This document shows positions 1 through 64,000 of a stretch of DNA of 64,000 nt, piece after piece. The notes beneath the pieces were generated by a model. That model did not search any database and was not told the DNA's origin. It saw only the letters and a program-made list of their open reading frames with translations. The position numbers and the translations under genes are program-made. The number at the start of each line of letters is the position of its first letter. Positions within the stretch are counted from its first letter, which is position 1. Source of the DNA: a virus; the IMG/VR virus record IMGVR_UViG_3300043420_000984, positions 1-64,000 of that record. The stretch is one strand, 5' to 3'.

Positions 1-101
1 TTAAGGTGCTTCCACCTAAGAAAGAATTCTTTGTCAAACTAATGAGTTACATCGACGAATACCAGGAACGATATGGAGAAAAAACAATTATTAGAGGATA
101 G
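1..101 (+). CDS. 3' end of an unidentified gene (partial)
   Basis: An open frame enters from the left edge and ends at TAG 99-101, giving 33 residues that finish in YGEKTIIRG. It overlaps the first start codon of gp33 in another frame. The fragment is lysine- and glutamate-rich. It is too short to assign; in T4-like phages replication or late-transcription genes lie here. Confidence 0.5.
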   Translation, partial: KVLPPKKEFFVKLMSYIDEYQERYGEKTIIRG

Positions 102-327
102 ATTTATGACAGCTGCGAGATTTTCGCAGGAAGTGGAGAAGATTGCTTTACATAATCCAGATATGAATTATATTGATTCGGTTATCCATTACTGCGAAGT
201 GAATGAAATTGAGATAGATAGTGTAGGTAAGTTGATTAGCAAACCTCTAAAGGAAAAACTCCGTCATGAGGCACAGCAATTGAACTTCATGAAGAAAACC
301 AGTCGCGCAAAGTTGATGCTAGTATGA
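73..327 (+). CDS. 33: gp33-like late promoter transcription accessory protein
   Basis: An 84 aa protein that resembles T4 gp33, the small RNA polymerase-binding co-activator linking the late sigma factor and the sliding clamp. I matched it by pattern: a helical middle (FSQEVEKIALHNPDMNYID) followed by a glutamate-rich helix and a short hydrophobic C-terminus (KLMLV), where T4 gp33 carries its clamp-binding tail. Two starts are possible: ATG 73 with AGGAA upstream, and ATG 106 with GAGGA seven bases upstream and no overlap with the preceding gene. I keep 73 because an RFMT segment before the helix seems part of the family. Its stop overlaps the next start (ATGA). Confidence 0.75.
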   Translation: MEKKQLLEDRFMTAARFSQEVEKIALHNPDMNYIDSVIHYCEVNEIEIDSVGKLISKPLKEKLRHEAQQLNFMKKTSRAKLMLV

Positions 328-665
328 GCTTCTTTCAATCCGAATTAGTCCGTGGTGACATCCAAGAGATGGTAGAACTACAGCAGTTTTGCTTTCGTTC
401 TGCCATGAACTTTGTTCTTCTCAATGATGAGAGGAAAATGGAATACTTTGATAAACTAGAGGAACTAGTAGAAAAACAAAAAACTTTTTACTTCCGTATC
501 AAACTTAGTGATGATCCTGAAGCAGTTTCTGTGAGAGAAACGATGCAGCAGAGTGTTATCATGTTGGGTGCTACACCAGGCACACCAATTGAAAGTATGT
601 TTGATGAACTTCTTGAAAAAGTTCGTTACATGAAATCAAAATTAGAAACTGGCACAGGGGATTGA
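324..665 (+). CDS. DUF1825 family protein
   Basis: A 113 aa helical protein starting MSFFQSELVRGDIQEM, the signature of DUF1825, a family known mainly from cyanobacteria and their phages. The function is unknown. It is translationally coupled to gp33 by an ATGA overlap and sits directly before gp32. The GGCACAGG motif and hairpin that lead into the gp32 promoter overlap its last codons, so the gene end doubles as regulatory DNA. Confidence 0.7.
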   Translation: MSFFQSELVRGDIQEMVELQQFCFRSAMNFVLLNDERKMEYFDKLEELVEKQKTFYFRIKLSDDPEAVSVRETMQQSVIMLGATPGTPIESMFDELLEKVRYMKSKLETGTGD

Positions 666-691
666 CGCCCGACCCTGTGCCATGTTATTAT
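636..691 (+). promoter_or_regulatory. Cassette with hairpin and promoter upstream of gp32
   Basis: A 23 bp motif ending in ACTGGCACAGG (636-658) is followed by a perfect 9 bp stem, GGCACAGGG (651-659) with CCCTGTGCC (673-681). The loop contains TTGACG (662-667), a -35 box. Eighteen bases later comes TATTAT (686-691), a -10 box. This is one of nine related cassettes in the window. There is no U-tract here, so terminator function is doubtful. Confidence 0.6.
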
Positions 692-746
692 GTCTAAGTT
701 GTGAGGGCATCACAGACCAAATCCAAAACTAATCCGAGAAAATCCT

Positions 747-1703
747 ATGTCTTTTGCTGATCTTAAGCGTAAATCCCAGAACAACCTCCAGTTCCTCCAG
801 AAGGAACTTGAGAAATCCGTCAGCGGTAAGCAGGCTGATGAGCGTTTCTGGAAGCCCGAAGTTGATGCTGCTGGTAACGGTTATGCCGTGATCCGATTTT
901 TGCCCGCTCCTGAAGGGGAGACGGTGCCCTGGGCTAAAGTGTACTCCCATGCCTTCCAAGGTCCTGGTGGTTGGTACATCGAAAACTCTCTCACCACTCT
1001 GAACGAAAAAGATCCCGTTGGTGAGATTAACCGCAAACTCTGGAACAGCGGTAGTGATGAAGACAAAGAGACTGCTCGTAAGCAGAAGCGTAAGCTCCAG
1101 TATTACAGCAACATCTATGTCGTGAAAGATCCTAAGAACCCTGAGAACGAGGGTAAAGTGTTCCTGTATAAGTATGGCAAGAAGATCCATGATAAGATCC
1201 TTGCTGCTATGCAACCTGAGTTTCAAGATGAAGACCCTGTGAATGTCTTTGATCTTTGGGAAGGTGCTAACTTCAAACTGAAGATCAAGAAGGTTGCTGG
1301 TTACTGGAACTACGATAGTTCTGAGTTCGATAGTGTGTCTGCCCTGAGTGCAGACGATGATGAACTGGAGAAAATTTGGAAGACTGAATACTCTCTTGAG
1401 GCATTCACTTCTAAAGACCAGTTCAAGACCTACGAAGAACTGGAAGCACGTTTGAACCTTGTGCTCAGTATCACCTCTCGTCCCGCTGCTACTCGTCCGA
1501 GTGTAGATGACGAAGAGTTTGAACCTTATCCCGATCCCAAACCTGAGGTTTCTAGCTTCCGCTCTCGTGTTACTGCTGCTCCCAGTCCTGTAGAAGATTT
1601 AATTAACCAACCAGCATTCATTCAGAATACTTATATGGAAGACGCAGTTGTTAATGATGACGATGCTCTGTCTTACTTCGCACGTCTTGCTGAAGAAGAC
1701 TGA
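747..1703 (+). CDS. 32: gp32 single-stranded DNA-binding protein
   Basis: A 318 aa protein matching the cyanophage form of T4 gp32, which coats ssDNA during replication, recombination and repair. The N-terminus (MSFADLKRKSQNNLQFLQKE) corresponds to the cooperativity domain; the central part is the OB-fold core. The C-terminus is acidic (NDDDALSYFARLAEED), as in the tail that contacts replication partners. The linker before the acidic tail is odd: codons 283-296 (EDLINQPAFIQNTY) are encoded by 42 bp found exactly, in the same frame, inside the giant fibre gene at 27877-27918. It has its own promoter and a downstream terminator. Confidence 0.92.
   Translation: MSFADLKRKSQNNLQFLQKELEKSVSGKQADERFWKPEVDAAGNGYAVIRFLPAPEGETVPWAKVYSHAFQGPGGWYIENSLTTLNEKDPVGEINRKLWNSGSDEDKETARKQKRKLQYYSNIYVVKDPKNPENEGKVFLYKYGKKIHDKILAAMQPEFQDEDPVNVFDLWEGANFKLKIKKVAGYWNYDSSEFDSVSALSADDDELEKIWKTEYSLEAFTSKDQFKTYEELEARLNLVLSITSRPAATRPSVDDEEFEPYPDPKPEVSSFRSRVTAAPSPVEDLINQPAFIQNTYMEDAVVNDDDALSYFARLAEED
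1593..1634 (+). repeat. 42 bp exact in-frame repeat, copy 1 (in gp32)
   Basis: Fourteen codons for EDLINQPAFIQNTY. The identical 42 bases occur at 27877-27918 in the giant structural gene, also in frame. The identity stops sharply at both ends. Confidence 0.97.
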
Positions 1704-1719
1704 ATAACTAGATAAAGCA

Positions 1720-1747
1720 AAGGGTGGGATCTCTCCCACCCTTTTTT
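1720..1747 (+). terminator. Rho-independent terminator after gp32
   Basis: A 10 bp perfect stem, AAGGGTGGGA (1720-1729) with TCCCACCCTT (1734-1743), has a TCTC loop and runs into six Ts (1742-1747). It lies between the convergent ends of gp32 and gp53. Confidence 0.92.
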
Positions 1748-1751
1748 ATTG

Positions 1752-2381
1752 TCAACCAGTTTTCTTGAGACGTTGACTGATGTAATTATCAGATTTTTTA
1801 TAAAGATTTTTCTTTCTAAAGTCATCAACAAACTGTCTAAAGTATGCTGGCTTCAGTAGATAGATTTCTCTTTTCTTTTCATTTTCATTTGAATAGTGTT
1901 CTGCAATAGTAACTGGTCTACAGATTGTGTTGCCCGCTTTGGTTACTATTGCGCCATCGATATTTAACTTATGAGTTTTATTATAAAACGCTTCATCTAC
2001 ATGGAGACCTTCTGGATATGGTCCGATTTCATAAGTTTCGTAGTGGTGAATTGTTCCATATGGATCATCAAACTCTGCTTCTAATGTTTTATACAGAGTG
2101 TAGTTAGTCATCGGCCAATCATATTGTGCGTTAACCATGTTGTTGGTAATTAGAACTACCCAATCATAAAACGGATCGCCATATGCTTTTCTCGCTAGAG
2201 TATCTGGTCTTTCTCCATCAGTAATGGTATACTTATCGAAGATAACCGCGTAAGAAAATACATCTTCATTAATTCTATATCTACGAAAGAAATTCTTTGC
2301 AGTTACAAAATCCGATTCGGAGAATGGATAACTGATAGGCTTTTCGTCGTATGAAATGTCTGGAACTAGTGAGAAGTACAT
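1752..2381 (-). CDS. 53: gp53 baseplate wedge protein
   Basis: A 209 aa protein with the gp53 pattern, including YDWVVLITNNMVNAQYDWPM, which matches the wedge family. T4 gp53 joins neighbouring wedges to the central hub during baseplate assembly. It is the last gene of a minus-strand group; its start ATG overlaps the gp48 stop by one base, so the two are coupled. It converges with gp32 across the terminator at 1720-1747. Confidence 0.85.
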   Translation of the reverse strand: MYFSLVPDISYDEKPISYPFSESDFVTAKNFFRRYRINEDVFSYAVIFDKYTITDGERPDTLARKAYGDPFYDWVVLITNNMVNAQYDWPMTNYTLYKTLEAEFDDPYGTIHHYETYEIGPYPEGLHVDEAFYNKTHKLNIDGAIVTKAGNTICRPVTIAEHYSNENEKKREIYLLKPAYFRQFVDDFRKKNLYKKSDNYISQRLKKTG

Positions 2382-3475
2382 TAGTATTTGTCCGCCTCTT
2401 CTGAGAATATGAGTTTGGTTTCCTGGAATGATAACGACAATTGAATTGCAACCATACTTCCATCATCATATGTAGCATACGCTCCATCTGGTGTGTAGTT
2501 CACATCAACTTGAGTGATCGCACACATCTTATACTGAGTCACATCAGTATTTAAGTTACCACCTCGCATGAAAGAAACTTTGCAAACATCTGGAACTCTA
2601 ATAAAGTTATTACTAATTGATTGTGGGGATGCAAGTAGTGTTGATAAAGGAAGTTCAGTTCCCTTTGCAAACTTTGGTAGCATAGCTTTCTTAAACTCCT
2701 TGATAATATCCTTTATCATCTGAGCTTCGGATTGATTTCTAGGAACCATTTTAAAGTTTAAAGAAAAGTTTCTGAGATCAATACCACTAAACAATAGTTC
2801 TACGTTTGGGTTCAGAATTACTCCACGAGTGCTAGCAAAGATATCATTTGCTTCAATTGATTCTCCAGTTATCTTACCGATAACTTCTTGAATAACCTTG
2901 GCACCTGCGTTGGGAATAAACTGATCGACTATTGTTTCTGTGCTAGTTGCTATGTTAGACAGAAGTTGTCCAGCATTTCCAGATCCAGCAGTTGTCAAAG
3001 CATCTCTACCAATATTACTGAATGCTTTTCCAGTCCAGTTTGCTTTATAACCAGTTGAGATATCTTCTGGCATGTAGAGAACTATAGTTTTACCAGAAGT
3101 TTTATCATATAATCTGGAAGACATCGCGCTTTCATTATATGCACCAAGTGGACCAGCCTTTGCTTTTGTATCTGCTCGATTTATATTTTGAAAGGGTGGT
3201 TTGTACTCATAGAATTCGAACATTACATAGTCTGAATTCTCTTTCATGGCGACATCTTTTGGATATCTCAAGGCACCAGTTGTAGTACCACCAGAGGGAG
3301 TAGAAATTGCTGTGTAAGCTGTTCCGCCTGGATTTGCAGACTTCCACTTGTCTTTTGTTATTTCATTCCAATCTCTTCCATTCCATTCCCAATATTTAAA
3401 GGATCCAAAACCACCAGTATATGTGGTTTCTCCTACCTTCTTCCCATCTTTATTAGGCTTTCCTGGTCCGAACAT
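2381..3475 (-). CDS. 48: gp48 baseplate tail tube cap
   Basis: A 364 aa protein, the same length as T4 gp48, which caps the hub and templates the tail tube together with gp54. Recognisable parts are LYMPEDISTGYKANWTGKAF in the first half and a C-terminal tube-like domain (residues about 230-360) with DVTQYKMCAITQVDVNY. Single-base overlaps couple it to the genes on either side. Confidence 0.82.
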   Translation of the reverse strand: MFGPGKPNKDGKKVGETTYTGGFGSFKYWEWNGRDWNEITKDKWKSANPGGTAYTAISTPSGGTTTGALRYPKDVAMKENSDYVMFEFYEYKPPFQNINRADTKAKAGPLGAYNESAMSSRLYDKTSGKTIVLYMPEDISTGYKANWTGKAFSNIGRDALTTAGSGNAGQLLSNIATSTETIVDQFIPNAGAKVIQEVIGKITGESIEANDIFASTRGVILNPNVELLFSGIDLRNFSLNFKMVPRNQSEAQMIKDIIKEFKKAMLPKFAKGTELPLSTLLASPQSISNNFIRVPDVCKVSFMRGGNLNTDVTQYKMCAITQVDVNYTPDGAYATYDDGSMVAIQLSLSFQETKLIFSEEADKY

Positions 3476-4152
3476 TATACGCTCATCTCCTTAGATTGTT
3501 TGCTGCCGTATCCTTTCACCGTTCTGTGTCCTGTGATTTTGTCGTAGAAACTTTCATCGGTCTCTTCCCAAACAGTTTGTTTATCTATTGGGAATATTCT
3601 TCCGTTCATATTCTTCACAAAATCTTCTATCGGTAAAAGAATGGCGGTATCCCATTCGACCAAAGCAAGATCAAGATATAATCCTTCTACATGGTTGTGA
3701 ATATATTTATGGAGACACTTCTTAGGTATGTCAATCCTTCCTTTCATTAACTTCTGTGTTGCAAGAAGTCTTTTCTTTGGTGAGAGGTAGTGGAGATTGG
3801 CACCCCAGAACTCATCTCTGTTTGACTTAAGAACATAGACAAGAGGGTTTCTGTCATAGTAAGGTAACCATCTCATCTTTGCTTTGTATTCAAACATGTA
3901 GAGGTGTCCTTCTACAGTATATCTTCTGAGTTCATTTCTGTCTTGTTCTTTGGCAAGACCTCCACGATCTTTGCGCTCATCAATAACATATTTCTCTAAG
4001 TTTGTATTATACTTACTTGCTTCTGCTTTGACTGCGCTTCTATACCAAGAGAGAGATTTCTTTTCTCCCTTGGTTGCTTCGTTTACTCTTTCAAAGAGTG
4101 TTTTGTATCCAGTATTTTCTTTTGGTGTTTTTGTAGCAAATCCTTTTGCCAT
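3475..4152 (-). CDS. Conserved T4-like protein between gp4 and gp48, unassigned
   Basis: A 225 aa basic protein. The core YYDRNPLVYVL followed by GANLHYLSPKKRL is a pattern I associate with conserved T4-type virion or assembly genes, but I cannot name the family safely. In T4 the gene beside gp4 is the DNA end protector gp2, which is a possibility from position only. It is coupled to gp48 by a one-base overlap and lies three bases after the gp4 stop. Confidence 0.6.
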   Translation of the reverse strand: MAKGFATKTPKENTGYKTLFERVNEATKGEKKSLSWYRSAVKAEASKYNTNLEKYVIDERKDRGGLAKEQDRNELRRYTVEGHLYMFEYKAKMRWLPYYDRNPLVYVLKSNRDEFWGANLHYLSPKKRLLATQKLMKGRIDIPKKCLHKYIHNHVEGLYLDLALVEWDTAILLPIEDFVKNMNGRIFPIDKQTVWEETDESFYDKITGHRTVKGYGSKQSKEMSV

Positions 4153-4154
4153 GT

Positions 4155-4586
4155 CTATACTCCTAAATGGTCTTCGGTGAGTATCAAGAAGTTCATCTGC
4201 CTGTCTTCACAATACTCACGAGCAGCGGACCATTTAGCTTGGTTCTTTGCGAATGTTATAACTGCATCACGGTAGGCAGCAGTTCGTTTGTTTTTGTCAT
4301 TCGGGGGTTGTGTTTGTTTTTTGGGTTTAATCTCGATAATATATTTGGTAATCTTACCAGTTTTTTCCTTTACCTTGATGTAAAAGTCTGGGAAGTATCG
4401 CCTCACCTTTCCATCGGGAGCACGGTAAGGTATGATTACCTCTTCGCTCCCCCACTCTATTATCGAGGGGTTGTTATCACAGAACACCATGAACTTTCGT
4501 TCCCATAATGATCTATAGATAACACGAGTTGGGTTTCCACGATACTTTCCAGGATTTACAGGTTTGTATAATCCAGAGTACGCCAT
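4155..4586 (-). CDS. 4: gp4 head completion protein
   Basis: 143 aa from ATG 4586 (MAYSGLYKPVNPGKYRGNPT), close to the 150 aa of T4 gp4. The fold is nuclease-like: VIYRSLWERKF, then YFPDFYIKV and YIIEIKPKKQT, an E/D/ExK pattern of the PD-(D/E)XK type. T4 gp4 is needed to finish the packaged head before tail joining. A longer frame from TTG 4676 exists, but those 30 extra residues do not look like the family and would overlap the divergent gene. Confidence 0.82.
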   Translation of the reverse strand: MAYSGLYKPVNPGKYRGNPTRVIYRSLWERKFMVFCDNNPSIIEWGSEEVIIPYRAPDGKVRRYFPDFYIKVKEKTGKITKYIIEIKPKKQTQPPNDKNKRTAAYRDAVITFAKNQAKWSAAREYCEDRQMNFLILTEDHLGV

Positions 4587-4591
4587 AAATA
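4584..4591 (+). promoter_or_regulatory. Probable late promoter (CATAAATA)
   Basis: Matches the T4/cyanophage late form NATAAATA and sits 26 bases before the GTG start at 4618. The first three bases are also the start codon of gp4 on the other strand. Confidence 0.5.
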
Positions 4592-4617
4592 TAGTTGGAC
4601 CAACATAGGTATTTAGT

Positions 4618-5292
4618 GTGTCTATAGATAGTTTCCTGGGTACTATTGCTGCTAACGGCGGGATGTCGTTCAGCAATAACTTTGTTGTGAGATTTCTTAA
4701 CCCACCAATTACTCCTCCTGGTGGTCAAGCTGGAGACTACTTTGAGTATTTTTGTAGCGAAGCACAATTACCAAACACTAATACCGCTCAAGGTCAAATA
4801 AACGGAATATATCTTGGTAGCGGATCGATTCAATACCCACACACCAGAGTATTCACAGAAATTCAGCTTGGATTTTTATGTGATGCTAACATGTCGGCAT
4901 TAAAGTTTCTTCAAGACTGGGTTGATTATATTTTTAACGAGCAAGGAACTAATCAAACTGCAAAGTCACTATCACAAATGCAGTCTCTTGCATATGGACC
5001 AATCAGAGATGAAAATAGAAATGTTCGATTAAAATATAGAGATCAATATGCTTGTAATATTGCAATAACTAAAACTGAAACTGGTCCTAGATCAACAACA
5101 GAAAGGGCACCAATCACATATATCCTAGAGAAAGCATATCCATTTGCTATTGATGCTGTTCCTCTACAGTTTGGATCATCTCAAATTACTCAAGTAACAG
5201 CACAGTTCTCATATATGAGACATTATGTTATTAAAAATGATATCACTTCGAACAGGGGTGATATAAAAGGATTGACAGATTTGTACAAATAG
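4618..5292 (+). CDS. Tail-tube-fold baseplate protein (gp19/gp54-like)
   Basis: A 224 aa protein with the outline of T4 tube proteins: an N-terminal SIDSFLGTIAANGG and NNFVVRF strand, a central FTEIQLGFLCDANMSALKFL region with WVDYI, and a C-terminal AQFSYMRHYV strand. It fits the gp19 fold; from its position among baseplate genes a tube-initiator (gp54) role is plausible. The start is GTG 4618, since the first residues fit the fold; ATG 4663 would remove them. An AGGT lies upstream as a weak ribosome site. Confidence 0.65.
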   Translation: MSIDSFLGTIAANGGMSFSNNFVVRFLNPPITPPGGQAGDYFEYFCSEAQLPNTNTAQGQINGIYLGSGSIQYPHTRVFTEIQLGFLCDANMSALKFLQDWVDYIFNEQGTNQTAKSLSQMQSLAYGPIRDENRNVRLKYRDQYACNIAITKTETGPRSTTERAPITYILEKAYPFAIDAVPLQFGSSQITQVTAQFSYMRHYVIKNDITSNRGDIKGLTDLYK

Positions 5293-5362
5293 CAAAATTG
5301 ATTTTTCAATTCCATAAAAGCGGGAAAAAATTTTTCCGCCAAAAAATGGTCAAAAAAGTTGC
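5293..5362 (+). repeat. 70 bp dispersed intergenic repeat, copy 1
   Basis: AT-rich DNA around a palindrome, GCGGGAAAAAA then TTTTTCCGCC. A second copy with about 80% identity over the whole length lies at 17748-17815. Both are intergenic. The symmetric A/T stem could be a bidirectional terminator, but it lacks a typical 3' U-tract. Confidence 0.75.
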
Positions 5363-5394
5363 GCTAAATATACATATGATCTGATCTGGGTATA

Positions 5395-6108
5395 ATGGCA
5401 TTACCACAAGTTGCTCTTCCAACTTATGAGTTGGAAATTCCTTCTAATGGAAAGAAAATTAAATATCGTCCGTTTGTTGTAAAAGAAGAGAAGCTTCTTT
5501 TGCTGGCACTAGAAACAAATGACGAGAAAGAAATCGAAAATGCTGTAAGAAATCTTCTCAAAGGATGTATTCAAACTCGTGTGAAGTTAGACGAGTTAGC
5601 ATCTTTTGATTTGGAATATATCTTCCTCAACATTCGTGCTGTATCAGTTGGTGAAGTTGTCGAGATGAATATTACATGTGAAGATGATGGAGCAACACAG
5701 GTTCGTTACAACCTCAATCTGACAGATGTTAAGGTTACCAAACCAGAAGGTCATAGTAATAAAATTATGATATCTGATACGATGGGTGTGATTATGAAGT
5801 ACCCATCGTTCGATGAGTTTGTTAAGATCTCAATCATCGGTCAGTCACCAACTGCAGATAATGTTATTCAGATTATGGCAAACTGCATCGATCAGATCTT
5901 TGAAGGTGAAGAAGTATATGATAGTTCTACGACTAGCAAGAAAGAATTTGTTGAATTTCTAGAAGGACTTACAAATCAACAGTTCGAAGATATTCAAAAG
6001 TTCTTTGATGATACTCCAAGATTAGAACATTCATTTAAGATCAGAAATCCAAATACTGGTGTGGAGAATGATGTAACGATTTCTGGGTTATCCAATTTTT
6101 TCGCATAG
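5395..6108 (+). CDS. 26: gp26 baseplate hub protein / tail assembly chaperone
   Basis: A 237 aa protein of the T4_baseplate (gp26) family; the N-terminus has IKYRPFVVKEEKLLLLALET, typical of the family. In T4, gp26 and gp51 act in hub assembly. The gene ends in AAT TTT TTC GCA TAG, which contains a canonical T TTT TTC slippery heptamer at 6096-6102, an 8-base spacer and an 8 bp hairpin (6111-6118 with 6127-6134). A -1 shift would join it to the downstream frame and give a 298 aa fusion. It lies two frames upstream of the tape-measure-like gene, as the G/GT chaperone pair does in lambda-type phages. Confidence 0.85.
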   Translation: MALPQVALPTYELEIPSNGKKIKYRPFVVKEEKLLLLALETNDEKEIENAVRNLLKGCIQTRVKLDELASFDLEYIFLNIRAVSVGEVVEMNITCEDDGATQVRYNLNLTDVKVTKPEGHSNKIMISDTMGVIMKYPSFDEFVKISIIGQSPTADNVIQIMANCIDQIFEGEEVYDSSTTSKKEFVEFLEGLTNQQFEDIQKFFDDTPRLEHSFKIRNPNTGVENDVTISGLSNFFA

Positions 6109-6134
6109 CACTCTTCCACAATACGCTGGAAGGG
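6096..6134 (+). promoter_or_regulatory. Probable programmed -1 ribosomal frameshift signal
   Basis: Slippery heptamer T TTT TTC (6096-6102) in the gp26 frame, then an 8-base spacer, then a stem CTCTTCCA (6111-6118) with TGGAAGGG (6127-6134), eight pairs including one G-U, and an 8-base loop. This is standard geometry for bacterial -1 frameshifting. Confidence 0.8.
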
Positions 6135-6290
6135 TACTATAAAACCAACTTTGCTTTGATGCAGCACCATAAATATAGCTTGACTGAGATTGAAAATATG
6201 ATGCCTTGGGAGAGACAAGTTTATACTAGTCTCTTAATGCAATATCTTGAACAAGTCAAACAAGAACAGCAAAAAGCAGCACAGCGGTAA
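6102..6290 (+). CDS. 51: gp51-like extension read by -1 frameshift from gp26
   Basis: The -1 frame continues for 62 codons after the slippery site and ends at TAA 6288-6290. It encodes ALFHNTLEGYYKTNFALMQH, then YSLTEIENMMPWERQVY and a glutamine-rich helix. The short-helix plus PWERxxY pattern is typical of tail assembly chaperone second domains and of the gp51 position. The conserved part begins before any ATG in this frame (the first is at 6159), which supports expression by frameshifting rather than by independent initiation. The stop overlaps the next start (TAATG). Confidence 0.75.
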   Translation, partial: RIALFHNTLEGYYKTNFALMQHHKYSLTEIENMMPWERQVYTSLLMQYLEQVKQEQQKAAQR

Positions 6291-9178
6291 TGGCACACGG
6301 TTTCCTAGCATATGAACCAGTATCGGGAGAAAGTCCTTTAGTTAACTTTGCCAAGAAAAAGTTAAAAGAAGGACTTAAAGCTTTATGGGGAAAATTCCAA
6401 AAGACTAGTGGATCTTTAGTAAAAAGTTCTGGTGGTCAAGTACAGTATGATGCCAATCCTCAAGGTGTAACAGTAAAAGATGTAACACAACCAGAACCAG
6501 CAGCCAAAAAAATGTTTTCTGGCACAACTGCCAGAGCACTTGGAGCAGGAATTGGATCTATTAGTAAACAAGAACCATCAGCAATTCCAGGTGGAACGAG
6601 TGGAGGAATTGCTACTAGACCTGGAGGATCATTTACTGAATTACCAGGAATTTCTGCTGCTTCTGGTGGATTGAATGCAGAAACATTTTTTAAGCAGGCA
6701 ACAACTGGTGTTGGATCATCTGGTGAGTATTTGTCAAATGCCCAGAGAAGAGAAGCATTTATCAAATCTCGCCAAGAAGGAGTAAAAACTGCAGAAGCTT
6801 CTGCATCTGCTCCTCCAATTTCACCAGATAGTGGAGTTGATATTGTCGCTGCAGTAAACAGAAACACGCAAATGATCGTGTCTCTGGTTGAAGCAGTCAA
6901 GGCACAAACAAAAAATGATAGTAACCTAGTAGAAAAGCAAATTCAGGGTCAAGAAACCTTGATGCTTCGCGCTGCTGCTAGAGATGAAGAGGCATCCTTA
7001 GAACAAGGAAGTGATCTCTCTGGTTTTATGACACCAGAGAATTTTGCAAAAAGAAAAAAGAACGAAGAAAAGAAAGAAACTGGTAGTAAGCTAAAAGAAT
7101 TCTTTAGAGGTCCAAACCCATTCAAAAAGGATGAGGGATGTGGTTGTAGTCCTATCATGCCTGGTCCTGGTGGACGCGGACCAATCCTAGGAGGACCCCC
7201 AGGAGGCGGCGGACTGCCTATCCCAGACTATGTTGATCAGTATCGTGATATGAACCGCCGCCCTGGCAGCAGACTTGGTGGTGGCGCTCCTGTGACCCGT
7301 AGAGCGGGTGGTGGAAGGAGAGCAACCCGTCTTGCCACTAAGATCGGCGGTAAGGGAGCTGGTAAAGCAGTAGCAAAAGGTCTAGGTAAATTTGGTGCTA
7401 AGAGAATTCCAGGATTAGGATTACTTGCTGGTATCGCTTTTGGTGCTGAGAGAGCGATGAAAGGAGATTTTCTAGGTGCTGCTGGAGAAGTTGCTTCTGG
7501 TGCTCTGGGTCCAGCAGGATTTGCTATTGATGCTGGATTAGCAGCAAGAGATGCTGGTCTAACTCCATTTGCGGAAGGTGGTATTGTAACTAGTCCAGTT
7601 GCTGGATTAGTTGGTGAAGCGGGTAACGAAGGTATTTTCCCACTAGAAGGTAAGCGTGGAGAGAAGACATTTAGAATGTTTGGTGAAGGTGTATTCCAGG
7701 CACAGAAAGATAATGATAAAGATTTTGCTAAGTTACAGTCGATGGGACTGAAGCAATATTATGAGAGAGAAGGTGGTTTCAAGAAAATGGGTGAAGGATT
7801 GAAAGGATTTTTTGAAAGCCTTGCTGGTGGTATTGCTTCTTTATTTGGTGGTGCTGCTAATGCGGGAACTCTAGATCAAGCTGGAGATTATCTTGGTGGC
7901 GGAGATTTTTCTGGTAATAGTGCTCAAGATCAGGCGATGAATTATTTCATCAGTCAAGGATTATCTAAGGATCAAGCAGCGGGTATTGTTGGAAACTTGA
8001 TGCAAGAATCTACTGCCGCTCTTGATCCAAAAGCAAATAATGGAACTCACCGTGGAATAGCTCAGTGGGATAAAAATAGATGGGCAAACTTTGAAAAATT
8101 TGCTAAGAAAAAAGGATTAGATGTAAATACTAGAGAAGCACAACTCCAGTGGATTATGGAAGAAATGAGAACTGGTGATGGTGGACTTGGTATTGAGAGA
8201 TTCAAGAAAACTAAAACTGCGGCAGAAGCAGCTGCTCTATTTGTAAAAGACTATGAAAGATCTGGAGAAAAACCAGGACAAGCTGGATATGATGCAAGAA
8301 TTAGAAATGCTAATACACTCGCAACTAGACAAATAACTGGAGGTGGGGGACCTGGGAGAGGTGGTGGATCTTCATCTGCTTTAGCAAATGCTGCAGCGCG
8401 TTTGAAGGGAATGTCAACAAAAGATAGTCCAGATGGTGGTGAAAATGGTTGTGTCTGGGCTGTAAACAAAGTATATAAAGCTGCTGGAATTACGCCTCCG
8501 TGGGGATCATCTGTGTATGTTCCAGATGCCGAAAAGAAAATGATTGGATCTGGATACCAACAGGTTGGTTATGGCCAGAGACAACCTGGCGATGTTATGG
8601 TAATGTATGATAGACAATCACCACCACAAGCACATATTGGTGTTGTTTTGCCAAATGGTAATATTCTTTCCAATTCGTCAAGTAAAGCAAAATTTGCTTG
8701 GGAAGCTTCTCCAGAAGAATATAATAGGTATTATGGAGCACAGGGAAAAATTTATAGAATGCCTGGTGGAGCTAGTGCTAGTACTATAGCTAGAAATAGA
8801 GGAAATCAATCTACAGCGGCGGCGCCAGCGCAACCATTATCAACAAATGGCAATCCAAACGGCAATCCAAATGCTATGTCTCCTCTATTCCAAAGACCTG
8901 CAGCTAATAAACCTGCTGCAGCAGGAGTAACACCAAGTCCTTTATTTAATATGTCTGCTGCTAACGCAAATACTGGCACACCTATGATGGCAACATCTCA
9001 GCAAGTTGCTATGGCATCTATGAGTGGTGGAGCAGCACCAACTGTTATTAATAACTATTACACAAGTGCTGGTGGTAGTGGCGGTGGAGTAAATCCAAAC
9101 GGTGTTTCTCCTGGTATTGGTATGGAACAAACTGGCACAGCAGTATTCCAAGATCTAAGAATTAGGGCACTAGCATAA
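6290..9178 (+). CDS. Tape-measure-like tail protein with lysozyme and NlpC/P60-like domains
   Basis: A 962 aa glycine- and alanine-rich structural protein. Residues about 340-470 hold hydrophobic stretches and the motif AEGGIVTSPVAGLVGEAGNE, common near the ends of tape measure proteins. Residues about 545-670 form a phage tail lysozyme-type domain (GIVGNLMQES, then GIAQWDKNRW), with glutamate near 572 as candidate catalytic residue. Residues about 710-830 look like an NlpC/P60-type cysteine peptidase, with Cys near 718 (NGCVWAVNKVYKAAG), QPGDVMVMY and His near 781 (AHIGVVLPNG). The tail end is low complexity. In the place of T4 gp29, it probably sets tail length and carries wall-cutting activity. 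It is coupled on both sides by TAATG overlaps. Confidence 0.75.
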   Translation: MAHGFLAYEPVSGESPLVNFAKKKLKEGLKALWGKFQKTSGSLVKSSGGQVQYDANPQGVTVKDVTQPEPAAKKMFSGTTARALGAGIGSISKQEPSAIPGGTSGGIATRPGGSFTELPGISAASGGLNAETFFKQATTGVGSSGEYLSNAQRREAFIKSRQEGVKTAEASASAPPISPDSGVDIVAAVNRNTQMIVSLVEAVKAQTKNDSNLVEKQIQGQETLMLRAAARDEEASLEQGSDLSGFMTPENFAKRKKNEEKKETGSKLKEFFRGPNPFKKDEGCGCSPIMPGPGGRGPILGGPPGGGGLPIPDYVDQYRDMNRRPGSRLGGGAPVTRRAGGGRRATRLATKIGGKGAGKAVAKGLGKFGAKRIPGLGLLAGIAFGAERAMKGDFLGAAGEVASGALGPAGFAIDAGLAARDAGLTPFAEGGIVTSPVAGLVGEAGNEGIFPLEGKRGEKTFRMFGEGVFQAQKDNDKDFAKLQSMGLKQYYEREGGFKKMGEGLKGFFESLAGGIASLFGGAANAGTLDQAGDYLGGGDFSGNSAQDQAMNYFISQGLSKDQAAGIVGNLMQESTAALDPKANNGTHRGIAQWDKNRWANFEKFAKKKGLDVNTREAQLQWIMEEMRTGDGGLGIERFKKTKTAAEAAALFVKDYERSGEKPGQAGYDARIRNANTLATRQITGGGGPGRGGGSSSALANAAARLKGMSTKDSPDGGENGCVWAVNKVYKAAGITPPWGSSVYVPDAEKKMIGSGYQQVGYGQRQPGDVMVMYDRQSPPQAHIGVVLPNGNILSNSSSKAKFAWEASPEEYNRYYGAQGKIYRMPGGASASTIARNRGNQSTAAAPAQPLSTNGNPNGNPNAMSPLFQRPAANKPAAAGVTPSPLFNMSAANANTGTPMMATSQQVAMASMSGGAAPTVINNYYTSAGGSGGGVNPNGVSPGIGMEQTGTAVFQDLRIRALA

Positions 9179-10563
9179 TGGAACAGTTTCAGAATTCATC
9201 AGAGTTTTCTCTACGAAGTGTAAAGATTTCTGCCCTTGGCGACAAGAGTGAAGGATATGAAATCAAGCAAATGATTGGTACTTTCTCATACGTTGAAAGC
9301 ATCACAAGTCCATTTGTCGCAGCTACAATTGTAGTTGTTGATAGTGCTGGTCTACTGAATAGTCTGCCAATTCAGGGTGGAGAAACTGTAAGTATAACAG
9401 TACAAACTTCATCTTCAGAAAAACCACAAGAGTATAAGATGTTGGTTTGGAAAATTGGTAACAGATATGTTAAGAACAACGCTCAGTCATACACGCTTGG
9501 ATTGATATCAGAAGAGGCACTGAATAATGAATACTTTAGATTAGTCAAACCACTTAAGGGAACTGGTGATAAAATAGTCGATGAGATTTTGAAGAAGAAT
9601 TTGAAGACCACAAAAGAATTTTTCTCTGAAGCAACAGAGTTTGAAATGAAATTGATACCAGCAAACAGAAGACCATTCGATCTTATATCTTCTATTGCCG
9701 TTAAAAGTGTTGCAAAAGGTTTATCATCTACTAATAAATCTGGAGCAAAGAATGAGAAGCAAAAGGTCTCTGGTAGTGCTGGGTTTTTCTTCTGGGAAAC
9801 TAAGAGAGGATATAATTTCTTCTCTGTGGATAAACTTTTATCTGATGATGACAAGAACAAACCATGGGGACCTTATATTGAGAAGCCCGCAAACCAAGAA
9901 GATGGAGCAGACAATCGATTTACAATTTCTCAAGCAACCTTTAAGTCTGAAGTAGACGTGATGACATCTTTGAGGAAAGGAAAGTACTCATCTCTGATGG
10001 TATTCTTCAATCATTCCACAGGTCAGTATCATGAATATCATTACAGTCTTGCTGATGCATACAAAGATATGGAACATCTTGGAGCACAGAATACTCCATC
10101 TATTATTGAAACTGCGGATGGAAAAACTTTATCTGATTATCCCACTAGAATTATATCAGTATTACTAGATCATGAAAGTTGGTATAACAAACCAGGGATT
10201 GCTTCATTTGAAGAAGAGGATGGATCTGATAGTCCAAGTCAGTTCTGTGACTTCCACAAACATTTCGCGGGACAATCTATCATGAGATATGAGTTGCTTA
10301 AGCATCAGTTAGCAACTATAATTATTCCAGGTAATTCTGAAATGTGTGCTGGAGATAAGATTACTATCAAGTTAGTAAACAAACTTCCAACTGCGGAGAT
10401 TGATAAGGAACCATACGATCAAGAAAGTAGTGGCACATATCTCATACAAGAGATAACACATACTTATGATAGTACGAAGTCAACTAATGGTAGATTTTTA
10501 AGCACACTTAGATTGATGAGAGATTCATATGGTGATGTGGAGTCTAATCATGGCACTAAATAA
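9178..10563 (+). CDS. 27: gp27-like baseplate hub protein
   Basis: A 461 aa protein whose N-terminus (IKQMIGTFSYVESITSPFVA and VVVDSAGLLNSLPIQGGETV) fits the hub fold of T4 gp27 and the VgrG N-terminal barrels, which form the ring under the tail tube and hold the gp5 spike. T4 gp27 is 391 aa. It follows the tape-measure-like gene with an overlap and precedes cp12 and the gp5-like gene. Confidence 0.75.
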   Translation: MEQFQNSSEFSLRSVKISALGDKSEGYEIKQMIGTFSYVESITSPFVAATIVVVDSAGLLNSLPIQGGETVSITVQTSSSEKPQEYKMLVWKIGNRYVKNNAQSYTLGLISEEALNNEYFRLVKPLKGTGDKIVDEILKKNLKTTKEFFSEATEFEMKLIPANRRPFDLISSIAVKSVAKGLSSTNKSGAKNEKQKVSGSAGFFFWETKRGYNFFSVDKLLSDDDKNKPWGPYIEKPANQEDGADNRFTISQATFKSEVDVMTSLRKGKYSSLMVFFNHSTGQYHEYHYSLADAYKDMEHLGAQNTPSIIETADGKTLSDYPTRIISVLLDHESWYNKPGIASFEEEDGSDSPSQFCDFHKHFAGQSIMRYELLKHQLATIIIPGNSEMCAGDKITIKLVNKLPTAEIDKEPYDQESSGTYLIQEITHTYDSTKSTNGRFLSTLRLMRDSYGDVESNHGTK

Positions 10564-10584
10564 TGTATACGGAGGTAACTAAAT

Positions 10585-10797
10585 ATGGAAAATATTAAAA
10601 CACACATCCAAAAAGACAAAGAAATTCTTGACGATCCAACTATCTCCCCACAGATGCGTCGTCATACGGAACAAGAACTAGCTGATCTTGAGGCATACGC
10701 AGAGCGCCACCCAAATGATCACCGCGATCCAACATCACTTGAACTATTTTGTGACAGCAATCCAGAAGCACTAGAATGTAGAGTATATGAAGACTGA
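10585..10797 (+). CDS. cp12: CP12-like Calvin cycle regulator
   Basis: A 70 aa protein ending LELFCDSNPEALECRVYED, which matches the conserved C-terminus of cyanobacterial CP12 (FxxYCDxNPxAxECRVYDD). CP12 ties GAPDH and phosphoribulokinase into an inactive complex when oxidised; cyanophages carry it as a metabolic gene thought to push carbon toward the pentose phosphate pathway. Only the C-terminal cysteine pair is present; there are no cysteines in the N-terminal half. A strong ribosome site, GGAGGT (10571-10576), precedes it. Its place inside the hub cluster suggests late expression. Confidence 0.85.
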   Translation: MENIKTHIQKDKEILDDPTISPQMRRHTEQELADLEAYAERHPNDHRDPTSLELFCDSNPEALECRVYED

Positions 10798-10802
10798 GTG
10801 AT

Positions 10803-13715
10803 ATGGATCAGTTAATATCCAGTATTTTACCTACAACCAGGATAGGTCAAGATGGATTTTCTTGGTGGGTAGGACAAATTGAAGGAACTGCTAGAGACGA
10901 AACAAATAACAAAGGTGGTTATCGTTTCAAAGTAAGAATTGTTGGCGATCATCCTGGTGATCCAGAAATCCTGCCAACTGAAGATTTGCCATGGGCTAAC
11001 GTTGTTATGCCCGTAACAGTTCCATTTGTTCCTGGAAATGCTGGAGGCGCTCATCCTCAACTAGAAGTTGGGTGTTGGGTTATCGGTTTCTACATGGATA
11101 CTGAGAAACAAAAACCTATTATTATGGGTTCCATCGGACAAACACCTGGAGCAACTAAAGTATTTGTAGAGAGAACACCAGACACTAAACCATTTGTTAC
11201 TGCCATTGGACAAATCAATCCAAAAGTTGATGGATCTCCAAAACAAAAAGGAACTGATAAGAATACTGCAACTGGTGGATTACCAGATGGTACAAAAGAT
11301 GGTGATGGAAATGCCAGAGTAAACGTATCAGAAAGAAAGGTAAATCCACTCAAGAATGGAAATCCATATTCAGAAGAATGGTGTCAATCTATTGCAGAAA
11401 AGTGTGATAATATTGACATCAAAACTCAGATGTCAAATGTTCTTGCTGAGTTACTTGCAGCGGTTCAAAGTAATGGTGGAAATATTGGAACATATCTAGT
11501 AAATCAAGCGACAGGAAAGATCAACGAAGGCGTAGGTATTGCAAGAAACTATATTAATAAAGCAGTATCTGTTGTTCGTGAATTCGTTGCTAGGGTAAAG
11601 GGATTTGTTATTGAAAAATTAACTGCTGCCGTAAAAGATTTAATTCAGGCACTATTGTTCCCATCAGAAACTGGTAATGCTCTCACTCCAGTTACAGAGT
11701 GGTTCAATAATTTGCTGAAAAATTTAGGTTGTCAGATGTCAGATCTTGGTGATCGCCTGGCAAAATGGTTGACTAATGTTTTGATGAGTTTTATTGAGCA
11801 AATTTATAGAGCAGCTGCTTGTCAGGTTGATAAGTTAGTCAATGGAATTATCTCCAAGATGAATTCTCTAATGGAAGATCTTCTTGAATCTATTCTTGGT
11901 CCTCTGCAAGAGATCTTGGGAGCAATTGCTGGTCCACTTAATTTAATTGGAGGCGCAATTAATTTTGTGATGCAATTACTTGGTATTACATGTTCTGGTC
12001 CAGATAAAACATGTAGTAAGTACAAACAGGTTTGCACCAGTGGAGAGGAAAAAGAAAAGGAGAATGATAGAGATTTCCTAGATGATTTGCTTGGGGAAAT
12101 TGATAATCTATTCCCAGCAACTGGCGCAGACTACACCCAATACACATGCGATGAAGCTTATACAGGAAGACCTCTAGAAATTACTACTGTTGGTTTTGTT
12201 GGTGGTATTCCACTATTTGATGGTGGTGATGGAACAATACCAGGGGCATCTCCATCTAGCACTAGAACTCCTGGATCGGAAACAAAGAGGATTACTTATA
12301 ATATTGAAGACATTACTGTTGAAGAGGGTGAAGATGCTATCTTTACTGTAACAAGAAGCGGATACCTTGGAGCATCTTCTTCAGTTAGATATAAGACTGT
12401 ATCATTTGAAGATGGAGCTGAAGAAGATGTTGATTACTTAAAGACTTCTGACATTCTAGGATTTGCTCCAGGTGAAAGCAGAAAGACCATCAGTGTAAAA
12501 ACTTTCTATGATACTATCTCAGAAGGACCAGAAGATTTTTCTTTGGTTTTGAGAAAGAACTCGCCAGTAAGTGGCAGTGGAGTTTCTTCTAAATTCACAA
12601 AAAATATTGCAATATGCACGATCACTGAAAGAAATGTAAGGGATAGAAATAGAAATCCATATGGTGGTACTCCATTAAATCCAACAACTGGTATTGAAAA
12701 CACATTCCCCACAGAAGTAACTGATTTGGACGGTGATGGTATTAATGACAGCATTGATACTGATATTACTATTGATGATCCAAATACTCCAACAACAGAA
12801 AGACCTCCTAGATATTTTATTCGTCCAGATAAAAATATTGTACGTGAAGGAGAGTTTGTAACTTACACAATAGAAACTCAGAATGTTGAGAATGGAACTA
12901 TATTATACTACACATTACTAGGAAATGATATAGAACCTTCTGATATTATTGGCGGATATACAACTGGTAATTTTACTATAAATTCTGGAATAGGTAAAGT
13001 AACAGTCGGTATTGAGGACGATGGTGTTGTTGAAGATTTTGAAATAATGAGATTTTCTATCAATGGAACTGGATCTTTTGCTGACGTTACTATCGTTCAA
13101 TCGGGTGAAGATCCTGAAGATGCTGACTTCGATGAAGGCGAGGGAGATACACCAGAGACAGAATTCGAAAACTTTAGATTGCCAGTTGTTAACTCAAATG
13201 AAATTATTACGGATGAAAATGGTGGTATTATAAGCATCCCAGTTTCAAATCCTGGATCTCCATATGCAGAACCTCCATATGTATTTGTTGGGGGAGAGGG
13301 TATTGGAGCAACCGCGTCTGCACTTTTAGATAGCGATGGTTTTGTGACTGAGATTAGAGTTAAGTCTTCTGGATATGGATACAAGAAGAACTTACAACAA
13401 GAAAAAAATCTCCGCTGTATTATCGATACGTTTACTTTAATTCGTCCAGGTGAAGGATACACTGAAGCACCAAAAGTTTATGTGAATGATCAACTTGGTG
13501 TTGCAGAAGCAATCATTAATGATGATGGTTTTGTTATTGGTGCTCGCGTCTTAGATAGACAGAGAGTTTATGAAAAAATGCCAAGGATAATTATTGTTGG
13601 TGGAAATGGATTTGGTGCGAAACTTATGCCATCTCTAGTTTGCCTAGATAATCAAGCACTATCTATTGTTGGTGCAACTAAGATTGGAACTGGTCGTTAC
13701 GTTGATTGTCCATAA
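10803..13715 (+). CDS. 5: gp5-like baseplate hub protein with OB-fold and Calx-beta domain
   Basis: A 970 aa protein. Residues about 15-125 form the gp5/VgrG OB-fold (FSWWVGQIEGTARDE, then EVGCWVIGFYMDTEKQKPII). A helical middle (about 190-400) follows. Residues about 495-600 look like a Calx-beta domain (DITVEEGEDAIFTVTRSG, then DTISEGPEDFSLVL), and a second similar strand set lies near 680-760. The C-terminal 170 residues have repeated 'SPYAEPPYVFVGGEG'-like units. I see no lysozyme domain, unlike T4 gp5; that activity appears to sit in the tape-measure-like protein. It overlaps the next gene by TAATG. Confidence 0.78.
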   Translation: MDQLISSILPTTRIGQDGFSWWVGQIEGTARDETNNKGGYRFKVRIVGDHPGDPEILPTEDLPWANVVMPVTVPFVPGNAGGAHPQLEVGCWVIGFYMDTEKQKPIIMGSIGQTPGATKVFVERTPDTKPFVTAIGQINPKVDGSPKQKGTDKNTATGGLPDGTKDGDGNARVNVSERKVNPLKNGNPYSEEWCQSIAEKCDNIDIKTQMSNVLAELLAAVQSNGGNIGTYLVNQATGKINEGVGIARNYINKAVSVVREFVARVKGFVIEKLTAAVKDLIQALLFPSETGNALTPVTEWFNNLLKNLGCQMSDLGDRLAKWLTNVLMSFIEQIYRAAACQVDKLVNGIISKMNSLMEDLLESILGPLQEILGAIAGPLNLIGGAINFVMQLLGITCSGPDKTCSKYKQVCTSGEEKEKENDRDFLDDLLGEIDNLFPATGADYTQYTCDEAYTGRPLEITTVGFVGGIPLFDGGDGTIPGASPSSTRTPGSETKRITYNIEDITVEEGEDAIFTVTRSGYLGASSSVRYKTVSFEDGAEEDVDYLKTSDILGFAPGESRKTISVKTFYDTISEGPEDFSLVLRKNSPVSGSGVSSKFTKNIAICTITERNVRDRNRNPYGGTPLNPTTGIENTFPTEVTDLDGDGINDSIDTDITIDDPNTPTTERPPRYFIRPDKNIVREGEFVTYTIETQNVENGTILYYTLLGNDIEPSDIIGGYTTGNFTINSGIGKVTVGIEDDGVVEDFEIMRFSINGTGSFADVTIVQSGEDPEDADFDEGEGDTPETEFENFRLPVVNSNEIITDENGGIISIPVSNPGSPYAEPPYVFVGGEGIGATASALLDSDGFVTEIRVKSSGYGYKKNLQQEKNLRCIIDTFTLIRPGEGYTEAPKVYVNDQLGVAEAIINDDGFVIGARVLDRQRVYEKMPRIIIVGGNGFGAKLMPSLVCLDNQALSIVGATKIGTGRYVDCP

Positions 13716-14800
13716 TGTCACAACAATTCTCTGCATTTACATATCCAGATTATATTTTTAAGCCAACAACTTTTGACGAAACTCAAGAGTTGAGTGATCA
13801 ACCAAGATTTCATACTTGGTATAAAGGAGTATTAACTGGTTCAGAAATATACGAAAGAACTCTTCCAGATGGTGAATCAAATGCTCTGAGGATTGATGGT
13901 CCCTCTGATGGAGCTATTGTCCTTGATAATAAAGGGTGCATTAAACTACTGACTGGTGTTCGTGGTAAAGAAACTGGTCCTGGTAGCGGGAGATTGTGCG
14001 TTCATACTTGGGGACAACTCCAAAAGCATGAAGGTAGATCTAATATTGAATATTCATGTGGAGATGACAAAGAGGGACAAGCACTAAACCTTGTTGCTTA
14101 TGGAGATATTGTAGAACAAACAATTGGTGGAACGAGGTACATCAGAGCACAAAAAATCGTCATCGAAGCATCAGAAGAACTGATGCTTATTGGTAAGACA
14201 CAAGTTACTATTCAAGCTGGTGGTGGAGGTGGTGGAACTATTACGATGAACGCTGGTAGTATTGAAAAATATACCAGTAATGATAAGGAGATTATTATAG
14301 GACAAAAAATGGAATTCGGTGTGTCTGAAAAGACAACCTTAAGTTTTGATCCTAGAGCATCTTCAAACATAGTTTCTCCAGGTCATATCAACTGGTCTAT
14401 TCTTGGTGATTATAAACAGTGGATTGGTGGCGCAGAACAACATATTGTTGCTGGCAATCCAATTAACATTCCACTAATTAAAGCAAGAGATAGTGCATAT
14501 TCAGTTAAGACTTTAATTGGTGGTCAGACATATGATGCAGCGGACTTTATTAGTACAAAAGCTGGTGGATTGATTAGCGGTATTGCTGGTGGTGCTATTG
14601 ATGTTAAAGCGGGTGGAGCATATAACGCTGATGTTGCTGGTGCATATGCAATCAAGGCAGGCGGAGCATTCTCTGCAAATGCTGGTGGTGCTGCATCGAT
14701 GGCTGCTGGCGCTGCGGCAAGCGTTACCGCTGCTGGTGCAGTCAATATTATAGGTGTAGGAAACGTAAATATCAAGGGTGCTCTCATTCTACTCAACTAA
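13715..14800 (+). CDS. Spike-like baseplate protein (beta-helix-type repeats)
   Basis: 361 aa from ATG 13715, which overlaps the stop of the preceding gene; a TTG three codons earlier is also in frame. The N-terminal half has LRIDGPSDGAIVLDNKGCIK and QKIVIEASEELMLIGKTQVT, the strand pattern of gp5 and VgrG C-terminal needles. The last 100 residues are alanine- and glycine-rich short repeats (GGAIDVKAGGAYNADVAGAY), as in a triple-stranded beta-helix. I infer it forms the membrane-piercing needle together with the OB-fold protein upstream. Confidence 0.6.
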   Translation: MSQQFSAFTYPDYIFKPTTFDETQELSDQPRFHTWYKGVLTGSEIYERTLPDGESNALRIDGPSDGAIVLDNKGCIKLLTGVRGKETGPGSGRLCVHTWGQLQKHEGRSNIEYSCGDDKEGQALNLVAYGDIVEQTIGGTRYIRAQKIVIEASEELMLIGKTQVTIQAGGGGGGTITMNAGSIEKYTSNDKEIIIGQKMEFGVSEKTTLSFDPRASSNIVSPGHINWSILGDYKQWIGGAEQHIVAGNPINIPLIKARDSAYSVKTLIGGQTYDAADFISTKAGGLISGIAGGAIDVKAGGAYNADVAGAYAIKAGGAFSANAGGAASMAAGAAASVTAAGAVNIIGVGNVNIKGALILLN

Positions 14801-14825
14801 ATAAACCTAGTTGTGGTGAGACTTT

Positions 14826-15143
14826 ATGCTGTCAACGAACTACCGTCTGCGTCTGGAATTTATCTGTGAAAGAATTGTAAAACATGAAGAAGTGAAATTG
14901 GAAGACATGATATGGGCGGAGAAGTTGGCGAAGCATAATAGAACTGCTGCTACCATTCTCAGGCAGGCGAGAAGACGCGCTGCAAGCCCAGAGATGGCAG
15001 AGGATGGGCTAGACGCTTTCATGAACGCCCTGGATCTTGGAGACCCTGATCCCAGCAATCACAGAACAGGGTTCAACAGTCCCGACGACATCGTCGACTG
15101 GTTCTCGCAGGATAAGTCAGACGATTGGCGACAGAGGGATTGA
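14826..15143 (+). CDS. Conserved cyanophage hypothetical protein
   Basis: A 105 aa helical, charged protein with a basic middle (RQARRRAAS) and an acidic C-terminus (PDDIVDWFSQDKSDDW). GGTGAG lies upstream of ATG. I recognise it only as a recurrent small cyanomyovirus gene downstream of the hub genes. No motif points to a function. Confidence 0.6.
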   Translation: MLSTNYRLRLEFICERIVKHEEVKLEDMIWAEKLAKHNRTAATILRQARRRAASPEMAEDGLDAFMNALDLGDPDPSNHRTGFNSPDDIVDWFSQDKSDDWRQRD

Positions 15144-15194
15144 CAAACCTGACAAACCTCAGTAGAATAAGTCTGTCCGAGTTTCAGGTGAGTA

Positions 15195-15395
15195 ATGGCC
15201 TTAGGAAAACAAGTTGAAGAGAGCCTTCAAGAGGCTGCAGCGTCTCTTAGAAATGCTCTAGCGTTCGCTGCACGTCAGGAAAGACCAATTGTATGCACTC
15301 AGATCGCTAGAATGATTAGCGATATTGAGAGTGTTGGTTCTTTTGATACAATTTTAGATAAATTTGAGGAAATGGCAAATGAAAAAAACTCTTAA
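15195..15395 (+). CDS. Small helical hypothetical protein
   Basis: A 66 aa protein, MALGKQVEESLQEAAASLRN at the N-terminus, predicted almost fully helical. It overlaps the next small gene by 17 bases. Function unknown. Confidence 0.6.
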   Translation: MALGKQVEESLQEAAASLRNALAFAARQERPIVCTQIARMISDIESVGSFDTILDKFEEMANEKNS

Positions 15396-15516
15396 GCGTA
15401 TAGATAGTAAAGGTCACGAAGAGATTTGGGAATGGGATGAGACACCTGAGCTCAAAGCATTCATCAAGTCCCAGACCAGTTCAAAAATTGCCACACCCCC
15501 TTTACGTCCCGTCTGA
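15379..15516 (+). CDS. Short hypothetical protein
   Basis: 45 aa (MKKTLKRIDSKGHEEIWEWD at the start), beginning inside the end of the preceding gene (ATG in GCAAATGAAA). It is basic at the N-terminus. Overlapping starts of this kind are typical in this genome, but there is no family evidence. Confidence 0.45.
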   Translation: MKKTLKRIDSKGHEEIWEWDETPELKAFIKSQTSSKIATPPLRPV

Positions 15517-15520
15517 GGTG

Positions 15521-15529
15521 TGCTATAAT
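15521..15529 (+). promoter_or_regulatory. Extended -10 promoter (TGCTATAAT) before the tRNA region
   Basis: TGCTATAAT with TATAAT at 15524-15529, a full extended -10 element, 24 bases before the next start. The best -35 at 17 bases is TTTACG, which is weak. It could drive the small gene and the first tRNAs. Confidence 0.55.
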
Positions 15530-15552
15530 TACTAGGTAATCGAGGCAAGACC

Positions 15553-15681
15553 ATGACTACGCTTCCTAACTGGCAGCATCACAGCAAAAAAGAAAAGAAG
15601 CGTAGTCTGAAACCTCAGGCTTTACGCCAAGCTAAAGCACGTTGTAAAGCGTTAAAAGCAAAACTATTAGAGCGAATATGA
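15553..15681 (+). CDS. Small very basic protein
   Basis: 42 aa, about one third lysine and arginine (QALRQAKARCKALKAKLLER), directly downstream of the extended -10 promoter. It has no recognised domain; it could bind nucleic acid. It ends 27 bases before the first tRNA. Confidence 0.5.
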   Translation: MTTLPNWQHHSKKEKKRSLKPQALRQAKARCKALKAKLLERI

Positions 15682-15708
15682 AGCAATTATAACTTTTAAT
15701 CGCTTCAT

Positions 15709-15797
15709 GGGAGTGTGATGTATGGAGCATCGTGGGTCTTATAAGCCCAAGTGGACCAGATTAGTCCCGTGTTAGGGTTCGATTCCCTACACTCCCA
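15709..15797 (+). tRNA. Class II-type tRNA, anticodon loop CUUAUAA (isotype uncertain)
   Basis: Acceptor GGGAGTG/CACTCCC is perfect and the T-arm is TAGGG TTCGATT CCCTA. The anticodon stem TGGGT/GCCCA encloses CTTATAA, so the formal anticodon is TAT. The variable region is long (hairpin GGAC...GTCC), which suits Leu, Ser or Tyr but not Ile. Position 9 may be missing. Confidence 0.6.
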
Positions 15798-15799
15798 TC

Positions 15800-15872
15800 G
15801 CTCCTTTAGCTCTCTGGTGAAAGCACTGTCCTCATAAGACAAGAAAGGTGGGTTCGATCCCCTCAAGGAGCA
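15800..15872 (+). tRNA. tRNA with CAT anticodon (Met or Ile2)
   Basis: Acceptor GCTCCTT/AAGGAGC, D-arm GCTC...AAGC, loop CTCATAA. CAT may be elongator Met or a lysidine-modified Ile(AUA) tRNA; sequence alone does not decide. Confidence 0.85.
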
Positions 15873-15875
15873 CCT

Positions 15876-15960
15876 GGGACGGTGGCGGAATTGGTAGACG
15901 CACCAGACTTAAAATCTGTTGAATGTAACATTCGTGAGGGTTCAAGTCCCTCGCGTCCCA
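15876..15960 (+). tRNA. tRNA-Leu(TAA)
   Basis: Class II tRNA with loop CTTAAAA, long variable arm TGTAACATTCG, T-arm GAGGG TTCAAGT CCCTC and acceptor GGGACG/CGTCCC. Confidence 0.92.
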
Positions 15961-15966
15961 TTGGGT

Positions 15967-15974
15967 TATAAATA
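15967..15974 (+). promoter_or_regulatory. T4-type late promoter TATAAATA
   Basis: Exact late consensus, 21 bases before the ATG of the HNH gene at 15996. Confidence 0.75.
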
Positions 15975-15995
15975 ACCTTGAGTTATCTAGAACCC

Positions 15996-16325
15996 ATGCC
16001 TTACAAAGATCCAAAAAAACAGAAAGAGTATCAGCGTGAATGGGCTTCCCAAAACAAACAACTAAAGTCAAAACAGACTGGTTGGTTGAAACGCAAAGCA
16101 ATGGTTGAAGCAGCAAAAGATAAACCTTGTGCTGCTTGTAATCAATCTTATCCTTCTGTTTGTATGGATTTTCACCACACAGATCCTACCGTTAAAGACG
16201 GCAGTGTATCTAAATTAATGAAATCTTCTTCTTATCAAAAATTACAAGAAGAGATTGACAAGTGTGTAGTTCTGTGCTCCAACTGCCACAGATTACTTCA
16301 CGCTGGACTTATTCCTGTTAAATAG
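15996..16325 (+). CDS. HNH endonuclease (homing type)
   Basis: 109 aa from ATG 15996 (MPYKDPKKQKEYQREW, a usual start for this family). Zinc-binding pairs CAAC and CSNC flank the HNH core: MDFHHTDP and CVVLCSNCHRLLHAG. Such free-standing HNH genes in phage tRNA clusters are usually selfish homing endonucleases. It has a consensus late promoter. A TTG six codons upstream is in frame but less likely. Confidence 0.85.
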   Translation: MPYKDPKKQKEYQREWASQNKQLKSKQTGWLKRKAMVEAAKDKPCAACNQSYPSVCMDFHHTDPTVKDGSVSKLMKSSSYQKLQEEIDKCVVLCSNCHRLLHAGLIPVK

Positions 16326-16349
16326 TAACAGGATATACTAACAAATGTA

Positions 16350-16631
16350 ATGGCAGTTTTCAGATACACCATAACAAGGAAGCATGTCTTTATTGACAAT
16401 GAACCTGTTTTGATGTATTATATTGAGAACATACCATTTGCATTTGATATTCTCGAAGAAGATCAAAAACACGACAAGTGGATCTTATCTGAAGCAGCAC
16501 TCAATCAAGAATATACTATGGAAGATATCTTCCGTTATTCCGATTATTTGATTGCTGAAGAATGCCACCCAGTATTGTTTGAATTAGACCTAGTAAATCC
16601 TGAAGTATTGCCAGATGAACCAGTTTCTTGA
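16350..16631 (+). CDS. Hypothetical protein upstream of cpeT
   Basis: A 93 aa acidic protein (VFRYTITRKHVFIDNEPVLM at the N-terminus). It overlaps the cpeT start by 17 bases, so the two are probably made together. No recognised family. Confidence 0.6.
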   Translation: MAVFRYTITRKHVFIDNEPVLMYYIENIPFAFDILEEDQKHDKWILSEAALNQEYTMEDIFRYSDYLIAEECHPVLFELDLVNPEVLPDEPVS

Positions 16632-17154
16632 ACTATTTGAAGGATCTTTTTCCAACAAGCGTCAAGCACAATCTCATCCTACTCGTTATGCTCATATCAG
16701 GGTACAACATCGGAAAATTTCCGATTATAGGTTCTATGGAGAACAATCTTACAATTACTTGCTAAATAGACCATATCGCCAGTTCGTAATTGAGGTGGTA
16801 GATGAGGGTAATGAAGTAGATGGAAACATCTACCGTCTCAAAAATTATGAGATTGAAGACCCTCAAAGGTTTGCCGAATGTAAAAATCTTGAACTCATCA
16901 CGGATGAGATCTTGACATACCGACCAGGGTGTGATAATATTATTAGGCAGACAGGACCCGAAACCTTCGAAGGTAAAAATGATACTTGCGAATGTTGGGT
17001 CATGCGTGGTACAATAAAGACCTACGTTCAAAACGAAGTTGTTCTCACACGAGACACCTATAAAGTTCTGGATCGTGGTCTCCACGCTGAAACCAATCAG
17101 AAAGTTTGGGGTTCTGATTGGGGAGCGTTTGAGTTCAAACGATTGCCTCTCTAG
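16615..17154 (+). CDS. cpeT: CpeT-like phycobiliprotein lyase
   Basis: A 179 aa protein of the CpeT/CpcT family: FEGSFSNKRQAQSHPTRYAH near the start, EQSYNYLLNRPYRQFVIEVV at about 44-63. Host CpeT/CpcT proteins attach or chaperone bilin chromophores on phycobiliproteins, and cyanophages often carry cpeT to adjust light harvesting during infection. This points to a phycoerythrin-containing Synechococcus host. The stop codon TAG (17152-17154) lies inside the following tRNA-Thr, where it forms bases 8-10 of the tRNA. Confidence 0.85.
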   Translation: MNQFLELFEGSFSNKRQAQSHPTRYAHIRVQHRKISDYRFYGEQSYNYLLNRPYRQFVIEVVDEGNEVDGNIYRLKNYEIEDPQRFAECKNLELITDEILTYRPGCDNIIRQTGPETFEGKNDTCECWVMRGTIKTYVQNEVVLTRDTYKVLDRGLHAETNQKVWGSDWGAFEFKRLPL

Positions 17155-17216
17155 CTCAGTGGTAGAGCACCCGCCTTGTAAGCGGGCGGTCATCAGTTCA
17201 AATCTGATGGGGGGCT
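17145..17216 (+). tRNA. tRNA-Thr(TGT)
   Basis: Stem CCCGC/GCGGG around CTTGTAA; acceptor GCCTCTC/GGGGGGC with two G-U pairs; T-arm ATCAG/CTGAT. Its first ten bases overlap the end of cpeT. Confidence 0.92.
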
Positions 17217-17280
17217 CTTGAAAGGTCTGGAAATGTTCGGATCTTTCATACGGATCGGGATCATCATATCCGATCCACTC
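17217..17280 (+). ncRNA. Hairpin spacer between tRNA-Thr and structured RNA A
   Basis: Two stems: GAAAG...CTTTC, and GGATCGG (17252-17258) with CCGATCC (17270-17276). Probably part of the tRNA-cluster transcript. No family recognised. Confidence 0.4.
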
Positions 17281-17376
17281 ATCACTTGCGCTGGAAAGAT
17301 AAACCAGAATGCCGTGATAAGATAGAGGGTAAGCCTCTGTTATATCCTTATGAGGTATATCACGCTTACTCCATCT
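17281..17376 (+). ncRNA. Structured RNA A, paralogue of RNA B, abutting tRNA-Ala
   Basis: Stems: ATCAC (17281-17285)/GTGAT (17314-17318); inner CTGG/CCAG; AGAGG/CCTCT (17324-17328/17334-17338) whose loop GTAAG pairs with CTTAC at 17365-17369, making a pseudoknot. All of these stems differ in sequence from RNA B at 18658-18753 yet still pair, while AATGCC and TTATATCCTTATGAGG are unchanged. Both copies end directly at a tRNA. Confidence 0.7.
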
Positions 17377-17450
17377 GGGGAATTAGCTCAGTTGGTAGTA
17401 GCACTTGCTTTGCAAGCAAGATGTCATCGGTTCGAGTCCGATATTCTCCA
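17377..17450 (+). tRNA. tRNA-Ala(TGC)
   Basis: Stem CTTGC/GCAAG around TTTGCAA; acceptor GGGGAAT/ATTCTCC; T-arm ATCGG TTCGAGT CCGAT. Confidence 0.93.
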
Positions 17451-17667
17451 TTGAGAGGCGACGGTCTCTCAAAGGGTGTGACAGAATAATCCTATGCGGT
17501 CATGCACGGGATAATGTATATTAGGATAGGGGTGGTGCCCGCTGTAATACTGGGAGACCAGAGTTGCAGAATCCAATACCAAGGAATCCGAAAGTTCTAG
17601 GAAACGTTACTATCAGTGCGACCTCCTAGTTGTGAGTATGATAGAATCTCACCACCCACAAACACAT
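17451..17667 (+). ncRNA. Unassigned structured region between tRNA-Ala and tRNA-fMet
   Basis: 217 bases with no gene. Visible pairings: TTGAGAG (17451-17457)/CTCTCAA (17466-17472), ATCCTA (17489-17494)/TAGGAT (17522-17527), CTAGG/CCTAG (17597-17601/17625-17629), and a long-range GGGTGGTG (17530-17537)/CACCACCC (17650-17657). The nested layout suggests a folded RNA. I cannot match it to RNase P, tmRNA or an intron. Confidence 0.5.
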
Positions 17668-17741
17668 CGCGGGATGGAACAGTCTGGTAGTTCAGCGGTC
17701 TCATAAGCCGCAGGTCGTGGGTTCAAATCCCACTCCCGCCC
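17668..17741 (+). tRNA. Initiator-type tRNA-fMet(CAT)
   Basis: GATGGAACAGTCTGGTAGTT and stem GCGGT/GCCGC around CTCATAA are typical of initiator tRNA. Position 1 (C) does not pair with 72, another initiator mark. CCA follows at 17742-17744, so the 3' end is encoded. Confidence 0.85.
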
Positions 17742-17747
17742 CCATTT

Positions 17748-17815
17748 CAAAATTCACTTTTTGATTCTATAAATTCGGGAAAAATTTTTCCGCCAAAAAA
17801 TCGCCAAAAAAGTTG
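17748..17815 (+). repeat. 70 bp dispersed intergenic repeat, copy 2
   Basis: About 80% identical to 5293-5362, with the same palindrome core (CGGGAAAAA / TTTTTCCG) and the same AAAAAAGTTG tail. Confidence 0.75.
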
Positions 17816-17824
17816 AGGGCAAAA

Positions 17825-17983
17825 ATGTCACTAATTTCCCAAAAAGACAGAGAAGTAGTAATTGCTGCTCTTGAAAATTACATCATGAAGATCAGATCTG
17901 AAAATCCTCAGGATGATCAGCGTATCTCTGAAATCAATGCTTTGCTCAATTGGGTAAAACTTGAATATCAGAAAAATCTCTAA
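17825..17983 (+). CDS. Small helical hypothetical protein
   Basis: 52 aa (MSLISQKDREVVIAALENYI at the start), between two tRNAs and right after the dispersed repeat. Coding-like base use, no known family. TTGAGGGC upstream may be the ribosome site. Confidence 0.55.
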   Translation: MSLISQKDREVVIAALENYIMKIRSENPQDDQRISEINALLNWVKLEYQKNL

Positions 17984-17989
17984 TATTAT

Positions 17990-18062
17990 TGGGGTGTAGC
18001 TCAGCGGTAGTAGCGGGAAGCTGTTAACTTCTAGGTCGCAGGTTCGATCCCTGCCACCCCAG
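17990..18062 (+). tRNA. tRNA-Asn(GTT)
   Basis: Loop CTGTTAA in stem GGAAG/CTTCT; acceptor TGGGGTG/CACCCCA; T-arm GCAGG TTCGATC CCTGC. Confidence 0.92.
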
Positions 18063-18085
18063 TTGCCAAAACGGCAAAAAACCCT

Positions 18086-18093
18086 TATAAATA
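18086..18093 (+). promoter_or_regulatory. T4-type late promoter TATAAATA
   Basis: Exact consensus 22 bases before the ATG at 18116. Confidence 0.7.
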
Positions 18094-18115
18094 AACACAC
18101 TAAAGGTCGAACATC

Positions 18116-18220
18116 ATGTCTAACTTCAGCAAGCAAATTGAAATCTTTATGGAAAGCGATTGCCGCTATTGGCATATCGCACAGTCCCTCCTGCTTGCTA
18201 ATAAGGATAAACGTATGTAA
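18116..18220 (+). CDS. Very short hypothetical protein
   Basis: 34 aa (MSNFSKQIEIFMESDCRYWH at the start). It is supported by a consensus late promoter upstream and a strong terminator 30 bases downstream, so it forms a complete small transcription unit. Confidence 0.6.
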   Translation: MSNFSKQIEIFMESDCRYWHIAQSLLLANKDKRM

Positions 18221-18249
18221 GACGTAATCTGAAAAAGCAAAAAAGCAAG

Positions 18250-18282
18250 GGGAGGGAAACAAAAAGTTTCTCTCCCTTTTTT
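18250..18282 (+). terminator. Rho-independent terminator
   Basis: 11 bp stem GGGAGGGAAAC (18250-18260) with GTTTCTCTCCC (18266-18276), AAAAA loop, then six Ts. Confidence 0.9.
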
Positions 18283-18299
18283 GTTGCCTGTGACAGTTT

Positions 18300-18560
18300 C
18301 CTAAGTGCCCACCCACTACCACCCAGAGATTGAAGCGGTGGTATATTACATAAGTCGGTGGGGGAACGAGACCCCAAACTGCCAAGTCCACTTTCGGAAC
18401 TGGCACAAACCACTTGCCCCGCAACGGGTTTGGTGGTATTCTTAAGAGGTGGTTGAGAGAGAAGATTAAAGGTGGTTTTCAACCACCCCGACAACTAGAA
18501 GCGGGGACATAAGGTTGATGTAAAAGTAATTACCATGCTCTCTTAACCACACACACGCAC
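18300..18560 (+). ncRNA. Unassigned large structured RNA region
   Basis: About 260 gene-free bases with strong nested pairing: CCCACC (18308-18313)/GGTGGG (18357-18362) enclosing ACCACC/GGTGGT; a 13 bp helix from 18449-18461 with 18538-18550 (one G-U); inside it GGTGGTT/AACCACC and CCCCG/CGGGG. It comes after a terminator and before tRNA-Lys. Not recognised as a known family; the phage-tRNA setting recalls large ornate phage RNAs such as GOLLD, but this one is smaller. Confidence 0.5.
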
Positions 18561-18582
18561 CTTGACAATCTAAACCTTTAAT

Positions 18583-18655
18583 GGGTCTGTTGCATAGCGG
18601 CTAATGCACCTGGCTTTTAACCAGTATATCGTGGGTTCGAGTCCCACCAGACCCA
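18583..18655 (+). tRNA. tRNA-Lys(TTT)
   Basis: Loop CTTTTAA in stem CCTGG/CCAGT; acceptor GGGTCTG/CAGACCC; T-arm GTGGG TTCGAGT CCCAC. Confidence 0.93.
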
Positions 18656-18657
18656 TT

Positions 18658-18753
18658 GCTACTTGCACTTGTCGATTAAACAAGAATGCCGTAGCAAGAC
18701 AGAGGCTATGTCCCTGTTATATCCTTATGAGGTATATCACACATAGTCCATAT
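18658..18753 (+). ncRNA. Structured RNA B, paralogue of RNA A, abutting tRNA-Tyr
   Basis: Stems GCTAC (18658-18662)/GTAGC (18691-18695) and CTTG/CAAG; hairpin CAGAGG/CCCTG whose loop CTATGT (18706-18711) pairs with ACATAG (18741-18746), a pseudoknot. Compared with RNA A, several helices have changed on both sides and keep pairing. The stretch from GTTATATCC to GGTATATCAC is identical to RNA A. Confidence 0.7.
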
Positions 18754-18835
18754 GGAAGGATGTCCGAGTGGTTAATGGAAACGGTCTGTAAAACCGTCGG
18801 CTCTGCCTTCGCAGGTTCGAATCCTGCTCCTCCCA
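18754..18835 (+). tRNA. tRNA-Tyr(GTA)
   Basis: Class II, loop CTGTAAA in stem ACGGT/ACCGT, variable arm CGGCTCTGCCTTCG, T-arm GCAGG TTCGAAT CCTGC; one acceptor mismatch. Confidence 0.9.
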
Positions 18836-18854
18836 CTTTATAAGTTTAATAACT

Positions 18855-18862
18855 TATAAATA
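18855..18862 (+). promoter_or_regulatory. T4-type late promoter TATAAATA
   Basis: Exact consensus 27 bases before ATG 18890 of the second HNH gene. Confidence 0.75.
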
Positions 18863-18889
18863 ATAGTGACACATTTTTGTTTCCCTACC

Positions 18890-19276
18890 ATGTTAAACTG
18901 TAAAACCTGTGGAATAGAACTGACTGAAGATAATACCTTCAGAAGGAGTGGAAGAAAAACAAACTTCCCAGTTGGATATTATAGACATTGTAAAAAATGT
19001 TATAATGCCAGCAGGTTAGGTAGAATGGTAGAAAACAAAAAGAAGCAAGTAGAATTTTTTGGTGGAAAATGTAAATTGTGTGGGTATGATAAATGCCATA
19101 ACGCACTTGAATTCCATCATTTAGACCCTACTATCAAGGAAGAAAGTCCATCTTCCTTGAGGCAAGTCACTGATGAACTTAGATGGAAAAGTGAATTGGA
19201 GAAGTGCATTCTTCTCTGTTCTAATTGTCATCGTGAAGTTCATGCTGGATTACATCCAAATTACTTGGCCCTATAG
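18890..19276 (+). CDS. HNH endonuclease (homing type)
   Basis: 128 aa from ATG 18890; a GTG at 18866 is in frame but close to the promoter. It has an N-terminal zinc knuckle (CKTCG and CKKC) and a C-terminal HNH core with CKLCG, LEFHHLDP and CILLCSNCHREVHAG. It is similar in its core to the HNH at 15996, so the two may be related copies. The last codons, GCC CTA TAG, lie inside the start of tRNA-Asp, and the stop codon is bases 8-10 of that tRNA. Confidence 0.85.
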   Translation: MLNCKTCGIELTEDNTFRRSGRKTNFPVGYYRHCKKCYNASRLGRMVENKKKQVEFFGGKCKLCGYDKCHNALEFHHLDPTIKEESPSSLRQVTDELRWKSELEKCILLCSNCHREVHAGLHPNYLAL

Positions 19277-19339
19277 TGAAGTGGTCTATCACGCCTACCT
19301 GTCTAGTAGGAATCTGGGATTCGAATTCCCATAGGGTCG
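19267..19339 (+). tRNA. tRNA-Asp(GTC)
   Basis: Loop CTGTCTA in stem CCTAC/GTAGG; acceptor GGCCCTA/TAGGGTC; overlaps the HNH gene by ten bases. Confidence 0.9.
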
Positions 19340-19482
19340 TTGGGAGTCAGTATTCTAACTCTCACGCATTCTTCAGAGGTTGCCAGTTTGCAGAAGAATG
19401 TTGTAGTAATAACTGGAATTGGGGAGGGATTTCCGCCCGATGATTTTAAATCATCACTTTGCGGGATACCCCCTCCCATCAA
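19340..19482 (+). ncRNA. Unassigned structured RNA before tRNA-Glu, with probable pseudoknot
   Basis: CATTCTTC (19367-19374) pairs with GAAGAATG (19393-19400); its loop holds CCAGTT (19383-19388), which pairs with AACTGG (19411-19416). Further on, GGGAGGG (19422-19428) pairs with CCCTCCC (19471-19477) around CCGC/GCGG and a GATGA TTTTAAA TCATC hairpin. The last unit resembles a shortened tRNA with a UUA loop but lacks D and T arms. It ends at the first base of tRNA-Glu. Confidence 0.5.
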
Positions 19483-19554
19483 GTTCCTATCGACTAGCGG
19501 TTAGGTCACCACTCTTTCAAGGTGGCAGCACGGGTTCGAATCCCGTTAGGAATA
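19483..19554 (+). tRNA. tRNA-Glu(TTC)
   Basis: Loop CTTTCAA in stem CCACT/GGTGG; acceptor GTTCCTA/TAGGAAT with a terminal G-U; T-arm CGGG TTCGAAT CCCG. Confidence 0.9.
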
Positions 19555-19558
19555 CCAA

Positions 19559-19632
19559 CGGAATGTAGCGCAGTTTGGTAGCGCATCTGTTTTGGGAACA
19601 GAGGGTCGCAGGTTCGAATCCTGTCATTCCGA
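19559..19632 (+). tRNA. tRNA-Pro(TGG)
   Basis: Loop TTTGGGA in stem TCTGT/ACAGA; acceptor CGGAATG/CATTCCG; T-arm GCAGG TTCGAAT CCTGT. Confidence 0.93.
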
Positions 19633-19635
19633 TTT

Positions 19636-19708
19636 GGAAACATAGCTTAGTTGGTAAAGCATTCGACTGATAATCGAAAGACCACTGGTTCGAGTCCAGT
19701 TGTTTCCA
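19636..19708 (+). tRNA. tRNA-Ile(GAT)
   Basis: Loop CTGATAA in stem TTCGA/TCGAA; acceptor GGAAACA/TGTTTCC; T-arm ACTGG TTCGAGT CCAGT. Confidence 0.93.
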
Positions 19709-19820
19709 CTATGGTGAACCTTAGTCCATCTGAGGAAGAAAGTTTTAGGATCTAGTCAATCCATAAAGACAAGTATTCCGATAAGGAGAATAAAGGTAGG
19801 GGGATGACTACCCTCTTTAT
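19709..19820 (+). ncRNA. Structured spacer between tRNA-Ile and tRNA-Ser
   Basis: CCATAAAG pairs with CTTTATGG, the latter reaching into the first bases of tRNA-Ser. Inside are TATTCC/GGAGAATA and GGTAG/CTACC hairpins. No gene; function unknown, possibly processing of the tRNA transcript. Confidence 0.4.
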
Positions 19821-19903
19821 GGAAGATTGGCAGAGTGGTTAATGCAGCGGTTTGCTAAACCGTGAGGGTAAAACCTCCGTTGGTTCGAATCCAACATCTT
19901 CCG
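19821..19903 (+). tRNA. tRNA-Ser(GCT)
   Basis: Class II, loop TTGCTAA in stem GCGGT/ACCGT, variable arm GAGGGTAAAACCTC, T-arm TTGG TTCGAAT CCAA, acceptor GGAAGAT/ATCTTCC. Confidence 0.93.
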
Positions 19904-19907
19904 CCTT

Positions 19908-20041
19908 GGAGGTTACGGGTCGGGTAGGCGGTTCAATTCCGTCGTCGAGTGGTCTCGGATGGGGTTCGATTCCCCTTGGAGTATGGCTACTAAAAACGAC
20001 TAGCGCAAGTCGCCCTGTGGGTTCAACTCCCACAACCTCCA
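19908..20041 (+). other. Composite tRNA-like locus with three T-arm motifs
   Basis: A perfect 7 bp acceptor, GGAGGTT (19908-19914)/AACCTCC (20034-20040), encloses 119 bases with three T-arms: GGCGG TTCAATT CCGTC, TGGGG TTCGATT CCCCT and GTGGG TTCAACT CCCAC. A class II-like variable arm, CGACTAGCGCAAGTCG, precedes the last one. No credible anticodon arm is visible. It may be a tRNA with an insertion, or remnants of several tRNAs merged by deletion. Confidence 0.55.
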
Positions 20042-20045
20042 ATTT

Positions 20046-20117
20046 GGCAGTGTAGTTCAGTGGTAGAACAAGAGATTCATACCCTCTATGTCGGTAGTTC
20101 AATTCTACCCACTGCCT
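20046..20117 (+). tRNA. tRNA-Met(CAT), elongator type
   Basis: Acceptor GGCAGTG/CACTGCC, D-arm GTTC...GAAC, loop TTCATAC with one stem mismatch, T-arm GGTAG TTCAATT CTACC. Confidence 0.85.
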
Positions 20118-20118
20118 T

Positions 20119-20189
20119 GTGTCGTTAGCCTAGTGGTAAGGCATCGGTTTGTGGAACCGACTAGATGGGTTCAATTCCCATACGGCACC
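20119..20189 (+). tRNA. tRNA-His(GTG)
   Basis: Loop TTGTGGA in stem TCGGT/ACCGA; acceptor GTGTCGT/ACGGCAC; T-arm ATGGG TTCAATT CCCAT. Confidence 0.92.
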
Positions 20190-20191
20190 CC

Positions 20192-20263
20192 GCCCTTATA
20201 GCTCAGTGGTAGAGCAACTCACTAGTAATGAGTAGGTCGTTGGTTCAAATCCGACTGAGGGCT
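20192..20263 (+). tRNA. tRNA-Thr(AGT)
   Basis: Loop CTAGTAA in stem ACTCA/TGAGT; acceptor GCCCTTA/TGAGGGC; T-arm GTTGG TTCAAAT CCGAC. An A34 threonine tRNA is unusual in bacteria. Confidence 0.88.
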
Positions 20264-20335
20264 TCTGAGGTCGCCAAGCGGTAAGGCAGCGGGTTTTGGT
20301 CCCGCCATTCGTGGGTTCGAATCCTACTCTCAGAA
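20264..20335 (+). tRNA. tRNA-Gln(TTG)
   Basis: Loop TTTTGGT in stem GCGGG/CCCGC; acceptor TCTGAGG/TCTCAGA; T-arm GTGGG TTCGAAT CCTAC. It follows tRNA-Thr with no gap. Confidence 0.92.
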
Positions 20336-20338
20336 CCA

Positions 20339-20410
20339 GTCGGGTTGGTCTAATGGTAAGATGCAGGTCTCCAAAACCTTGCGATGGGGGTTCAAATCCC
20401 TCACCCTTCG
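20339..20410 (+). tRNA. tRNA-Trp(CCA), mismatched acceptor
   Basis: Loop CTCCAAA in stem CAGGT/ACCTT; T-arm GGGGG TTCAAAT CCCTC. Acceptor GTCGGGT/ACCCTTC has two mismatches, so it may be decaying. Confidence 0.82.
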
Positions 20411-20413
20411 CCT

Positions 20414-20487
20414 ACTCTCTTAGCTCAGCGGACTAGAGCAATCGGCTACGAACCGATGTGTCGCAGGTTCAAATCCTGCAGAGAGTG
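20414..20487 (+). tRNA. tRNA-Arg(ACG)
   Basis: Loop CTACGAA in stem ATCGG/CCGAT; acceptor ACTCTCT/AGAGAGT; T-arm GCAGG TTCAAAT CCTGC. Last tRNA of the cluster. Confidence 0.93.
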
Positions 20488-20606
20488 TTTTCGCTAAAAA
20501 TATATGAAAGGTGATTGTACGTGGTCCGAACAGTTCGGATACATTTATATTTGTTGTAAGGAAATAGCCAAAATACTTATTATGAAAGACAAGTACCGAC
20601 CTACTG

Positions 20607-20614
20607 TATAAATA
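20607..20614 (+). promoter_or_regulatory. T4-type late promoter TATAAATA for the giant fibre gene
   Basis: Exact consensus 41 bases before ATG 20656. The 168-base leader (20488-20655) also holds a CCGAAC/GTTCGG palindrome, and TATAAT directly before the start codon. Otherwise I see nothing in it. Confidence 0.75.
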
Positions 20615-20655
20615 AATCCTAGGACAAAAGCTTAAACCGTAGGGTCAGTATAATC

Positions 20656-23600
20656 ATGCCATTAACACGTCTGGATAACCTTATCAGCTCAAAAACTGGT
20701 AAGTATCTTTATGTTTCTCCTGATGACTTTAACGCAACTGATGCGTTAGCAAACAGAGGTAATTCACCTATTACACCATTTAAAAGCATCCAGCGTGCAT
20801 TCCTAGAAATCGCAAGATATTCATATCTTCCTGGTTTCGGTAATGACAGATTTGACCAGTTCAGTATTATGCTGATGCCTGGTATTCACTATATTGATAA
20901 CCGTCCTGGTCTGGTAGATACCAGTGGTATTGATGTATTTGGATTTGATCAAGCACTAAATTCTTGGACTGACAACTCGATCCTAGATATTTCTAATCCC
21001 GATAACGTCCTCTACAAGTTCAACAATACTGAGGGTGGTGCTATCATCCCTCGTGGTTCATCGCTTGTTGGTTATGACCTACGTAGAACAACAATCAGAC
21101 CACTCTACGTTCCAGATCCTGCATCAGTAACTGTTCCTCGTTCTGCAATTTTCAACGTAACTGGTGGTTGTTACTTCTGGCAGTTTACCATCAAAGATGG
21201 TCAAACAACTTCAGAATCTCCTCTATATGACAATACACAAGGCACAGGTCTTGTTTATTATGATCCAAATGACTTTACTAAGTTAACTGCTCCTAACTAT
21301 TCTCACCACAAACTGACTGTATTCGAATATGCAGATCAGGAAGAGTTGGGTCTATTCTATAGAAAGATTGCTAAGGCATTCTCTGCATATCAGCCTACAA
21401 TTGATGATCCAGGTGAATTTGATTTCAATATTCAAGAGAATAGAATTGTTGGTCCTCTTTCCGACAGTAGAGTTATTGAAAGTCTGAAATTAACAGATGC
21501 AACAACAAAGCCAAGTGTTCCTGCATCTACTTCTGAAATTGAAGTAACTACAAAAGTAGATCATGGATATTTCCAAGGTCAGTTTGTTGCTATTTCTGGA
21601 ACTGAGATTGATAGTGTCCTGGAAGGTGTCTTCCCTATCAAATCTATCGATCAGAACGATCCTAGAAAATTCACTTATGAAGTTCCAATTGTTGTAAGTG
21701 CAATTGGTACAAACTTAGTATCTGGTCAAACAGTTAGTGTTCCTACTTTAGGACAAAACGCACAAACACTTGCAGAAGTAGATAGCGTTGAATCAGCATC
21801 TCCATACGTCTTTAACTGTTCTATTCGTTCTACTTGGGGTATTTGCGGTATCTGGGCTAATGGTCTTAAGGCGACAGGCTTTAAGTCGATGGTTATTGCT
21901 CAGTATACTGGTGTTTCTCTACAGAAAGACGATAGAGCGTTCATTCGTTATGATGAGTATTCTAACACTTGGAACCAAGCATCTCTAACTGATGCTTTTG
22001 CTACTGTTCCTTATCACACTAAGGGTGATAGCTACTGGAAAGATGATTGGAGAAACTTCCACGTTCGCGCTTCGGAAGATGCATTCATTCAGAACGTTTC
22101 GATCTTCGCTGTTGGTTTCGCTGATCACTTCCTAATGGAGAGTGGTGGTGACATGTCGATCACCAACTCTAACTCCAACTTTGGTAACACCTCTCTACAT
22201 GCTATTGGTTTCAAAGGATTTGCCTTCAACCAAGACAAGGGTGGTTATATTACCGACATTATTCCACCACAGAAAATTGCTGAAGGATCTGCAAATACAA
22301 AACGAGTACAATATTATACTATTGATATCCAAGGAACCATCAAGGATAATAACAACTACACAAAATTGTTCTTAGGAAGTGATAGTGTAATCACTCCCAT
22401 CGACAGACCATCTGTGACTATTCAGGGTTATAGACTTGGATCTAAAACTGATGAAAAATTATTTGTTACTTTAGACCCAGCTTCTCCTGGTGGACCAGAA
22501 GAATTTAACGCAACCTTAGAACCAACAGGATTTGTAAAGTATATTGCCAGTGCCAGCATTTTAAATCCATCTGGAATTGCAATTAACAATATCTATGCTG
22601 ATGCTGCTAATTTAATCCAGAATAATCGCAGAATGATCCAGGAGGAGGTATTTGGATATATCTTTGAGAAGTATCCAAGACTTCAGAATATCCCATATGT
22701 AAATCCTGGTAGAGATCCAGATGCAAATCGTTTCTATGATGCAAGAGATTTAATTATTGCAAATCGCCAATATATTATTACTCAAGCTCAAGTTGAAACT
22801 CTAGCTGCGTATCCAACTACGAGTATTACTTTGTTTGATATTGGTGAAATAGTTGATGCTATTGCAGAAGATTTGAGAGATGGTGGTAACTTTAATACTA
22901 TTGAAAAAGTAAAAGAATATTTTAGTGGATCTGGTAATCTATCTTCTTTCCTTGGTTTTGAGGCGGAAGCTATATTTGCATTCAATAGAACTCGTGATCT
23001 ATGCAAACTTGCAATTGCAAACCTTCTTCCAAATAAAGCTTATCTATATGATCCAGATCCAAACAGTGAGATTGCTGGGTATGTACTTAGTAGAAATGGA
23101 ATTACTACTGCTGGATATACTGGATCGGAAGCGGAGGAACTGTCTTTAACAACAAATGGAGTTACTGTTGATGTAGCTAACAAAGTAGATCCAGCTGGAA
23201 GATTTAAAGATGCTAGTAACTTAATTTCAGCTAATAAAGATTTTATTGTTGATAATGCATTGGCGGAGATTGGTGTTTATCATCCTGACTTTTTCTTCCC
23301 AAATGATCCGCAAACCACAGCAGATTCTAGATTTGCTGATGCATATCGTTTAATTCGTCGTAATAGAGAAGAAATTCAAAATGCTGCTATTGCTGCTATT
23401 CTAACAAACTATCCAACATTCGTATTTCCAAATGGATCTACAGATAAGTGTCGCAGAGATATTGGTTATCTGATTGATTCTATTGCTTTAGATATTTTTC
23501 TTGGTGGAAATGAATATACAATCAAGTTCACCAGAAAGTATTTTGATGCACTTGGCAATCCAATTTCTGATGGTTTATCTGGTGAAGAAGCTCAAAGCAT

Positions 23601-26600
23601 TTATGGATTTAATGCTGCTAGAGATGCAATGATGCTAGCAGTGTCTAATCAATTGACTTATAAAGATGATACAATTACTGCTGGAGAATCTGAGTATGGA
23701 GACGGAAATGGTGTCGTTCCAAATACCAATCCAACAGCATGTGCTGACGTTCAAAATGCTATTTCCACATTAACCTCTATCGCTACACAAGCTATTAGTG
23801 ATGGAAATACAGATTCACTCGATGATTCTGGCAATCCAAATTATGTTATACCAACTTCCAGAACATTACTTGCTGGAGAATCAAAGTGCCGCAGAGACAT
23901 TGGATTTGTTGTTGATGCAATTATCAATGACTTGTGGTTTGGCGGTAATGAGTATATGATTGCTGCAACTAAGGAGTATTTCCTTTACAACGGATCTGCA
24001 CTACTTCCAAATGGAGTATCTGGGGAGATAGAACCATCTGTTACGGCATTTAAGAGAATTGCTGATGCAGTTAATTTATCTATTAATAATCAGACATACG
24101 AAAAAGATCTTACTATTACTTTAGATAATACTGGAGATCCAGTAGTTGTTTCTGATATTCATGCTGATGCTTACAATCTTGTTCTGAGAAACAAAGAGTT
24201 TATTGCTAAAGAAGCATATGAGCGTATGCTTATTGCTTTCCCAACATATACTCCACAATTAACTAATACAGAACAAGATTGTCTTGATGATGTATACAAA
24301 GTCCTTGAGGAGGTAATGTATAACGTTAAGTTTGGTGGTAATCATAGAGCATATGATGCTGCTAATGTTTATGTTACAAATACTTTAAATGGTGAACCTA
24401 TTGAAACGTTTATTGACTCTGAACGAGATGAAGCAGCGTATGTTTTTACTCAAGCTAGAGATATTGCAATCCAAGTATTGAGAAATGAGATCGTAAACCA
24501 AACTGGAAACAATACAATCCCTCTATACATAGACAATACGATTGTACCTGATTGGGAATCGCCAACATGCCAATCTGCAGCTTCTGCTGTTGCAACTTTA
24601 ATGGATATTGTTATCCAAGCGATTGGAAATGATACTGGTGTTGGAAATCTTACTGGAATTTTTAGAACAGAACCAACACAGCCAACTCAATATGTTACTG
24701 GCAATTGTTCTGATGTTCTTTCGTCTGTTGATACTTTAATCAGCATTCTGTGTGATGCAATTTCTGATTATTCACTAAACTCTTTACCATCACTAAGTCA
24801 CGGACAGTGGGATTGTGCTAACGTTCGCTCTGCAATCGAAAACTTATTCGATATTGTAAATGATGCATTGAGAACTTCTTCCTTAGCAGAATTGCCAGAA
24901 GTTAATACTGGTGGTTTTGGTGTAGTTGCAGAGCAATCCAAGTGTTTCCGTGATGTAACATATATTGTTGATGCTATTACAAATGACTTGAGACTTGGTG
25001 GAAATATCAACAGCGTTCAATTTGCGGAAGCTTATTATGTTGGTACACAATTAGAGTATATTGATGGAGAAAAGGTTGAAACTCTAGATGCTTGGGATTA
25101 TGTTGGTCAGATGGCAATCGCAGCGATGCGTAACTTTGATTTCCTTGCTCTAAATTGTCAGACTACTTTTGGAAGTGCTATTGTTGAAGTTGGAGATACT
25201 CGTGGTATTCTTATCGGTATGAGAGTACAGGAATTTGATAATACAGATCCTGTAAATCCTGCTTATGTAAATGGTTTACTACAACCAAATGCTACCGCAA
25301 TCTATAGCAATATTCCACAAGATACATTTGTTAAGAGAATTGTAAGCAACACTGAAATTGAAATTGGTGTTGCCAATTCTAGATTAGATGTTGGAGAAAC
25401 TGTTCCTGCCCTACAGACAAGTACTACTGCTTCTCTTTACTTTACATTTGAAAAGGGACAATGGGCAGATACTCTTCCAACAACTGTATTTGTTGGACCA
25501 GAAAGTAGCAATCCAGATGTTATTCAAGATACAACTGCTTTTTCTCCAGGATCTCCAACCCAGAGAGAATGTGCTGGTACTGCTAATGCTATTACCACTC
25601 TTGTTGAAAATATCACTACAATTATTAGTAGTGGCATTGGAACAGTTGCGCGAGAAGAGCAGACAGTAAACACTGCGCTATTTGCTTCTAGAGCAACAGT
25701 ATTTACTGTTAATGTAACTGGTTATGGATCAACAAATCCACATAACTTTGAAACTGGTACTCCAGTTAGACTAGTTCCACGTCCACGTTTTAATGTTGAT
25801 ACTGGTAAATATGTCGACATCGATAAACGTCTTGTTAGACTTCCAAATGGATTTGAAACAAATAGAACATATTATGTAATTGCTCCAGGAAGAAGAACAC
25901 AACCAGAAAATTACGCTAACACTACATTCTTCAATGGTAGTGATCAAACTAAGTTGATGTTAGCAACATCCAAAGAGAATGCTGCTGCTGGTATTTACAT
26001 TTACTCATCTGAATCTGAAAATATTGATGCGGATGTTGAGATTGACATCTACCAGTTTGTATTGGATGATAGTTATGATCTACACAACTATAAGTGCACT
26101 TTAACTAATACAGTTAATGCTGGCATTCAAACTGATGTACCACACATTTTTGATGTTCCATTCTCATCAACAACTCCTCAAAAAGTATTCTTTAGAGCTA
26201 TTGAGGGTGGGGTATTGCCACTTGTATCTACAACTTATGCAAATGATTCGGATGTTGCGATAGTTGATCCTTTTGATCCAGAAGTTGGAAACATTAACAA
26301 GACAACTGAGTTTTTTGCAAGATATCAAAATGATAAAGTATTTACTATTCACAAAACACATGCAGATGCTATTAATAATGTAAATCCAATCACATTTACA
26401 TCGGGTCAACTTGGAACTTTTGAAGTGTTCTCAAACAAACGCAGAAGTCCAGTTCATTTTGATCCAACATTTGCAGATGGAGTGACAGATAGTGGAAAGT
26501 GGTTCGTCAGATTGAAAGATGAGGGATCTTCTAGTGTACCTGAATCTATCAAGCAAGAAAATATCATGTGGAGGATCCATCAAATTGATTATGCTGATAG

Positions 26601-29600
26601 ACCAAAATCTACAGATACGTGGTTTACACGTCTAGATGATACTCGTGAAGCAAATGAAAGAACATATAAACTACGCTATGTTATCCCTAAGTATCTTGAA
26701 AATGCTAGGGATCCTATCAATGGATTTGTAATTAAGACTAGGACTGATGATACTAGAAAACTTGTACCACAAAAACTATTACTAAAACCAGTTGCTGGAA
26801 CTGTATATGGTGCTAGATTTGAGAATCCAGTTCAAGCTGGAGAATATATTGGATATGATACTACTGATTTTGAAAATCAATCTCTAAATCTAGATTTTGC
26901 TTATGATCCATATAAGAAAGATCTAACTGGATCTGGAATTGAATATCGTGCGTTTGCTAGATTTAACAGCGGAGTTCAAGCAACAATTCAGAGTGGTCGA
27001 TATGTTACTGATAAACTTAATGCAAACATTAAATATCTTGAACTAACTGTCTTTGATCATACAATTGATTCTCTAAATTATCCTGGACTTAGAAATGAAA
27101 ATCTAACAACGGTCAGAATTAATGCACCTCAGGGTGGAGAGTTTGTAACTAATAAAACACAAAGTATTTCGGCAAATGAGGTTGAGTGGTCTGGAAATTC
27201 TTCTGGTATTGCTAATATTCATGGATACTTTAGTGTTGGTGATGAGCACTATCTTATTCTCAAGAGCCTCCGTGGCGGTAAGTTAGAGTATAGTGAATTT
27301 GCTAATACTACTTTCACTCAGGGTAGTGTATTTGCAGATATGGTTGAAGATCAGGATATGGGCAAATCTCTCCCATTGAAGACACTTATTCGTAAGGGAT
27401 ATCCTGAGTATTACTATAAGCAAAATGGCGCGAACGTTTACACTATTACTCCTGGTGATCGTATTCAAGACGATGCTGGTATTGAATACTATGTTGAGAG
27501 TGTTGAAGATGCTGGTGTTATTGAAGATACATTCTACGTCTTTAGTTATGAGACACTGCAGCGTAGAATTGCTGGCCAGCAAGATGGTATTTACTACCTA
27601 AGCTGCCTACGTGGTAATATTTCTCCATTCCCAACTGGTGCTGGTTCTGGCGGCAACTTCAGAAACTTTAAGTTCTCGCAACCAGTTAGCAAACTATATC
27701 CACTAAACTACAAAAACGATCCTCTGTGGTTTAATAAAGCTGGTACAACTCAGGAAGAGAAAGATTATGCTGCAGCATTGATCGATCCACCGCAAACTTA
27801 TTCTGCCGCCGATAACTACATTCATGGACTTGTTACAACAAACGATTACAAGAACTCTGTAACTAGAGAACTTGTTGAAGATTTAATTAACCAACCAGCA
27901 TTCATTCAGAATACTTATTCTGGAGCAACTGCTATCCAAGCACAGACTGGTAATGCTACTTCTGGTTCAGAAGATCGCCGTATTCCTATTGCTGGTGCTA
28001 GTGATGTTTTATCGGATCAGAGATACTATGTTGAACTCCGCAGACCATCGATTGCTCGTGCTGGTAACCACACATTTGAGTATCTTGGTTTCGGTCCAGG
28101 TAACTACTCTACAGGTCTTCCTGCGCGTCAGGAGATCGTCTTAAGTCCCACTGAGGACTTCTATGCTCAAAGTAAGAAACAAGACGCTGGTATTGTCTTC
28201 TACACTGGTCTAAACTCTAACGGTGACCTCTATATTGGTAACCGTAAGATCAACGCTATTACTGGCGAAGAAACATTCTTAGAATCTGCAGTTCTTGTAG
28301 AAAGTGAGGATGATAGTGAAGATATTGGAGCACTTGTAACCACTTTTGATACACCTGTAACATTTAATCAAAATATTACAGTTGTTGGTGGAGATGGGTC
28401 ACAGCAAAATACATTCCAGTCTCCAATTGTTGTTTCGGTACAAGACAATAATCTTACAGAGCAAAGAGACGCTTTAATTATTCGTTCTAATGTATCTTCT
28501 GTTGATCCAGTAACTGGATTTGAGCAAGATGAAAGTCTTGATAGAACTTCATTTAGACCTCCAACATCTGGTGACATTAAATTAAGCAAGAACAGAATTC
28601 AAGCTGCCGTCTTTGGATTTAATGCTAGAGGAAACGGACAGAGTTATGCAATTCAAACGCATATCACATCTGGAATTCCATCTAATGTGACACCTAATAA
28701 CAATCAACTAATTGCTGATGGTGGCAATAGATTATATACAAATCAGTTTGTTTCTTATGGTGGTGTTGCTCCTTCTGCTGGTGATATTTTACTTAAGGGT
28801 ATTGAAGTTGGAAAATCTGGATCTCTTGGATGGATTTACGCAAATTACTATGAAAAGATTGCAGATCAGAGCATCTTTACTATTGAATTTGATGGTTCAA
28901 ATGTTGTTAAGGTTACATTAGTTGACTTCAATAGTGGTCTAGACATTAAGAATGGAGATCTTGGAATTAATTCTGGATCTCAAATTAGAATTAGTAATTA
29001 TCCAGACGCCAGACTAAATCAAATTTGGACTATCTTTAGTCCAAATGGCGATGCGTTTGATCCAAATAATAACTATTTCCATTTCCAAGTAATTGATCAA
29101 ATTTCACTATCAACTTTGAATTGGTTGACTGATATTATTTCTCCTGTTCTTCCTGGAGCTCCATCACCAACCATAGAATTTTCCAATTCTAGTTGGAAAG
29201 AAGTTGGAGTTATTGGTGCAGAAGCAATAAGAACTGAGACTGAAACTATTGGTGATTACAAAGTCGGTATCAATACTATTGCTCGTACTCCACATAGTTC
29301 TACTCAGAAGGCATTTATCGATGAATATGCTGAGCCAAGAGCAAATCTTGATATTGTAGGTAACGTCTTCATCAGCGGTACTAAGTTTAACTCATATCTA
29401 TCTGAAACTACAACAATTAAGACAGAAACAAATGATGATAACGCTCTGATTGTTGGTGGAGATAGTCTTGATCCCGATAGCAAGGCAACTCTGAGAGTGA
29501 TGACCACAAATGGTGGTAGATTTGGAATTAATACTGCAGTTGTTGATAATATAAATCCACAGAACGTTCTTGATAAGAACTTAGTTGTCGTTGGAAATGG

Positions 29601-32136
29601 TAGAATTACTAGTAACTTCGAAGTCAAAGGAGATTTGGAAGTTAATGGTGGGGATATTACAACAACGTCTAACACGTTTAACTTAGTCAACAATACTGCA
29701 AATATTCTCAATATTGCAGGCGAGGGACAAGTACTTAGCATTGGAAATAATACTGCAGTTGCTCAAAACATTAATATTGGAAATAATACTCCTAATCAAG
29801 TAGTTCAAATTGGTGGAGCTGCAACAGATACAACTCTTAGAATTCACAGAAATTCTACACAAGCTGTTGTTGATATTGCTAGTGTGAGGGATACAAACCC
29901 TGGAAACACCTGCGAAATTACAATTGGTGGTGCTTGGAGTAATACAGCATCGTTTACTCAAATTGGAACAAGACAAACACTAATTGCTGGAGACCTTGAG
30001 ATTGGTACTAAGTTTGCCCCAGGAACAAGTCAAGCAAGAATATTCGCTCAGACAAGAACTGTAAATTTATTTGACGGAGACCAAACAAACACTGTAAATC
30101 TTGCAACAAATGCAACAGCATTCACTCTTGGATCTACTGGTGGTAGTACTACTATACGAAACACTCTCAATGTTCTTGCTTCTGCTGTTGTTGAAGCAAA
30201 TATTATTATTAACGGTGGATTAAATGCTGGAATTATTGAAATTGAGAGAGGTAGATTTGCAACATCTGTTGTTCCACATAATGTAGGAAGTGTTGAAAAT
30301 TCTAATATTGACTTTTATCAATATGATGATACTGGAAAGTTAATTGATACTGGTGGTGTTTCTTTCTGGGGTTCTACTGCTTTCTTACTTGCTGGTGGTC
30401 AAATTGCTGGTATTGATAATATTACAAATGATGGTGGTGAAAATAGAATTCCTGGAACTTATAGTTTTATTAATGCTACTGGTGGTACTGGAAGTGGAGC
30501 GACATTTACTGTTTTAATTAGATTTGACAAGACTTTCGAAATTACAATTGAAAGTCCTGGATCTGGTTACACAGATAACGATCTGCTTACTATCACCAAC
30601 AATCAACTTGGTGGAGGATCTGGCGGTGGAGATCTGACTTTTGAGATAAATGGAACTAACGATGCTGGCACTAATTACTTCTTGCCAATTACAACACCAT
30701 CTCAATTAGATTTCCAAGTTGGTGATCTTTTATTGATTGATAGAGCAAATGAAGCATCTCCTGATATTGTTGGTAGTGGTGGAAATGAGGTTACTGGACT
30801 TAGAGATGAATCTAAGAGTGAAATTGTTAGGGTTGTTGGACTTGCAAACCTAAGCAATCCTTATGATCCACTTGGTTACAGACTGATTGTTTCTAGAGGT
30901 CAGGAAGGAACTCAAGTAAGAATAGATCACCCAGATAACTGTGTTATTGCAAGACTGATTAAACAGTCAAATGCAAGCTTTATCACTGGTGCTGATTTGG
31001 ATCTTGATGGAAATCTAGATGTTCCATCTTCTGGTATCAGCAATTCTCCTCTTAATGTTAGAATTGGTGTTGCTGAGTTTGGTGGAGTAATTACAACTAG
31101 AGATTATCTTAGACTTTCTGGATCTGAATTTGTTAGAGTTGCAAGTCTAATTTCTACAACTCCACAATCTTTAATTATTAATGATGGTGGACTTCCAGCT
31201 GCTGAAGTATTTAAAGTTGAATCAACAACAGGTGATACTTATATCTTCGGTGATATTAAATCTGGTTCTGGATTTAACAAGTTCGTGGTTGATTCCGCAA
31301 CTGGTAACACAAACATCGCTGGAACTCTAACCACTGAAAATACACTAAAGATCAATGGTTCTACGATTGTAAATACTCAGTTCTTCACGATCACAAATGG
31401 TGGATCTACTGGAGTTCCATTGAGAACTACTTTCCAAGTTGATACTGCAACTGGAGATCTGACAATTAATGGCGGTAATTTTAACATTTTTGGTACAGAT
31501 GGAACAACACCAAGACTAACATTTAATAATTCTTCTGGTGACTTTACAACATATGGATCATTCTCCGCTCTTGGAACTGGTCCGAGCACATTTGGTGGCG
31601 ATATAGTTGTTGCTGGGGATGCTTATATCAATGGTGGTGATTTATCAATCACTTCCGATGATGATGAAATCTTTAGTGTTTCTAATGACGGGGCAGTTAA
31701 GATTGCTGGAATTAATAATTACTTTACTAGAACTGGTGGTCCTAAGTGGGAGTATATTTCTGATACTACTATTACTGCTCAGGCAAATGTAAATTATTTT
31801 GTAAATTCTACTGGTAATACTTTATTCAGACTACCACAAAATCCATTAATTGGTGATACAATTCGCATTATAGATATTAGTGGTAATCTAACATATAATC
31901 TAAGTCTAGTAGTAAGAGCACCAGATAATGTAAGAGTTCAGGGAAGTTCTACAAACACAGCAAGAAGTCTCACTAGTGGAGTTCCAGTAAATAGCTTTAT
32001 TGGATATAATGGCGGTGAACTTGTAGTACAAACTCCATATGCTGCTTTTGGTTTAGTATATGCTGGATCTTCAACTCCAGACGGAAATCCTGGTGTTCCT
32101 TCTGGGTTAACTGGTTGGTATTTAATGGACGTATAA
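20656..32136 (+). CDS. Giant virion structural / tail fibre protein (3826 aa)
   Basis: An 11.5 kb gene. Residues 1-540 look like a beta-helix-rich N-terminal domain conserved in cyanomyovirus structural proteins (starts MPLTRLDNLISSKTGKYLYV). Residues about 650-1500 hold degenerate repeats built on CRRDIGYLIDSIALDIFLGG followed by a KYF/EYF segment: clear copies start near 930, 1077, 1215 and 1433. A middle segment near 2200-2560 has different codon use (CGT-rich), and codons 2408-2421 equal the gp32 linker peptide. The C-terminal third has fibre-shaft repeats (NILNIAGEG, NINIGNNTPNQVVQIGG). It probably forms a long tail fibre or baseplate-attached fibre. No enzymatic motif seen. Confidence 0.75.
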   Translation: MPLTRLDNLISSKTGKYLYVSPDDFNATDALANRGNSPITPFKSIQRAFLEIARYSYLPGFGNDRFDQFSIMLMPGIHYIDNRPGLVDTSGIDVFGFDQALNSWTDNSILDISNPDNVLYKFNNTEGGAIIPRGSSLVGYDLRRTTIRPLYVPDPASVTVPRSAIFNVTGGCYFWQFTIKDGQTTSESPLYDNTQGTGLVYYDPNDFTKLTAPNYSHHKLTVFEYADQEELGLFYRKIAKAFSAYQPTIDDPGEFDFNIQENRIVGPLSDSRVIESLKLTDATTKPSVPASTSEIEVTTKVDHGYFQGQFVAISGTEIDSVLEGVFPIKSIDQNDPRKFTYEVPIVVSAIGTNLVSGQTVSVPTLGQNAQTLAEVDSVESASPYVFNCSIRSTWGICGIWANGLKATGFKSMVIAQYTGVSLQKDDRAFIRYDEYSNTWNQASLTDAFATVPYHTKGDSYWKDDWRNFHVRASEDAFIQNVSIFAVGFADHFLMESGGDMSITNSNSNFGNTSLHAIGFKGFAFNQDKGGYITDIIPPQKIAEGSANTKRVQYYTIDIQGTIKDNNNYTKLFLGSDSVITPIDRPSVTIQGYRLGSKTDEKLFVTLDPASPGGPEEFNATLEPTGFVKYIASASILNPSGIAINNIYADAANLIQNNRRMIQEEVFGYIFEKYPRLQNIPYVNPGRDPDANRFYDARDLIIANRQYIITQAQVETLAAYPTTSITLFDIGEIVDAIAEDLRDGGNFNTIEKVKEYFSGSGNLSSFLGFEAEAIFAFNRTRDLCKLAIANLLPNKAYLYDPDPNSEIAGYVLSRNGITTAGYTGSEAEELSLTTNGVTVDVANKVDPAGRFKDASNLISANKDFIVDNALAEIGVYHPDFFFPNDPQTTADSRFADAYRLIRRNREEIQNAAIAAILTNYPTFVFPNGSTDKCRRDIGYLIDSIALDIFLGGNEYTIKFTRKYFDALGNPISDGLSGEEAQSIYGFNAARDAMMLAVSNQLTYKDDTITAGESEYGDGNGVVPNTNPTACADVQNAISTLTSIATQAISDGNTDSLDDSGNPNYVIPTSRTLLAGESKCRRDIGFVVDAIINDLWFGGNEYMIAATKEYFLYNGSALLPNGVSGEIEPSVTAFKRIADAVNLSINNQTYEKDLTITLDNTGDPVVVSDIHADAYNLVLRNKEFIAKEAYERMLIAFPTYTPQLTNTEQDCLDDVYKVLEEVMYNVKFGGNHRAYDAANVYVTNTLNGEPIETFIDSERDEAAYVFTQARDIAIQVLRNEIVNQTGNNTIPLYIDNTIVPDWESPTCQSAASAVATLMDIVIQAIGNDTGVGNLTGIFRTEPTQPTQYVTGNCSDVLSSVDTLISILCDAISDYSLNSLPSLSHGQWDCANVRSAIENLFDIVNDALRTSSLAELPEVNTGGFGVVAEQSKCFRDVTYIVDAITNDLRLGGNINSVQFAEAYYVGTQLEYIDGEKVETLDAWDYVGQMAIAAMRNFDFLALNCQTTFGSAIVEVGDTRGILIGMRVQEFDNTDPVNPAYVNGLLQPNATAIYSNIPQDTFVKRIVSNTEIEIGVANSRLDVGETVPALQTSTTASLYFTFEKGQWADTLPTTVFVGPESSNPDVIQDTTAFSPGSPTQRECAGTANAITTLVENITTIISSGIGTVAREEQTVNTALFASRATVFTVNVTGYGSTNPHNFETGTPVRLVPRPRFNVDTGKYVDIDKRLVRLPNGFETNRTYYVIAPGRRTQPENYANTTFFNGSDQTKLMLATSKENAAAGIYIYSSESENIDADVEIDIYQFVLDDSYDLHNYKCTLTNTVNAGIQTDVPHIFDVPFSSTTPQKVFFRAIEGGVLPLVSTTYANDSDVAIVDPFDPEVGNINKTTEFFARYQNDKVFTIHKTHADAINNVNPITFTSGQLGTFEVFSNKRRSPVHFDPTFADGVTDSGKWFVRLKDEGSSSVPESIKQENIMWRIHQIDYADRPKSTDTWFTRLDDTREANERTYKLRYVIPKYLENARDPINGFVIKTRTDDTRKLVPQKLLLKPVAGTVYGARFENPVQAGEYIGYDTTDFENQSLNLDFAYDPYKKDLTGSGIEYRAFARFNSGVQATIQSGRYVTDKLNANIKYLELTVFDHTIDSLNYPGLRNENLTTVRINAPQGGEFVTNKTQSISANEVEWSGNSSGIANIHGYFSVGDEHYLILKSLRGGKLEYSEFANTTFTQGSVFADMVEDQDMGKSLPLKTLIRKGYPEYYYKQNGANVYTITPGDRIQDDAGIEYYVESVEDAGVIEDTFYVFSYETLQRRIAGQQDGIYYLSCLRGNISPFPTGAGSGGNFRNFKFSQPVSKLYPLNYKNDPLWFNKAGTTQEEKDYAAALIDPPQTYSAADNYIHGLVTTNDYKNSVTRELVEDLINQPAFIQNTYSGATAIQAQTGNATSGSEDRRIPIAGASDVLSDQRYYVELRRPSIARAGNHTFEYLGFGPGNYSTGLPARQEIVLSPTEDFYAQSKKQDAGIVFYTGLNSNGDLYIGNRKINAITGEETFLESAVLVESEDDSEDIGALVTTFDTPVTFNQNITVVGGDGSQQNTFQSPIVVSVQDNNLTEQRDALIIRSNVSSVDPVTGFEQDESLDRTSFRPPTSGDIKLSKNRIQAAVFGFNARGNGQSYAIQTHITSGIPSNVTPNNNQLIADGGNRLYTNQFVSYGGVAPSAGDILLKGIEVGKSGSLGWIYANYYEKIADQSIFTIEFDGSNVVKVTLVDFNSGLDIKNGDLGINSGSQIRISNYPDARLNQIWTIFSPNGDAFDPNNNYFHFQVIDQISLSTLNWLTDIISPVLPGAPSPTIEFSNSSWKEVGVIGAEAIRTETETIGDYKVGINTIARTPHSSTQKAFIDEYAEPRANLDIVGNVFISGTKFNSYLSETTTIKTETNDDNALIVGGDSLDPDSKATLRVMTTNGGRFGINTAVVDNINPQNVLDKNLVVVGNGRITSNFEVKGDLEVNGGDITTTSNTFNLVNNTANILNIAGEGQVLSIGNNTAVAQNINIGNNTPNQVVQIGGAATDTTLRIHRNSTQAVVDIASVRDTNPGNTCEITIGGAWSNTASFTQIGTRQTLIAGDLEIGTKFAPGTSQARIFAQTRTVNLFDGDQTNTVNLATNATAFTLGSTGGSTTIRNTLNVLASAVVEANIIINGGLNAGIIEIERGRFATSVVPHNVGSVENSNIDFYQYDDTGKLIDTGGVSFWGSTAFLLAGGQIAGIDNITNDGGENRIPGTYSFINATGGTGSGATFTVLIRFDKTFEITIESPGSGYTDNDLLTITNNQLGGGSGGGDLTFEINGTNDAGTNYFLPITTPSQLDFQVGDLLLIDRANEASPDIVGSGGNEVTGLRDESKSEIVRVVGLANLSNPYDPLGYRLIVSRGQEGTQVRIDHPDNCVIARLIKQSNASFITGADLDLDGNLDVPSSGISNSPLNVRIGVAEFGGVITTRDYLRLSGSEFVRVASLISTTPQSLIINDGGLPAAEVFKVESTTGDTYIFGDIKSGSGFNKFVVDSATGNTNIAGTLTTENTLKINGSTIVNTQFFTITNGGSTGVPLRTTFQVDTATGDLTINGGNFNIFGTDGTTPRLTFNNSSGDFTTYGSFSALGTGPSTFGGDIVVAGDAYINGGDLSITSDDDEIFSVSNDGAVKIAGINNYFTRTGGPKWEYISDTTITAQANVNYFVNSTGNTLFRLPQNPLIGDTIRIIDISGNLTYNLSLVVRAPDNVRVQGSSTNTARSLTSGVPVNSFIGYNGGELVVQTPYAAFGLVYAGSSTPDGNPGVPSGLTGWYLMDV
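27877..27918 (+). repeat. 42 bp exact in-frame repeat, copy 2 (in giant fibre)
   Basis: Codons 2408-2421 of the giant gene, identical to 1593-1634 in gp32. Confidence 0.97.
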
Positions 32137-32140
32137 TCTA

Positions 32141-33355
32141 ATGTTTTATCAAGGTTCTAAAACTGCAAAAGCTGCTGTAATTGGCACAATTATGCCTTGG
32201 AGTGGACCATTGGGTTCTATACCAGACGGATGGATTATTTGCGATGGTTCTACTAAGGTTGCTAGAAATTATCCACTTTTAGTTCAAGCAATTGGAGACA
32301 CTTACAATGCTGGTGCTTCCAATCTTGGCGGATCATTTCCAAACTATAGTGGTGAATTTGTTCTTCCAGATTTAAACAACAGAATGTTAATGGATATTGA
32401 AGAGGAATATTTTGGTGAAGTTGATAATGGTGGAACTGGAAAAGATATAGATATAGATGTTGATGCTAGATCTATTATTTCTCCATATATTGGAGATAAT
32501 ATTGACAATGGAATACCTGTAGTTTACAATAATGTCTATACTGATGTTGTTTTTACATTAAATGATAGAACTGGATATTCGGGAAGAATACGAGGAAACA
32601 CAATAATTCCAGGAGATTTTGAAAAAACAATATTTCTTGGTGGTAGAAAATTGGGAACTTCTCATGTTAGAAATCACAGTCACTCTGGATCATATGAAAC
32701 CCTTGCAAATGCTGATCCAACAAGACCAGGAGAAGGTGTAGTTCCATATGAAAATGCAACAACAACTTTTACTATTCAGGCTGTGGATACCTTTGGTGAT
32801 TTAGACTCTAGTGATAATGGCAATGAGATCAGATTTACTTACAATTTAAGTCCTGCAAACTGGGGGCAAGTTGAAAATATTAATGGATTTGGATCTGGTG
32901 TTCCTGGTAGAACTGTTGCTAGAGTTAGAACCGAACTCCCTCCAGCTAATTTAACTCCACAGAGAGTTATGTTTACCCCGATTAAAGATAATTTGGACAG
33001 TCCTCGTCTAGATTCTGGTACTACAATTCCATATGCTCTTGGTGGAAATACACTAACAGTGCCTACGGGATATAGAAATTATTATCCTGATATTCCAGGT
33101 GTTGGCAATTTCGGGACGTTAGTTAGTAATATAGCTGACAATTGGGATAGTCAGAATTTATTGGCTCATAATCATGATCCAATTGATGTTCAATTTGATA
33201 CTGGCAGTCTTAAACCAGCTTCTAGCCTCGTTGGTTCTGTTAATATTCCAGGGACAACAAATTTAGATAATGGAGCAAATGTTGCTGCATTTCAAATTGA
33301 TATGAATACTACTCAACCTTCTTTAACATGTGTTTACCTCATAAGAGCATATTAA
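32141..33355 (+). CDS. Tail collar domain protein
   Basis: 404 aa. The N-terminus AVIGTIMPWSGPLGSIPDGW followed by ICDGS is the phage tail collar (PF07484-type) signature; FVLPDLNNRMLMDI completes it. Histidine clusters (VRNHSHSGS, LLAHNHDP) recall metal-binding fibre tips. It ends SLTCVYLIRAY, a closing strand also seen in the 988 aa fibre. It starts four bases after the giant gene, so they share a transcript. Confidence 0.75.
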   Translation: MFYQGSKTAKAAVIGTIMPWSGPLGSIPDGWIICDGSTKVARNYPLLVQAIGDTYNAGASNLGGSFPNYSGEFVLPDLNNRMLMDIEEEYFGEVDNGGTGKDIDIDVDARSIISPYIGDNIDNGIPVVYNNVYTDVVFTLNDRTGYSGRIRGNTIIPGDFEKTIFLGGRKLGTSHVRNHSHSGSYETLANADPTRPGEGVVPYENATTTFTIQAVDTFGDLDSSDNGNEIRFTYNLSPANWGQVENINGFGSGVPGRTVARVRTELPPANLTPQRVMFTPIKDNLDSPRLDSGTTIPYALGGNTLTVPTGYRNYYPDIPGVGNFGTLVSNIADNWDSQNLLAHNHDPIDVQFDTGSLKPASSLVGSVNIPGTTNLDNGANVAAFQIDMNTTQPSLTCVYLIRAY

Positions 33356-33364
33356 TTACTAAAA

Positions 33365-34255
33365 ATGGCAAACTACGCAAGAGAAAAATCTAGATATGGT
33401 GGTTGTACTGGATCTATTTTAGTACATTCTACTCCTGGTCTTGGATCTACAAATGATCCTGATTCCGCTGTTTTCAAGGAAAACTTGCCTGCTGGATATT
33501 TAAAATGTGATGGATCTGTACTTAATGCTAAAGATTACTTAGCATTATCTCAAATTCTTGGTGTTGGTGACGCATGTAGATTTGCCAAGGAGGGAGTAAT
33601 CTTACGAAATCCAGATGAAAACACTGGAGATCTTGGAAGCTTCCAATTGCCAGATCTTGGATCTAAAGTAATTATTGGTGGTAGAGCAACTGGAACTTAT
33701 AATAATGATACGGTAGAAACAGAAGTTATAACAACTGCTAGACCAGTTAATAGAGTTGGGCCTCAGATAGAAGTTATTTCTAATATTGGAAATAGAGTTG
33801 AGGCTGGTTTTATTGGAAATATGACGCTTTCTGCAAGTGGAGAGATTTTTATGATTGGTTCTCCAAAGTACACTCTTGATAGAAAAACTTCTTTGACTAG
33901 TTTGGATATTGAATATTTCCAAGGTCACGCACACAACTCATCTCAAAGATATCTAAACTATAGTGCATCACATGAAGTTGGTGGTGAAGGCGGTAAAGAT
34001 CGTGGAAGAGCTCTTGCTAACAGTGGATCTGGCAATACTTTTGAAGAAACTGGAGATGGGGGAACTACGTCAATTCATCAACATAACATGACACGACCAT
34101 TTACATATTCTCATGATTTTTCTTATACTTATCCAGAAGTCAATATTGATATGTCTGGTGTTAGTGCATATATTGACGTTAAACTATCTGAAGAAAACAA
34201 GTTAGATCAATTGGTAACTCCGTTTATACTCGTAGAGTATATCATTAAATTCTAG
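33365..34255 (+). CDS. Tail collar domain protein
   Basis: 296 aa with a collar core: GSILVHSTPGLGS, GYLKCDGSVLNAKDYLALSQ and FQLPDLGSKVIIGG. His-rich segment FQGHAHNSS and a C-terminal FILVEYIIKF. Related in outline to its upstream neighbour; probably a short fibre or fibre-tip subunit. Confidence 0.7.
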   Translation: MANYAREKSRYGGCTGSILVHSTPGLGSTNDPDSAVFKENLPAGYLKCDGSVLNAKDYLALSQILGVGDACRFAKEGVILRNPDENTGDLGSFQLPDLGSKVIIGGRATGTYNNDTVETEVITTARPVNRVGPQIEVISNIGNRVEAGFIGNMTLSASGEIFMIGSPKYTLDRKTSLTSLDIEYFQGHAHNSSQRYLNYSASHEVGGEGGKDRGRALANSGSGNTFEETGDGGTTSIHQHNMTRPFTYSHDFSYTYPEVNIDMSGVSAYIDVKLSEENKLDQLVTPFILVEYIIKF

Positions 34256-34257
34256 AA

Positions 34258-35973
34258 ATGCCAGTAACTACTAATATTTCTACCACTCAAAACTATACAA
34301 TTCCATCGGACGTTTTTAGTTTAACTATTCGTCTCTGGGGAGCTGGTGGCGGAGGTGAGTTTGTTAACACAAATGCCACTTTAACTGCTACTGCTGGTAG
34401 CAGTGGATCTGCTACTTCATTTATTGGACTTGTTGCTGGTGGTGGACAAGGTGGTGGTGTTGGTGGAAAAAATCAAGGTGGATCTGGTGGATCTGCCTCT
34501 ACAACTTATAATTGGGCAACTGAGCATTCGGCAACGGTAAGTTCTAATGATGGTAATTCTGGTTCTATTAGTAGTGGTGGTGCTGGAAGAACATTAAATT
34601 CACTAACAAAAGGCGATGGTGGTAGTGGAACAACTGGTGCTGCAGAATACACCTCTAGCATATATCATGTATTTAATAATGATGCTAATGTTCATATCGT
34701 CACTAATAGTAGTTCAGATATTATAGTTGGATATGAATCTCCAGAGGCTCCAAATAGTCAACCATGTAGTACAAATTATAGCTATAAACACTATAGAATT
34801 ACATTTGTATCTCCATTTGTAGATAGTAGTTACAGTATTAGTGTTTATGATATATGTCAGCAAGCTGCGGCTGGTGGAACTGGCGTACCAATTACTGTTG
34901 CTGGATTTCGAGATAAAACATCTAGCGGATTTCGTATATGGTTTTGTAGAAATGCTAATAGTTATGTCAGATGCTTTTCTTTTACTGCGTCTGGAATTAA
35001 GTCTGGTGCTGCTGGTATGGGTGGTGGTAGTGGAGCTACTATACAAACTACACTAACACGTCAAATGTTTATTAATTCTACTACTTATGCTCCTGGTACT
35101 GCACATTCTGTTACTATTGGATCTGGGGGTGCTCGCGGAGGAACCACTTCTGTAGCTGGATCTGATGGATATGCCCAAATTTATGCAATTATTATTCCTA
35201 AGGTAACTTTAACTGCTAGTTCATATGCAATAATTGTTGGTCAATCCACAACTCTTAGTTGGAGTACCAGTGGTGATGGTGACACCATTACATGGACATC
35301 TGAAAATATTAATAATACTAATTTGACAAGTAGTGTTAGCGTTTCCCCACAAGAAACCACAACATATACTGCCGTTGCCTCTGGATTGGGTGGATCATCT
35401 GCTCCAGCTAGTGTTACTATTGTTGTATATCAAGTTCCTACCGCTTCCATTACCGTTCCAGAAACTTTGAATTACGGTGAAGATGCTATAATATCATATA
35501 CTACGAAATATGCAGATAGTAGTATTTTACTAAGACCATATTACACATATTTAAATGAAGATACTGAGGTTGCTGGAGACCCAATTTCTTTACCCAAAGC
35601 TACAAGTGCAGAAAATGGAAAACTAGATTCTGAAATTGTCAGGGAGAATAATTCTCTTACTGTCAGTATTCCATATAATGATTATGGACCTACTAGTGTA
35701 ACATATGTTCTAGAAGCAAGCGGGTCTGGAGGATTTGTGAGTGTAGAACAATCGATTGATATTGTAATAGATCAATATCCTGAAAATATTATTATTCCAG
35801 AAAAGGAAGATGCTTTTAAAAATCAAGATCCAGTATTTACTCCCGAAACCGAAGTTTTATCAGAATTGTTATTAATAAATGACATAGATATTCCAGTTGA
35901 AATTAAATCAAATTATCCAATTCAAGTTGATATCAATGGGCAAAGTGACTGGCAAAATTTGCGAGAAATCTGA
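34258..35973 (+). CDS. Glycine-rich Ig-like adhesin-type protein (paralogue 1)
   Basis: 571 aa. N-terminal glycine-rich sheet region (LTIRLWGAGGGGEF, GGGQGGGVGGKNQGGSGGSA), then Ig-like modules from about 315 (TLTASSYAIIVGQSTTLSWS). The last 70 residues (PENIIIPEKEDAF to VDINGQSDWQNL) are nearly identical to the ends of the next two genes, also in DNA. Probably a host-recognition protein with variable N-termini on a constant C-terminal base. Confidence 0.65.
   Translation: MPVTTNISTTQNYTIPSDVFSLTIRLWGAGGGGEFVNTNATLTATAGSSGSATSFIGLVAGGGQGGGVGGKNQGGSGGSASTTYNWATEHSATVSSNDGNSGSISSGGAGRTLNSLTKGDGGSGTTGAAEYTSSIYHVFNNDANVHIVTNSSSDIIVGYESPEAPNSQPCSTNYSYKHYRITFVSPFVDSSYSISVYDICQQAAAGGTGVPITVAGFRDKTSSGFRIWFCRNANSYVRCFSFTASGIKSGAAGMGGGSGATIQTTLTRQMFINSTTYAPGTAHSVTIGSGGARGGTTSVAGSDGYAQIYAIIIPKVTLTASSYAIIVGQSTTLSWSTSGDGDTITWTSENINNTNLTSSVSVSPQETTTYTAVASGLGGSSAPASVTIVVYQVPTASITVPETLNYGEDAIISYTTKYADSSILLRPYYTYLNEDTEVAGDPISLPKATSAENGKLDSEIVRENNSLTVSIPYNDYGPTSVTYVLEASGSGGFVSVEQSIDIVIDQYPENIIIPEKEDAFKNQDPVFTPETEVLSELLLINDIDIPVEIKSNYPIQVDINGQSDWQNLREI
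35763..35964 (+). repeat. Constant C-terminal module, copy 1
   Basis: About 200 bp nearly identical to 38612-38813; a more diverged copy is at 37195-37390. All encode the ends of three tandem fibre genes. Confidence 0.85.
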
Positions 35974-35986
35974 GAGGTAAAAAGTA

Positions 35987-37405
35987 ATGCCATATGTAGA
36001 CTCTTACTATTATTCATTTGGTGGTACTCAGTGTGTTCAAATTAAAGCTTGGAGATGCTGTGGTGGTGGAGATGCTAATGATACCACTAGAAATTCAATA
36101 ACTAGTGCATATTTTTCTTTGTTTGGCAGGTATGGTGAGTTAGCTGGTGTAGAGGGTTATGTATCAACGTGGGTATACAACAATGGACCAGCACTCTATG
36201 GCACCATTACTGAAATGGTCAGAAGAGGTGGGGATCGGAATGCAAGTCCCCCTGGTAGTGGTGAATGGAATGACGTTCAATCCAGAGGCAGGCATGTCTG
36301 GGGTGGAGCTGGTAGTTGCCCAGTTCTTGGATGTACGGATCCAGCAGCAACAAATTATAACCGAAACGCAACCCAGGACAATGGATCTTGCACTTATCCT
36401 GCTCCAACGGTTAGTATATCGGTAAATCCATCTTCTATAATTAGGGGTAATTCATCTACGTTATCTTGGTCTGCTAGTGGAGTTGTTAGTAGCGTTACTG
36501 TAACTGATGTTTCTTCTCCATCGAATTCTGGATCTAGATCTGTATCCCCGCCAGATGATAAAACTTATTTTATAACAGCATCTGGTTCTGGAGGATCTAG
36601 TACCGCAAGCACTACTCTTGTAGTTTATATTCCTCCAGTAATAACTCTATCTTTAAACAAGACTTCAATTATTGCTGGTCAATGTACCACTCTTAGTTGG
36701 TCTACTACTGGAGATGCAAGCAGTATTCAATGGAACTCTCAAAATGTAAATAACTTTAATCTTACCAGCAATACAACTGTTTGTCCTACAGATACAACAA
36801 CATATACAGCAACAGTTAGTGGTCTTGGTGGTACAGATAATGATACAATAACCCTGACAGTAAATCAAATACCAACGTTGTCTTTAACAACACCCGAATC
36901 ATTAGATTATGGGAATACTGGTTCTTTTTCTTATGAATCTCAATATGTAGATATTAGTTTAAATTTAAAAATATATTATAGGTATGCATCCGAAACAGTT
37001 TTAGTTACAGACTTAGACTTGCCTACTGCATCATCAACTCAACTAAGTGCTTTAGATAGCGCAACAAAAAGATCTGGAACTATAGATTTAAATATGGAAT
37101 ATAATGATTTTGGTCCTAGATATGTTGATGTAGTATTGACAGCTAATGCAAGTGGCGGAAATGCAACTGTTTCGAAAGAAATTGTTATCAATATTGATGA
37201 GAGACCAGAAAATATTATTGTTCCAGAAAAAGATGATGCAATTAAAGCTGAAAATCCAGTATTTGCCCCCGAGACAGAAATTCTATCTGAATTGTTATTA
37301 ATAAGTGATATAGACATTCCAGTTGAAATTAAATCAAATTCTCCAATCCAAGTTGATATCAATGGGCAAAATAACTGGCAAAATTTAAGACAAATAATTG
37401 ATTGA
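35987..37405 (+). CDS. Ig-like adhesin-type protein (paralogue 2)
   Basis: 472 aa with a different N-terminus (residues 1-110), then GCTDPAATNYNRNATQDNGS, a motif common in secreted and fibre proteins, then two Ig-like modules (SIIRGNSSTLSWSASG; LNKTSIIAGQCTTLSWSTTG) and the shared C-terminal module. GAGGTAAAA precedes the start. Confidence 0.65.
   Translation: MPYVDSYYYSFGGTQCVQIKAWRCCGGGDANDTTRNSITSAYFSLFGRYGELAGVEGYVSTWVYNNGPALYGTITEMVRRGGDRNASPPGSGEWNDVQSRGRHVWGGAGSCPVLGCTDPAATNYNRNATQDNGSCTYPAPTVSISVNPSSIIRGNSSTLSWSASGVVSSVTVTDVSSPSNSGSRSVSPPDDKTYFITASGSGGSSTASTTLVVYIPPVITLSLNKTSIIAGQCTTLSWSTTGDASSIQWNSQNVNNFNLTSNTTVCPTDTTTYTATVSGLGGTDNDTITLTVNQIPTLSLTTPESLDYGNTGSFSYESQYVDISLNLKIYYRYASETVLVTDLDLPTASSTQLSALDSATKRSGTIDLNMEYNDFGPRYVDVVLTANASGGNATVSKEIVINIDERPENIIVPEKDDAIKAENPVFAPETEILSELLLISDIDIPVEIKSNSPIQVDINGQNNWQNLRQIID
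37195..37390 (+). repeat. Constant C-terminal module, copy 2 (diverged)
   Basis: Encodes PENIIVPEKDDAIKAENPVF and the following shared segment; more diverged than the copies at 35763 and 38612. Confidence 0.8.
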
Positions 37406-37416
37406 GGAAAATATAA

Positions 37417-38826
37417 ATGGCAATCATCTATACCAGTAGAGATCTTCCTGGGACTTATAGTGGATATACTAATACTAATTGGGGTTTTCTTATGAACTCT
37501 TATGCCGTTAGATTTACTCCTGGTGCTGGTGGTCAGGGTGGTGGAGCTTTTGAGGGAGTAACGCATTATTTTGGTGTTAGTGTATATTTTCCAAATAGTG
37601 GAAATTACACAGTAAGGGCATCTGCTGATAACTTTGGAAGTTTAAGTGTTGCTGGCCAGAGTTGTGCAGTATCTGGACTTGCTAGTGATTCTTCAACTAC
37701 ACTTTACATAAACAGAGGGACTCATACTGTAAGTGGTAGTGTATATAATTCTTTTCATGGACCTAGCTATGCTACCAATCCTTATGGTATTGCTTTTACT
37801 ATTGATGCGCCTCCTCCACCACCAGCACCAACAGTTAGTATTTCTGCTAGTCCATCGGCTATTATTCGGGGGAACTGTGTAACTCTTACATATTCTTCTT
37901 CTGGTGTAAATTTAAGTAGTGCTAGTCTTACTGATGTTAGTGATCCAGGATTTAGTGGGTCAGCAACAGTTTGTCCAAATAGTACTAGATCATATTCTTA
38001 TGAAGTTTGTGGTGAGGGTGGTTGTACGACAAGAACAGCAACAGTTACTGTTTATATACCTCCAGTAGTTACTCTATCTTTAAACAAGACTTCAATTATT
38101 GCTGGTCAATGCACCACTCTTAGTTGGTATACGACTGGAGATGCCGATACTATACAGTGGATTTCTGGTTCTATTGATAATCTTAATCTTACCAGCAATA
38201 CAACTGTTTGTCCTGCAGATACAACAACATATACAGCAAAAGTTAGTGGTACTGGTGGTGAAGATACTGATTCCATTACAATAGTCGTAAATCAGGTCCC
38301 AACATTATCTTTTACTTTACCAGATACCATTAATTATGGAGACTCTTTATCTTTCTCATACGAAAGCCAGTATTCTAATACTTTGCTTGGATATACTGTT
38401 TCTTATGTTTATACAGACGATACTACATTTTTAGCAGATGAGATTGATCTTCCAAATCCTTCTTCTAGTGAGTTAAATGGCACAAATACTTATGTATCTG
38501 GCACTACAACCGCAAATATTTCTTATAACGATTTTGGCCCTAAATTTATTGATATTGTTGTGACTGCCGCTGGAGGAGGCGGTCAAGTTACTCGAAGTGG
38601 AAGAGTTGAGGTTATAATAGATCAATATCCTGAAAATATTATTATTCCAGAAACAGAAGATGTAATCAAAAATCAAGATCCAGTATTTACTCCCGAAACC
38701 GAAGTTTTATCAGAATTGTTATTAATAAATGACATAGATATTCCAGTTGAAATAAAATCAAATTATCCAATTCAAGTGGATATTAACGGACAAGATGACT
38801 GGAAAGATGTCAGGCAGATAACTTAA
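37417..38826 (+). CDS. Ig-like adhesin-type protein (paralogue 3)
   Basis: 469 aa. Residues 1-125 form another unrelated N-terminal domain (YTSRDLPGTYSGYTNTNWGF), perhaps a PA14- or lectin-like sandwich, followed by a proline spacer (APPPPPAP) and the two Ig-like modules and C-terminal module shared with the two preceding genes. DNA at 38062-38140 is almost the same as 36639-36715. Confidence 0.65.
   Translation: MAIIYTSRDLPGTYSGYTNTNWGFLMNSYAVRFTPGAGGQGGGAFEGVTHYFGVSVYFPNSGNYTVRASADNFGSLSVAGQSCAVSGLASDSSTTLYINRGTHTVSGSVYNSFHGPSYATNPYGIAFTIDAPPPPPAPTVSISASPSAIIRGNCVTLTYSSSGVNLSSASLTDVSDPGFSGSATVCPNSTRSYSYEVCGEGGCTTRTATVTVYIPPVVTLSLNKTSIIAGQCTTLSWYTTGDADTIQWISGSIDNLNLTSNTTVCPADTTTYTAKVSGTGGEDTDSITIVVNQVPTLSFTLPDTINYGDSLSFSYESQYSNTLLGYTVSYVYTDDTTFLADEIDLPNPSSSELNGTNTYVSGTTTANISYNDFGPKFIDIVVTAAGGGGQVTRSGRVEVIIDQYPENIIIPETEDVIKNQDPVFTPETEVLSELLLINDIDIPVEIKSNYPIQVDINGQDDWKDVRQIT
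38612..38813 (+). repeat. Constant C-terminal module, copy 3
   Basis: Nearly identical in DNA to 35763-35964. Confidence 0.85.
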
Positions 38827-38831
38827 TGTGA

Positions 38832-38839
38832 GATAAATA
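38832..38839 (+). promoter_or_regulatory. Probable late promoter GATAAATA
   Basis: Fits the NATAAATA late form, 29 bases before ATG 38869. Confidence 0.55.
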
Positions 38840-38868
38840 CTCTATACTGACACCTCTAAGCATCTGGA

Positions 38869-41835
38869 ATGGCGTATCAATATTCTACAACACCGTTATA
38901 TGTCAGAGAAGGTGATTTAATTCAATTTAGATACACCGCTCCTCCTTTTTGGGACTACACGGAAACTATTACAATCCAGATCGGTGAATTAATTCAATTT
39001 TGGTATATTACTACAATACCAGAAGACTTTCAACCAGATCCTTTTCCATTTCAAAAAGTTACTAATGCTGAACTAAGCACGATGTACGTATATGGAGATG
39101 GTTCTAGGGCAGGAGAAGAAATCGTGACTGTTTCTGGACTAACTCCAACAACCCAGGCTGCAGTTAGCTTAGCATCAAATATTATTGGAGATGCAAGTGT
39201 TTATTCCTTAAGAATTGATTATGACGGTGATGGAACTTGGGATACCGCATGGTTTCAACCAGGAGAGTCTATAGTAGTTGAAAATGGAGCAAAAATACAG
39301 GTAAGATTAACTACTGGTCCAAATTCTAATCAAAATTCTAGATTAACTCTTGGTATTGGACTTGGTTATGAAACATGGAGAGTTCAAAATAAAGCAATCC
39401 CCCTCAATATACCAGAACCATTTCCAGAATTTACTGATTTGACGGGTCAACCAGTTGATACTCCAATTTATAGTAATGTAATCAGAATACAAGGACTACT
39501 TGGCCCAGCATCGATTTCTGTTGATAATAGTGCAGAATATGCAATATCAAACTCTGATACTACATTTACAAATGATGATGGTTTTGATGTATTGAGTGGA
39601 GTTACATTTACAAATACTGTTGGAACTATTGATAATGGACAATATTTACAGTTGAAATTGCAGAGTTCTGCAATTCAATTTACTATAAATCAGACATCAT
39701 TAAGTATTGGAGATCAAAGCGACGGATCTGTTTGGGAAGTTACGACTGGGGCAAATCCATCTACTACACCAATTACTTTCTCATTCCCAGATGTTCTTAG
39801 TGCAATCGAAGATTTTTTACAACCATCTCAGGCTAGACCTCTCGGTGGAATAACAGGTCTTGGTGATGGAATTTCTGTGCCAGTTACTTTAGTTTCTACA
39901 ACTGCTTCGGAAGTAAAAATTAAAATTAATAACCAATCGATTGGTGTATTTCCAGCATCTGTTCAAAATGGGGATACTATAACTCTGTATGCAAAGTCTT
40001 CTGCAACTTTTGGTGATCTTGTTGAAACTCAAATTCAAGTTGGAAATCTTGTTATTCCAACTTGGCAGGTTATCACAAATACTGGACCAGATTATGATGC
40101 TGTATTTACTCCTCCAGCAGACAAGAGTAATGTTGTTCCAGAAAGCTTTGTATCTAGTAGTGTAGTAACAGTTACTGAGATTACTAGACCAATTACTATT
40201 ACTGCGACAAACGGAGCTTTAATATCGATTGATTATGACACACCAGTAGAAGGACCAAGAGTATTTGATCCAACTGTAAATAGCACTTTCTATCTTGTTT
40301 TGCAAGCAAATACGGGGTTGCTCACAGAAGTTGATACAACAGTTGTTGTTGGCACTGAAGCAGAAAATGTTGCTGCAGTGACATTTACCTGGACAGTTAC
40401 TACATATGCTGCTGTTCCACCAGCTGCTACAAATCTTGGTGTTTGGTATAGCAAAAAGACAGAAAAATTTGATGGATATCCTATTGGTACAGTAATACCT
40501 GTTTTAAAGCAAAATGTTATTGTTGGATATGGAGATGTTTCTGGAGATCTTGGTTCTAGATATGCTGGATTTGTTGAATGTGATGGATCTTCTTATTCTG
40601 TAGATAGGTTCCCAGCACTTTGGGACGTTATTAAAAATACCTATGGTGGAAATGGATCTTATAACGAAGATACTGGAGAATATTCTGGCAGTTTTAATGT
40701 TCCTGATTATAGAAACAGAAGACTAACAGGAACTGGATTTGTTGATGGCACAAATCTTGGATCATCTTTCCTTCCAGTTACTACGGTAGGTAAAGGTATT
40801 TTTGATGTTGGTGCTGAAGGTGGGTATTGGTATTTCGACAAAGTGGATGTTGCTGGATCAGATCCATTGGAACAGGTTGAGGGAACTGGAACATCTGGAA
40901 CAGTTAGCAATTTCTTTACAATTGGAACAGTGAAGGTTTCTGGACTTGAAACTGTTACTGAAAATGTAACTTTTAATGTTAGTGGAACTGTTACCGCTCA
41001 AGTCGGACCTATAGGAAATACATTAGTGTCTGTCCCACAGCATTCTCACCTTTTTGTTAGTGCTGTAATAGAACAGGATGGTGGAGATCCATGTATTCCA
41101 TGGAGAGCTAGAGCATTATTCTTTACTGGGGATACTGCTGGAAGAGATGATTATCGTGTAGATCCAAATCCAGGATATAGTTCTGATAGAATTACCAAAT
41201 TTAAGCAGTGGGTTAATAATAACCTAGGAGATTTCAATCAAGAAATTGCACTTTATAATCCAGCATATTCTGACCTAGATGTTTTTGCTTCTCAGATTAA
41301 TTTTCCATCCCTTCCAGATGCACCTGGATCGGCACCTGAAGTAAATACTGATATTGAATGGATGGTTATCTGGACTAGTCCAGCATCAAATTTGGATGGT
41401 CCAATCGCTGCGGGAAGATTTACGGATAATAATCTTGAGGTTCAAGGTGGCGCGAATATTGCAACGGGTGTTATTGACACAAACGCTACAACATTTAGAA
41501 TTGATTCATATACGCCACCAACTGGATCTACAAATCCTCATAGTCACTATATTACAACAAGTCCAGTTGAAGATCCTAATACAGATTATTCTGGTGGAAA
41601 TACAGACGGTGCTGGCATAATTGGAGCTCCATTTGGTTCTGGTCTGGGTGGAGCGGCAACTAGCATTAATTTATCCTTTAATCAATCTGAAGTTAATATA
41701 GAACTAACAGATGCTGTTTTTGAACTCAATACAAGTGTAAAGAAACCAGTTCCTGATGTTGCATTGTCGCCGCAAAGACAAGTTCCAATATTGAACCCAT
41801 TTCACAAAACTAAATATCTCATTAAAGCATATTGA
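38869..41835 (+). CDS. Large tail fibre protein with collar domain (988 aa)
   Basis: Beta-rich protein with DYDGDGTWDTAWFQPGE near 125 and repeated beta domains through residue 530. A tail collar domain lies at about 540-625: YPIGTVIPVLKQNVIVGYGD, FVECDGSSYSVDRFPALWDV, FNVPDYRNRRLTG. His residues in QHSHLFVS and NPHSHYITTS could hold metal, as in collar-type receptor tips. The end, KTKYLIKAY, matches the other collar proteins. It has its own probable late promoter. Confidence 0.72.
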   Translation: MAYQYSTTPLYVREGDLIQFRYTAPPFWDYTETITIQIGELIQFWYITTIPEDFQPDPFPFQKVTNAELSTMYVYGDGSRAGEEIVTVSGLTPTTQAAVSLASNIIGDASVYSLRIDYDGDGTWDTAWFQPGESIVVENGAKIQVRLTTGPNSNQNSRLTLGIGLGYETWRVQNKAIPLNIPEPFPEFTDLTGQPVDTPIYSNVIRIQGLLGPASISVDNSAEYAISNSDTTFTNDDGFDVLSGVTFTNTVGTIDNGQYLQLKLQSSAIQFTINQTSLSIGDQSDGSVWEVTTGANPSTTPITFSFPDVLSAIEDFLQPSQARPLGGITGLGDGISVPVTLVSTTASEVKIKINNQSIGVFPASVQNGDTITLYAKSSATFGDLVETQIQVGNLVIPTWQVITNTGPDYDAVFTPPADKSNVVPESFVSSSVVTVTEITRPITITATNGALISIDYDTPVEGPRVFDPTVNSTFYLVLQANTGLLTEVDTTVVVGTEAENVAAVTFTWTVTTYAAVPPAATNLGVWYSKKTEKFDGYPIGTVIPVLKQNVIVGYGDVSGDLGSRYAGFVECDGSSYSVDRFPALWDVIKNTYGGNGSYNEDTGEYSGSFNVPDYRNRRLTGTGFVDGTNLGSSFLPVTTVGKGIFDVGAEGGYWYFDKVDVAGSDPLEQVEGTGTSGTVSNFFTIGTVKVSGLETVTENVTFNVSGTVTAQVGPIGNTLVSVPQHSHLFVSAVIEQDGGDPCIPWRARALFFTGDTAGRDDYRVDPNPGYSSDRITKFKQWVNNNLGDFNQEIALYNPAYSDLDVFASQINFPSLPDAPGSAPEVNTDIEWMVIWTSPASNLDGPIAAGRFTDNNLEVQGGANIATGVIDTNATTFRIDSYTPPTGSTNPHSHYITTSPVEDPNTDYSGGNTDGAGIIGAPFGSGLGGAATSINLSFNQSEVNIELTDAVFELNTSVKKPVPDVALSPQRQVPILNPFHKTKYLIKAY

Positions 41836-41840
41836 TTACT

Positions 41841-42506
41841 ATGACTGTTCAACCATTCAGACCAATTGAGTTGATGCAAGATGAAAGATTGACGAAATCT
41901 GATTTTACTGATTTTATTGGTGTTTGGGAAAATTTTATTCCGAGAAATTTTTGTGATAATGTTATTAAATATTTCGAGGACATTTATTCTCAGAGGGGAT
42001 GTTACATTCCCTCGGAAGAAGCACAAGATTTTGGTACATGTGAAGACATTACGAGATCTGAAGATGTTTATGGTGGGGCATTAAACAGAAAAGATTATGC
42101 TCTTCTGCTTAACTACACAAATCCAGAACTTACATATCAAACAAATCAATTTCTAAAATCCTGCGTTCTCCATTACAGAGAAGTTTTTCCTCAGTTAAAA
42201 CAAGCAGCACTTGTTTCTACAGATGTGAAAATTCAGAAAACTCCTCCTGGTGGTGGATATCATTTGTGGCACTATGAAAATAGTACTATGAGCCATGCTA
42301 TGAGGGAATTGACGTGGATGATTTATTTGAATGATATGCCAGAAGGTGATGGTGAAACTGAGTTTTTATATCAGAGAAGAAGAATTCGTCCCACTGCTGG
42401 AACAGTTGTTGTTTGGCCTGCAGGATATACTCACGTTCATAAAGGAAACACTGTATTCGCTCAAGATAAATACATATTGACTGGATGGTATATCAAGAAT
42501 AAGTAA
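41841..42506 (+). CDS. 2OG-Fe(II) oxygenase (P4H-like)
   Basis: 221 aa from ATG 41841; a TTG three codons earlier is in frame. The iron-binding region reads GGGYHLWHYEN (HxE-like), with the distal His in GYTHVHKGN and a basic residue following for 2-oxoglutarate. Residues about 125-215 form the double-stranded beta-helix. Cyanophages often carry these oxygenases next to tail fibres; prolyl or lysyl hydroxylation of fibre proteins is one idea, unproven. Confidence 0.8.
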   Translation: MTVQPFRPIELMQDERLTKSDFTDFIGVWENFIPRNFCDNVIKYFEDIYSQRGCYIPSEEAQDFGTCEDITRSEDVYGGALNRKDYALLLNYTNPELTYQTNQFLKSCVLHYREVFPQLKQAALVSTDVKIQKTPPGGGYHLWHYENSTMSHAMRELTWMIYLNDMPEGDGETEFLYQRRRIRPTAGTVVVWPAGYTHVHKGNTVFAQDKYILTGWYIKNK

Positions 42507-42515
42507 GGTATCACA

Positions 42516-43415
42516 ATGACTATAATTAAAACATCTGTAATGGAAGTTGATTTTTTAAACGACTTTATTGTAATACTTCCTCATGATAAAACCACTATTA
42601 CTCTAGAGTTGAAAGAGAGATTTCTTTCTTCTCTCGATCCTTTCTGGCATAGCGATAAAGATCAACTTGATTTTTTCCAGGTTTTTAATACTGGTGAATA
42701 TTTTTGTCAAAGAAAAAAGCTAAAATATGATTTTGCAGAAAATGTAAGTTATTGGTCTACTTATTCTTTTACTGGTGCAACAAAAGAACAAGCAGAGGAA
42801 TTCAAAAATCTATTACAAGATTTCTTTGTTGTTTCGCGTGAAGTAAAATTATCGCAAATTAATCAAGCAATTGAAAAAATCGATAAAGAATTAATCTTTT
42901 TCGAGCAAAGATACGAGAAAAAAATCGCAGAAAAAAATGCAATGCTATCGGCATCTGATTGGAGAGTTCTTCCAGATGTAGAAGATTCATATCCTGGCGA
43001 AAAAGATATGTGGATTGCTTGGAGAAATGCTTTGAGAAATCAAGTTATTAAGATGCCAAGTGATTTCGAAACTAACTTGGAATTCTTTAAATACAGCTTC
43101 AACATAAAGTATCCAATTGACCCAAAAAATTATTTCAAGAAATACCCAGACGGCAAACTAGAAGATGGATCTCCAGCACCCGCGTTCTTAGATCAAAACG
43201 ATCCCAATCAGTGGGTTGGATATGATACGGAAGCTTCTGTTGACTTTGTTAATAAAAGGTTGCTTAATATTATTAGATATGCTGGTAACTACAAGCCGTC
43301 TTATATTAAGATAAAATCATCGATTTTGGAGTTGATGAAAAAACTGCAAGTTGATCAAATTTCTGAAATCGACTGGGATAATTATTATGTAGATGAAACT
43401 GAAATTGTCCCATGA
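42516..43415 (+). CDS. Tail-fibre-assembly-like protein
   Basis: 299 aa. Residues about 120-145 form a coiled coil. MLSASDWRVLPDV with WIAWRNALRNQVIKMP (about 145-190) is the pattern of tail fibre assembly chaperones. It lies between oxygenases and downstream of the fibre genes, which suits a fibre chaperone. It overlaps the next gene by four bases. Confidence 0.55.
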   Translation: MTIIKTSVMEVDFLNDFIVILPHDKTTITLELKERFLSSLDPFWHSDKDQLDFFQVFNTGEYFCQRKKLKYDFAENVSYWSTYSFTGATKEQAEEFKNLLQDFFVVSREVKLSQINQAIEKIDKELIFFEQRYEKKIAEKNAMLSASDWRVLPDVEDSYPGEKDMWIAWRNALRNQVIKMPSDFETNLEFFKYSFNIKYPIDPKNYFKKYPDGKLEDGSPAPAFLDQNDPNQWVGYDTEASVDFVNKRLLNIIRYAGNYKPSYIKIKSSILELMKKLQVDQISEIDWDNYYVDETEIVP

Positions 43416-44071
43416 TATATGAAATTGATTTATTTGATGATGATAATTTGAAATATATTATCTCTCATTACACTAAAAATAATTTTATTGATGGATCAAT
43501 AAGTAATTCTTCCCCATCAAAGAAAAATATGATGATGCGAGATTGTTATGAATACAGATTGATAAACAAATATTGCAACGAAATACTTTTATCTAATTCT
43601 CGTTTTAGATCAGTTTTTATTCCAAAGCAAATATCGCAAATGTATTATCTTTGGTATGAAACTGGAATGAAATATGGATATCATATTGACAATCATCCTA
43701 TTGGTGGAGTTAATGCACATTATAGCATGACGTGCTTCTTATCCGACCCAGAAGATTATTCTGGTGGTGAACTAGTTTTAAAGATTGGATCCAAAGAATT
43801 GGAATATAAATTGAAACCTGGGAAAGCAGTTATATATTCAACTGGAATAAAGCATAAGGTGAATGAAGTAACAAGTGGTGACAGAAAAGTATTTGTATGT
43901 TGGATAGAATCTTGTGTGCAAAATAGTTTTATCCGCCAATATCTTATTGACTATGGAAATACAGTATTTGATATGAAAGTGGTTGATGATAAAATTGAAT
44001 GCGCTTCTGAAGTATTGGAAAATTTGGAGCAACTTAGAGTTAATTTAATTAGAGAATATGGATCGTTCTGA
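43412..44071 (+). CDS. 2OG-Fe(II) oxygenase (PKHD/PiuC-like)
   Basis: 219 aa. GYHIDNHP gives HxD, SGGELVLKIGSKE the middle strands, TGIKHKVNEV the distal His and GDRKVF the 2-oxoglutarate-binding Arg, the pattern of PiuC-type PKHD hydroxylases. It overlaps both neighbours, so the oxygenases and the assembly-like gene are one unit. Confidence 0.82.
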   Translation: MIYEIDLFDDDNLKYIISHYTKNNFIDGSISNSSPSKKNMMMRDCYEYRLINKYCNEILLSNSRFRSVFIPKQISQMYYLWYETGMKYGYHIDNHPIGGVNAHYSMTCFLSDPEDYSGGELVLKIGSKELEYKLKPGKAVIYSTGIKHKVNEVTSGDRKVFVCWIESCVQNSFIRQYLIDYGNTVFDMKVVDDKIECASEVLENLEQLRVNLIREYGSF

Positions 44072-44582
44072 TATTATTGAATATGATAACTTTTTTTCTA
44101 AAGAAGATTATTCCAAAATACTTGATTGTGTCTACGATGCAAAGTGGAAGTTTGGGCATGGAACATATCCACAATCGGATCCCAGATATAAGACAGCATT
44201 TCCGTTTTGGGCTATGGGATTTGAAAATAATCCTTTCTTCACGGAATATCTTCTAAATATTATTGAAGAAAAAACAAATCAAAAATATGATTTGTTTGAT
44301 GTTTATGCCAACGGGCATACCTTTGGGACCAAAGGATCTCTTCACCAAGATTGGTATGATGAACGTGGAAAAACATTTTTATATTATGCAAACGAGATGT
44401 GGCATGTAGATTGGGGTGGTAAAACTATTTTTGATTTTGGGAATGGGGAATACTATTTCCATATGCCAAAACCAAATTCTGCTATATTATTTCCTGGTGT
44501 TATCAATCATTCTGCAGAGGGTCCTTCTAGGAGTTTTCCTGGACTTCGTATAACAATTGCTTGGAAGTTGCTAGTAAAATGA
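44058..44582 (+). CDS. 2OG-Fe(II) oxygenase
   Basis: 174 aa. LHQDWYDERG gives HxD, INHSAEGPSR the distal His, and FPGLRITIAWKL carries the Arg. A third, distinct member of the oxygenase group here. It overlaps the previous gene by 14 bases and the next start by ATGA. Confidence 0.8.
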   Translation: MDRSDIIEYDNFFSKEDYSKILDCVYDAKWKFGHGTYPQSDPRYKTAFPFWAMGFENNPFFTEYLLNIIEEKTNQKYDLFDVYANGHTFGTKGSLHQDWYDERGKTFLYYANEMWHVDWGGKTIFDFGNGEYYFHMPKPNSAILFPGVINHSAEGPSRSFPGLRITIAWKLLVK

Positions 44583-44920
44583 ATACCGAATATCAAGTCT
44601 ATTTTTTTGAAAACTTTATCGAGAAGTATGCACAAGCTACTGGTAAATGTGTTGCGTACATTAGAACATATGGATGGAACAATACATCTGATGTTGACAA
44701 GATAAACGAATCAATTTCTTTATATGAAAATCTTCTTCCATTGGATTTCATTACAGTAATGAAAAATAGTGAGTTTATATTTGTAGAAATTGATGATATT
44801 GCCGAAGCGGTAGATTTCTTTGAGAGCTATTTCCCAGTGGATCAAGAAAATTGTGAACCAGCGAACTACGTTCACTTTACTTTGTATAACAATCTAGGTC
44901 AAATAGTACTCTCTAACTAA
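44579..44920 (+). CDS. Hypothetical protein in the oxygenase cluster
   Basis: 113 aa from ATG 44579, which overlaps the preceding stop; a longer reading from 44561 is less likely. Acidic, no recognised motif (YQVYFFENFIEKYAQATGK at the start). Confidence 0.6.
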   Translation: MNTEYQVYFFENFIEKYAQATGKCVAYIRTYGWNNTSDVDKINESISLYENLLPLDFITVMKNSEFIFVEIDDIAEAVDFFESYFPVDQENCEPANYVHFTLYNNLGQIVLSN

Positions 44921-44921
44921 A

Positions 44922-45803
44922 ATGTTTTCAGACAACTATATTGTATACGATAAATTTAGTCTTTTTGACAAGAAGTATATTTCTACTGGAGAAGTGATGC
45001 CATGGAGATTTACTTCTTTGTATGATAATTCATACCTACCAGATATTAATGCAGACGTAGCGGATAAATTAAATTTATTTTTTAGATATAAGTACATTCA
45101 TTCAATTGAAAATTTATATGATGAATTTAAGAACTTAATCATAGAACATGATGGTGAAAATATTTTGGAATACAAAATATACAACACCATGAAATATGCT
45201 ACGGTAAATGGACATCGTTCCTTCTGGAACCATTTTACGAGTTCAATCGATTGTCCAGAACTAGATTTATGTCAGGAAAAGATTGACCTGATGACAGATG
45301 AAACCGATGAATTGTCTACAAATATCGTTCAAATTAACTACACGACTGAAGGAGAATTTAAATCAGTAGTTATTCATGATTTGAAATACGATCTCAACAA
45401 CTATGAAAATAACACTGGTTTGCATTTAGTTAATGAATTATGCAAAAATAATCCTGGGACGTTTAAGGGACTAATCACCCTTTATCCAAACTCAGATAAC
45501 ATCACTTTTGATTTGATGGGAAATTATGCTCCTTATAGTATAGTTCCTTTCCGTGCTATCGATAAGAAGAGGCATGAAGTATTAGTGGTTCCTCATTCGA
45601 ATAATTTTCACAATATCAACTTTAAAAAGATTTTATTTGATAAAGAAATTCTTACACAAGAGCAAGTTGATTACATCGATACGATAATTACTGATAATTC
45701 TAGATTTGATCTTAGATTTGAAATAGATCAAAATGGAACATTTAACGACATTCGACTAATACATTACCGAGTTTACGAATTCGAGGACTTGACAGAGGGT
45801 TGA
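44922..45803 (+). CDS. Hypothetical protein at the end of the fibre/oxygenase cluster
   Basis: 293 aa, tyrosine- and asparagine-rich. It contains GHRSFWNHFTSS and, later, PNSDNITFDLMGNYAPY. No HxD...H motif, so I do not call it an oxygenase. Last gene before a shift to the middle/early type region. Confidence 0.6.
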   Translation: MFSDNYIVYDKFSLFDKKYISTGEVMPWRFTSLYDNSYLPDINADVADKLNLFFRYKYIHSIENLYDEFKNLIIEHDGENILEYKIYNTMKYATVNGHRSFWNHFTSSIDCPELDLCQEKIDLMTDETDELSTNIVQINYTTEGEFKSVVIHDLKYDLNNYENNTGLHLVNELCKNNPGTFKGLITLYPNSDNITFDLMGNYAPYSIVPFRAIDKKRHEVLVVPHSNNFHNINFKKILFDKEILTQEQVDYIDTIITDNSRFDLRFEIDQNGTFNDIRLIHYRVYEFEDLTEG

Positions 45804-45818
45804 CACCTGTGCTACTCT
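45789..45818 (+). promoter_or_regulatory. Probable sigma70-type promoter
   Basis: TTGACA (45789-45794), 18-base spacer, TACTCT (45813-45818); the -10 is poor. A second TTGACA at 45800 is too close to the -10 to serve it. Confidence 0.45.
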
Positions 45819-45840
45819 AGCAAAGCACAATTGAAACCAC

Positions 45841-46068
45841 ATGAAAGTTCCCACACAACCTGAGCTGATCCATCTTCAACTTCAAGCTATGTTGCGAGAT
45901 CACAACATCCCAGAGACTGAGGTGAAGTATCTGGGTGATCGTGAATATACTATTGAGTATCAAGCACATCCTGAATATCATGGTCAAATCATGCCGTGGT
46001 ATTTGATTGCAAACGAGCATGAGGTGCCTGTCTGTGATATAGCATCAGTTGATCGCGCGGACGATTGA
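45841..46068 (+). CDS. Small hypothetical protein
   Basis: 75 aa (MKVPTQPELIHLQLQAMLRD). Its TGA stop falls inside the conserved 23 bp cassette that leads to the helicase gene. No family recognised. Confidence 0.6.
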   Translation: MKVPTQPELIHLQLQAMLRDHNIPETEVKYLGDREYTIEYQAHPEYHGQIMPWYLIANEHEVPVCDIASVDRADD

Positions 46069-46115
46069 ACAACTGTCACAGGGGGTCCAGCACCCCCTTT
46101 TTCGTGCCCTATACT
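46060..46115 (+). promoter_or_regulatory. Terminator/promoter cassette before the helicase
   Basis: 23 bp motif (46060-46082, with TTGAACAACTGTCACAGG), hairpin GGGGGT (46081-46086)/ACCCCC (46092-46097) followed by five Ts, then -10 TATACT (46110-46115), 23 bases before the gene start. The -35 position falls in the hairpin loop. Confidence 0.7.
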
Positions 46116-46137
46116 ATTCTCATCAACAGCGCACCAG

Positions 46138-47382
46138 ATGACCCTCACTCTTCGCCCCCATCAGCAGCGTATGCTCGATGCTCTGCTGACTGCCTCTAAA
46201 GGTCGCGTGACCTGCCCTACGGGCGGCGGCAAGACCCTTGTGATGATCCTTGACTGTCTGCGTCGCCTGCAGCAGGCAGACCGCCCTCAGACGATCGTGG
46301 TGGTCTCTCCTCGCATCCTGCTGTCGGTCCAACTCTATGAAGAGTTCTTTGCTGAACTGAATGGCAAGGTGAATGTGGAAGTTCTCCATGTTCATAGCGG
46401 TGAGGTTGATGGCATGAGCACCACCAAGATCGATATGATCCAGTGCCATGATGTTGTGTGTGAGACTGCTGGTGTTCATCAACTGATCTTCACCACCTAC
46501 AACTCTCTTCGCCGTGTGAATGAGGCAGGCATCGATGTAGATACTATCTACTATGATGAGGCGCACAACTCTGTTCGCCGTGACTTCTTCAAAGAAGTTG
46601 CTGCTGCTACTCTGACTGCCAAGAATGCTTACTATCTGACTGCCACCCCTAAGTTTCGTGGCGGTGTGATCAGCATGAACAACACTGATGTGTATGGTTC
46701 CGAGTTGATCTCTGTTCCTGCTCCTGAGTTGATCAACAACGGTAGCATCATTCCTCCTACTGTGCAAGCTCACGTTGTAGATTTCGAGCGTAACAAGTCT
46801 CTGCTCGCTGCAGAGAATGACCGTGAAGTGCTGATGGATATTGTCAGCAAACTCGATGGTGATAGTGCCCAGAAGATCCTGGTTGCTGCTCCCAACACTC
46901 GTGTGCTGTGGGCGCTGCTGTCGCAAACTAACGTGATGGCAGAGTTTGCTGCTCGTGGTTATGATGTGCTTCACATCACCAGCAAGCATGGTGCTTACAT
47001 CAACAAAAAGAAAGTAGGTCGTCAAGAGTTCTTCGATACTCTTGATGCCTGGGGTAAAGATCCCAACCGTAAGTTCATCATGTTCCACTACAGCATCCTG
47101 TCTGAAGGTATCAACGTCCCTGGTCTCACCCATACTATTCTCCTTCGCAATCTGCCCGTGATTGAGATGGCGCAAACCATCGGTCGTGTGATCCGTCTTG
47201 ACCGTCAGGATGCTGCTGACATCGCTGCTGGTAAGATCACTCCTGGCAAACTGGAGATGTATCGCAAGCGTACTGGTTTCGTGACTGTGCCTGTCTTCAC
47301 CAACTATGGTAAGCAGACTGAGAAGCGCCTGCAAGCGGTTGTGGATACCATCTTTGTCAAGGGTCAATCCCTTATCGGTTGA
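46138..47382 (+). CDS. DEAH-box superfamily 2 helicase
   Basis: 414 aa. Q-like N-terminus (RPHQQRMLDAL), Walker A CPTGGGKT (26-33), DEAH (140-143), motif III TAT (168-170) and motif VI QTIGRVIR near 345-352. It resembles the UvsW/RadD type of DNA/RNA unwinding or branch-migration helicase, but it is shorter than T4 UvsW (about 500 aa) and I do not call it that. It uses CGT/CTG-rich codons unlike the structural genes, as do several genes after it, which may reflect high expression or host origin. Confidence 0.85.
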   Translation: MTLTLRPHQQRMLDALLTASKGRVTCPTGGGKTLVMILDCLRRLQQADRPQTIVVVSPRILLSVQLYEEFFAELNGKVNVEVLHVHSGEVDGMSTTKIDMIQCHDVVCETAGVHQLIFTTYNSLRRVNEAGIDVDTIYYDEAHNSVRRDFFKEVAAATLTAKNAYYLTATPKFRGGVISMNNTDVYGSELISVPAPELINNGSIIPPTVQAHVVDFERNKSLLAAENDREVLMDIVSKLDGDSAQKILVAAPNTRVLWALLSQTNVMAEFAARGYDVLHITSKHGAYINKKKVGRQEFFDTLDAWGKDPNRKFIMFHYSILSEGINVPGLTHTILLRNLPVIEMAQTIGRVIRLDRQDAADIAAGKITPGKLEMYRKRTGFVTVPVFTNYGKQTEKRLQAVVDTIFVKGQSLIG

Positions 47383-47411
47383 GTAAATAGTAATCAATCA
47401 TGGAGATTAGC

Positions 47412-47588
47412 ATGGACGACAAGCAACGTAAGCAGAAAGATGCTCTCGGTCTATTCATTGAGAGTGTCTTGAAACCAGACCATGAGCTACGCCAGTGTGC
47501 CCATAACCAGAAATGTTACAATGAACTGCTGGAATGGCGCGAAAGTGTGCTAGAATATCTCTACGCGAAGAGAAAAGACTTCGAATGA
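47412..47588 (+). CDS. Small hypothetical protein
   Basis: 58 aa from ATG 47412, which has GGAG six bases upstream; an ATG at 47400 lacks a site. Helical, with two cysteines (QCAHNQKCYNELLEW). Confidence 0.55.
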   Translation: MDDKQRKQKDALGLFIESVLKPDHELRQCAHNQKCYNELLEWRESVLEYLYAKRKDFE

Positions 47589-47914
47589 AACTAAATCCCA
47601 CTAACCCCTACGTTTTTACTATGACAGGACATGAGTACGTGACTGAAGGACGCCCTAATGTGAGTGTAGATTGGAAAGCGGAGTATGCTAAGCAACGCAA
47701 AGATCGTTTGGCAGACAGTATCCACGAGTATCTTGAGGATAGTGACGTGAGTATCCTAGAATTCTATAACGATCTGCGCGATATTATTGTGGAGATCAAT
47801 ACTTACCACAAAACCTTCGCTGAAAAGGCTGAGGGCGCCCTGCTGCTGGTCCATGGCAAACCCAAGACCGAAAATGGTGATGTTGAACCTCCTGCGGAAG
47901 CCTGGAATGGATGA
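47585..47914 (+). CDS. Hypothetical protein
   Basis: 109 aa, starting in an ATGA overlap with the previous stop. Acidic; mostly helical (SIHEYLEDSDVSILEFYNDL). No family. Confidence 0.6.
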   Translation: MKLNPTNPYVFTMTGHEYVTEGRPNVSVDWKAEYAKQRKDRLADSIHEYLEDSDVSILEFYNDLRDIIVEINTYHKTFAEKAEGALLLVHGKPKTENGDVEPPAEAWNG

Positions 47915-48056
47915 GAAAACCAAACTGATCCTTGCACAGATGCAAATAAATAACCTCGTCGAACTGCTGAAAGGCAACGAATACGAGCAGTATTTGTATC
48001 ACAAACTTATCACTGTCGATGTAGAACTGAAGCGCCAACTATCTCACCATGACTGA
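47907..48056 (+). CDS. Small helical hypothetical protein
   Basis: 49 aa (MDEKTKLILAQMQINNLVEL at the start), overlapping both neighbours. Leucine-rich helix. Confidence 0.55.
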   Translation: MDEKTKLILAQMQINNLVELLKGNEYEQYLYHKLITVDVELKRQLSHHD

Positions 48057-48270
48057 AGACGATTTTAAGAAAGCAATCGAAAATGTTCTGATGATGCAGA
48101 ATAATAACGATGCAAACTTCCAAATTTTACAAGCACAAAATGATAGATTGCAGTCTCAAATTGATGGACTGAAACAACAACTATCCGAATTGAATGATCT
48201 CAAGGAGATGTTCCGTCTTCCTAAACCAGAGAACAAAGATCGTCAATTGTTTGAAGTAATTGACGAATGA
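48049..48270 (+). CDS. Coiled-coil hypothetical protein
   Basis: 73 aa; residues about 22-52 (FQILQAQNDRLQSQIDGLKQ) form a heptad coiled coil. Overlaps both neighbours. Confidence 0.6.
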   Translation: MTEDDFKKAIENVLMMQNNNDANFQILQAQNDRLQSQIDGLKQQLSELNDLKEMFRLPKPENKDRQLFEVIDE

Positions 48271-48536
48271 CTTTCAAATATGGTACGATGGTAGAATACC
48301 GCAACGTTCGCGGTTGGGTCAATTTCATTGACGATCAGTACATTACTATCTGTTATATTGACAGACCAGATAGATCATCTCATACTGGTCGTTACCAAGC
48401 AAACCTTGTAGTTTTTCGTGAGTATTGGAATGAAGTACGCAGTTGTGTGGATGAAACAAAAAAAGAACAAGCAGACGAAACAACAAGCTATTTTCTACAA
48501 TCTAGAGGATGCGATTATGTGGGAGCAGCATGTTAA
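48267..48536 (+). CDS. Conserved small cyanophage protein
   Basis: 89 aa; the first 55 residues (YGTMVEYRNVRGWVNFIDDQ, then ITICYIDRPD) look like a small beta-barrel seen in other cyanomyoviruses. The last 35 residues overlap the next gene in another frame and may be an extension. Confidence 0.6.
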   Translation: MTFKYGTMVEYRNVRGWVNFIDDQYITICYIDRPDRSSHTGRYQANLVVFREYWNEVRSCVDETKKEQADETTSYFLQSRGCDYVGAAC

Positions 48537-48588
48537 TATGACAGAACATGCTAAAACAGAAATCCACCCCGTCTTCGGGGACAGTTGA
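48430..48588 (+). CDS. Small conserved hypothetical protein
   Basis: 52 aa (MKYAVVWMKQKK, then YNLEDAIMWEQHV), overlapping the previous gene by 107 bases in another frame. Its ending (EIHPVFGDS) fits a small family I recall from cyanophages. The stop is inside the next cassette. Confidence 0.55.
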   Translation: MKYAVVWMKQKKNKQTKQQAIFYNLEDAIMWEQHVNMTEHAKTEIHPVFGDS

Positions 48589-48637
48589 AAAAGTGGTACG
48601 GGGGGCGATTGACACCGCCCCTTTTTCATGCCATAAT
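48579..48637 (+). promoter_or_regulatory. Terminator/promoter cassette before the nuclease-like gene
   Basis: Motif copy 48579-48601, hairpin GGGGCG (48602-48607)/CGCCCC (48616-48621) and five Ts. TTGACA (48609-48614) lies in the hairpin loop; 17 bases on is CATAAT (48632-48637). The clearest case of the -35 box inside the terminator loop. Confidence 0.78.
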
Positions 48638-48659
48638 ACCAGTATCAACATAATCTATC

Positions 48660-49505
48660 ATGACACCACTCCAACGCCTTGAGTCTATTCTAACTGCAGT
48701 TTATGATAATGCTAGACATCTAGAAACTGCTGCTGATCAGGTGTATATGTCATGCTTCCGAACAGGAACTGACCTCACTTCCTTGTTGGACAATATTCAA
48801 TCTGACATGATGTTTGATGTAGATAATTTTAGTGAAGCATCTGCTGGTAATATTTTCGGTTATATACGAGAAGAATTTCGTGAATGTGTCTCACGTTTTG
48901 TCAATATTACTGCTGGTGGTAATGGTGGCATGGCATCTATAGGTCGTGGTGAATTCATGATTTCGTTTGCTAGTAACTTTAAAGCTAAGATTAGCAAGGC
49001 AGGTAAGGGTGATCTTGAATATGTCATCAATCTTATTAACGAAGAAGTAAAGCGGATTAACGAAGAAGTAAAGTGGAATGGTGGTAAAATCGAAGTATCT
49101 AAAACTCAGGGTAAGGAAGTTTATAAGGAGTTTATCTCCCTATTGAAAGAGAATAATGATATTGATCTTATCATCAAGGACTTTCTTCCCTTTCGCAAAA
49201 AAGATAAGAAGGTGTATGACGCTGACACTATCAATCTCCTGAATTCTTATTTCTGGCAAGCGGTTTCTGGGCAAAAATGTGGTCCTCTTACAGATGCTGA
49301 GTTGAAAAAACTCTGTCTCCGCTGTGCTTTTGATCTTACTTTTACTAAATCAGATTCTATTCTCATTGTCAATGAAGATGGTAAGTTTGTTCGCTTTACA
49401 AATGTAGATAATGCTGTAGAATATTACCAAAACAAAATTGATGAGGTTGATCTAGAAATTCGTGCTAAACAAACTAATCCCATTGCCATTTACTTATTTG
49501 TATGA
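48660..49505 (+). CDS. Possible PD-(D/E)XK-type nuclease paired with methyltransferase
   Basis: 281 aa, no family recognised with certainty. Residues 95-98 GRGE, 117-120 GDLE, then EEVK (128-131 and again 135-138) followed by WNGGKI resemble the E...D...ExK plus Gly-rich layout of PD-(D/E)XK nucleases. The EVK segment is doubled by a 21 bp tandem duplication. The stop overlaps the methyltransferase start (ATGA), so the two are co-made, as in a restriction-modification pair. Inference only; it may equally be a methyltransferase partner without cutting activity. Confidence 0.5.
   Translation: MTPLQRLESILTAVYDNARHLETAADQVYMSCFRTGTDLTSLLDNIQSDMMFDVDNFSEASAGNIFGYIREEFRECVSRFVNITAGGNGGMASIGRGEFMISFASNFKAKISKAGKGDLEYVINLINEEVKRINEEVKWNGGKIEVSKTQGKEVYKEFISLLKENNDIDLIIKDFLPFRKKDKKVYDADTINLLNSYFWQAVSGQKCGPLTDAELKKLCLRCAFDLTFTKSDSILIVNEDGKFVRFTNVDNAVEYYQNKIDEVDLEIRAKQTNPIAIYLFV
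49035..49076 (+). repeat. 21 bp tandem duplication in the nuclease-like gene
   Basis: Two adjacent 21-base units (49035-49055, 49056-49076) differing at one base and encoding INEEVKR and INEEVKW. They double the putative ExK motif. Confidence 0.95.
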
Positions 49506-50269
49506 CTTTTGATTTACAACTAGGTGACTGTCTGGAACTCATGAAAGAGATTCCAGACGAATTCATTGATTTTATTTGTTGCGATCCACCCTACGGCACT
49601 ACCAGCATCAAATGGGACGAGATTTTGGATTTTGATGCTATGTGGGAGCAGTATGGTCGCATCATTAAGCCCAAGGGTATGATGTGTCTGTTTGGATCAC
49701 AACCATTCTCCGCGCAGTTGATCTGTTCGAAGATCAATTGGTTCAAGTATGAACTGGTGTGGAATAAGAACAAGTGTGGTTCTCCTGGTCTTGCCAAGTA
49801 TAGACCTATGAAAACACATGAGAATGTACTTTTATTTGCCAAGAATCCTGGTGGTATCTACAACCCACAGATGGAGGAGGGAGAACCATATGCTCGCAAG
49901 AGCAAGAATCCCGAGGGATATGTTGGACGTAAGAATGACCATGGATATGGTATGAAACCACGCAAGGAGTTTGAGAACAAAGGTACGCGCTACCCTAAGT
50001 CTGTTTTGAACATCTCACGCGACTTCAGCGCACAACAGCAAGTACATCCCACACAAAAGCCCGTGCCTTTGATGGAATGGTTGATCAACACATACTCCAA
50101 TGAGGGTGATACCGTGCTTGATAATTGCATGGGATCTGGTTCTACTGGTGTTGCTGCCGTTAAATTGCGCCGTAATTTTATTGGTATGGAATCTGACGCG
50201 GAATATTACTCCGTGGCAGAGAAAAGAATAAAAGAAGTAGATAGGGTTGACATTAATAATTTTTTGTGA
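49502..50269 (+). CDS. DNA methyltransferase (DPPY, beta-group N6-adenine/N4-cytosine type)
   Basis: 255 aa. Catalytic motif IV CCDPPYGT at about 25-32 comes before the AdoMet motif I region (LDNCMGSGSTGVAAVKLRRN, about 205-225), the order of the beta group. HPTQKPVPLMEWLI is the typical motif between them. It would methylate adenine N6 or cytosine N4 in DNA, possibly to protect phage DNA from host restriction, or as partner of the overlapping upstream nuclease-like protein. Confidence 0.9.
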   Translation: MTFDLQLGDCLELMKEIPDEFIDFICCDPPYGTTSIKWDEILDFDAMWEQYGRIIKPKGMMCLFGSQPFSAQLICSKINWFKYELVWNKNKCGSPGLAKYRPMKTHENVLLFAKNPGGIYNPQMEEGEPYARKSKNPEGYVGRKNDHGYGMKPRKEFENKGTRYPKSVLNISRDFSAQQQVHPTQKPVPLMEWLINTYSNEGDTVLDNCMGSGSTGVAAVKLRRNFIGMESDAEYYSVAEKRIKEVDRVDINNFL

Positions 50270-50275
50270 TATAGT
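50247..50275 (+). promoter_or_regulatory. Strong sigma70-type promoter
   Basis: TTGACA (50247-50252), 17-base spacer, TATAGT (50270-50275). It starts inside the methyltransferase end. Confidence 0.75.
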
Positions 50276-50287
50276 AGTTCGGTAATT

Positions 50288-50310
50288 AGAAATGGACAAT
50301 TTCCATTTCT
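50288..50310 (+). promoter_or_regulatory. Leader hairpin upstream of the 363 aa gene
   Basis: AGAAATGGA (50288-50296) pairs with TCCATTTCT (50302-50310), nine bp with a five-base loop, in the 5' leader before TAAGGAGA and ATG 50336. Possibly mRNA stabilising or an operator. Confidence 0.6.
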
Positions 50311-50335
50311 CCCAAACAGTTTAAGGAGACCCATT

Positions 50336-51427
50336 ATGTCTTTCGCAAAACCACCAGAAATTAAGCGAGTTATGTTTAATGACTGGGTAGATGAAAAAAA
50401 GTACAGAGTCAATCCAATTGAAAGACCATACAAGCAACGAGCAAAAAGAGCTGATGTAATTGAACGGTTCAATCCATGGCAGCCTACACATTATCTTGGA
50501 CACGCTACTATTCTTCAAAATGATGACGTTGATGAAGTCAGTGGTATAAAATATAAAAAAGGAACCATATTCAAATTGGATATGCACACCAGACCCCAAG
50601 TAATTATTAATGGGGATAGTGATGCAACTCCAGAACTAATTGATCAAAATGGCGGATTCATTATTTCCACGGAAAATGCTGATAGTATCAAGGATGTGAA
50701 GAGACAATATAAGCAGCATGATAGCTCAGAAGCAGTTGAGAAGAGATCTGATGCAATGTATTCTGCTTTCTTTTCCGCTTACTGCGATACTCTGATTCCA
50801 CAACCAGACAATCCTGCTTTTATGAAAGCTCAACCACTTTCATATGCCGCACACTACACATTTGGATGGGATCCAGTAGAAAGAACAGGATTCAAAACTG
50901 ACAGTGGATTGGATCAAGAAACTCTTTCTTATGCTGTAAAAGAGTTTATGCCTTACTTTGATAAACTTGATAACATCACCTTTAATACTAAGAAGATGTC
51001 ATCAAAAAATGATGCAGCACATGTTTATTCTTGCATCAAATGGGATAGTTGGTTGTATTTTGCCAGTTTGATGACTGGTCATTATCATAACTGGTCTCCT
51101 GCTTGGTATCATACAGTTTTAAAGATCAACGATTGTGATCTGTCTGGTTTAGATCTTACTGGAAAAAAAGGATCTACAGCACTTGCTCTCCTCTGCCGCG
51201 AATGGGATCAAACTAATGGTGTTCCAGCACATCCAGACAAGCGTTTGAACAAAGGACAATTAGGTAGTGCTTTGATCGATCAATTGTTCTTTCTATTTGA
51301 TACTTCTATCAATGAACCCAACAAAAGATTTAAGAGTATTTCATCTGAAAGTGCTGGTTATTTTGATAATTTCTATAAATTCAGGTTGAACAAAGGTAGG
51401 AAGAATAATCTCTCGTTTTTCTTTTGA
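50336..51427 (+). CDS. Unknown 363 aa protein with its own promoter
   Basis: No family recognised. Lysine-rich N-terminus (MSFAKPPEIKRVMFNDWVDE), tryptophan/histidine-rich middle (TGHYHNWSPAWYHTVLKIND) and a C-terminus ending NKGRKNNLSFFF. It has a near-consensus promoter, a stable leader hairpin and a strong ribosome site (TAAGGAGA), then a terminator, so it forms a single-gene unit probably expressed strongly and early. Confidence 0.6.
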   Translation: MSFAKPPEIKRVMFNDWVDEKKYRVNPIERPYKQRAKRADVIERFNPWQPTHYLGHATILQNDDVDEVSGIKYKKGTIFKLDMHTRPQVIINGDSDATPELIDQNGGFIISTENADSIKDVKRQYKQHDSSEAVEKRSDAMYSAFFSAYCDTLIPQPDNPAFMKAQPLSYAAHYTFGWDPVERTGFKTDSGLDQETLSYAVKEFMPYFDKLDNITFNTKKMSSKNDAAHVYSCIKWDSWLYFASLMTGHYHNWSPAWYHTVLKINDCDLSGLDLTGKKGSTALALLCREWDQTNGVPAHPDKRLNKGQLGSALIDQLFFLFDTSINEPNKRFKSISSESAGYFDNFYKFRLNKGRKNNLSFFF

Positions 51428-51430
51428 TGT

Positions 51431-51486
51431 GACACTTTGAGAAGTGGCACAGGGGTCCTCGTGACCCCTTTTTTATGCTCTATACT
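51431..51486 (+). promoter_or_regulatory. Terminator/promoter cassette
   Basis: Motif 51431-51453 (GACACTTTGAGAAGTGG then CACAGG), hairpin AGGGGTC (51451-51457)/GACCCCT (51463-51469) with a T-run, then -10 TATACT (51481-51486). Confidence 0.7.
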
Positions 51487-51510
51487 ACTAAGGTAATCGA
51501 GAGACACCCC

Positions 51511-51732
51511 ATGCAACTGGTCCAAGGCGCAATGCAAGTTGATTTCTATCCTGCTGCTGGATTGACTGGTAAGTTCGTTCAAGTAACTTCTTTTGACGGT
51601 AAAGAAATGAGTGAGCGTCTGATCTCCAAGAAAGATATGGAGTATGAAGCAGACTCTCGTATTAACACTTATGGTTACAAAGTGACCAAGTTTCACACTT
51701 TCCCCCGTGTTAAAGTTATGGTGTGCTGCTGA
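51511..51732 (+). CDS. Small hypothetical protein
   Basis: 73 aa from ATG 51511 (MQLVQGAMQVDFYPAAGLTG), first gene after the cassette promoter. Beta-rich; no family. Its stop overlaps the next start (TGATG). Confidence 0.6.
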   Translation: MQLVQGAMQVDFYPAAGLTGKFVQVTSFDGKEMSERLISKKDMEYEADSRINTYGYKVTKFHTFPRVKVMVCC

Positions 51733-51917
51733 TGTTTGCTCTCATTCTCGCCACAGTTACTGCTTATCAAGATCCTTATGTTGCACCCGAGTTTGTACGT
51801 CGTCATTGCGCTGCTGTCGTTGGTATTCCTTATGCTTCCGACAACTTCACAGAAGAAGAATGGTTTGAATTCGTGGGATGCGTCCGTCGTCATTTAGATA
51901 CTCAGATTGATGTTTGA
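51732..51917 (+). CDS. Small possibly exported protein
   Basis: 61 aa; a short hydrophobic start (MFALILATVTAYQ) could be a signal peptide, followed by an acidic domain with two cysteines. Function unknown. Confidence 0.55.
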   Translation: MFALILATVTAYQDPYVAPEFVRRHCAAVVGIPYASDNFTEEEWFEFVGCVRRHLDTQIDV

Positions 51918-52194
51918 ATTCCCATATAAACCACCTAAAGGATACACCTATGAGATCATGCCTCATAAGCGCAATGTTCTTTCTATTTGGATCTGTAACC
52001 ACGGTAAGTTTAGCTATACTGATGATACCCCAGTTAAGTCAATCTGGGGATTTTATAATACAAAAACCAATCAATACATTGCACCAGTTAATTCATCAAC
52101 ACCAGGAGAAGTGGTAGAATTTGATGCCACAACTCCCTACAGCGCCATGCAGATCCTGAAACCGCTGCGCCCCAGCGTCCTATCGTTCTGCTAG
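51910..52194 (+). CDS. Conserved small cyanophage protein
   Basis: 94 aa from ATG 51910. FPYKPPKGYTYEI and SIWGFYNTKTNQYIAPVNSS belong to a small family I recall from many cyanomyoviruses. Function unknown. Confidence 0.65.
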   Translation: MFEFPYKPPKGYTYEIMPHKRNVLSIWICNHGKFSYTDDTPVKSIWGFYNTKTNQYIAPVNSSTPGEVVEFDATTPYSAMQILKPLRPSVLSFC

Positions 52195-52262
52195 AGGCAC
52201 CTAGGAGCGCCTGTAACCCCCCTCTGACCGTTATGACCTATCTTTGCCCCTCTGTCGTCACC

Positions 52263-52427
52263 ATGGCGACCCTAGACACGCAGCAGCTCCAGTTCCTGAT
52301 CGACCTGATGTGGGGGCACGATCCCAAGGATACCAGGAAACTGGCGAAGCACCATGGCGTTGATGAGATCAAGCTCCTGTGCCAGTTGGCAGAGTGTCTC
52401 AACAACGCCCTTGCTGAGCTCGACTGA
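52263..52427 (+). CDS. Small helical hypothetical protein
   Basis: 54 aa from ATG 52263 (MATLDTQQLQFLIDLMWGHD); an ATG at 52233 would add ten residues. The start choice is uncertain because neither has a clear ribosome site. GC-rich compared with the fibre genes. Confidence 0.5.
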   Translation: MATLDTQQLQFLIDLMWGHDPKDTRKLAKHHGVDEIKLLCQLAECLNNALAELD

Positions 52428-52430
52428 CCC

Positions 52431-52436
52431 TATACT
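52431..52436 (+). promoter_or_regulatory. -10 box TATACT
   Basis: TATACTACTAAGGTA here repeats the sequence after the -10 at 51481 (TATACTACTAAGGTAA), and a GCCCC-ATG context follows in both. No hairpin or 23 bp motif is visible here. Confidence 0.5.
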
Positions 52437-52461
52437 ACTAAGGTACTCAAGGGAACGCCCC

Positions 52462-52665
52462 ATGATCAAAGACCTCCCCGCTGAGATCTACGACATCTGC
52501 CCCAATACTGGTATGCCTCTCTTTCCTGGTCAATCTCCTATGACACAAGAAGAGATTGATGAGTTTCATCGTGTTTGTGAGATGACTGAGGAAGAATACT
52601 ACATGTATTGGAATGAGGGTGAAGACCACGCTCAAGATGCTATGTGGCATGAATCTCACAATTGA
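52462..52665 (+). CDS. Small acidic hypothetical protein
   Basis: 67 aa from ATG 52462 (MIKDLPAEIYDICPNTGMPL); strongly acidic C-terminal half. First gene after the -10 box at 52431. Confidence 0.6.
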   Translation: MIKDLPAEIYDICPNTGMPLFPGQSPMTQEEIDEFHRVCEMTEEEYYMYWNEGEDHAQDAMWHESHN

Positions 52666-52667
52666 TT

Positions 52668-52817
52668 ATGAAAACAACTTACATCTTTCTCGCGGTTATT
52701 GCCATTATCATGTATAATGGCATGTTGATCAACCGCGACAAACAACTATTTGAAGCATACGATAAAGTATGCGCTGAACTTCCCAAACCCCATCCTGATT
52801 GCCGTTACTCCAAATGA
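52668..52817 (+). CDS. Small single-span membrane protein
   Basis: 49 aa; residues 4-20 (TYIFLAVIAIIMYNGML) are a membrane helix, followed by a charged tail with two cysteines. Confidence 0.6.
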   Translation: MKTTYIFLAVIAIIMYNGMLINRDKQLFEAYDKVCAELPKPHPDCRYSK

Positions 52818-52942
52818 CACCTGATACTTACAGTTTTGCTGGTGATGCTACCACCTTCCTTGGTCTGGTTGGTGTGGTTTCGTCGCTTGTTATTATTGTT
52901 ACTGCTTTCCGCCGCTTTTACACTTCCCCCTTGAACAAATGA
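52814..52942 (+). CDS. Small single-span membrane protein
   Basis: 42 aa with one membrane helix (FLGLVGVVSSLVIIVTAF). Starts in an ATGA overlap with the previous gene. Confidence 0.6.
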   Translation: MTPDTYSFAGDATTFLGLVGVVSSLVIIVTAFRRFYTSPLNK

Positions 52943-53088
52943 TTGAAGAAGTTATGCTTGACCGTCAGATCCTAGAACAACTGGATCGCTATGATATTTC
53001 CCTAGGATGGGATGACGAACTGCCTGATCTGGATACCGAGTGGGCAGTTGAACAACTGTCACAGGAGGCCCTCCTGCTCCTGTCCTGA
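52939..53088 (+). CDS. Small acidic hypothetical protein
   Basis: 49 aa (MIEEVMLDRQILEQLDRYDI). The 23 bp cassette motif overlaps its last codons, so WAVEQLSQEALLL is partly dictated by the regulatory DNA. Confidence 0.55.
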   Translation: MIEEVMLDRQILEQLDRYDISLGWDDELPDLDTEWAVEQLSQEALLLLS

Positions 53089-53099
53089 TCCTCTATACT
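53043..53099 (+). promoter_or_regulatory. Cassette promoter
   Basis: Motif 53043-53065 (ends TTGAACAACTGTCACAGG), hairpin CAGGAG (53062-53067)/CTCCTG (53071-53076) without a T-run, -10 TATACT (53094-53099). Confidence 0.62.
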
Positions 53100-53126
53100 G
53101 ATTACATCAGCGAAAGACACCGCACC

Positions 53127-53492
53127 ATGATCTCCCTGCCCAACCCCACCTTCGCCCAGTTCCAAGCAGAGCAAGACGCTCGCAACACTATCCAACTGAA
53201 CATCGTCAAGTATGGTCTGATGCTGTGTGATGCTCTCCAGCAAGATGCTCCTGATGGTTACACTTACGCTCTGGATTCTTCTGGTCGTAAGTATCACAAA
53301 GTCTTCATGTATATTGATGGTAAGCGTAGCAGCATCCACGCTTTCATTGACAAGAAGACTGGTGAAGTCTACAAACCTGCTAGTCTCAAAGCGCCTGCCA
53401 AGGGTGTTCGTTACAACGTTCTCTCTATTTCTTCCCGCGAAGAGATGTTTGAGAAGTGTGACTGGGCGGGTGGTTATCTTTACATGCGTTGA
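53127..53492 (+). CDS. Hypothetical protein
   Basis: 121 aa. Beta-rich middle (YHKVFMYIDGKRSSIHAFID, then KTGEVYKPAS) resembling small conserved cyanophage proteins of unknown role. First gene after a cassette promoter. Confidence 0.65.
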   Translation: MISLPNPTFAQFQAEQDARNTIQLNIVKYGLMLCDALQQDAPDGYTYALDSSGRKYHKVFMYIDGKRSSIHAFIDKKTGEVYKPASLKAPAKGVRYNVLSISSREEMFEKCDWAGGYLYMR

Positions 53493-53545
53493 CATTCCGC
53501 CCCTCACCTGCTAAATTACTACAGAGTTCAATCGCTTTCACTCCC

Positions 53546-53773
53546 ATGTTTTACATCGTTACTGGTGGTACTGCTTACGCCATGGATCATTCCACGGATG
53601 TTATGTACGGCATGACCTGTTTTGACGACAATACGGTTGATGTTGATGACTGCTTCGAGATCGACTATGATAGCATGGATAATGATGAACGTGAATATGT
53701 CGCTCATGTGGCGTATCACCTTCAGCAGATTGCTAAGTTGACCGAAGAGCACCGTGAGGTATTTGTCAAATGA
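53546..53773 (+). CDS. Small acidic hypothetical protein
   Basis: 75 aa from ATG 53546 (MFYIVTGGTAYAMDHSTDVM). Overlaps the next start. No family. Confidence 0.58.
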   Translation: MFYIVTGGTAYAMDHSTDVMYGMTCFDDNTVDVDDCFEIDYDSMDNDEREYVAHVAYHLQQIAKLTEEHREVFVK

Positions 53774-54018
53774 ATTTACTACAGGATTACATCAGGGATT
53801 TCATAGAACCCTATCCCAATCGTTACACGATGGGTGAGTACGAGACCCGTGTTCGCCCCAAATCTACTCTAGATGACGATGGGGTAGCTAAGTTCTGGCG
53901 TCTGTTCGCTAAGTTTCCCAACGATTTTGCCGCTGCTGCAGTTTCGCTGCTTCCTCGTGATGTAGAATTCATCCAGTACGACCACCTCAACAACATCCTT
54001 TTCCTGAAAAAACTATGA
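53770..54018 (+). CDS. Hypothetical protein
   Basis: 82 aa (MNLLQDYIRDFIEPYPNRYT). Four-base overlaps with both neighbours. Confidence 0.6.
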   Translation: MNLLQDYIRDFIEPYPNRYTMGEYETRVRPKSTLDDDGVAKFWRLFAKFPNDFAAAAVSLLPRDVEFIQYDHLNNILFLKKL

Positions 54019-54245
54019 ACGAAATTCAACGCCTCTCTGCCCAACGTGATGACATCTACGATTGGGCATGTGATCGCTTTCAGGAATTGTTGGCGGCGGA
54101 AGATCATGATGGTGCTTTATCTATTGCTGATGAGTTTTTTGAGTGGTTGGACCCCGAACAACTGGAAGACGAACCTATTCACTACTATGACGAACGAGAA
54201 CTCATCCAACTCCACTACGAACTCTATCAGCAGCGAAATGCGTAG
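54015..54245 (+). CDS. Hypothetical acidic protein
   Basis: 76 aa, helical and acidic (IADEFFEWLDPEQLEDEPIH). Coupled by overlap to its neighbours. Confidence 0.6.
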   Translation: MNEIQRLSAQRDDIYDWACDRFQELLAAEDHDGALSIADEFFEWLDPEQLEDEPIHYYDERELIQLHYELYQQRNA

Positions 54246-54351
54246 TTTGATCCTAGATTACATGACAGCGTACAATTCTGATAATTACGTATTGGCAGAA
54301 ACTCTGCTACAAAAAATCAAGCAGATGAGGAAAAATGAAAGTAACGATTGA
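54238..54351 (+). CDS. Very short hypothetical protein
   Basis: 37 aa (MRSLILDYMTAYNSDNYVLA, then LLQKIKQMRK), filling the gap between two overlapping genes. Confidence 0.5.
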   Translation: MRSLILDYMTAYNSDNYVLAETLLQKIKQMRKNESND

Positions 54352-54505
54352 ACTAGGTCCCGATCTCCAACTAGAATATCAGTCCTGGTTGGACGTAAAA
54401 GAAAGTCTTGGTATTGATCGTAGCATCAACAACTTTCTGTACTACACTTACAACTTTGGTACGTTTGCCAATCCTAAGAACCCTGACGAAAACCAAGATG
54501 AATGA
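54335..54505 (+). CDS. Small hypothetical protein
   Basis: 56 aa (MKVTIELGPDLQLEYQSWLD). Starts inside the preceding gene; no family. Confidence 0.55.
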   Translation: MKVTIELGPDLQLEYQSWLDVKESLGIDRSINNFLYYTYNFGTFANPKNPDENQDE

Positions 54506-54588
54506 GAAAACATGTTGTAAAATCTCTCGCTTCGCCATGGTTTATAGTTGAGACATTTTTAGCACACTACTTACAGAAATGGAGAAAC

Positions 54589-54885
54589 ATGATTGATGTC
54601 AAACAAGAAGACGACGGCACCCTCACCATCAGCTGGGACGAAAACGACCCTCAAGAAAGCATCCTCAACACCTGGACCGAAGAAGACTTCATCAACGCAA
54701 TCCAAGACAAATGCAAGTCTCTCCAAGAACTTGGAGAAGCTGACAACGCAACCGAAGCGGTCAACCAAGTCACAGACTACTTCATCGACCAAACCCCAGA
54801 GGAAGTCCAGCAAGACATCCGCAACGCCCAAGAGTTCATCGAAAAGAAAGAATACAAGTCCACAGGAGCTCGTCTATTCTTCTGA
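54589..54885 (+). CDS. Hypothetical acidic protein
   Basis: 98 aa from ATG 54589, with GGAG just upstream; an ATG at 54502 overlapping the previous stop would add 29 residues. DDGTLTISWDENDPQESILN and a glutamate-rich helix (TPEEVQQDIRNAQEFIEKK). The +1 frame is also open through its whole length. Confidence 0.6.
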   Translation: MIDVKQEDDGTLTISWDENDPQESILNTWTEEDFINAIQDKCKSLQELGEADNATEAVNQVTDYFIDQTPEEVQQDIRNAQEFIEKKEYKSTGARLFF

Positions 54886-54892
54886 TCTGAAC

Positions 54893-55033
54893 TTGTTTCC
54901 CTATGTCGATACATTCCCGTATCGCCTAGAGGACAAGACCGAAAAGAAAACCTGTTACTTCCAAACTGAAAGCCATGCTCGAAAGTACATTGACCGATAC
55001 AAACCTGAATACCAACTATACTGTTTTGCTTGA
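54893..55033 (+). CDS. Small protein with YPYRLEDK-type fold, start uncertain
   Basis: 46 aa if started at TTG 54893 (FPYVDTFPYRLEDKTEKKTC, then ESHARKYIDRYK). I recall similar short cyanophage proteins. No ATG lies close upstream in this frame; the frame is open back to ATG 54596, across the preceding gene, with a serine/threonine/lysine-rich stretch that may be only a shifted-codon artefact. Confidence 0.5.
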   Translation: MFPYVDTFPYRLEDKTEKKTCYFQTESHARKYIDRYKPEYQLYCFA

Positions 55034-55178
55034 GGAAGACGGAGATGATCTCATTCTCCCTATTCCCGATGAGATCCTTGATCAACTGGGTTGGGATGAC
55101 GGTTGCCTACTAGATTGGAGTGTTGATGAGGTAAATAATACTATTATCATCAGCAAGGTGAACGAGGAGGTGATGTAA
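54975..55178 (+). CDS. AbrB/MazE-like swapped-hairpin protein
   Basis: 67 aa; DLILPIPDEILDQLGWDDGC with a closing IIISK strand is the pattern of AbrB/SpoVT-type DNA-binding domains (beta strand, helix, GW.eGD). Could be a small transcription regulator or an antitoxin-like protein; no toxin gene is evident beside it. Confidence 0.6.
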   Translation: MLESTLTDTNLNTNYTVLLEEDGDDLILPIPDEILDQLGWDDGCLLDWSVDEVNNTIIISKVNEEVM

Positions 55179-55179
55179 T

Positions 55180-55572
55180 TTGGGTATGTTCGACTATTTC
55201 AGATCATCTTATGACCTGGGACCACAACTAACAAACGTGGAGTGTCAAACCAAAGATATTGAAGATGGATATAGTGGCACCATGTCACAATACTGGTTGT
55301 CACCCGATGGTTATCTGTATGTGGTAGACTACTCCAACACTCAGGATCTCAAGATGTACGAGCCAGGAGATCCTGAGTATAATGCTGAACGATCCTGGTT
55401 GAATTTTGCCTGGATACCAAACGGCAACCACGGAAAAATTAGAGTACATGCCCTCACCAAATATGTTGAAGTCTATACATCAGCATGGGGAGGAGCATGG
55501 GAAGACTGGCCTCGTGCTAAACTACACTTCAAGTACGGTAAGTTACAAGACTATGAGCTTATTACGCGCTAG
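55180..55572 (+). CDS. Conserved cyanophage protein (MGMFDYF family)
   Basis: 130 aa. I choose TTG 55180 because AGGAGG (55165-55170) sits nine bases upstream and homologues I recall begin MGMFDY; ATG 55186 is too far from that site. Contains YVEVYTSAWGGAWEDWPRAK. Function unknown. Confidence 0.62.
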   Translation: MGMFDYFRSSYDLGPQLTNVECQTKDIEDGYSGTMSQYWLSPDGYLYVVDYSNTQDLKMYEPGDPEYNAERSWLNFAWIPNGNHGKIRVHALTKYVEVYTSAWGGAWEDWPRAKLHFKYGKLQDYELITR

Positions 55573-55861
55573 ACACCGTGAAGACTTCGGACATGAGTGG
55601 TACGTTCAAATCCTAAACACAGGTAAGCATGTACCTAGACCATTCAAAGATATGTCCCTGTTACAACTGTCTGTATCATGGAATGATTATCCTAGTTGGC
55701 CCTACCTACAGATCAAATCTGGAACTGGTAGTCTATTGAGTATCCTGTTCTGGGCTTACAAACTAGGATTTGATATTGGATTTATTGAGCGCACCTGGGA
55801 TTGGGGGCGCGTTGACAATTTGACTAATGACCCTGATTTTATTAGAATAGAGGATTGCTAA
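55553..55861 (+). CDS. Hypothetical protein
   Basis: 102 aa from ATG 55553, overlapping the previous gene by 20 bases. Basic start, tryptophan-rich (FIERTWDWGRVDNL). Confidence 0.55.
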   Translation: MSLLRARHREDFGHEWYVQILNTGKHVPRPFKDMSLLQLSVSWNDYPSWPYLQIKSGTGSLLSILFWAYKLGFDIGFIERTWDWGRVDNLTNDPDFIRIEDC

Positions 55862-56259
55862 TGGCACAAGATAACACTATTCGTAACTTTGGTATTGTTG
55901 GGGTATCCTTTCTGGTATCCCTGTTTGTGATTAGTTCTATTATAGGACCAATCTACAACGTCTGGGCTCAGTCTCTTGATGGTAAGGCAGAGCTACAGAA
56001 AGCAGAATACACTCGCCAGGTTGCTGTGCTTGAAGCACAAGCAAAGAAAGATAGTGCTCAGCAACTTGCTGATGCTGAAATTATCCGTGCTCAAGGTGTG
56101 GCAAAAGCAAACTCTATCATCGGTGAGAGTCTGAAGGACAATCCTGCTTATCTTCAGTATCTGTGGATTACCGAGGGTGAGAAAGATTCTAACCGCACGG
56201 TGTATATGGTCCCCAGCAATGGTGGCGCTCCAGTTCCTACATTTGATATTCAAAAATGA
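55861..56259 (+). CDS. Membrane-anchored protein with SPFH/prohibitin-like coiled coil
   Basis: 132 aa. A membrane helix at about 12-32 (VGVSFLVSLFVISSIIGPIY) is followed by an alanine/glutamine-rich coiled coil (QAKKDSAQQLADAEIIRAQG) and NPAYLQYLWI, which resemble the C-terminal part of prohibitin/stomatin proteins. The SPFH domain itself is missing. Starts in a TAATG overlap. Confidence 0.6.
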   Translation: MAQDNTIRNFGIVGVSFLVSLFVISSIIGPIYNVWAQSLDGKAELQKAEYTRQVAVLEAQAKKDSAQQLADAEIIRAQGVAKANSIIGESLKDNPAYLQYLWITEGEKDSNRTVYMVPSNGGAPVPTFDIQK

Positions 56260-56624
56260 CCTTCAGTAGAGCAGTGCTTGGTACAGCAAATAAGAAAACC
56301 AAACTCAGTTGGTGGGACTATTGGATCAACCACTGCTGGATGACTGGTTGGCAGAGCATCAGGCACTCATTCTACAACTGGGCTGACCTGATGACTGGTA
56401 ACTGGAAAGATTACGGTCTCATGTTTTATGATGATCCTTTTGAAGAGTGTCGTGATTGCTTCTGGTCTTACCTTGGTGAGGATGACACTCTACCGAAAGA
56501 GTTTTTAGAGCATCTACAAGAACTGGTAGATCGTATTGAGCGTGGTGAAGAGAAACTCATCCCCATGGATGAAGTCATGAAAAATCTTAGAGAAGATGAT
56601 GAACCTCCCAGTATTTCTGAATAG
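56256..56624 (+). CDS. Tryptophan-rich hypothetical protein
   Basis: 122 aa; N-terminal half rich in Trp and aromatic residues (LSWWDYWINHCWMTGWQSIR), C-terminal half acidic and helical. No family. Confidence 0.6.
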   Translation: MTFSRAVLGTANKKTKLSWWDYWINHCWMTGWQSIRHSFYNWADLMTGNWKDYGLMFYDDPFEECRDCFWSYLGEDDTLPKEFLEHLQELVDRIERGEEKLIPMDEVMKNLREDDEPPSISE

Positions 56625-56808
56625 ATTAGTAATTGGATCTAAATTGATTAGACACACTCCATTCTGGTGGTGGTACAGGTTGATCTCACATGAAGGATTT
56701 CGCTTTGATGATTATCATGTGTGGAGAGAGTTCTGGCATTCACTCAATCATGGATGGCAGCACATGGAATATGTAAATGAGTTTGAAACGTTCTGGGGCA
56801 AGCGATGA
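56596..56808 (+). CDS. Tryptophan-rich small hypothetical protein
   Basis: 70 aa (TPFWWWYRLISHEGFRFDDY). It shares aromatic, His-rich character with the preceding gene, which it overlaps by 29 bases. Confidence 0.55.
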   Translation: MMNLPVFLNRLVIGSKLIRHTPFWWWYRLISHEGFRFDDYHVWREFWHSLNHGWQHMEYVNEFETFWGKR

Positions 56809-56999
56809 AGGAATTTCCCGACAAACTAGACCTCAGAATTATGTGGACGGTAGCCACATCGACCAGTATCGAAACTGGCACACCTGCCTACGAAGGCTTC
56901 GCCAGGATGCTGTATGATTACATCACAGACAAAAAACCCCTCGTTGAACTGAACTATGACCTCTATCCGTCAGAAACAAGCACTGATCAAGAAACTTGA
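56805..56999 (+). CDS. Small hypothetical protein
   Basis: 64 aa (MKEFPDKLDLRIMWTVATST). Overlaps both neighbours; no motif. Confidence 0.5.
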   Translation: MKEFPDKLDLRIMWTVATSTSIETGTPAYEGFARMLYDYITDKKPLVELNYDLYPSETSTDQET

Positions 57000-57231
57000 G
57001 AATGCTTACAAAACATGCTTTGATTGTGGACGAACCTATGGTGTTTATTCTGTAGGTTGTTCTTCTGTTTATGAAGCAGTCTGTGATGTATGTGGAGAAA
57101 CTAAACCTATTACTGAAACACGAGACTTTGGTTATTTCATCACAGGTATTCGCAAACTCAAAATGGAGGTTCTGAATGAAAAGAGTAACAGTAAGACCAA
57201 AAAGCAAAAAGGCCAAGAACCGCCTTTGTAA
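56956..57231 (+). CDS. Zinc-ribbon-like protein
   Basis: 91 aa with CFDCG and CDVCGETKP, two CxxC pairs about 28 residues apart, a likely zinc ribbon. Basic lysine-rich C-terminus (SNSKTKKQKGQ). May bind nucleic acid. Confidence 0.6.
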   Translation: MTSIRQKQALIKKLENAYKTCFDCGRTYGVYSVGCSSVYEAVCDVCGETKPITETRDFGYFITGIRKLKMEVLNEKSNSKTKKQKGQEPPL

Positions 57232-57370
57232 TATCATGGACAACAATCCTATTTGTATTGTTGAACAGGACAAAGGCGATGGTATGATGTTCCTTGCATC
57301 TGAAAACAAAAAATACTTCTTCTGGGTTAATGTAAATGATTTCTGGGAGTGTGACTGGGAAGTGCTATGA
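57176..57370 (+). CDS. Small hypothetical protein
   Basis: 64 aa, basic start (MKRVTVRPKSKKAKNRLCNI) and beta-rich end (YFFWVNVNDFWECDWEVL). Overlaps the zinc-ribbon gene by 56 bases. Confidence 0.6.
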   Translation: MKRVTVRPKSKKAKNRLCNIMDNNPICIVEQDKGDGMMFLASENKKYFFWVNVNDFWECDWEVL

Positions 57371-57546
57371 AACCTAAAACTCGTGTCATCTTGGAGATGG
57401 CAATTGAACAAGGCATACAACGTGGTTGGCGTCTTGCTCACAAGCATATGGATAATCCCCAAGAATATGTCATCGTTGAGCGGATTAACTTTGCTGTGAT
57501 GGAACAAATCTACGAATACTTTACTTTTGACGACGAGGATCTATGA
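57367..57546 (+). CDS. Small helical hypothetical protein
   Basis: 59 aa (VILEMAIEQGIQRGWRLAHK), coupled by overlap to both neighbours. No family. Confidence 0.58.
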   Translation: MKPKTRVILEMAIEQGIQRGWRLAHKHMDNPQEYVIVERINFAVMEQIYEYFTFDDEDL

Positions 57547-57818
57547 GTTTTAGCAAGACTATTTCTGTGTTTGCCGCACTCGCTAGCATCTTTGGTGCTG
57601 GAGCTGCTGGATGGAAACTGTCTCAAGAAAATCAAACCAAACCTGTGGAAGTACAACAAGATATATCTGTATTTGAGAATAAGATCAACGAACTTGAAAA
57701 GAAACTAGAAGAAGCAGAAAAACCACAAGAACAACCTGTGATCGTGCAGCAACCTCAACCGCAGATCCTACCACCTCTCCCCCCTATGCCCGAACCCAAA
57801 CCAGGAGAGTTTGAGTGA
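57543..57818 (+). CDS. Small membrane-anchored, proline-rich spanin-like protein
   Basis: 91 aa: hydrophobic N-terminus (VFAALASIFGAGAAGWKL), coiled coil (FENKINELEKKLEEAEKP), then a proline-rich tail (ILPPLPPMPEPKPG). The layout recalls inner-membrane lysis or anchor proteins, but this is a guess. The stop codon lies in the next cassette. Confidence 0.55.
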   Translation: MSFSKTISVFAALASIFGAGAAGWKLSQENQTKPVEVQQDISVFENKINELEKKLEEAEKPQEQPVIVQQPQPQILPPLPPMPEPKPGEFE

Positions 57819-57872
57819 CACTCTGACAACTGGCACACCACCCCATGAGGCAGGGGGGTTTCGCCTTATAAT
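57817..57872 (+). promoter_or_regulatory. Terminator/promoter cassette
   Basis: Motif 57817-57839 (GACACTCTGACAACTGGCAC...), a C-run/G-run hairpin (CCACCCC with GGGGGG), then -10 TATAAT (57867-57872), 24 bases before the next start. Confidence 0.62.
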
Positions 57873-57895
57873 AAACACATCAACCAAGGCACTCC

Positions 57896-58066
57896 ATGAC
57901 TGACCGCCTCCAGCAGATCCTCAACCGCCCTGAAGACCGTGCTCGCTATGCTCTCCAGTTCTACTACGATTTCATGGATCCTAAGATGAATGAGAAGGCG
58001 CTCAACCGCTTCCAAGAGTTCCTGGATGTGATTGAGTACAACGTTGAACCCTACGAACTTTACTGA
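57896..58066 (+). CDS. Small hypothetical protein
   Basis: 56 aa (MTDRLQQILNRPEDRARYAL), helical, first gene after a cassette promoter. Confidence 0.6.
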   Translation: MTDRLQQILNRPEDRARYALQFYYDFMDPKMNEKALNRFQEFLDVIEYNVEPYELY

Positions 58067-58069
58067 ACT

Positions 58070-58273
58070 ATGTCTAACTCTTCTTCCTCTTCCTCCAGCG
58101 GCATCGGTTTCCCTGGTCTGCTGACTGTTCTCTTCATCGGTCTGAAACTCACAGGCCATATTACCTGGAGCTGGTGGTGGGTGCTGTCTCCCCTGTGGAT
58201 TAGTGCTCTGCTTGCTATTGCTATTCTTGGATTTGCTTTGATCATTCTTCTCATTCAAGGTGCTTTCAAATGA
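58070..58273 (+). CDS. Two-span membrane protein
   Basis: 67 aa. Serine-rich start (MSNSSSSSSSG), then helices at about 12-30 (FPGLLTVLFIGLKLTG) and 38-63 (WISALLAIAILGFALIILLI). Similar small membrane proteins occur in many T4-like phages; role unknown. Confidence 0.65.
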   Translation: MSNSSSSSSSGIGFPGLLTVLFIGLKLTGHITWSWWWVLSPLWISALLAIAILGFALIILLIQGAFK

Positions 58274-58455
58274 CCTACACTATCACCAAACACATCAAAA
58301 TTGAACACGAAGAAGATGGTTGGAGTTTTGATTTTACTGCTGATGAATGTGGAACTGTGAGTGTGCGTGATGGTAATGGACCAGAATACCAAACCATTCA
58401 CATTCCCAAAGATTGTATTCAACACTTTATTGATGTTCTGGAGCAATTCAAATGA
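58270..58455 (+). CDS. Small beta-rich hypothetical protein
   Basis: 61 aa (IKIEHEEDGWSFDFTADECG). Overlaps both neighbours by four bases. Confidence 0.58.
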   Translation: MTYTITKHIKIEHEEDGWSFDFTADECGTVSVRDGNGPEYQTIHIPKDCIQHFIDVLEQFK

Positions 58456-58631
58456 CCGTTGCTGAATGGATTGAAAAACTCAAAGAGTTTCCACTTGATC
58501 AAGAAGTAAGAATTACTGATGGACACAAGTATCACTTCTATGAAGGTGATTTTGACTTCCAACTTTTTGAGGATGTTGATGGTTCTACCTTCGTAGATAT
58601 TGGTATTGGTGGATTTGAGGAAGAAGAATGA
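58452..58631 (+). CDS. Small acidic hypothetical protein
   Basis: 59 aa (MTVAEWIEKLKEFPLDQEVR at the start). TVAEWIEKLKEFPxDxEV is a common opening of small phage proteins of unknown function. Confidence 0.6.
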   Translation: MTVAEWIEKLKEFPLDQEVRITDGHKYHFYEGDFDFQLFEDVDGSTFVDIGIGGFEEEE

Positions 58632-58828
58632 CCTACGATGAACTCTACGAGCATGTGCTAAAGTATGTTGCCATGCCAATAGATGACAAACGCCGTGCCT
58701 GTCTCATTCTAGGAGCATTTATGGAGTTTATCATGGATTGTACTGATGCTGGTATTGATCCACGCACACTTGATATGACTGGTATTATGAATGAGAAACT
58801 TGATCAACTGGAGAACAAAAACAAATGA
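58628..58828 (+). CDS. Small helical hypothetical protein
   Basis: 66 aa (MTYDELYEHVLKYVAMPIDD). Coupled to the RNA ligase by a four-base overlap. Confidence 0.6.
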   Translation: MTYDELYEHVLKYVAMPIDDKRRACLILGAFMEFIMDCTDAGIDPRTLDMTGIMNEKLDQLENKNK

Positions 58829-59877
58829 CTATCCGCAAACTCGCCAGTATCGCTGAAATCACTTACATCAAACCTATTGAAGGTGCTGATGCTATTGAAT
58901 GTGCCATCGTGAATGGTGGTTGGCCAGTTGTGGTCAAGAAAGGTGAATATCAAGTTGGTGATGTTGCCATCTATCTTGAGATTGATAGTTGGGTGCCACA
59001 TGAACTTGCTCCTTTCCTGAGCAAAGGTCAAGAACCCCGTGAATATAATGGTGTGAAGGGTGAGCGTCTTCGTACTGTGAAACTTCGTGGGCAAATCAGT
59101 CAGGGACTTCTGCTTCCCATCAACCTGGATTCGCCTCTTGCTGATGCTGTTTCGTTGGGTGATGATGTAACAGAGATGCTCAAAATCCAGAAGTGGGAAC
59201 CACCTATCCCTGCTCAACTTGCTGGTACGATGAAGGGTAACTTCCCTCACTTCATCCCTAAAACTGACCAGGAACGTTGCCAGAACCTTCGTAAGGACAT
59301 CTTTGAGATCCACAAAGATGAAATCTATGAAGTTACCACTAAACTTGATGGTAGCAGTATGACTGTGTATGTCAAAGATGGTGAGATTGGTGTCTGTTCT
59401 CGTAATATTGACCTGAAGGAAACTGAAGGCAATAGTTTCTGGAAAGCAGCACGGGAACAGAATATCGTTGATGCTCTGCTTGCTTTGTGTTCCAAGCATG
59501 GTGAAGAGTATGCTATTCAGGGTGAGTTGATTGGTGAAGGTATTCAGGGCAATCCTGAGAAACTCAAAGGTCAGCGTTTCTATCTGTTTGACATCTTCAG
59601 CATCACTTATGGATACTATCTGAAACCAGAAGAACGTTACACTGTTCTTGAAATGCTGGGTGATATGGGTGCCGATATTGAGCATGTTCCCATTATTGAT
59701 CAAGATGTTCGTGTTGCTCAAGCATATGATACCATTGATGAACTTCTGGAGTTTGCTGAAGGTCCATCGCTGAACCCTCAAACTAAGCGTGAGGGACTTG
59801 TATTCAAGTCCTGGGAGAGTGATTTCACTTTCAAGGCGATTGCTAACTCTTATCTTCTGAAGCACAAAGACCGATGA
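58825..59877 (+). CDS. RNA ligase (DRB0094/Rnl5-type)
   Basis: 350 aa. Residues 1-130 form the N-terminal OB-like domain (VVKKGEYQVGDVAIYLEIDS). Nucleotidyltransferase motif I is TKLDGSSMTV with Lys173 as the adenylation site; motif IV is REGLVFKS and motif V FKAIANSYLLK near 338-348. The layout and length match the Deinococcus DraRnl family, which seals RNA nicks. In phages such enzymes may repair cleaved tRNAs during infection. No kinase-phosphatase partner is visible in the window. Confidence 0.85.
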   Translation: MTIRKLASIAEITYIKPIEGADAIECAIVNGGWPVVVKKGEYQVGDVAIYLEIDSWVPHELAPFLSKGQEPREYNGVKGERLRTVKLRGQISQGLLLPINLDSPLADAVSLGDDVTEMLKIQKWEPPIPAQLAGTMKGNFPHFIPKTDQERCQNLRKDIFEIHKDEIYEVTTKLDGSSMTVYVKDGEIGVCSRNIDLKETEGNSFWKAAREQNIVDALLALCSKHGEEYAIQGELIGEGIQGNPEKLKGQRFYLFDIFSITYGYYLKPEERYTVLEMLGDMGADIEHVPIIDQDVRVAQAYDTIDELLEFAEGPSLNPQTKREGLVFKSWESDFTFKAIANSYLLKHKDR

Positions 59878-60080
59878 CTGACAAAACTAAACTACTCAAG
59901 ATGATTGAGAATGCTCTCCAAACAGCACCACCTAATGAAGAGGCAGAAGCACAAGCAGTAATTGACACTATGGCAGATTGGTTTGAAGAAGTTTTGAGCC
60001 AAATTGGTATTCAACCTTCATGTATCCCCACTCTGCTACGATGGCAAGCACACCAACACGAGTATCTGAACGATGACTGA
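59874..60080 (+). CDS. Small hypothetical protein
   Basis: 68 aa, helical (MTDKTKLLKMIENALQTAPP). Four-base overlap with the RNA ligase. Confidence 0.58.
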   Translation: MTDKTKLLKMIENALQTAPPNEEAEAQAVIDTMADWFEEVLSQIGIQPSCIPTLLRWQAHQHEYLNDD

Positions 60081-60396
60081 CATCACCAACCTTACTTACA
60101 AAGAACTTCAACAACTTGAAAAACAGATTGAAGAACGCAAAAAGGCACTGCGTTATTCAAAGGATTGTGTTGAAGGGTATAAAATCACCTTCTGTGTGAA
60201 ATTCAATCCTGCTACTCATTCAGATTCTCAACTGGAAAATCCCGTAGATTTCGGTGATTATCTGGCAAATGATATAGCAAACACAATTGTTGATTATTTT
60301 TGCCTTCGTCAATCTGATGTAAGTGGTTTTGAAGTTGAAGAGATGACTGATGAGTATAAGGTAGAATGGAAGGACTTCTGGGAGAATGATGAATGA
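60073..60396 (+). CDS. Hypothetical protein
   Basis: 107 aa: N-terminal coiled coil (LTYKELQQLEKQIEERKKAL) then a beta-rich part. No family. Confidence 0.6.
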   Translation: MTDITNLTYKELQQLEKQIEERKKALRYSKDCVEGYKITFCVKFNPATHSDSQLENPVDFGDYLANDIANTIVDYFCLRQSDVSGFEVEEMTDEYKVEWKDFWENDE

Positions 60397-60593
60397 AACT
60401 CACAGCACACGAACTCGCAGTTATTATTGATACACTCAACCATTCTCTAATGGTATCAAACTGGAATGGATATTATACTGCCCAATCAAGGGAAAATGTA
60501 AGGAATACGATTGCTGTGATTATGAATGAAATGAGTGTAGAGATTATCACAGACAAACCAAACTTCACTATTGATGCTGACGCAGGTATTTAA
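60393..60593 (+). CDS. Small hypothetical protein
   Basis: 66 aa (MKLTAHELAVIIDTLNHSLM). ATGA overlap with the previous gene. Confidence 0.58.
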   Translation: MKLTAHELAVIIDTLNHSLMVSNWNGYYTAQSRENVRNTIAVIMNEMSVEIITDKPNFTIDADAGI

Positions 60594-60594
60594 A

Positions 60595-60810
60595 ATGACT
60601 GACATAAAACTCTGTAAGGATTGTAAGCACTACAAGAAAGATTGGTATGCTCGTATCACTGGATATGGAGACACATTTGATATTTGCGTCAATCCTCATT
60701 TGATTGCTGTAAATCCTGTGAGTGGAAAGACCAAAGGTGATTTTTGTGATACAATGAGAAAGTATCACGGATGTGGTATGGAAGGTAAGTATTGGGAGGC
60801 ACGAAAATGA
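60595..60810 (+). CDS. Small cysteine-rich, probably zinc-binding protein
   Basis: 71 aa from ATG 60595. Cysteines in LCKDCKHYKKDW, DICVNP, DFCDTM and HGCGME; the family of short CxxC phage proteins with this opening is widespread and unassigned. Confidence 0.62.
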   Translation: MTDIKLCKDCKHYKKDWYARITGYGDTFDICVNPHLIAVNPVSGKTKGDFCDTMRKYHGCGMEGKYWEARK

Positions 60811-60905
60811 GCAAATCTGAAACATTCCTCATTATCTCACAGATTTATTGTGTAGGTGATCTTATTGTTGAAGGTAAAAAAACATTTTTATATGGTGTGG
60901 GATGA
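60807..60905 (+). CDS. Very short hypothetical protein
   Basis: 32 aa (MSKSETFLIISQIYCVGDLI), filling the gap with overlaps on both sides. Confidence 0.45.
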   Translation: MSKSETFLIISQIYCVGDLIVEGKKTFLYGVG

Positions 60906-61087
60906 AAGAACTTGAAATAGGTTCTAAATGGAAACATAAGACCTCAAATGATGTTTATGTTGTGAAAGAACAGTATTCTCATAGAGTAGTGTTAGAGCAT
61001 GAACTTACTGGTGAAACTGTAAAACTAACTGTGGGGCATTTCAATCCTCAAGGTTTTGATGAGTATGAGTATTATGAAACTAACTAA
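60902..61087 (+). CDS. Small beta-rich hypothetical protein
   Basis: 61 aa (LEIGSKWKHKTSNDVYVVKE), resembling a small SH3-like or KOW-like barrel. No firm family. Confidence 0.55.
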   Translation: MKELEIGSKWKHKTSNDVYVVKEQYSHRVVLEHELTGETVKLTVGHFNPQGFDEYEYYETN

Positions 61088-61120
61088 ACTAATCTTTGAT
61101 TATAAGTGGTATTATTTGAG

Positions 61121-61204
61121 GACACTTGAAGAACTGGCACAGGAGCATCCCACAGGTGCTCCTTTTGCCCTATAATACTCTCATACACACAGAAACCTGA
61201 TGAC
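61121..61204 (+). repeat. 84 bp direct repeat with terminator and promoter, copy 1
   Basis: Motif (61121-61143), hairpin AGGAGCA (61141-61147)/TGCTCCT (61157-61163) with four Ts, -10 TATAAT (61171-61176) and the leader up to ATG 61200. Almost identical to 61729-61812. Confidence 0.85.
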
Positions 61205-61730
61205 CTACACACCAGAACAGATTTCTCAAATTGTCCTTAAGGTTCTTAAGGAAATTGAAGAACCTGATATTCTTAAACTTTCTTACCTAGAGAAACTTAA
61301 ACTTGCAAAAGACCCAAACACATCACAAGAAACTTTAGCAATTCTTGCGACTGATGAGAATTTTGATGTTCGTTATCGGGTTGTAGTACATCCAAACACA
61401 TCACAAGAAACTCTAGCAGTTCTTGTAACTGATGAGTATTGGGGTGTTCGTTATGGGGTTGCACAACATCCAAATACATCAACAGAAACTATAGCAGTTC
61501 TTGCAACTGATGAGGATCCTGATGTTCGTTGTTGGGTCGCAAAACACCCAAACACATCACAAGAAACTCTAAATGTTCTTGCAACTGATGAGGATTCGAG
61601 TGTTCGCTATTATGTTAAACAAAACCCAAACTATAAGAAGCAAACTCTTGAACTGAATACAAAACAGTATGATGCCCTGAAGAAACTGATTGAGTCTTCA
61701 CAAGATGAGTCTCTTAAGGATATTATGTGA
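61200..61730 (+). CDS. LRV/HEAT-like repeat protein
   Basis: 176 aa. Residues about 38-145 hold four copies of a 24-residue repeat, NTSQETLAVLATDE followed by VRY.VA.HP, the form of leucine-rich-repeat-variant (HEAT-like) solenoids, with a further partial unit. Such folds bind proteins. The DNA of the repeats is also similar, so copy number may vary. The gene is bracketed by two nearly identical 84 bp cassettes, which would let it be lost by recombination. Confidence 0.75.
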   Translation: MTYTPEQISQIVLKVLKEIEEPDILKLSYLEKLKLAKDPNTSQETLAILATDENFDVRYRVVVHPNTSQETLAVLVTDEYWGVRYGVAQHPNTSTETIAVLATDEDPDVRCWVAKHPNTSQETLNVLATDEDSSVRYYVKQNPNYKKQTLELNTKQYDALKKLIESSQDESLKDIM

Positions 61731-61812
61731 CACTTGAAAAACTGGCACAGGAGCATCCCACAGGTGCTCCTTTTTCCCTATAATACTCTCATACACACAG
61801 ACACCTGATGAC
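61729..61812 (+). repeat. 84 bp direct repeat with terminator and promoter, copy 2
   Basis: Same elements as copy 1; hairpin 61749-61755/61765-61771, -10 TATAAT 61779-61784. The stop codon of the LRV-like gene overlaps its first bases. Confidence 0.85.
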
Positions 61813-62158
61813 TATCAAACGCATCAAAGTCAAAGAAACCGCAGAGATTGACGCATCTAACTTCACAGGTAAGTTAGAGAATCTTATCGCACAACTTCAA
61901 GATTGGATAAATGAAGGTGAGTGGGAAGGGATTGAGGAATATTATGATGGTGGTTATGACCTTTCTTCTCCTATCGTAGAGTATTATCGTCTTTACAAGT
62001 TCCGCGAAGAAAACGACCAAGAGTATAATAAAAGAGTAAAACAACTGGAGAAAGAAAAAGCAGAAAAAGCAAAAGCAAAGGAACGAAAACTTCAACAACT
62101 CAAGAAAGACCTTGCTAATCTAACTGAAGACGAACTCAAACAACTTGGAGTAAAATGA
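61808..62158 (+). CDS. Lysine-rich hypothetical protein
   Basis: 116 aa; C-terminal half is a long charged coiled coil (KRVKQLEKEKAEKAKAKERK). First gene after the cassette. No family. Confidence 0.6.
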   Translation: MTIKRIKVKETAEIDASNFTGKLENLIAQLQDWINEGEWEGIEEYYDGGYDLSSPIVEYYRLYKFREENDQEYNKRVKQLEKEKAEKAKAKERKLQQLKKDLANLTEDELKQLGVK

Positions 62159-62340
62159 CTGAACGAGTAAAATTCACACACATCACACGAGTGATTGACC
62201 CAAAGACACGCATTCATTATCTTGACGCAATAGACACCAACGGAAATCATTGGAGTGCTGAAATGCAAACTGGTGTAGAACGATGGATTATCTACAAGGA
62301 AGTTTGGAAAGAAGACCCACAGCAACCTTACATTCTATGA
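62155..62340 (+). CDS. Small hypothetical protein
   Basis: 61 aa (RVKFTHITRVIDPKTRIHYL), beta-rich. ATGA overlap with its neighbours. Confidence 0.58.
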   Translation: MTERVKFTHITRVIDPKTRIHYLDAIDTNGNHWSAEMQTGVERWIIYKEVWKEDPQQPYIL

Positions 62341-62561
62341 AACATCCTACAAAAGATTGGGAATGGGAAGAAACTGCCGAAGTCGCATTTCAGGAATGGT
62401 TCAACGGAGAGTATGGTAATTTTACATTCCGTTGTGAATGGTTCTTTGGTGATTGTGAAGTTGAGGATGTGAATACTCGTAAGGATTTGATGACTAAGTG
62501 GGTTCATTCCGCATTTTTGACGGGTTATAATACTGGGAGATGCTCCAAGACAGATGAGTGA
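62337..62561 (+). CDS. Small hypothetical protein
   Basis: 74 aa from ATG 62337 (MKHPTKDWEWEETAEVAFQE). Overlaps previous stop and next start. Confidence 0.58.
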   Translation: MKHPTKDWEWEETAEVAFQEWFNGEYGNFTFRCEWFFGDCEVEDVNTRKDLMTKWVHSAFLTGYNTGRCSKTDE

Positions 62562-63180
62562 TCTAATCTTCTACACAAATAATGAGGAAACATACCGTAT
62601 TTCTTTTCCAACTCTTGGAACCAAATGTCCTGAAACTAAACTTGAAATCAAAATGACTGAAACCGACATCTCAAAAGTTCTCATAGAAGGAGAATACGCA
62701 ACCATTATGGGTGTGAAGTATAAGAGAGTGGAAGAACCAAAAAGTTTCTATGATAAACTTTGGGAAGAACTTGGAAAGAAAGTAGGATATGGTATTGATT
62801 GTGATGAACTGACTGATAGGGTTATGGACTTGATTAAAGATAATATTCCAGAACCTACGGGAGAGTTTCAACCATCTCCTCAAACACCAGAACAAGTTGC
62901 TGATGGTTTGAAAGAAGCATTCCGTGAAGCAGTCAAGCAAGGTGTGGTATCATCTACTAAATCAAAAACTCTCACAGATCTCATTTATCGTTGGTGGGAT
63001 GATATATTCACAACTCATAGTAGTCGGGGTATGGAAACTTCTATTGAAGATTTGGTAGACCAGATTGAGTTATTTCTACCTAAAGAACAATCTGCTGCTG
63101 GTTCTCAAAATGCTTATGTTGAATCTGCTGTGGAGGGATTTAATGATGCGATTAAACAAATCAAATCAAAGTTGAGGTAA
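62554..63180 (+). CDS. Hypothetical protein
   Basis: 208 aa. A beta-rich N-terminus (residues 1-60, including GEYATIMGVKYKRVEE) precedes helical parts; the C-terminus (YVESAVEGFNDAIKQIKSKL) is helical. Not recognised. Confidence 0.6.
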   Translation: MSDLIFYTNNEETYRISFPTLGTKCPETKLEIKMTETDISKVLIEGEYATIMGVKYKRVEEPKSFYDKLWEELGKKVGYGIDCDELTDRVMDLIKDNIPEPTGEFQPSPQTPEQVADGLKEAFREAVKQGVVSSTKSKTLTDLIYRWWDDIFTTHSSRGMETSIEDLVDQIELFLPKEQSAAGSQNAYVESAVEGFNDAIKQIKSKLR

Positions 63181-63228
63181 ATAAATAATAATGTCTGTTT
63201 GGACGGCAATCTCTACAGACAAAGATTG

Positions 63229-63250
63229 GGTGCTCTTTTGGGCACCTTTT
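63229..63250 (+). terminator. Rho-independent terminator
   Basis: Stem GGTGCTC (63229-63235)/GGGCACC (63240-63246), TTTT loop, four Ts after it. Confidence 0.75.
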
Positions 63251-63254
63251 CTAT

Positions 63255-63262
63255 TATAAATA
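63255..63262 (+). promoter_or_regulatory. T4-type late promoter TATAAATA
   Basis: Exact consensus 25 bases before ATG 63288 of the homing endonuclease. Confidence 0.75.
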
Positions 63263-63287
63263 GTATTGCCGTCCAAATAGAATAGAA

Positions 63288-63983
63288 ATGAACTACCTAA
63301 AGGTATATTGTAACCTTATTAGGAAAGCAGAGAATAGAAATCCTCCTGAAGGATATACGGAAAAACATCATACATTTCCAAAAAGTATCTTTGGAAAGAA
63401 TAATAAAATTGTTGTGCTTACTGGAAGGGAACATTACATAGCACACGCATTATTGGAAAAGGCATTTATCAAAAGATATGGATTGAATAATATAAAAACA
63501 CAAAAAATGATAAAAGCATTTTGGTGTATGAATAATCAAAAAACAAAAAATACATATCTTAATTCCCATTTATATGAAAGTTCAAAAATAAGATACATTG
63601 AAAATATAAAAGGAGAAAATCACCACTGGTATGGGAAAAAACATTCCCAAGAAACCAAAGAAAAAATGAGAAAAAGAGAAACACATCCTATGAGTGGAAA
63701 AACTCATAGTGACGAAACGAAAATAAAAATGAGTAAATCTCATATAGGAAAACCTTCACCAAAAGGAATGTTAGGAAAAAATCATACAAAAGAGACAAAA
63801 CAAAAACTACAACAAAGTAAGGAAGTTAAATCTTTTTCAGTAATAAGTCCTACTGGTGAAATAATTCATTCTAAAAATACTAAACAATTTTGTAGAGATA
63901 ATAATCTGGATAAAGGTCACTTTTCTCAAGTTTTGAATGGAAAACGACCATCCCATAAGGGATTTCGTCTCTATACTGGATAA
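63288..63983 (+). CDS. Homing endonuclease with HNH-like core and NUMOD repeats
   Basis: 231 aa. Catalytic region EKHHTFPKSIFGKNNKIVVL followed by LTGREHYIAHALLEKAF is the phage HNH type. Two NUMOD3-type DNA-binding repeats follow (GKKHSQETKEKM, GKTHSDETKIKM), with a third near GKNHTKETKQKL, and a C-terminal IENR1/NUMOD1-like helix-turn-helix (CRDNNLDKGHFSQVLNGKRP). It is AT-rich compared with its neighbours, as expected for a recent mobile gene, and has its own late promoter. Confidence 0.85.
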   Translation: MNYLKVYCNLIRKAENRNPPEGYTEKHHTFPKSIFGKNNKIVVLTGREHYIAHALLEKAFIKRYGLNNIKTQKMIKAFWCMNNQKTKNTYLNSHLYESSKIRYIENIKGENHHWYGKKHSQETKEKMRKRETHPMSGKTHSDETKIKMSKSHIGKPSPKGMLGKNHTKETKQKLQQSKEVKSFSVISPTGEIIHSKNTKQFCRDNNLDKGHFSQVLNGKRPSHKGFRLYTG

Positions 63984-63984
63984 G

Positions 63985-64000
63985 GACACTTCCAAAACTG
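63985..64000 (+). promoter_or_regulatory. Start of another cassette motif at the window edge
   Basis: GACACTTCCAAAACTG matches the first 16 bases of the cassette motif with two differences, right after the endonuclease stop. Confidence 0.5.

Follow-up and report, generated by a model that had tools for sequence, protein, structure and literature searches.

A poly-T slippery heptamer predicted to join gp26 to a gp51-like domain in a probable tail assembly chaperone of a cyanomyovirus-like genome

Introduction

Gene 26 of a virus whose tail genes match those of cyanomyoviruses is followed, in the -1 frame, by a gp51-like coding segment, which raises the question of whether the two frames specify one tail protein made in two lengths by slippage of the ribosome, as occurs with the G and GT proteins of other phages. 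G-T frameshifting has been described as widely conserved, with T4 as the exception (Atkins 2016, PMC5009743). More recently, the tail chaperones of T4-like phages were identified by Vladimirov, Gautam and Davidson (2022, Virology 566:9-15), as reported in PMC10885494 and PMC12846349. The second of these papers, citing that study, refers to poly-T slip sites in the TAC-N genes of T4-like phages, and the first attributes to it a two-gene arrangement (short plus fused-long) in some of them. As far as the work is described in these citing papers, the 2022 identification and the poly-T slip sites mean that the locus examined here is not new in kind: poly-T slip sites are common to both, no essential difference between them is established, and the finding is one more well-supported instance of a known device, the idea of which has been in print since 2022. 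A direct report was not found in the literature on a gp26/gp51 frameshift or on cyanophage tail chaperones.

According to the comparative analysis presented here, a -1 slip at T TTT TTC very probably lets the locus specify both a short and a long form of a tail assembly chaperone.

The locus and its genomic setting

The DNA analysed, hereafter the window, consists of positions 1-64,000 of the virus record IMGVR_UViG_3300043420_000984, which holds 91,486 bases in total. The nearest annotated relatives are the Synechococcus phages S-RSM4, ACG-2014e/i and S-WAM2, with a DNA identity of 77-79%. The features of the locus are listed in Table 1.

Table 1. Features of the gp26/extension locus and its neighbours (positions in the window).
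Feature	Position	Strand	Evidence
Tail tube protein gene, 224 aa, directly 5' of gp26	4618..5292	+	Pfam PF23849 Phage_TTP_2 E 3.2e-91; PHROG_45 tail tube
Gene 26 (gp26), short tail assembly chaperone (putative G / TAC-N counterpart), 237 aa	5395..6108	+	PF12322 T4_baseplate E 5.4e-73; PHROG_150
Slippery heptamer T TTT TTC	6096..6102	+	Sequence; gp26 phase T TTT TTC GCA TAG
Spacer, 7 nt, includes gp26 stop TAG 6106-6108	6103..6109	+	Sequence
Putative stimulatory stem-loop, arms 6110-6118 / 6127-6135, 9 bp, 8-nt loop	6110..6135	+	Computed fold
Weaker lower stem, 4 bp	6105-6108/6137-6140	+	58-nt fold
-1 frame extension (T-like / TAC-C domain), 62 residues (6102-6287) + TAA 6288-6290	6102..6290	+	PHROG_634, PHROG_150, coding signature
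Predicted frameshift product gp26-extension, 298 aa (GT / TAC-NC counterpart)	5395..6290	+	End-to-end alignment with T4 gp51
Tape-measure-like protein with tail lysozyme domain, 962 aa	6290..9178	+	PHROG_9570, PF18013

Gene 26 and its extension sit between a PF23849 tail tube gene on the 5' side and a tape-measure-like gene on the 3' side, the ATG of which overlaps the TAA that ends the -1 frame. A preliminary description of this DNA had placed the pair directly ahead of a tape-measure-like gene, and this is what is found; the order of tube, gp26/extension and tape measure is shared by the window and most of its relatives. The assignment of the 962-aa product as the tape measure is made from moderate profile matches, with PHROG_9570 (tape measure) at E 1.1e-26 over residues 361-670, PF18013 (Phage_lysozyme2) at E 4.7e-27, and RcGTA_tape at E 0.0047 only. 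By eye, the C-terminal part of this protein (window 8400-8760, CVWAVNKVYKAAG...AHIGVVLPNG) resembles a second peptidoglycan-cleaving domain, of the CHAP type, beside the tail lysozyme domain. In Synechococcus phage BUCT-ZZ01 (L099, 3252-6135), the genes that come after gp26/gp51 are those of a late sigma factor and a recombination endonuclease, not a tape-measure gene.

The slippery heptamer and its conservation

The presence of T TTT TTC near the gp26 stop, from which the preliminary description started, is confirmed. The sequence is an X XXY YYZ heptamer in the 0-frame phase, lies within the overlap of both frames, and ends one codon ahead of the gp26 stop TAG. Related loci were gathered from IMG/VR with five gp26 queries (the window, S-PM2, Melnitz-2, PX29 and RL2RES), together with named phages. 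Conservation of the site, which had been named beforehand as support for a frameshift, is nearly complete in this set: T TTT TTN appears in identical phase in 263 of the 267 related loci with a readable junction, starting 7, 10 or 13 bases 5' of the gp26 stop. The carriers include the Kyanoviridae, where all the loci examined retain the slippery site, as well as Methylophilales phage Melnitz-2, Aeromonas PX29, Vibrio K566 and EniLVp02, Stenotrophomonas Yut3, Cronobacter LPCS28, Sinorhizobium phiM7, Agrobacterium Atu_ph04, and Rhizobium RL2RES.

The codons around the slip site point in the same direction. The codon ahead of the TTT of the heptamer is always NNT (AAT, AGT, TCT, GAT, GCT or ACT), despite the NNC synonym available for each of these residues, and the A-site codon varies among TTC, TTT, TTA and TTG, so that the residue in the 0 frame can be Phe or Leu with no loss of the six T. 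In a test based on the codon usage of each gene, T was found at the two wobble sites in every one of the 19 clusters (less than 50% identical and treated as independent), with a rough probability of 1e-10 that is conditional on the clusters retaining the site and excludes the few groups devoid of the motif.

The heptamer is lacking in the Ackermannviridae (selz, K751, IME250 and Ds3CZ) and in Vibrio K355/K474, where just half of the site is left, either T TTC or T TTT. Their loci (L091, L100, L283 and L284 in the Ackermannviridae, and L097 and L285 in Vibrio K355 and K474) show a homologous -1 extension, the sequence ATT TTC or CTT TTC/TTT, and a first ATG at +2 or +35, counted in nt past the first base of the gp26 stop.

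The stem-loop downstream of the slip site

In the window, a hairpin begins 7 nt past the heptamer, inside the 5-9 nt range in which a stimulatory structure is sought. Its computed fold consists of a 9-bp stem, including one G-U pair, with -10.8 kcal/mol and a z of -4.26. The preliminary description had correctly noticed the hairpin, although the sizes given for it (a spacer of 8 bases and a stem of 8 bp) need to be corrected. Relative to synonymous recodings of the -1 frame, the hairpin reaches a z of -4.58 in the window and a mean of -2.23 over 102 loci, indicating that it is conserved beyond coding need. In a scan by position of 58 loci, the structure signal peaks at the hairpin (z -1.72), with values of about -0.1 to -0.5 within gp26 and of -0.3 to -0.8 farther into the extension.

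The stems have unrelated sequences in different phage groups, being CTCTTCCA/TGGAAGGG in one group and AGTATGGCTCA/TGAGTCATACT in another, while a third group holds GTTCTATAATA/TATTATAGAAC in a wider register. Wobble positions are almost invariant inside the stems and variable in the loops and downstream. The stems are nearly invariant within each group, and the evidence for the hairpin is the constraint on synonymous sites together with the replacement of whole stems between groups.

A Shine-Dalgarno-like stimulator 5' of the slip site is present on average across the loci (z -0.67, versus 0.14 in the control). In the window, no strong internal stimulator of this type was found upstream of the heptamer, and this element was dropped from the explanation of the window. 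Four other loci (L092, L121, L093 and L002) carry GGAGGG or GGAGGGG about 9-12 nt 5' of the heptamer, as a possible extra stimulator that the window does not have.

The -1 frame extension as coding sequence

The 62-residue extension and the 298-aa fusion announced in the preliminary description are both encoded in the window, the sequence across the junction being ...SGLSNFFRIALFH.... The lack of a good start for the extension was likewise borne out: the first ATG of the -1 frame in the window lies at +53, inside the conserved core, no GTG or TTG appears before +50, and none of ATG, GTG or TTG is present within 54 nt after the slip.

Start-less loci of this kind were used to examine coding constraint. 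Among 78 loci (56 distinct segments) in which ATG, GTG and TTG are missing from at least the first 54 nt past the slip, no stop interrupts the -1 frame, and 71% of the single-base codon differences are synonymous in this frame, compared with 18% and 14% in the other two. The coding signature is confined to the -1 frame in loci that offer it no start of its own, and this pattern of substitution identifies the extension as coding sequence. In addition, the extension matches PHROG_634 (baseplate hub assembly catalyst) with an E of 8.5e-28 and positions 238-278 of PHROG_150, its C-terminal end; a search of NCBIfam returned nothing for gp26 or the extension. The -1 relation between the frames was discarded as evidence by itself, since ATGA and TAATG overlaps always give -1.

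The annotation of this segment differs among cyanophages. The public records of ACG-2014e (L280), S-H9-1 (L281) and ACG-2014d (L282) contain no gene at the conserved extension, and those of S-RSM4 and P-HM2 annotate it with internal starts that cut away part of the conserved domain.

Comparison with T4 gp26 and gp51

In T4, genes 26 and 51 are separate paralogous genes on opposite strands, for which no shift is needed, whereas the window holds a single locus with a predicted frameshift. T4 gp51 (249 aa) aligns to residues 7-298 of the predicted fusion, across the junction (hhalign probability 99.9, E 1e-30), and its C-terminus aligns with the extension alone; it matches PHROG_150 over nearly its full length and PF12322 over residues 1-201. 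T4 gp26 is homologous to the short form over its whole length and ends at the same FF (hhalign probability 99.5). Its gene has no heptamer, reading GAG TTC TTT. Since gp51 aligns with the fusion and gp26 with the short form, T4 carries G-like and GT-like forms as two genes side by side; by sequence homology, gp51 alone, a full-length paralogue fused in frame, is the GT counterpart in T4, and gp26 is the G counterpart. Such a pair of genes without a heptamer is the layout described in PMC10885494 with reference to Vladimirov et al. (2022).

The T4-type gene 51 is broken mid-gene by a change of frame in L277 (1501-2246), from a T4-like record of 167,034 bp, which may be a sequencing error or a real split. 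The proteins of Klebsiella phage KPV15 in BFVD are likewise two fragments, of 120 and 107 aa.

Resemblance to known tail assembly chaperones

The lambda proteins gpG and gpGT are a short and a C-terminally extended form whose genes lie between those of the tail tube and the tape measure, and the gene order in the window is alike. On the other hand, no sequence similarity between the two systems was seen, the G-like domain of the window is larger (237 aa), a hairpin follows the site in the window, and the slip site of lambda is G GGA AAG instead of T TTT TTC.

The AlphaFold2 model of gp26 (pLDDT 87.6) was compared with the PDB by means of Foldseek. The matches of highest probability were 3FGX (Rbstp2171; 0.75) and 2OB9 (HK97 gp13; 0.54 and 0.41), spanning 51-73 columns, so that only part of the domain overlaps, with E-values of 1.3-2.2, which are not significant. 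Both structures are tail assembly chaperones (PMC9603447). The model of the T4-type gp51 (pLDDT 90.7) gave no match in the PDB, and in BFVD it retrieved mainly gp26/gp51 relatives and phage proteins annotated as baseplate, together with one label of "tape measure chaperone". No TAC family was matched by the window proteins in Pfam, and sequence searches of the PDB yielded no credible homologue. A chaperone role in tail assembly is likely, and this reading is carried mainly by the layout and the published identification. The frameshift layout provides one protein in a short form and in a form extended at the C-terminus, as is characteristic of G/GT, with T4 gp51 as the fused homologue. The proposal made in the preliminary description, that gp26/gp51 is the counterpart of G/GT, is therefore supported by gene order, by the short/long pair, and by the homology of T4 gp51 to the whole fusion, and weakly by the fold.

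Alternative readings of the junction

The public records of S-RSM4, S-PM2 and P-HM2 annotate gp51 as a separate small protein, which would be produced from an internal start by ribosomes that reinitiate after terminating at the gp26 stop; the run of T would then be incidental. In fact, eight of the 19 heptamer-bearing clusters have an ATG at +2, a classic coupling overlap, and an ATG overlapping the gp26 stop in the absence of the heptamer is found in Vibrio K355/K474 and Dickeya Ds3CZ. Homologues of this last type had been indicated in advance as evidence against frameshifting, and they do exist, but only in these distant phages and not among the Kyanoviridae examined. In the window, the first ATG falls within the conserved domain and the coding constraint reaches upstream of it; the start annotated in P-HM2 leaves about 30 aa and would lose half of that domain. 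Moreover, the heptamer and its phase are kept even where a clade has an ATG overlapping that stop, and T4 gp51 is fused in frame through the junction. A separate gp51 is therefore considered highly improbable. Transcriptional slippage, in which one base would be added at the T run in some mRNAs and the frames joined in this way, would profit from the runs of T6 to T8 present in all the heptamer-bearing loci, where one extra T leads to the -1 frame. However, most of the runs have just six or seven T, shorter than those usually needed for this process, all 263 are in the T TTT TTN phase required by tandem tRNA slippage, and a stem-loop is conserved immediately 3' of them, making this explanation extremely improbable.

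Both routes could also coexist, with the frameshift fusion accompanied by a free gp51 arising from coupled initiation wherever a clade has an ATG overlapping the stop of gp26. The heptamer coincides with an ATG at +2 in the eight clusters mentioned above (S-CRM01, K566, EniLVp02, Yut3, phiM7, Atu_ph04, RL2RES and L264), but this ATG could simply encode Met, and dual output is inapplicable to the window given its first ATG at +53; we regard it as unlikely. Rather unlikely, too, is the broader suggestion that such clades make three products (short form, fusion and free C-terminal domain) and that phages of the Ackermannviridae type use a half site for the shift (T TTC following ATT or CTT).

Proposed mechanism and implications

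The preferred reading remains a -1 slip of the ribosome at T TTT TTC; that ribosomes shift here, with what frequency, and that the products act as chaperones we infer from the sequence. In this model, the majority of ribosomes would read gene 26 to its TAG and release a short form of 237 aa. The stem-loop 7 nt 3' would hold up a minority, and these would slip back one base while two tRNA-Phe occupy T TTT TTC, re-pairing on TTT TTT; they would thus bypass the TAG and add 62 residues to yield a long form of 298 aa. If lambda gpG/gpGT is taken as the model, the short form would coat the tape-measure protein of the adjacent gene, and the C-terminal domain of the rare long form would recruit the tail tube protein, so that the ratio between both forms, set by the frequency of slipping, would matter in tail assembly.

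As cyanophage records leave out the extension or assign it a wrong start, the long chaperone is missing from annotated proteomes, and it would escape mass-spectrometry searches against them. If the three-product and half-site readings were true, such phages would represent intermediate states between frameshifting and the two hard-wired genes of T4. With the locus read as proposed, the T4 superfamily would join the phages that use the G/GT device, contrary to the older statement of T4 as an exception (Atkins 2016, PMC5009743).
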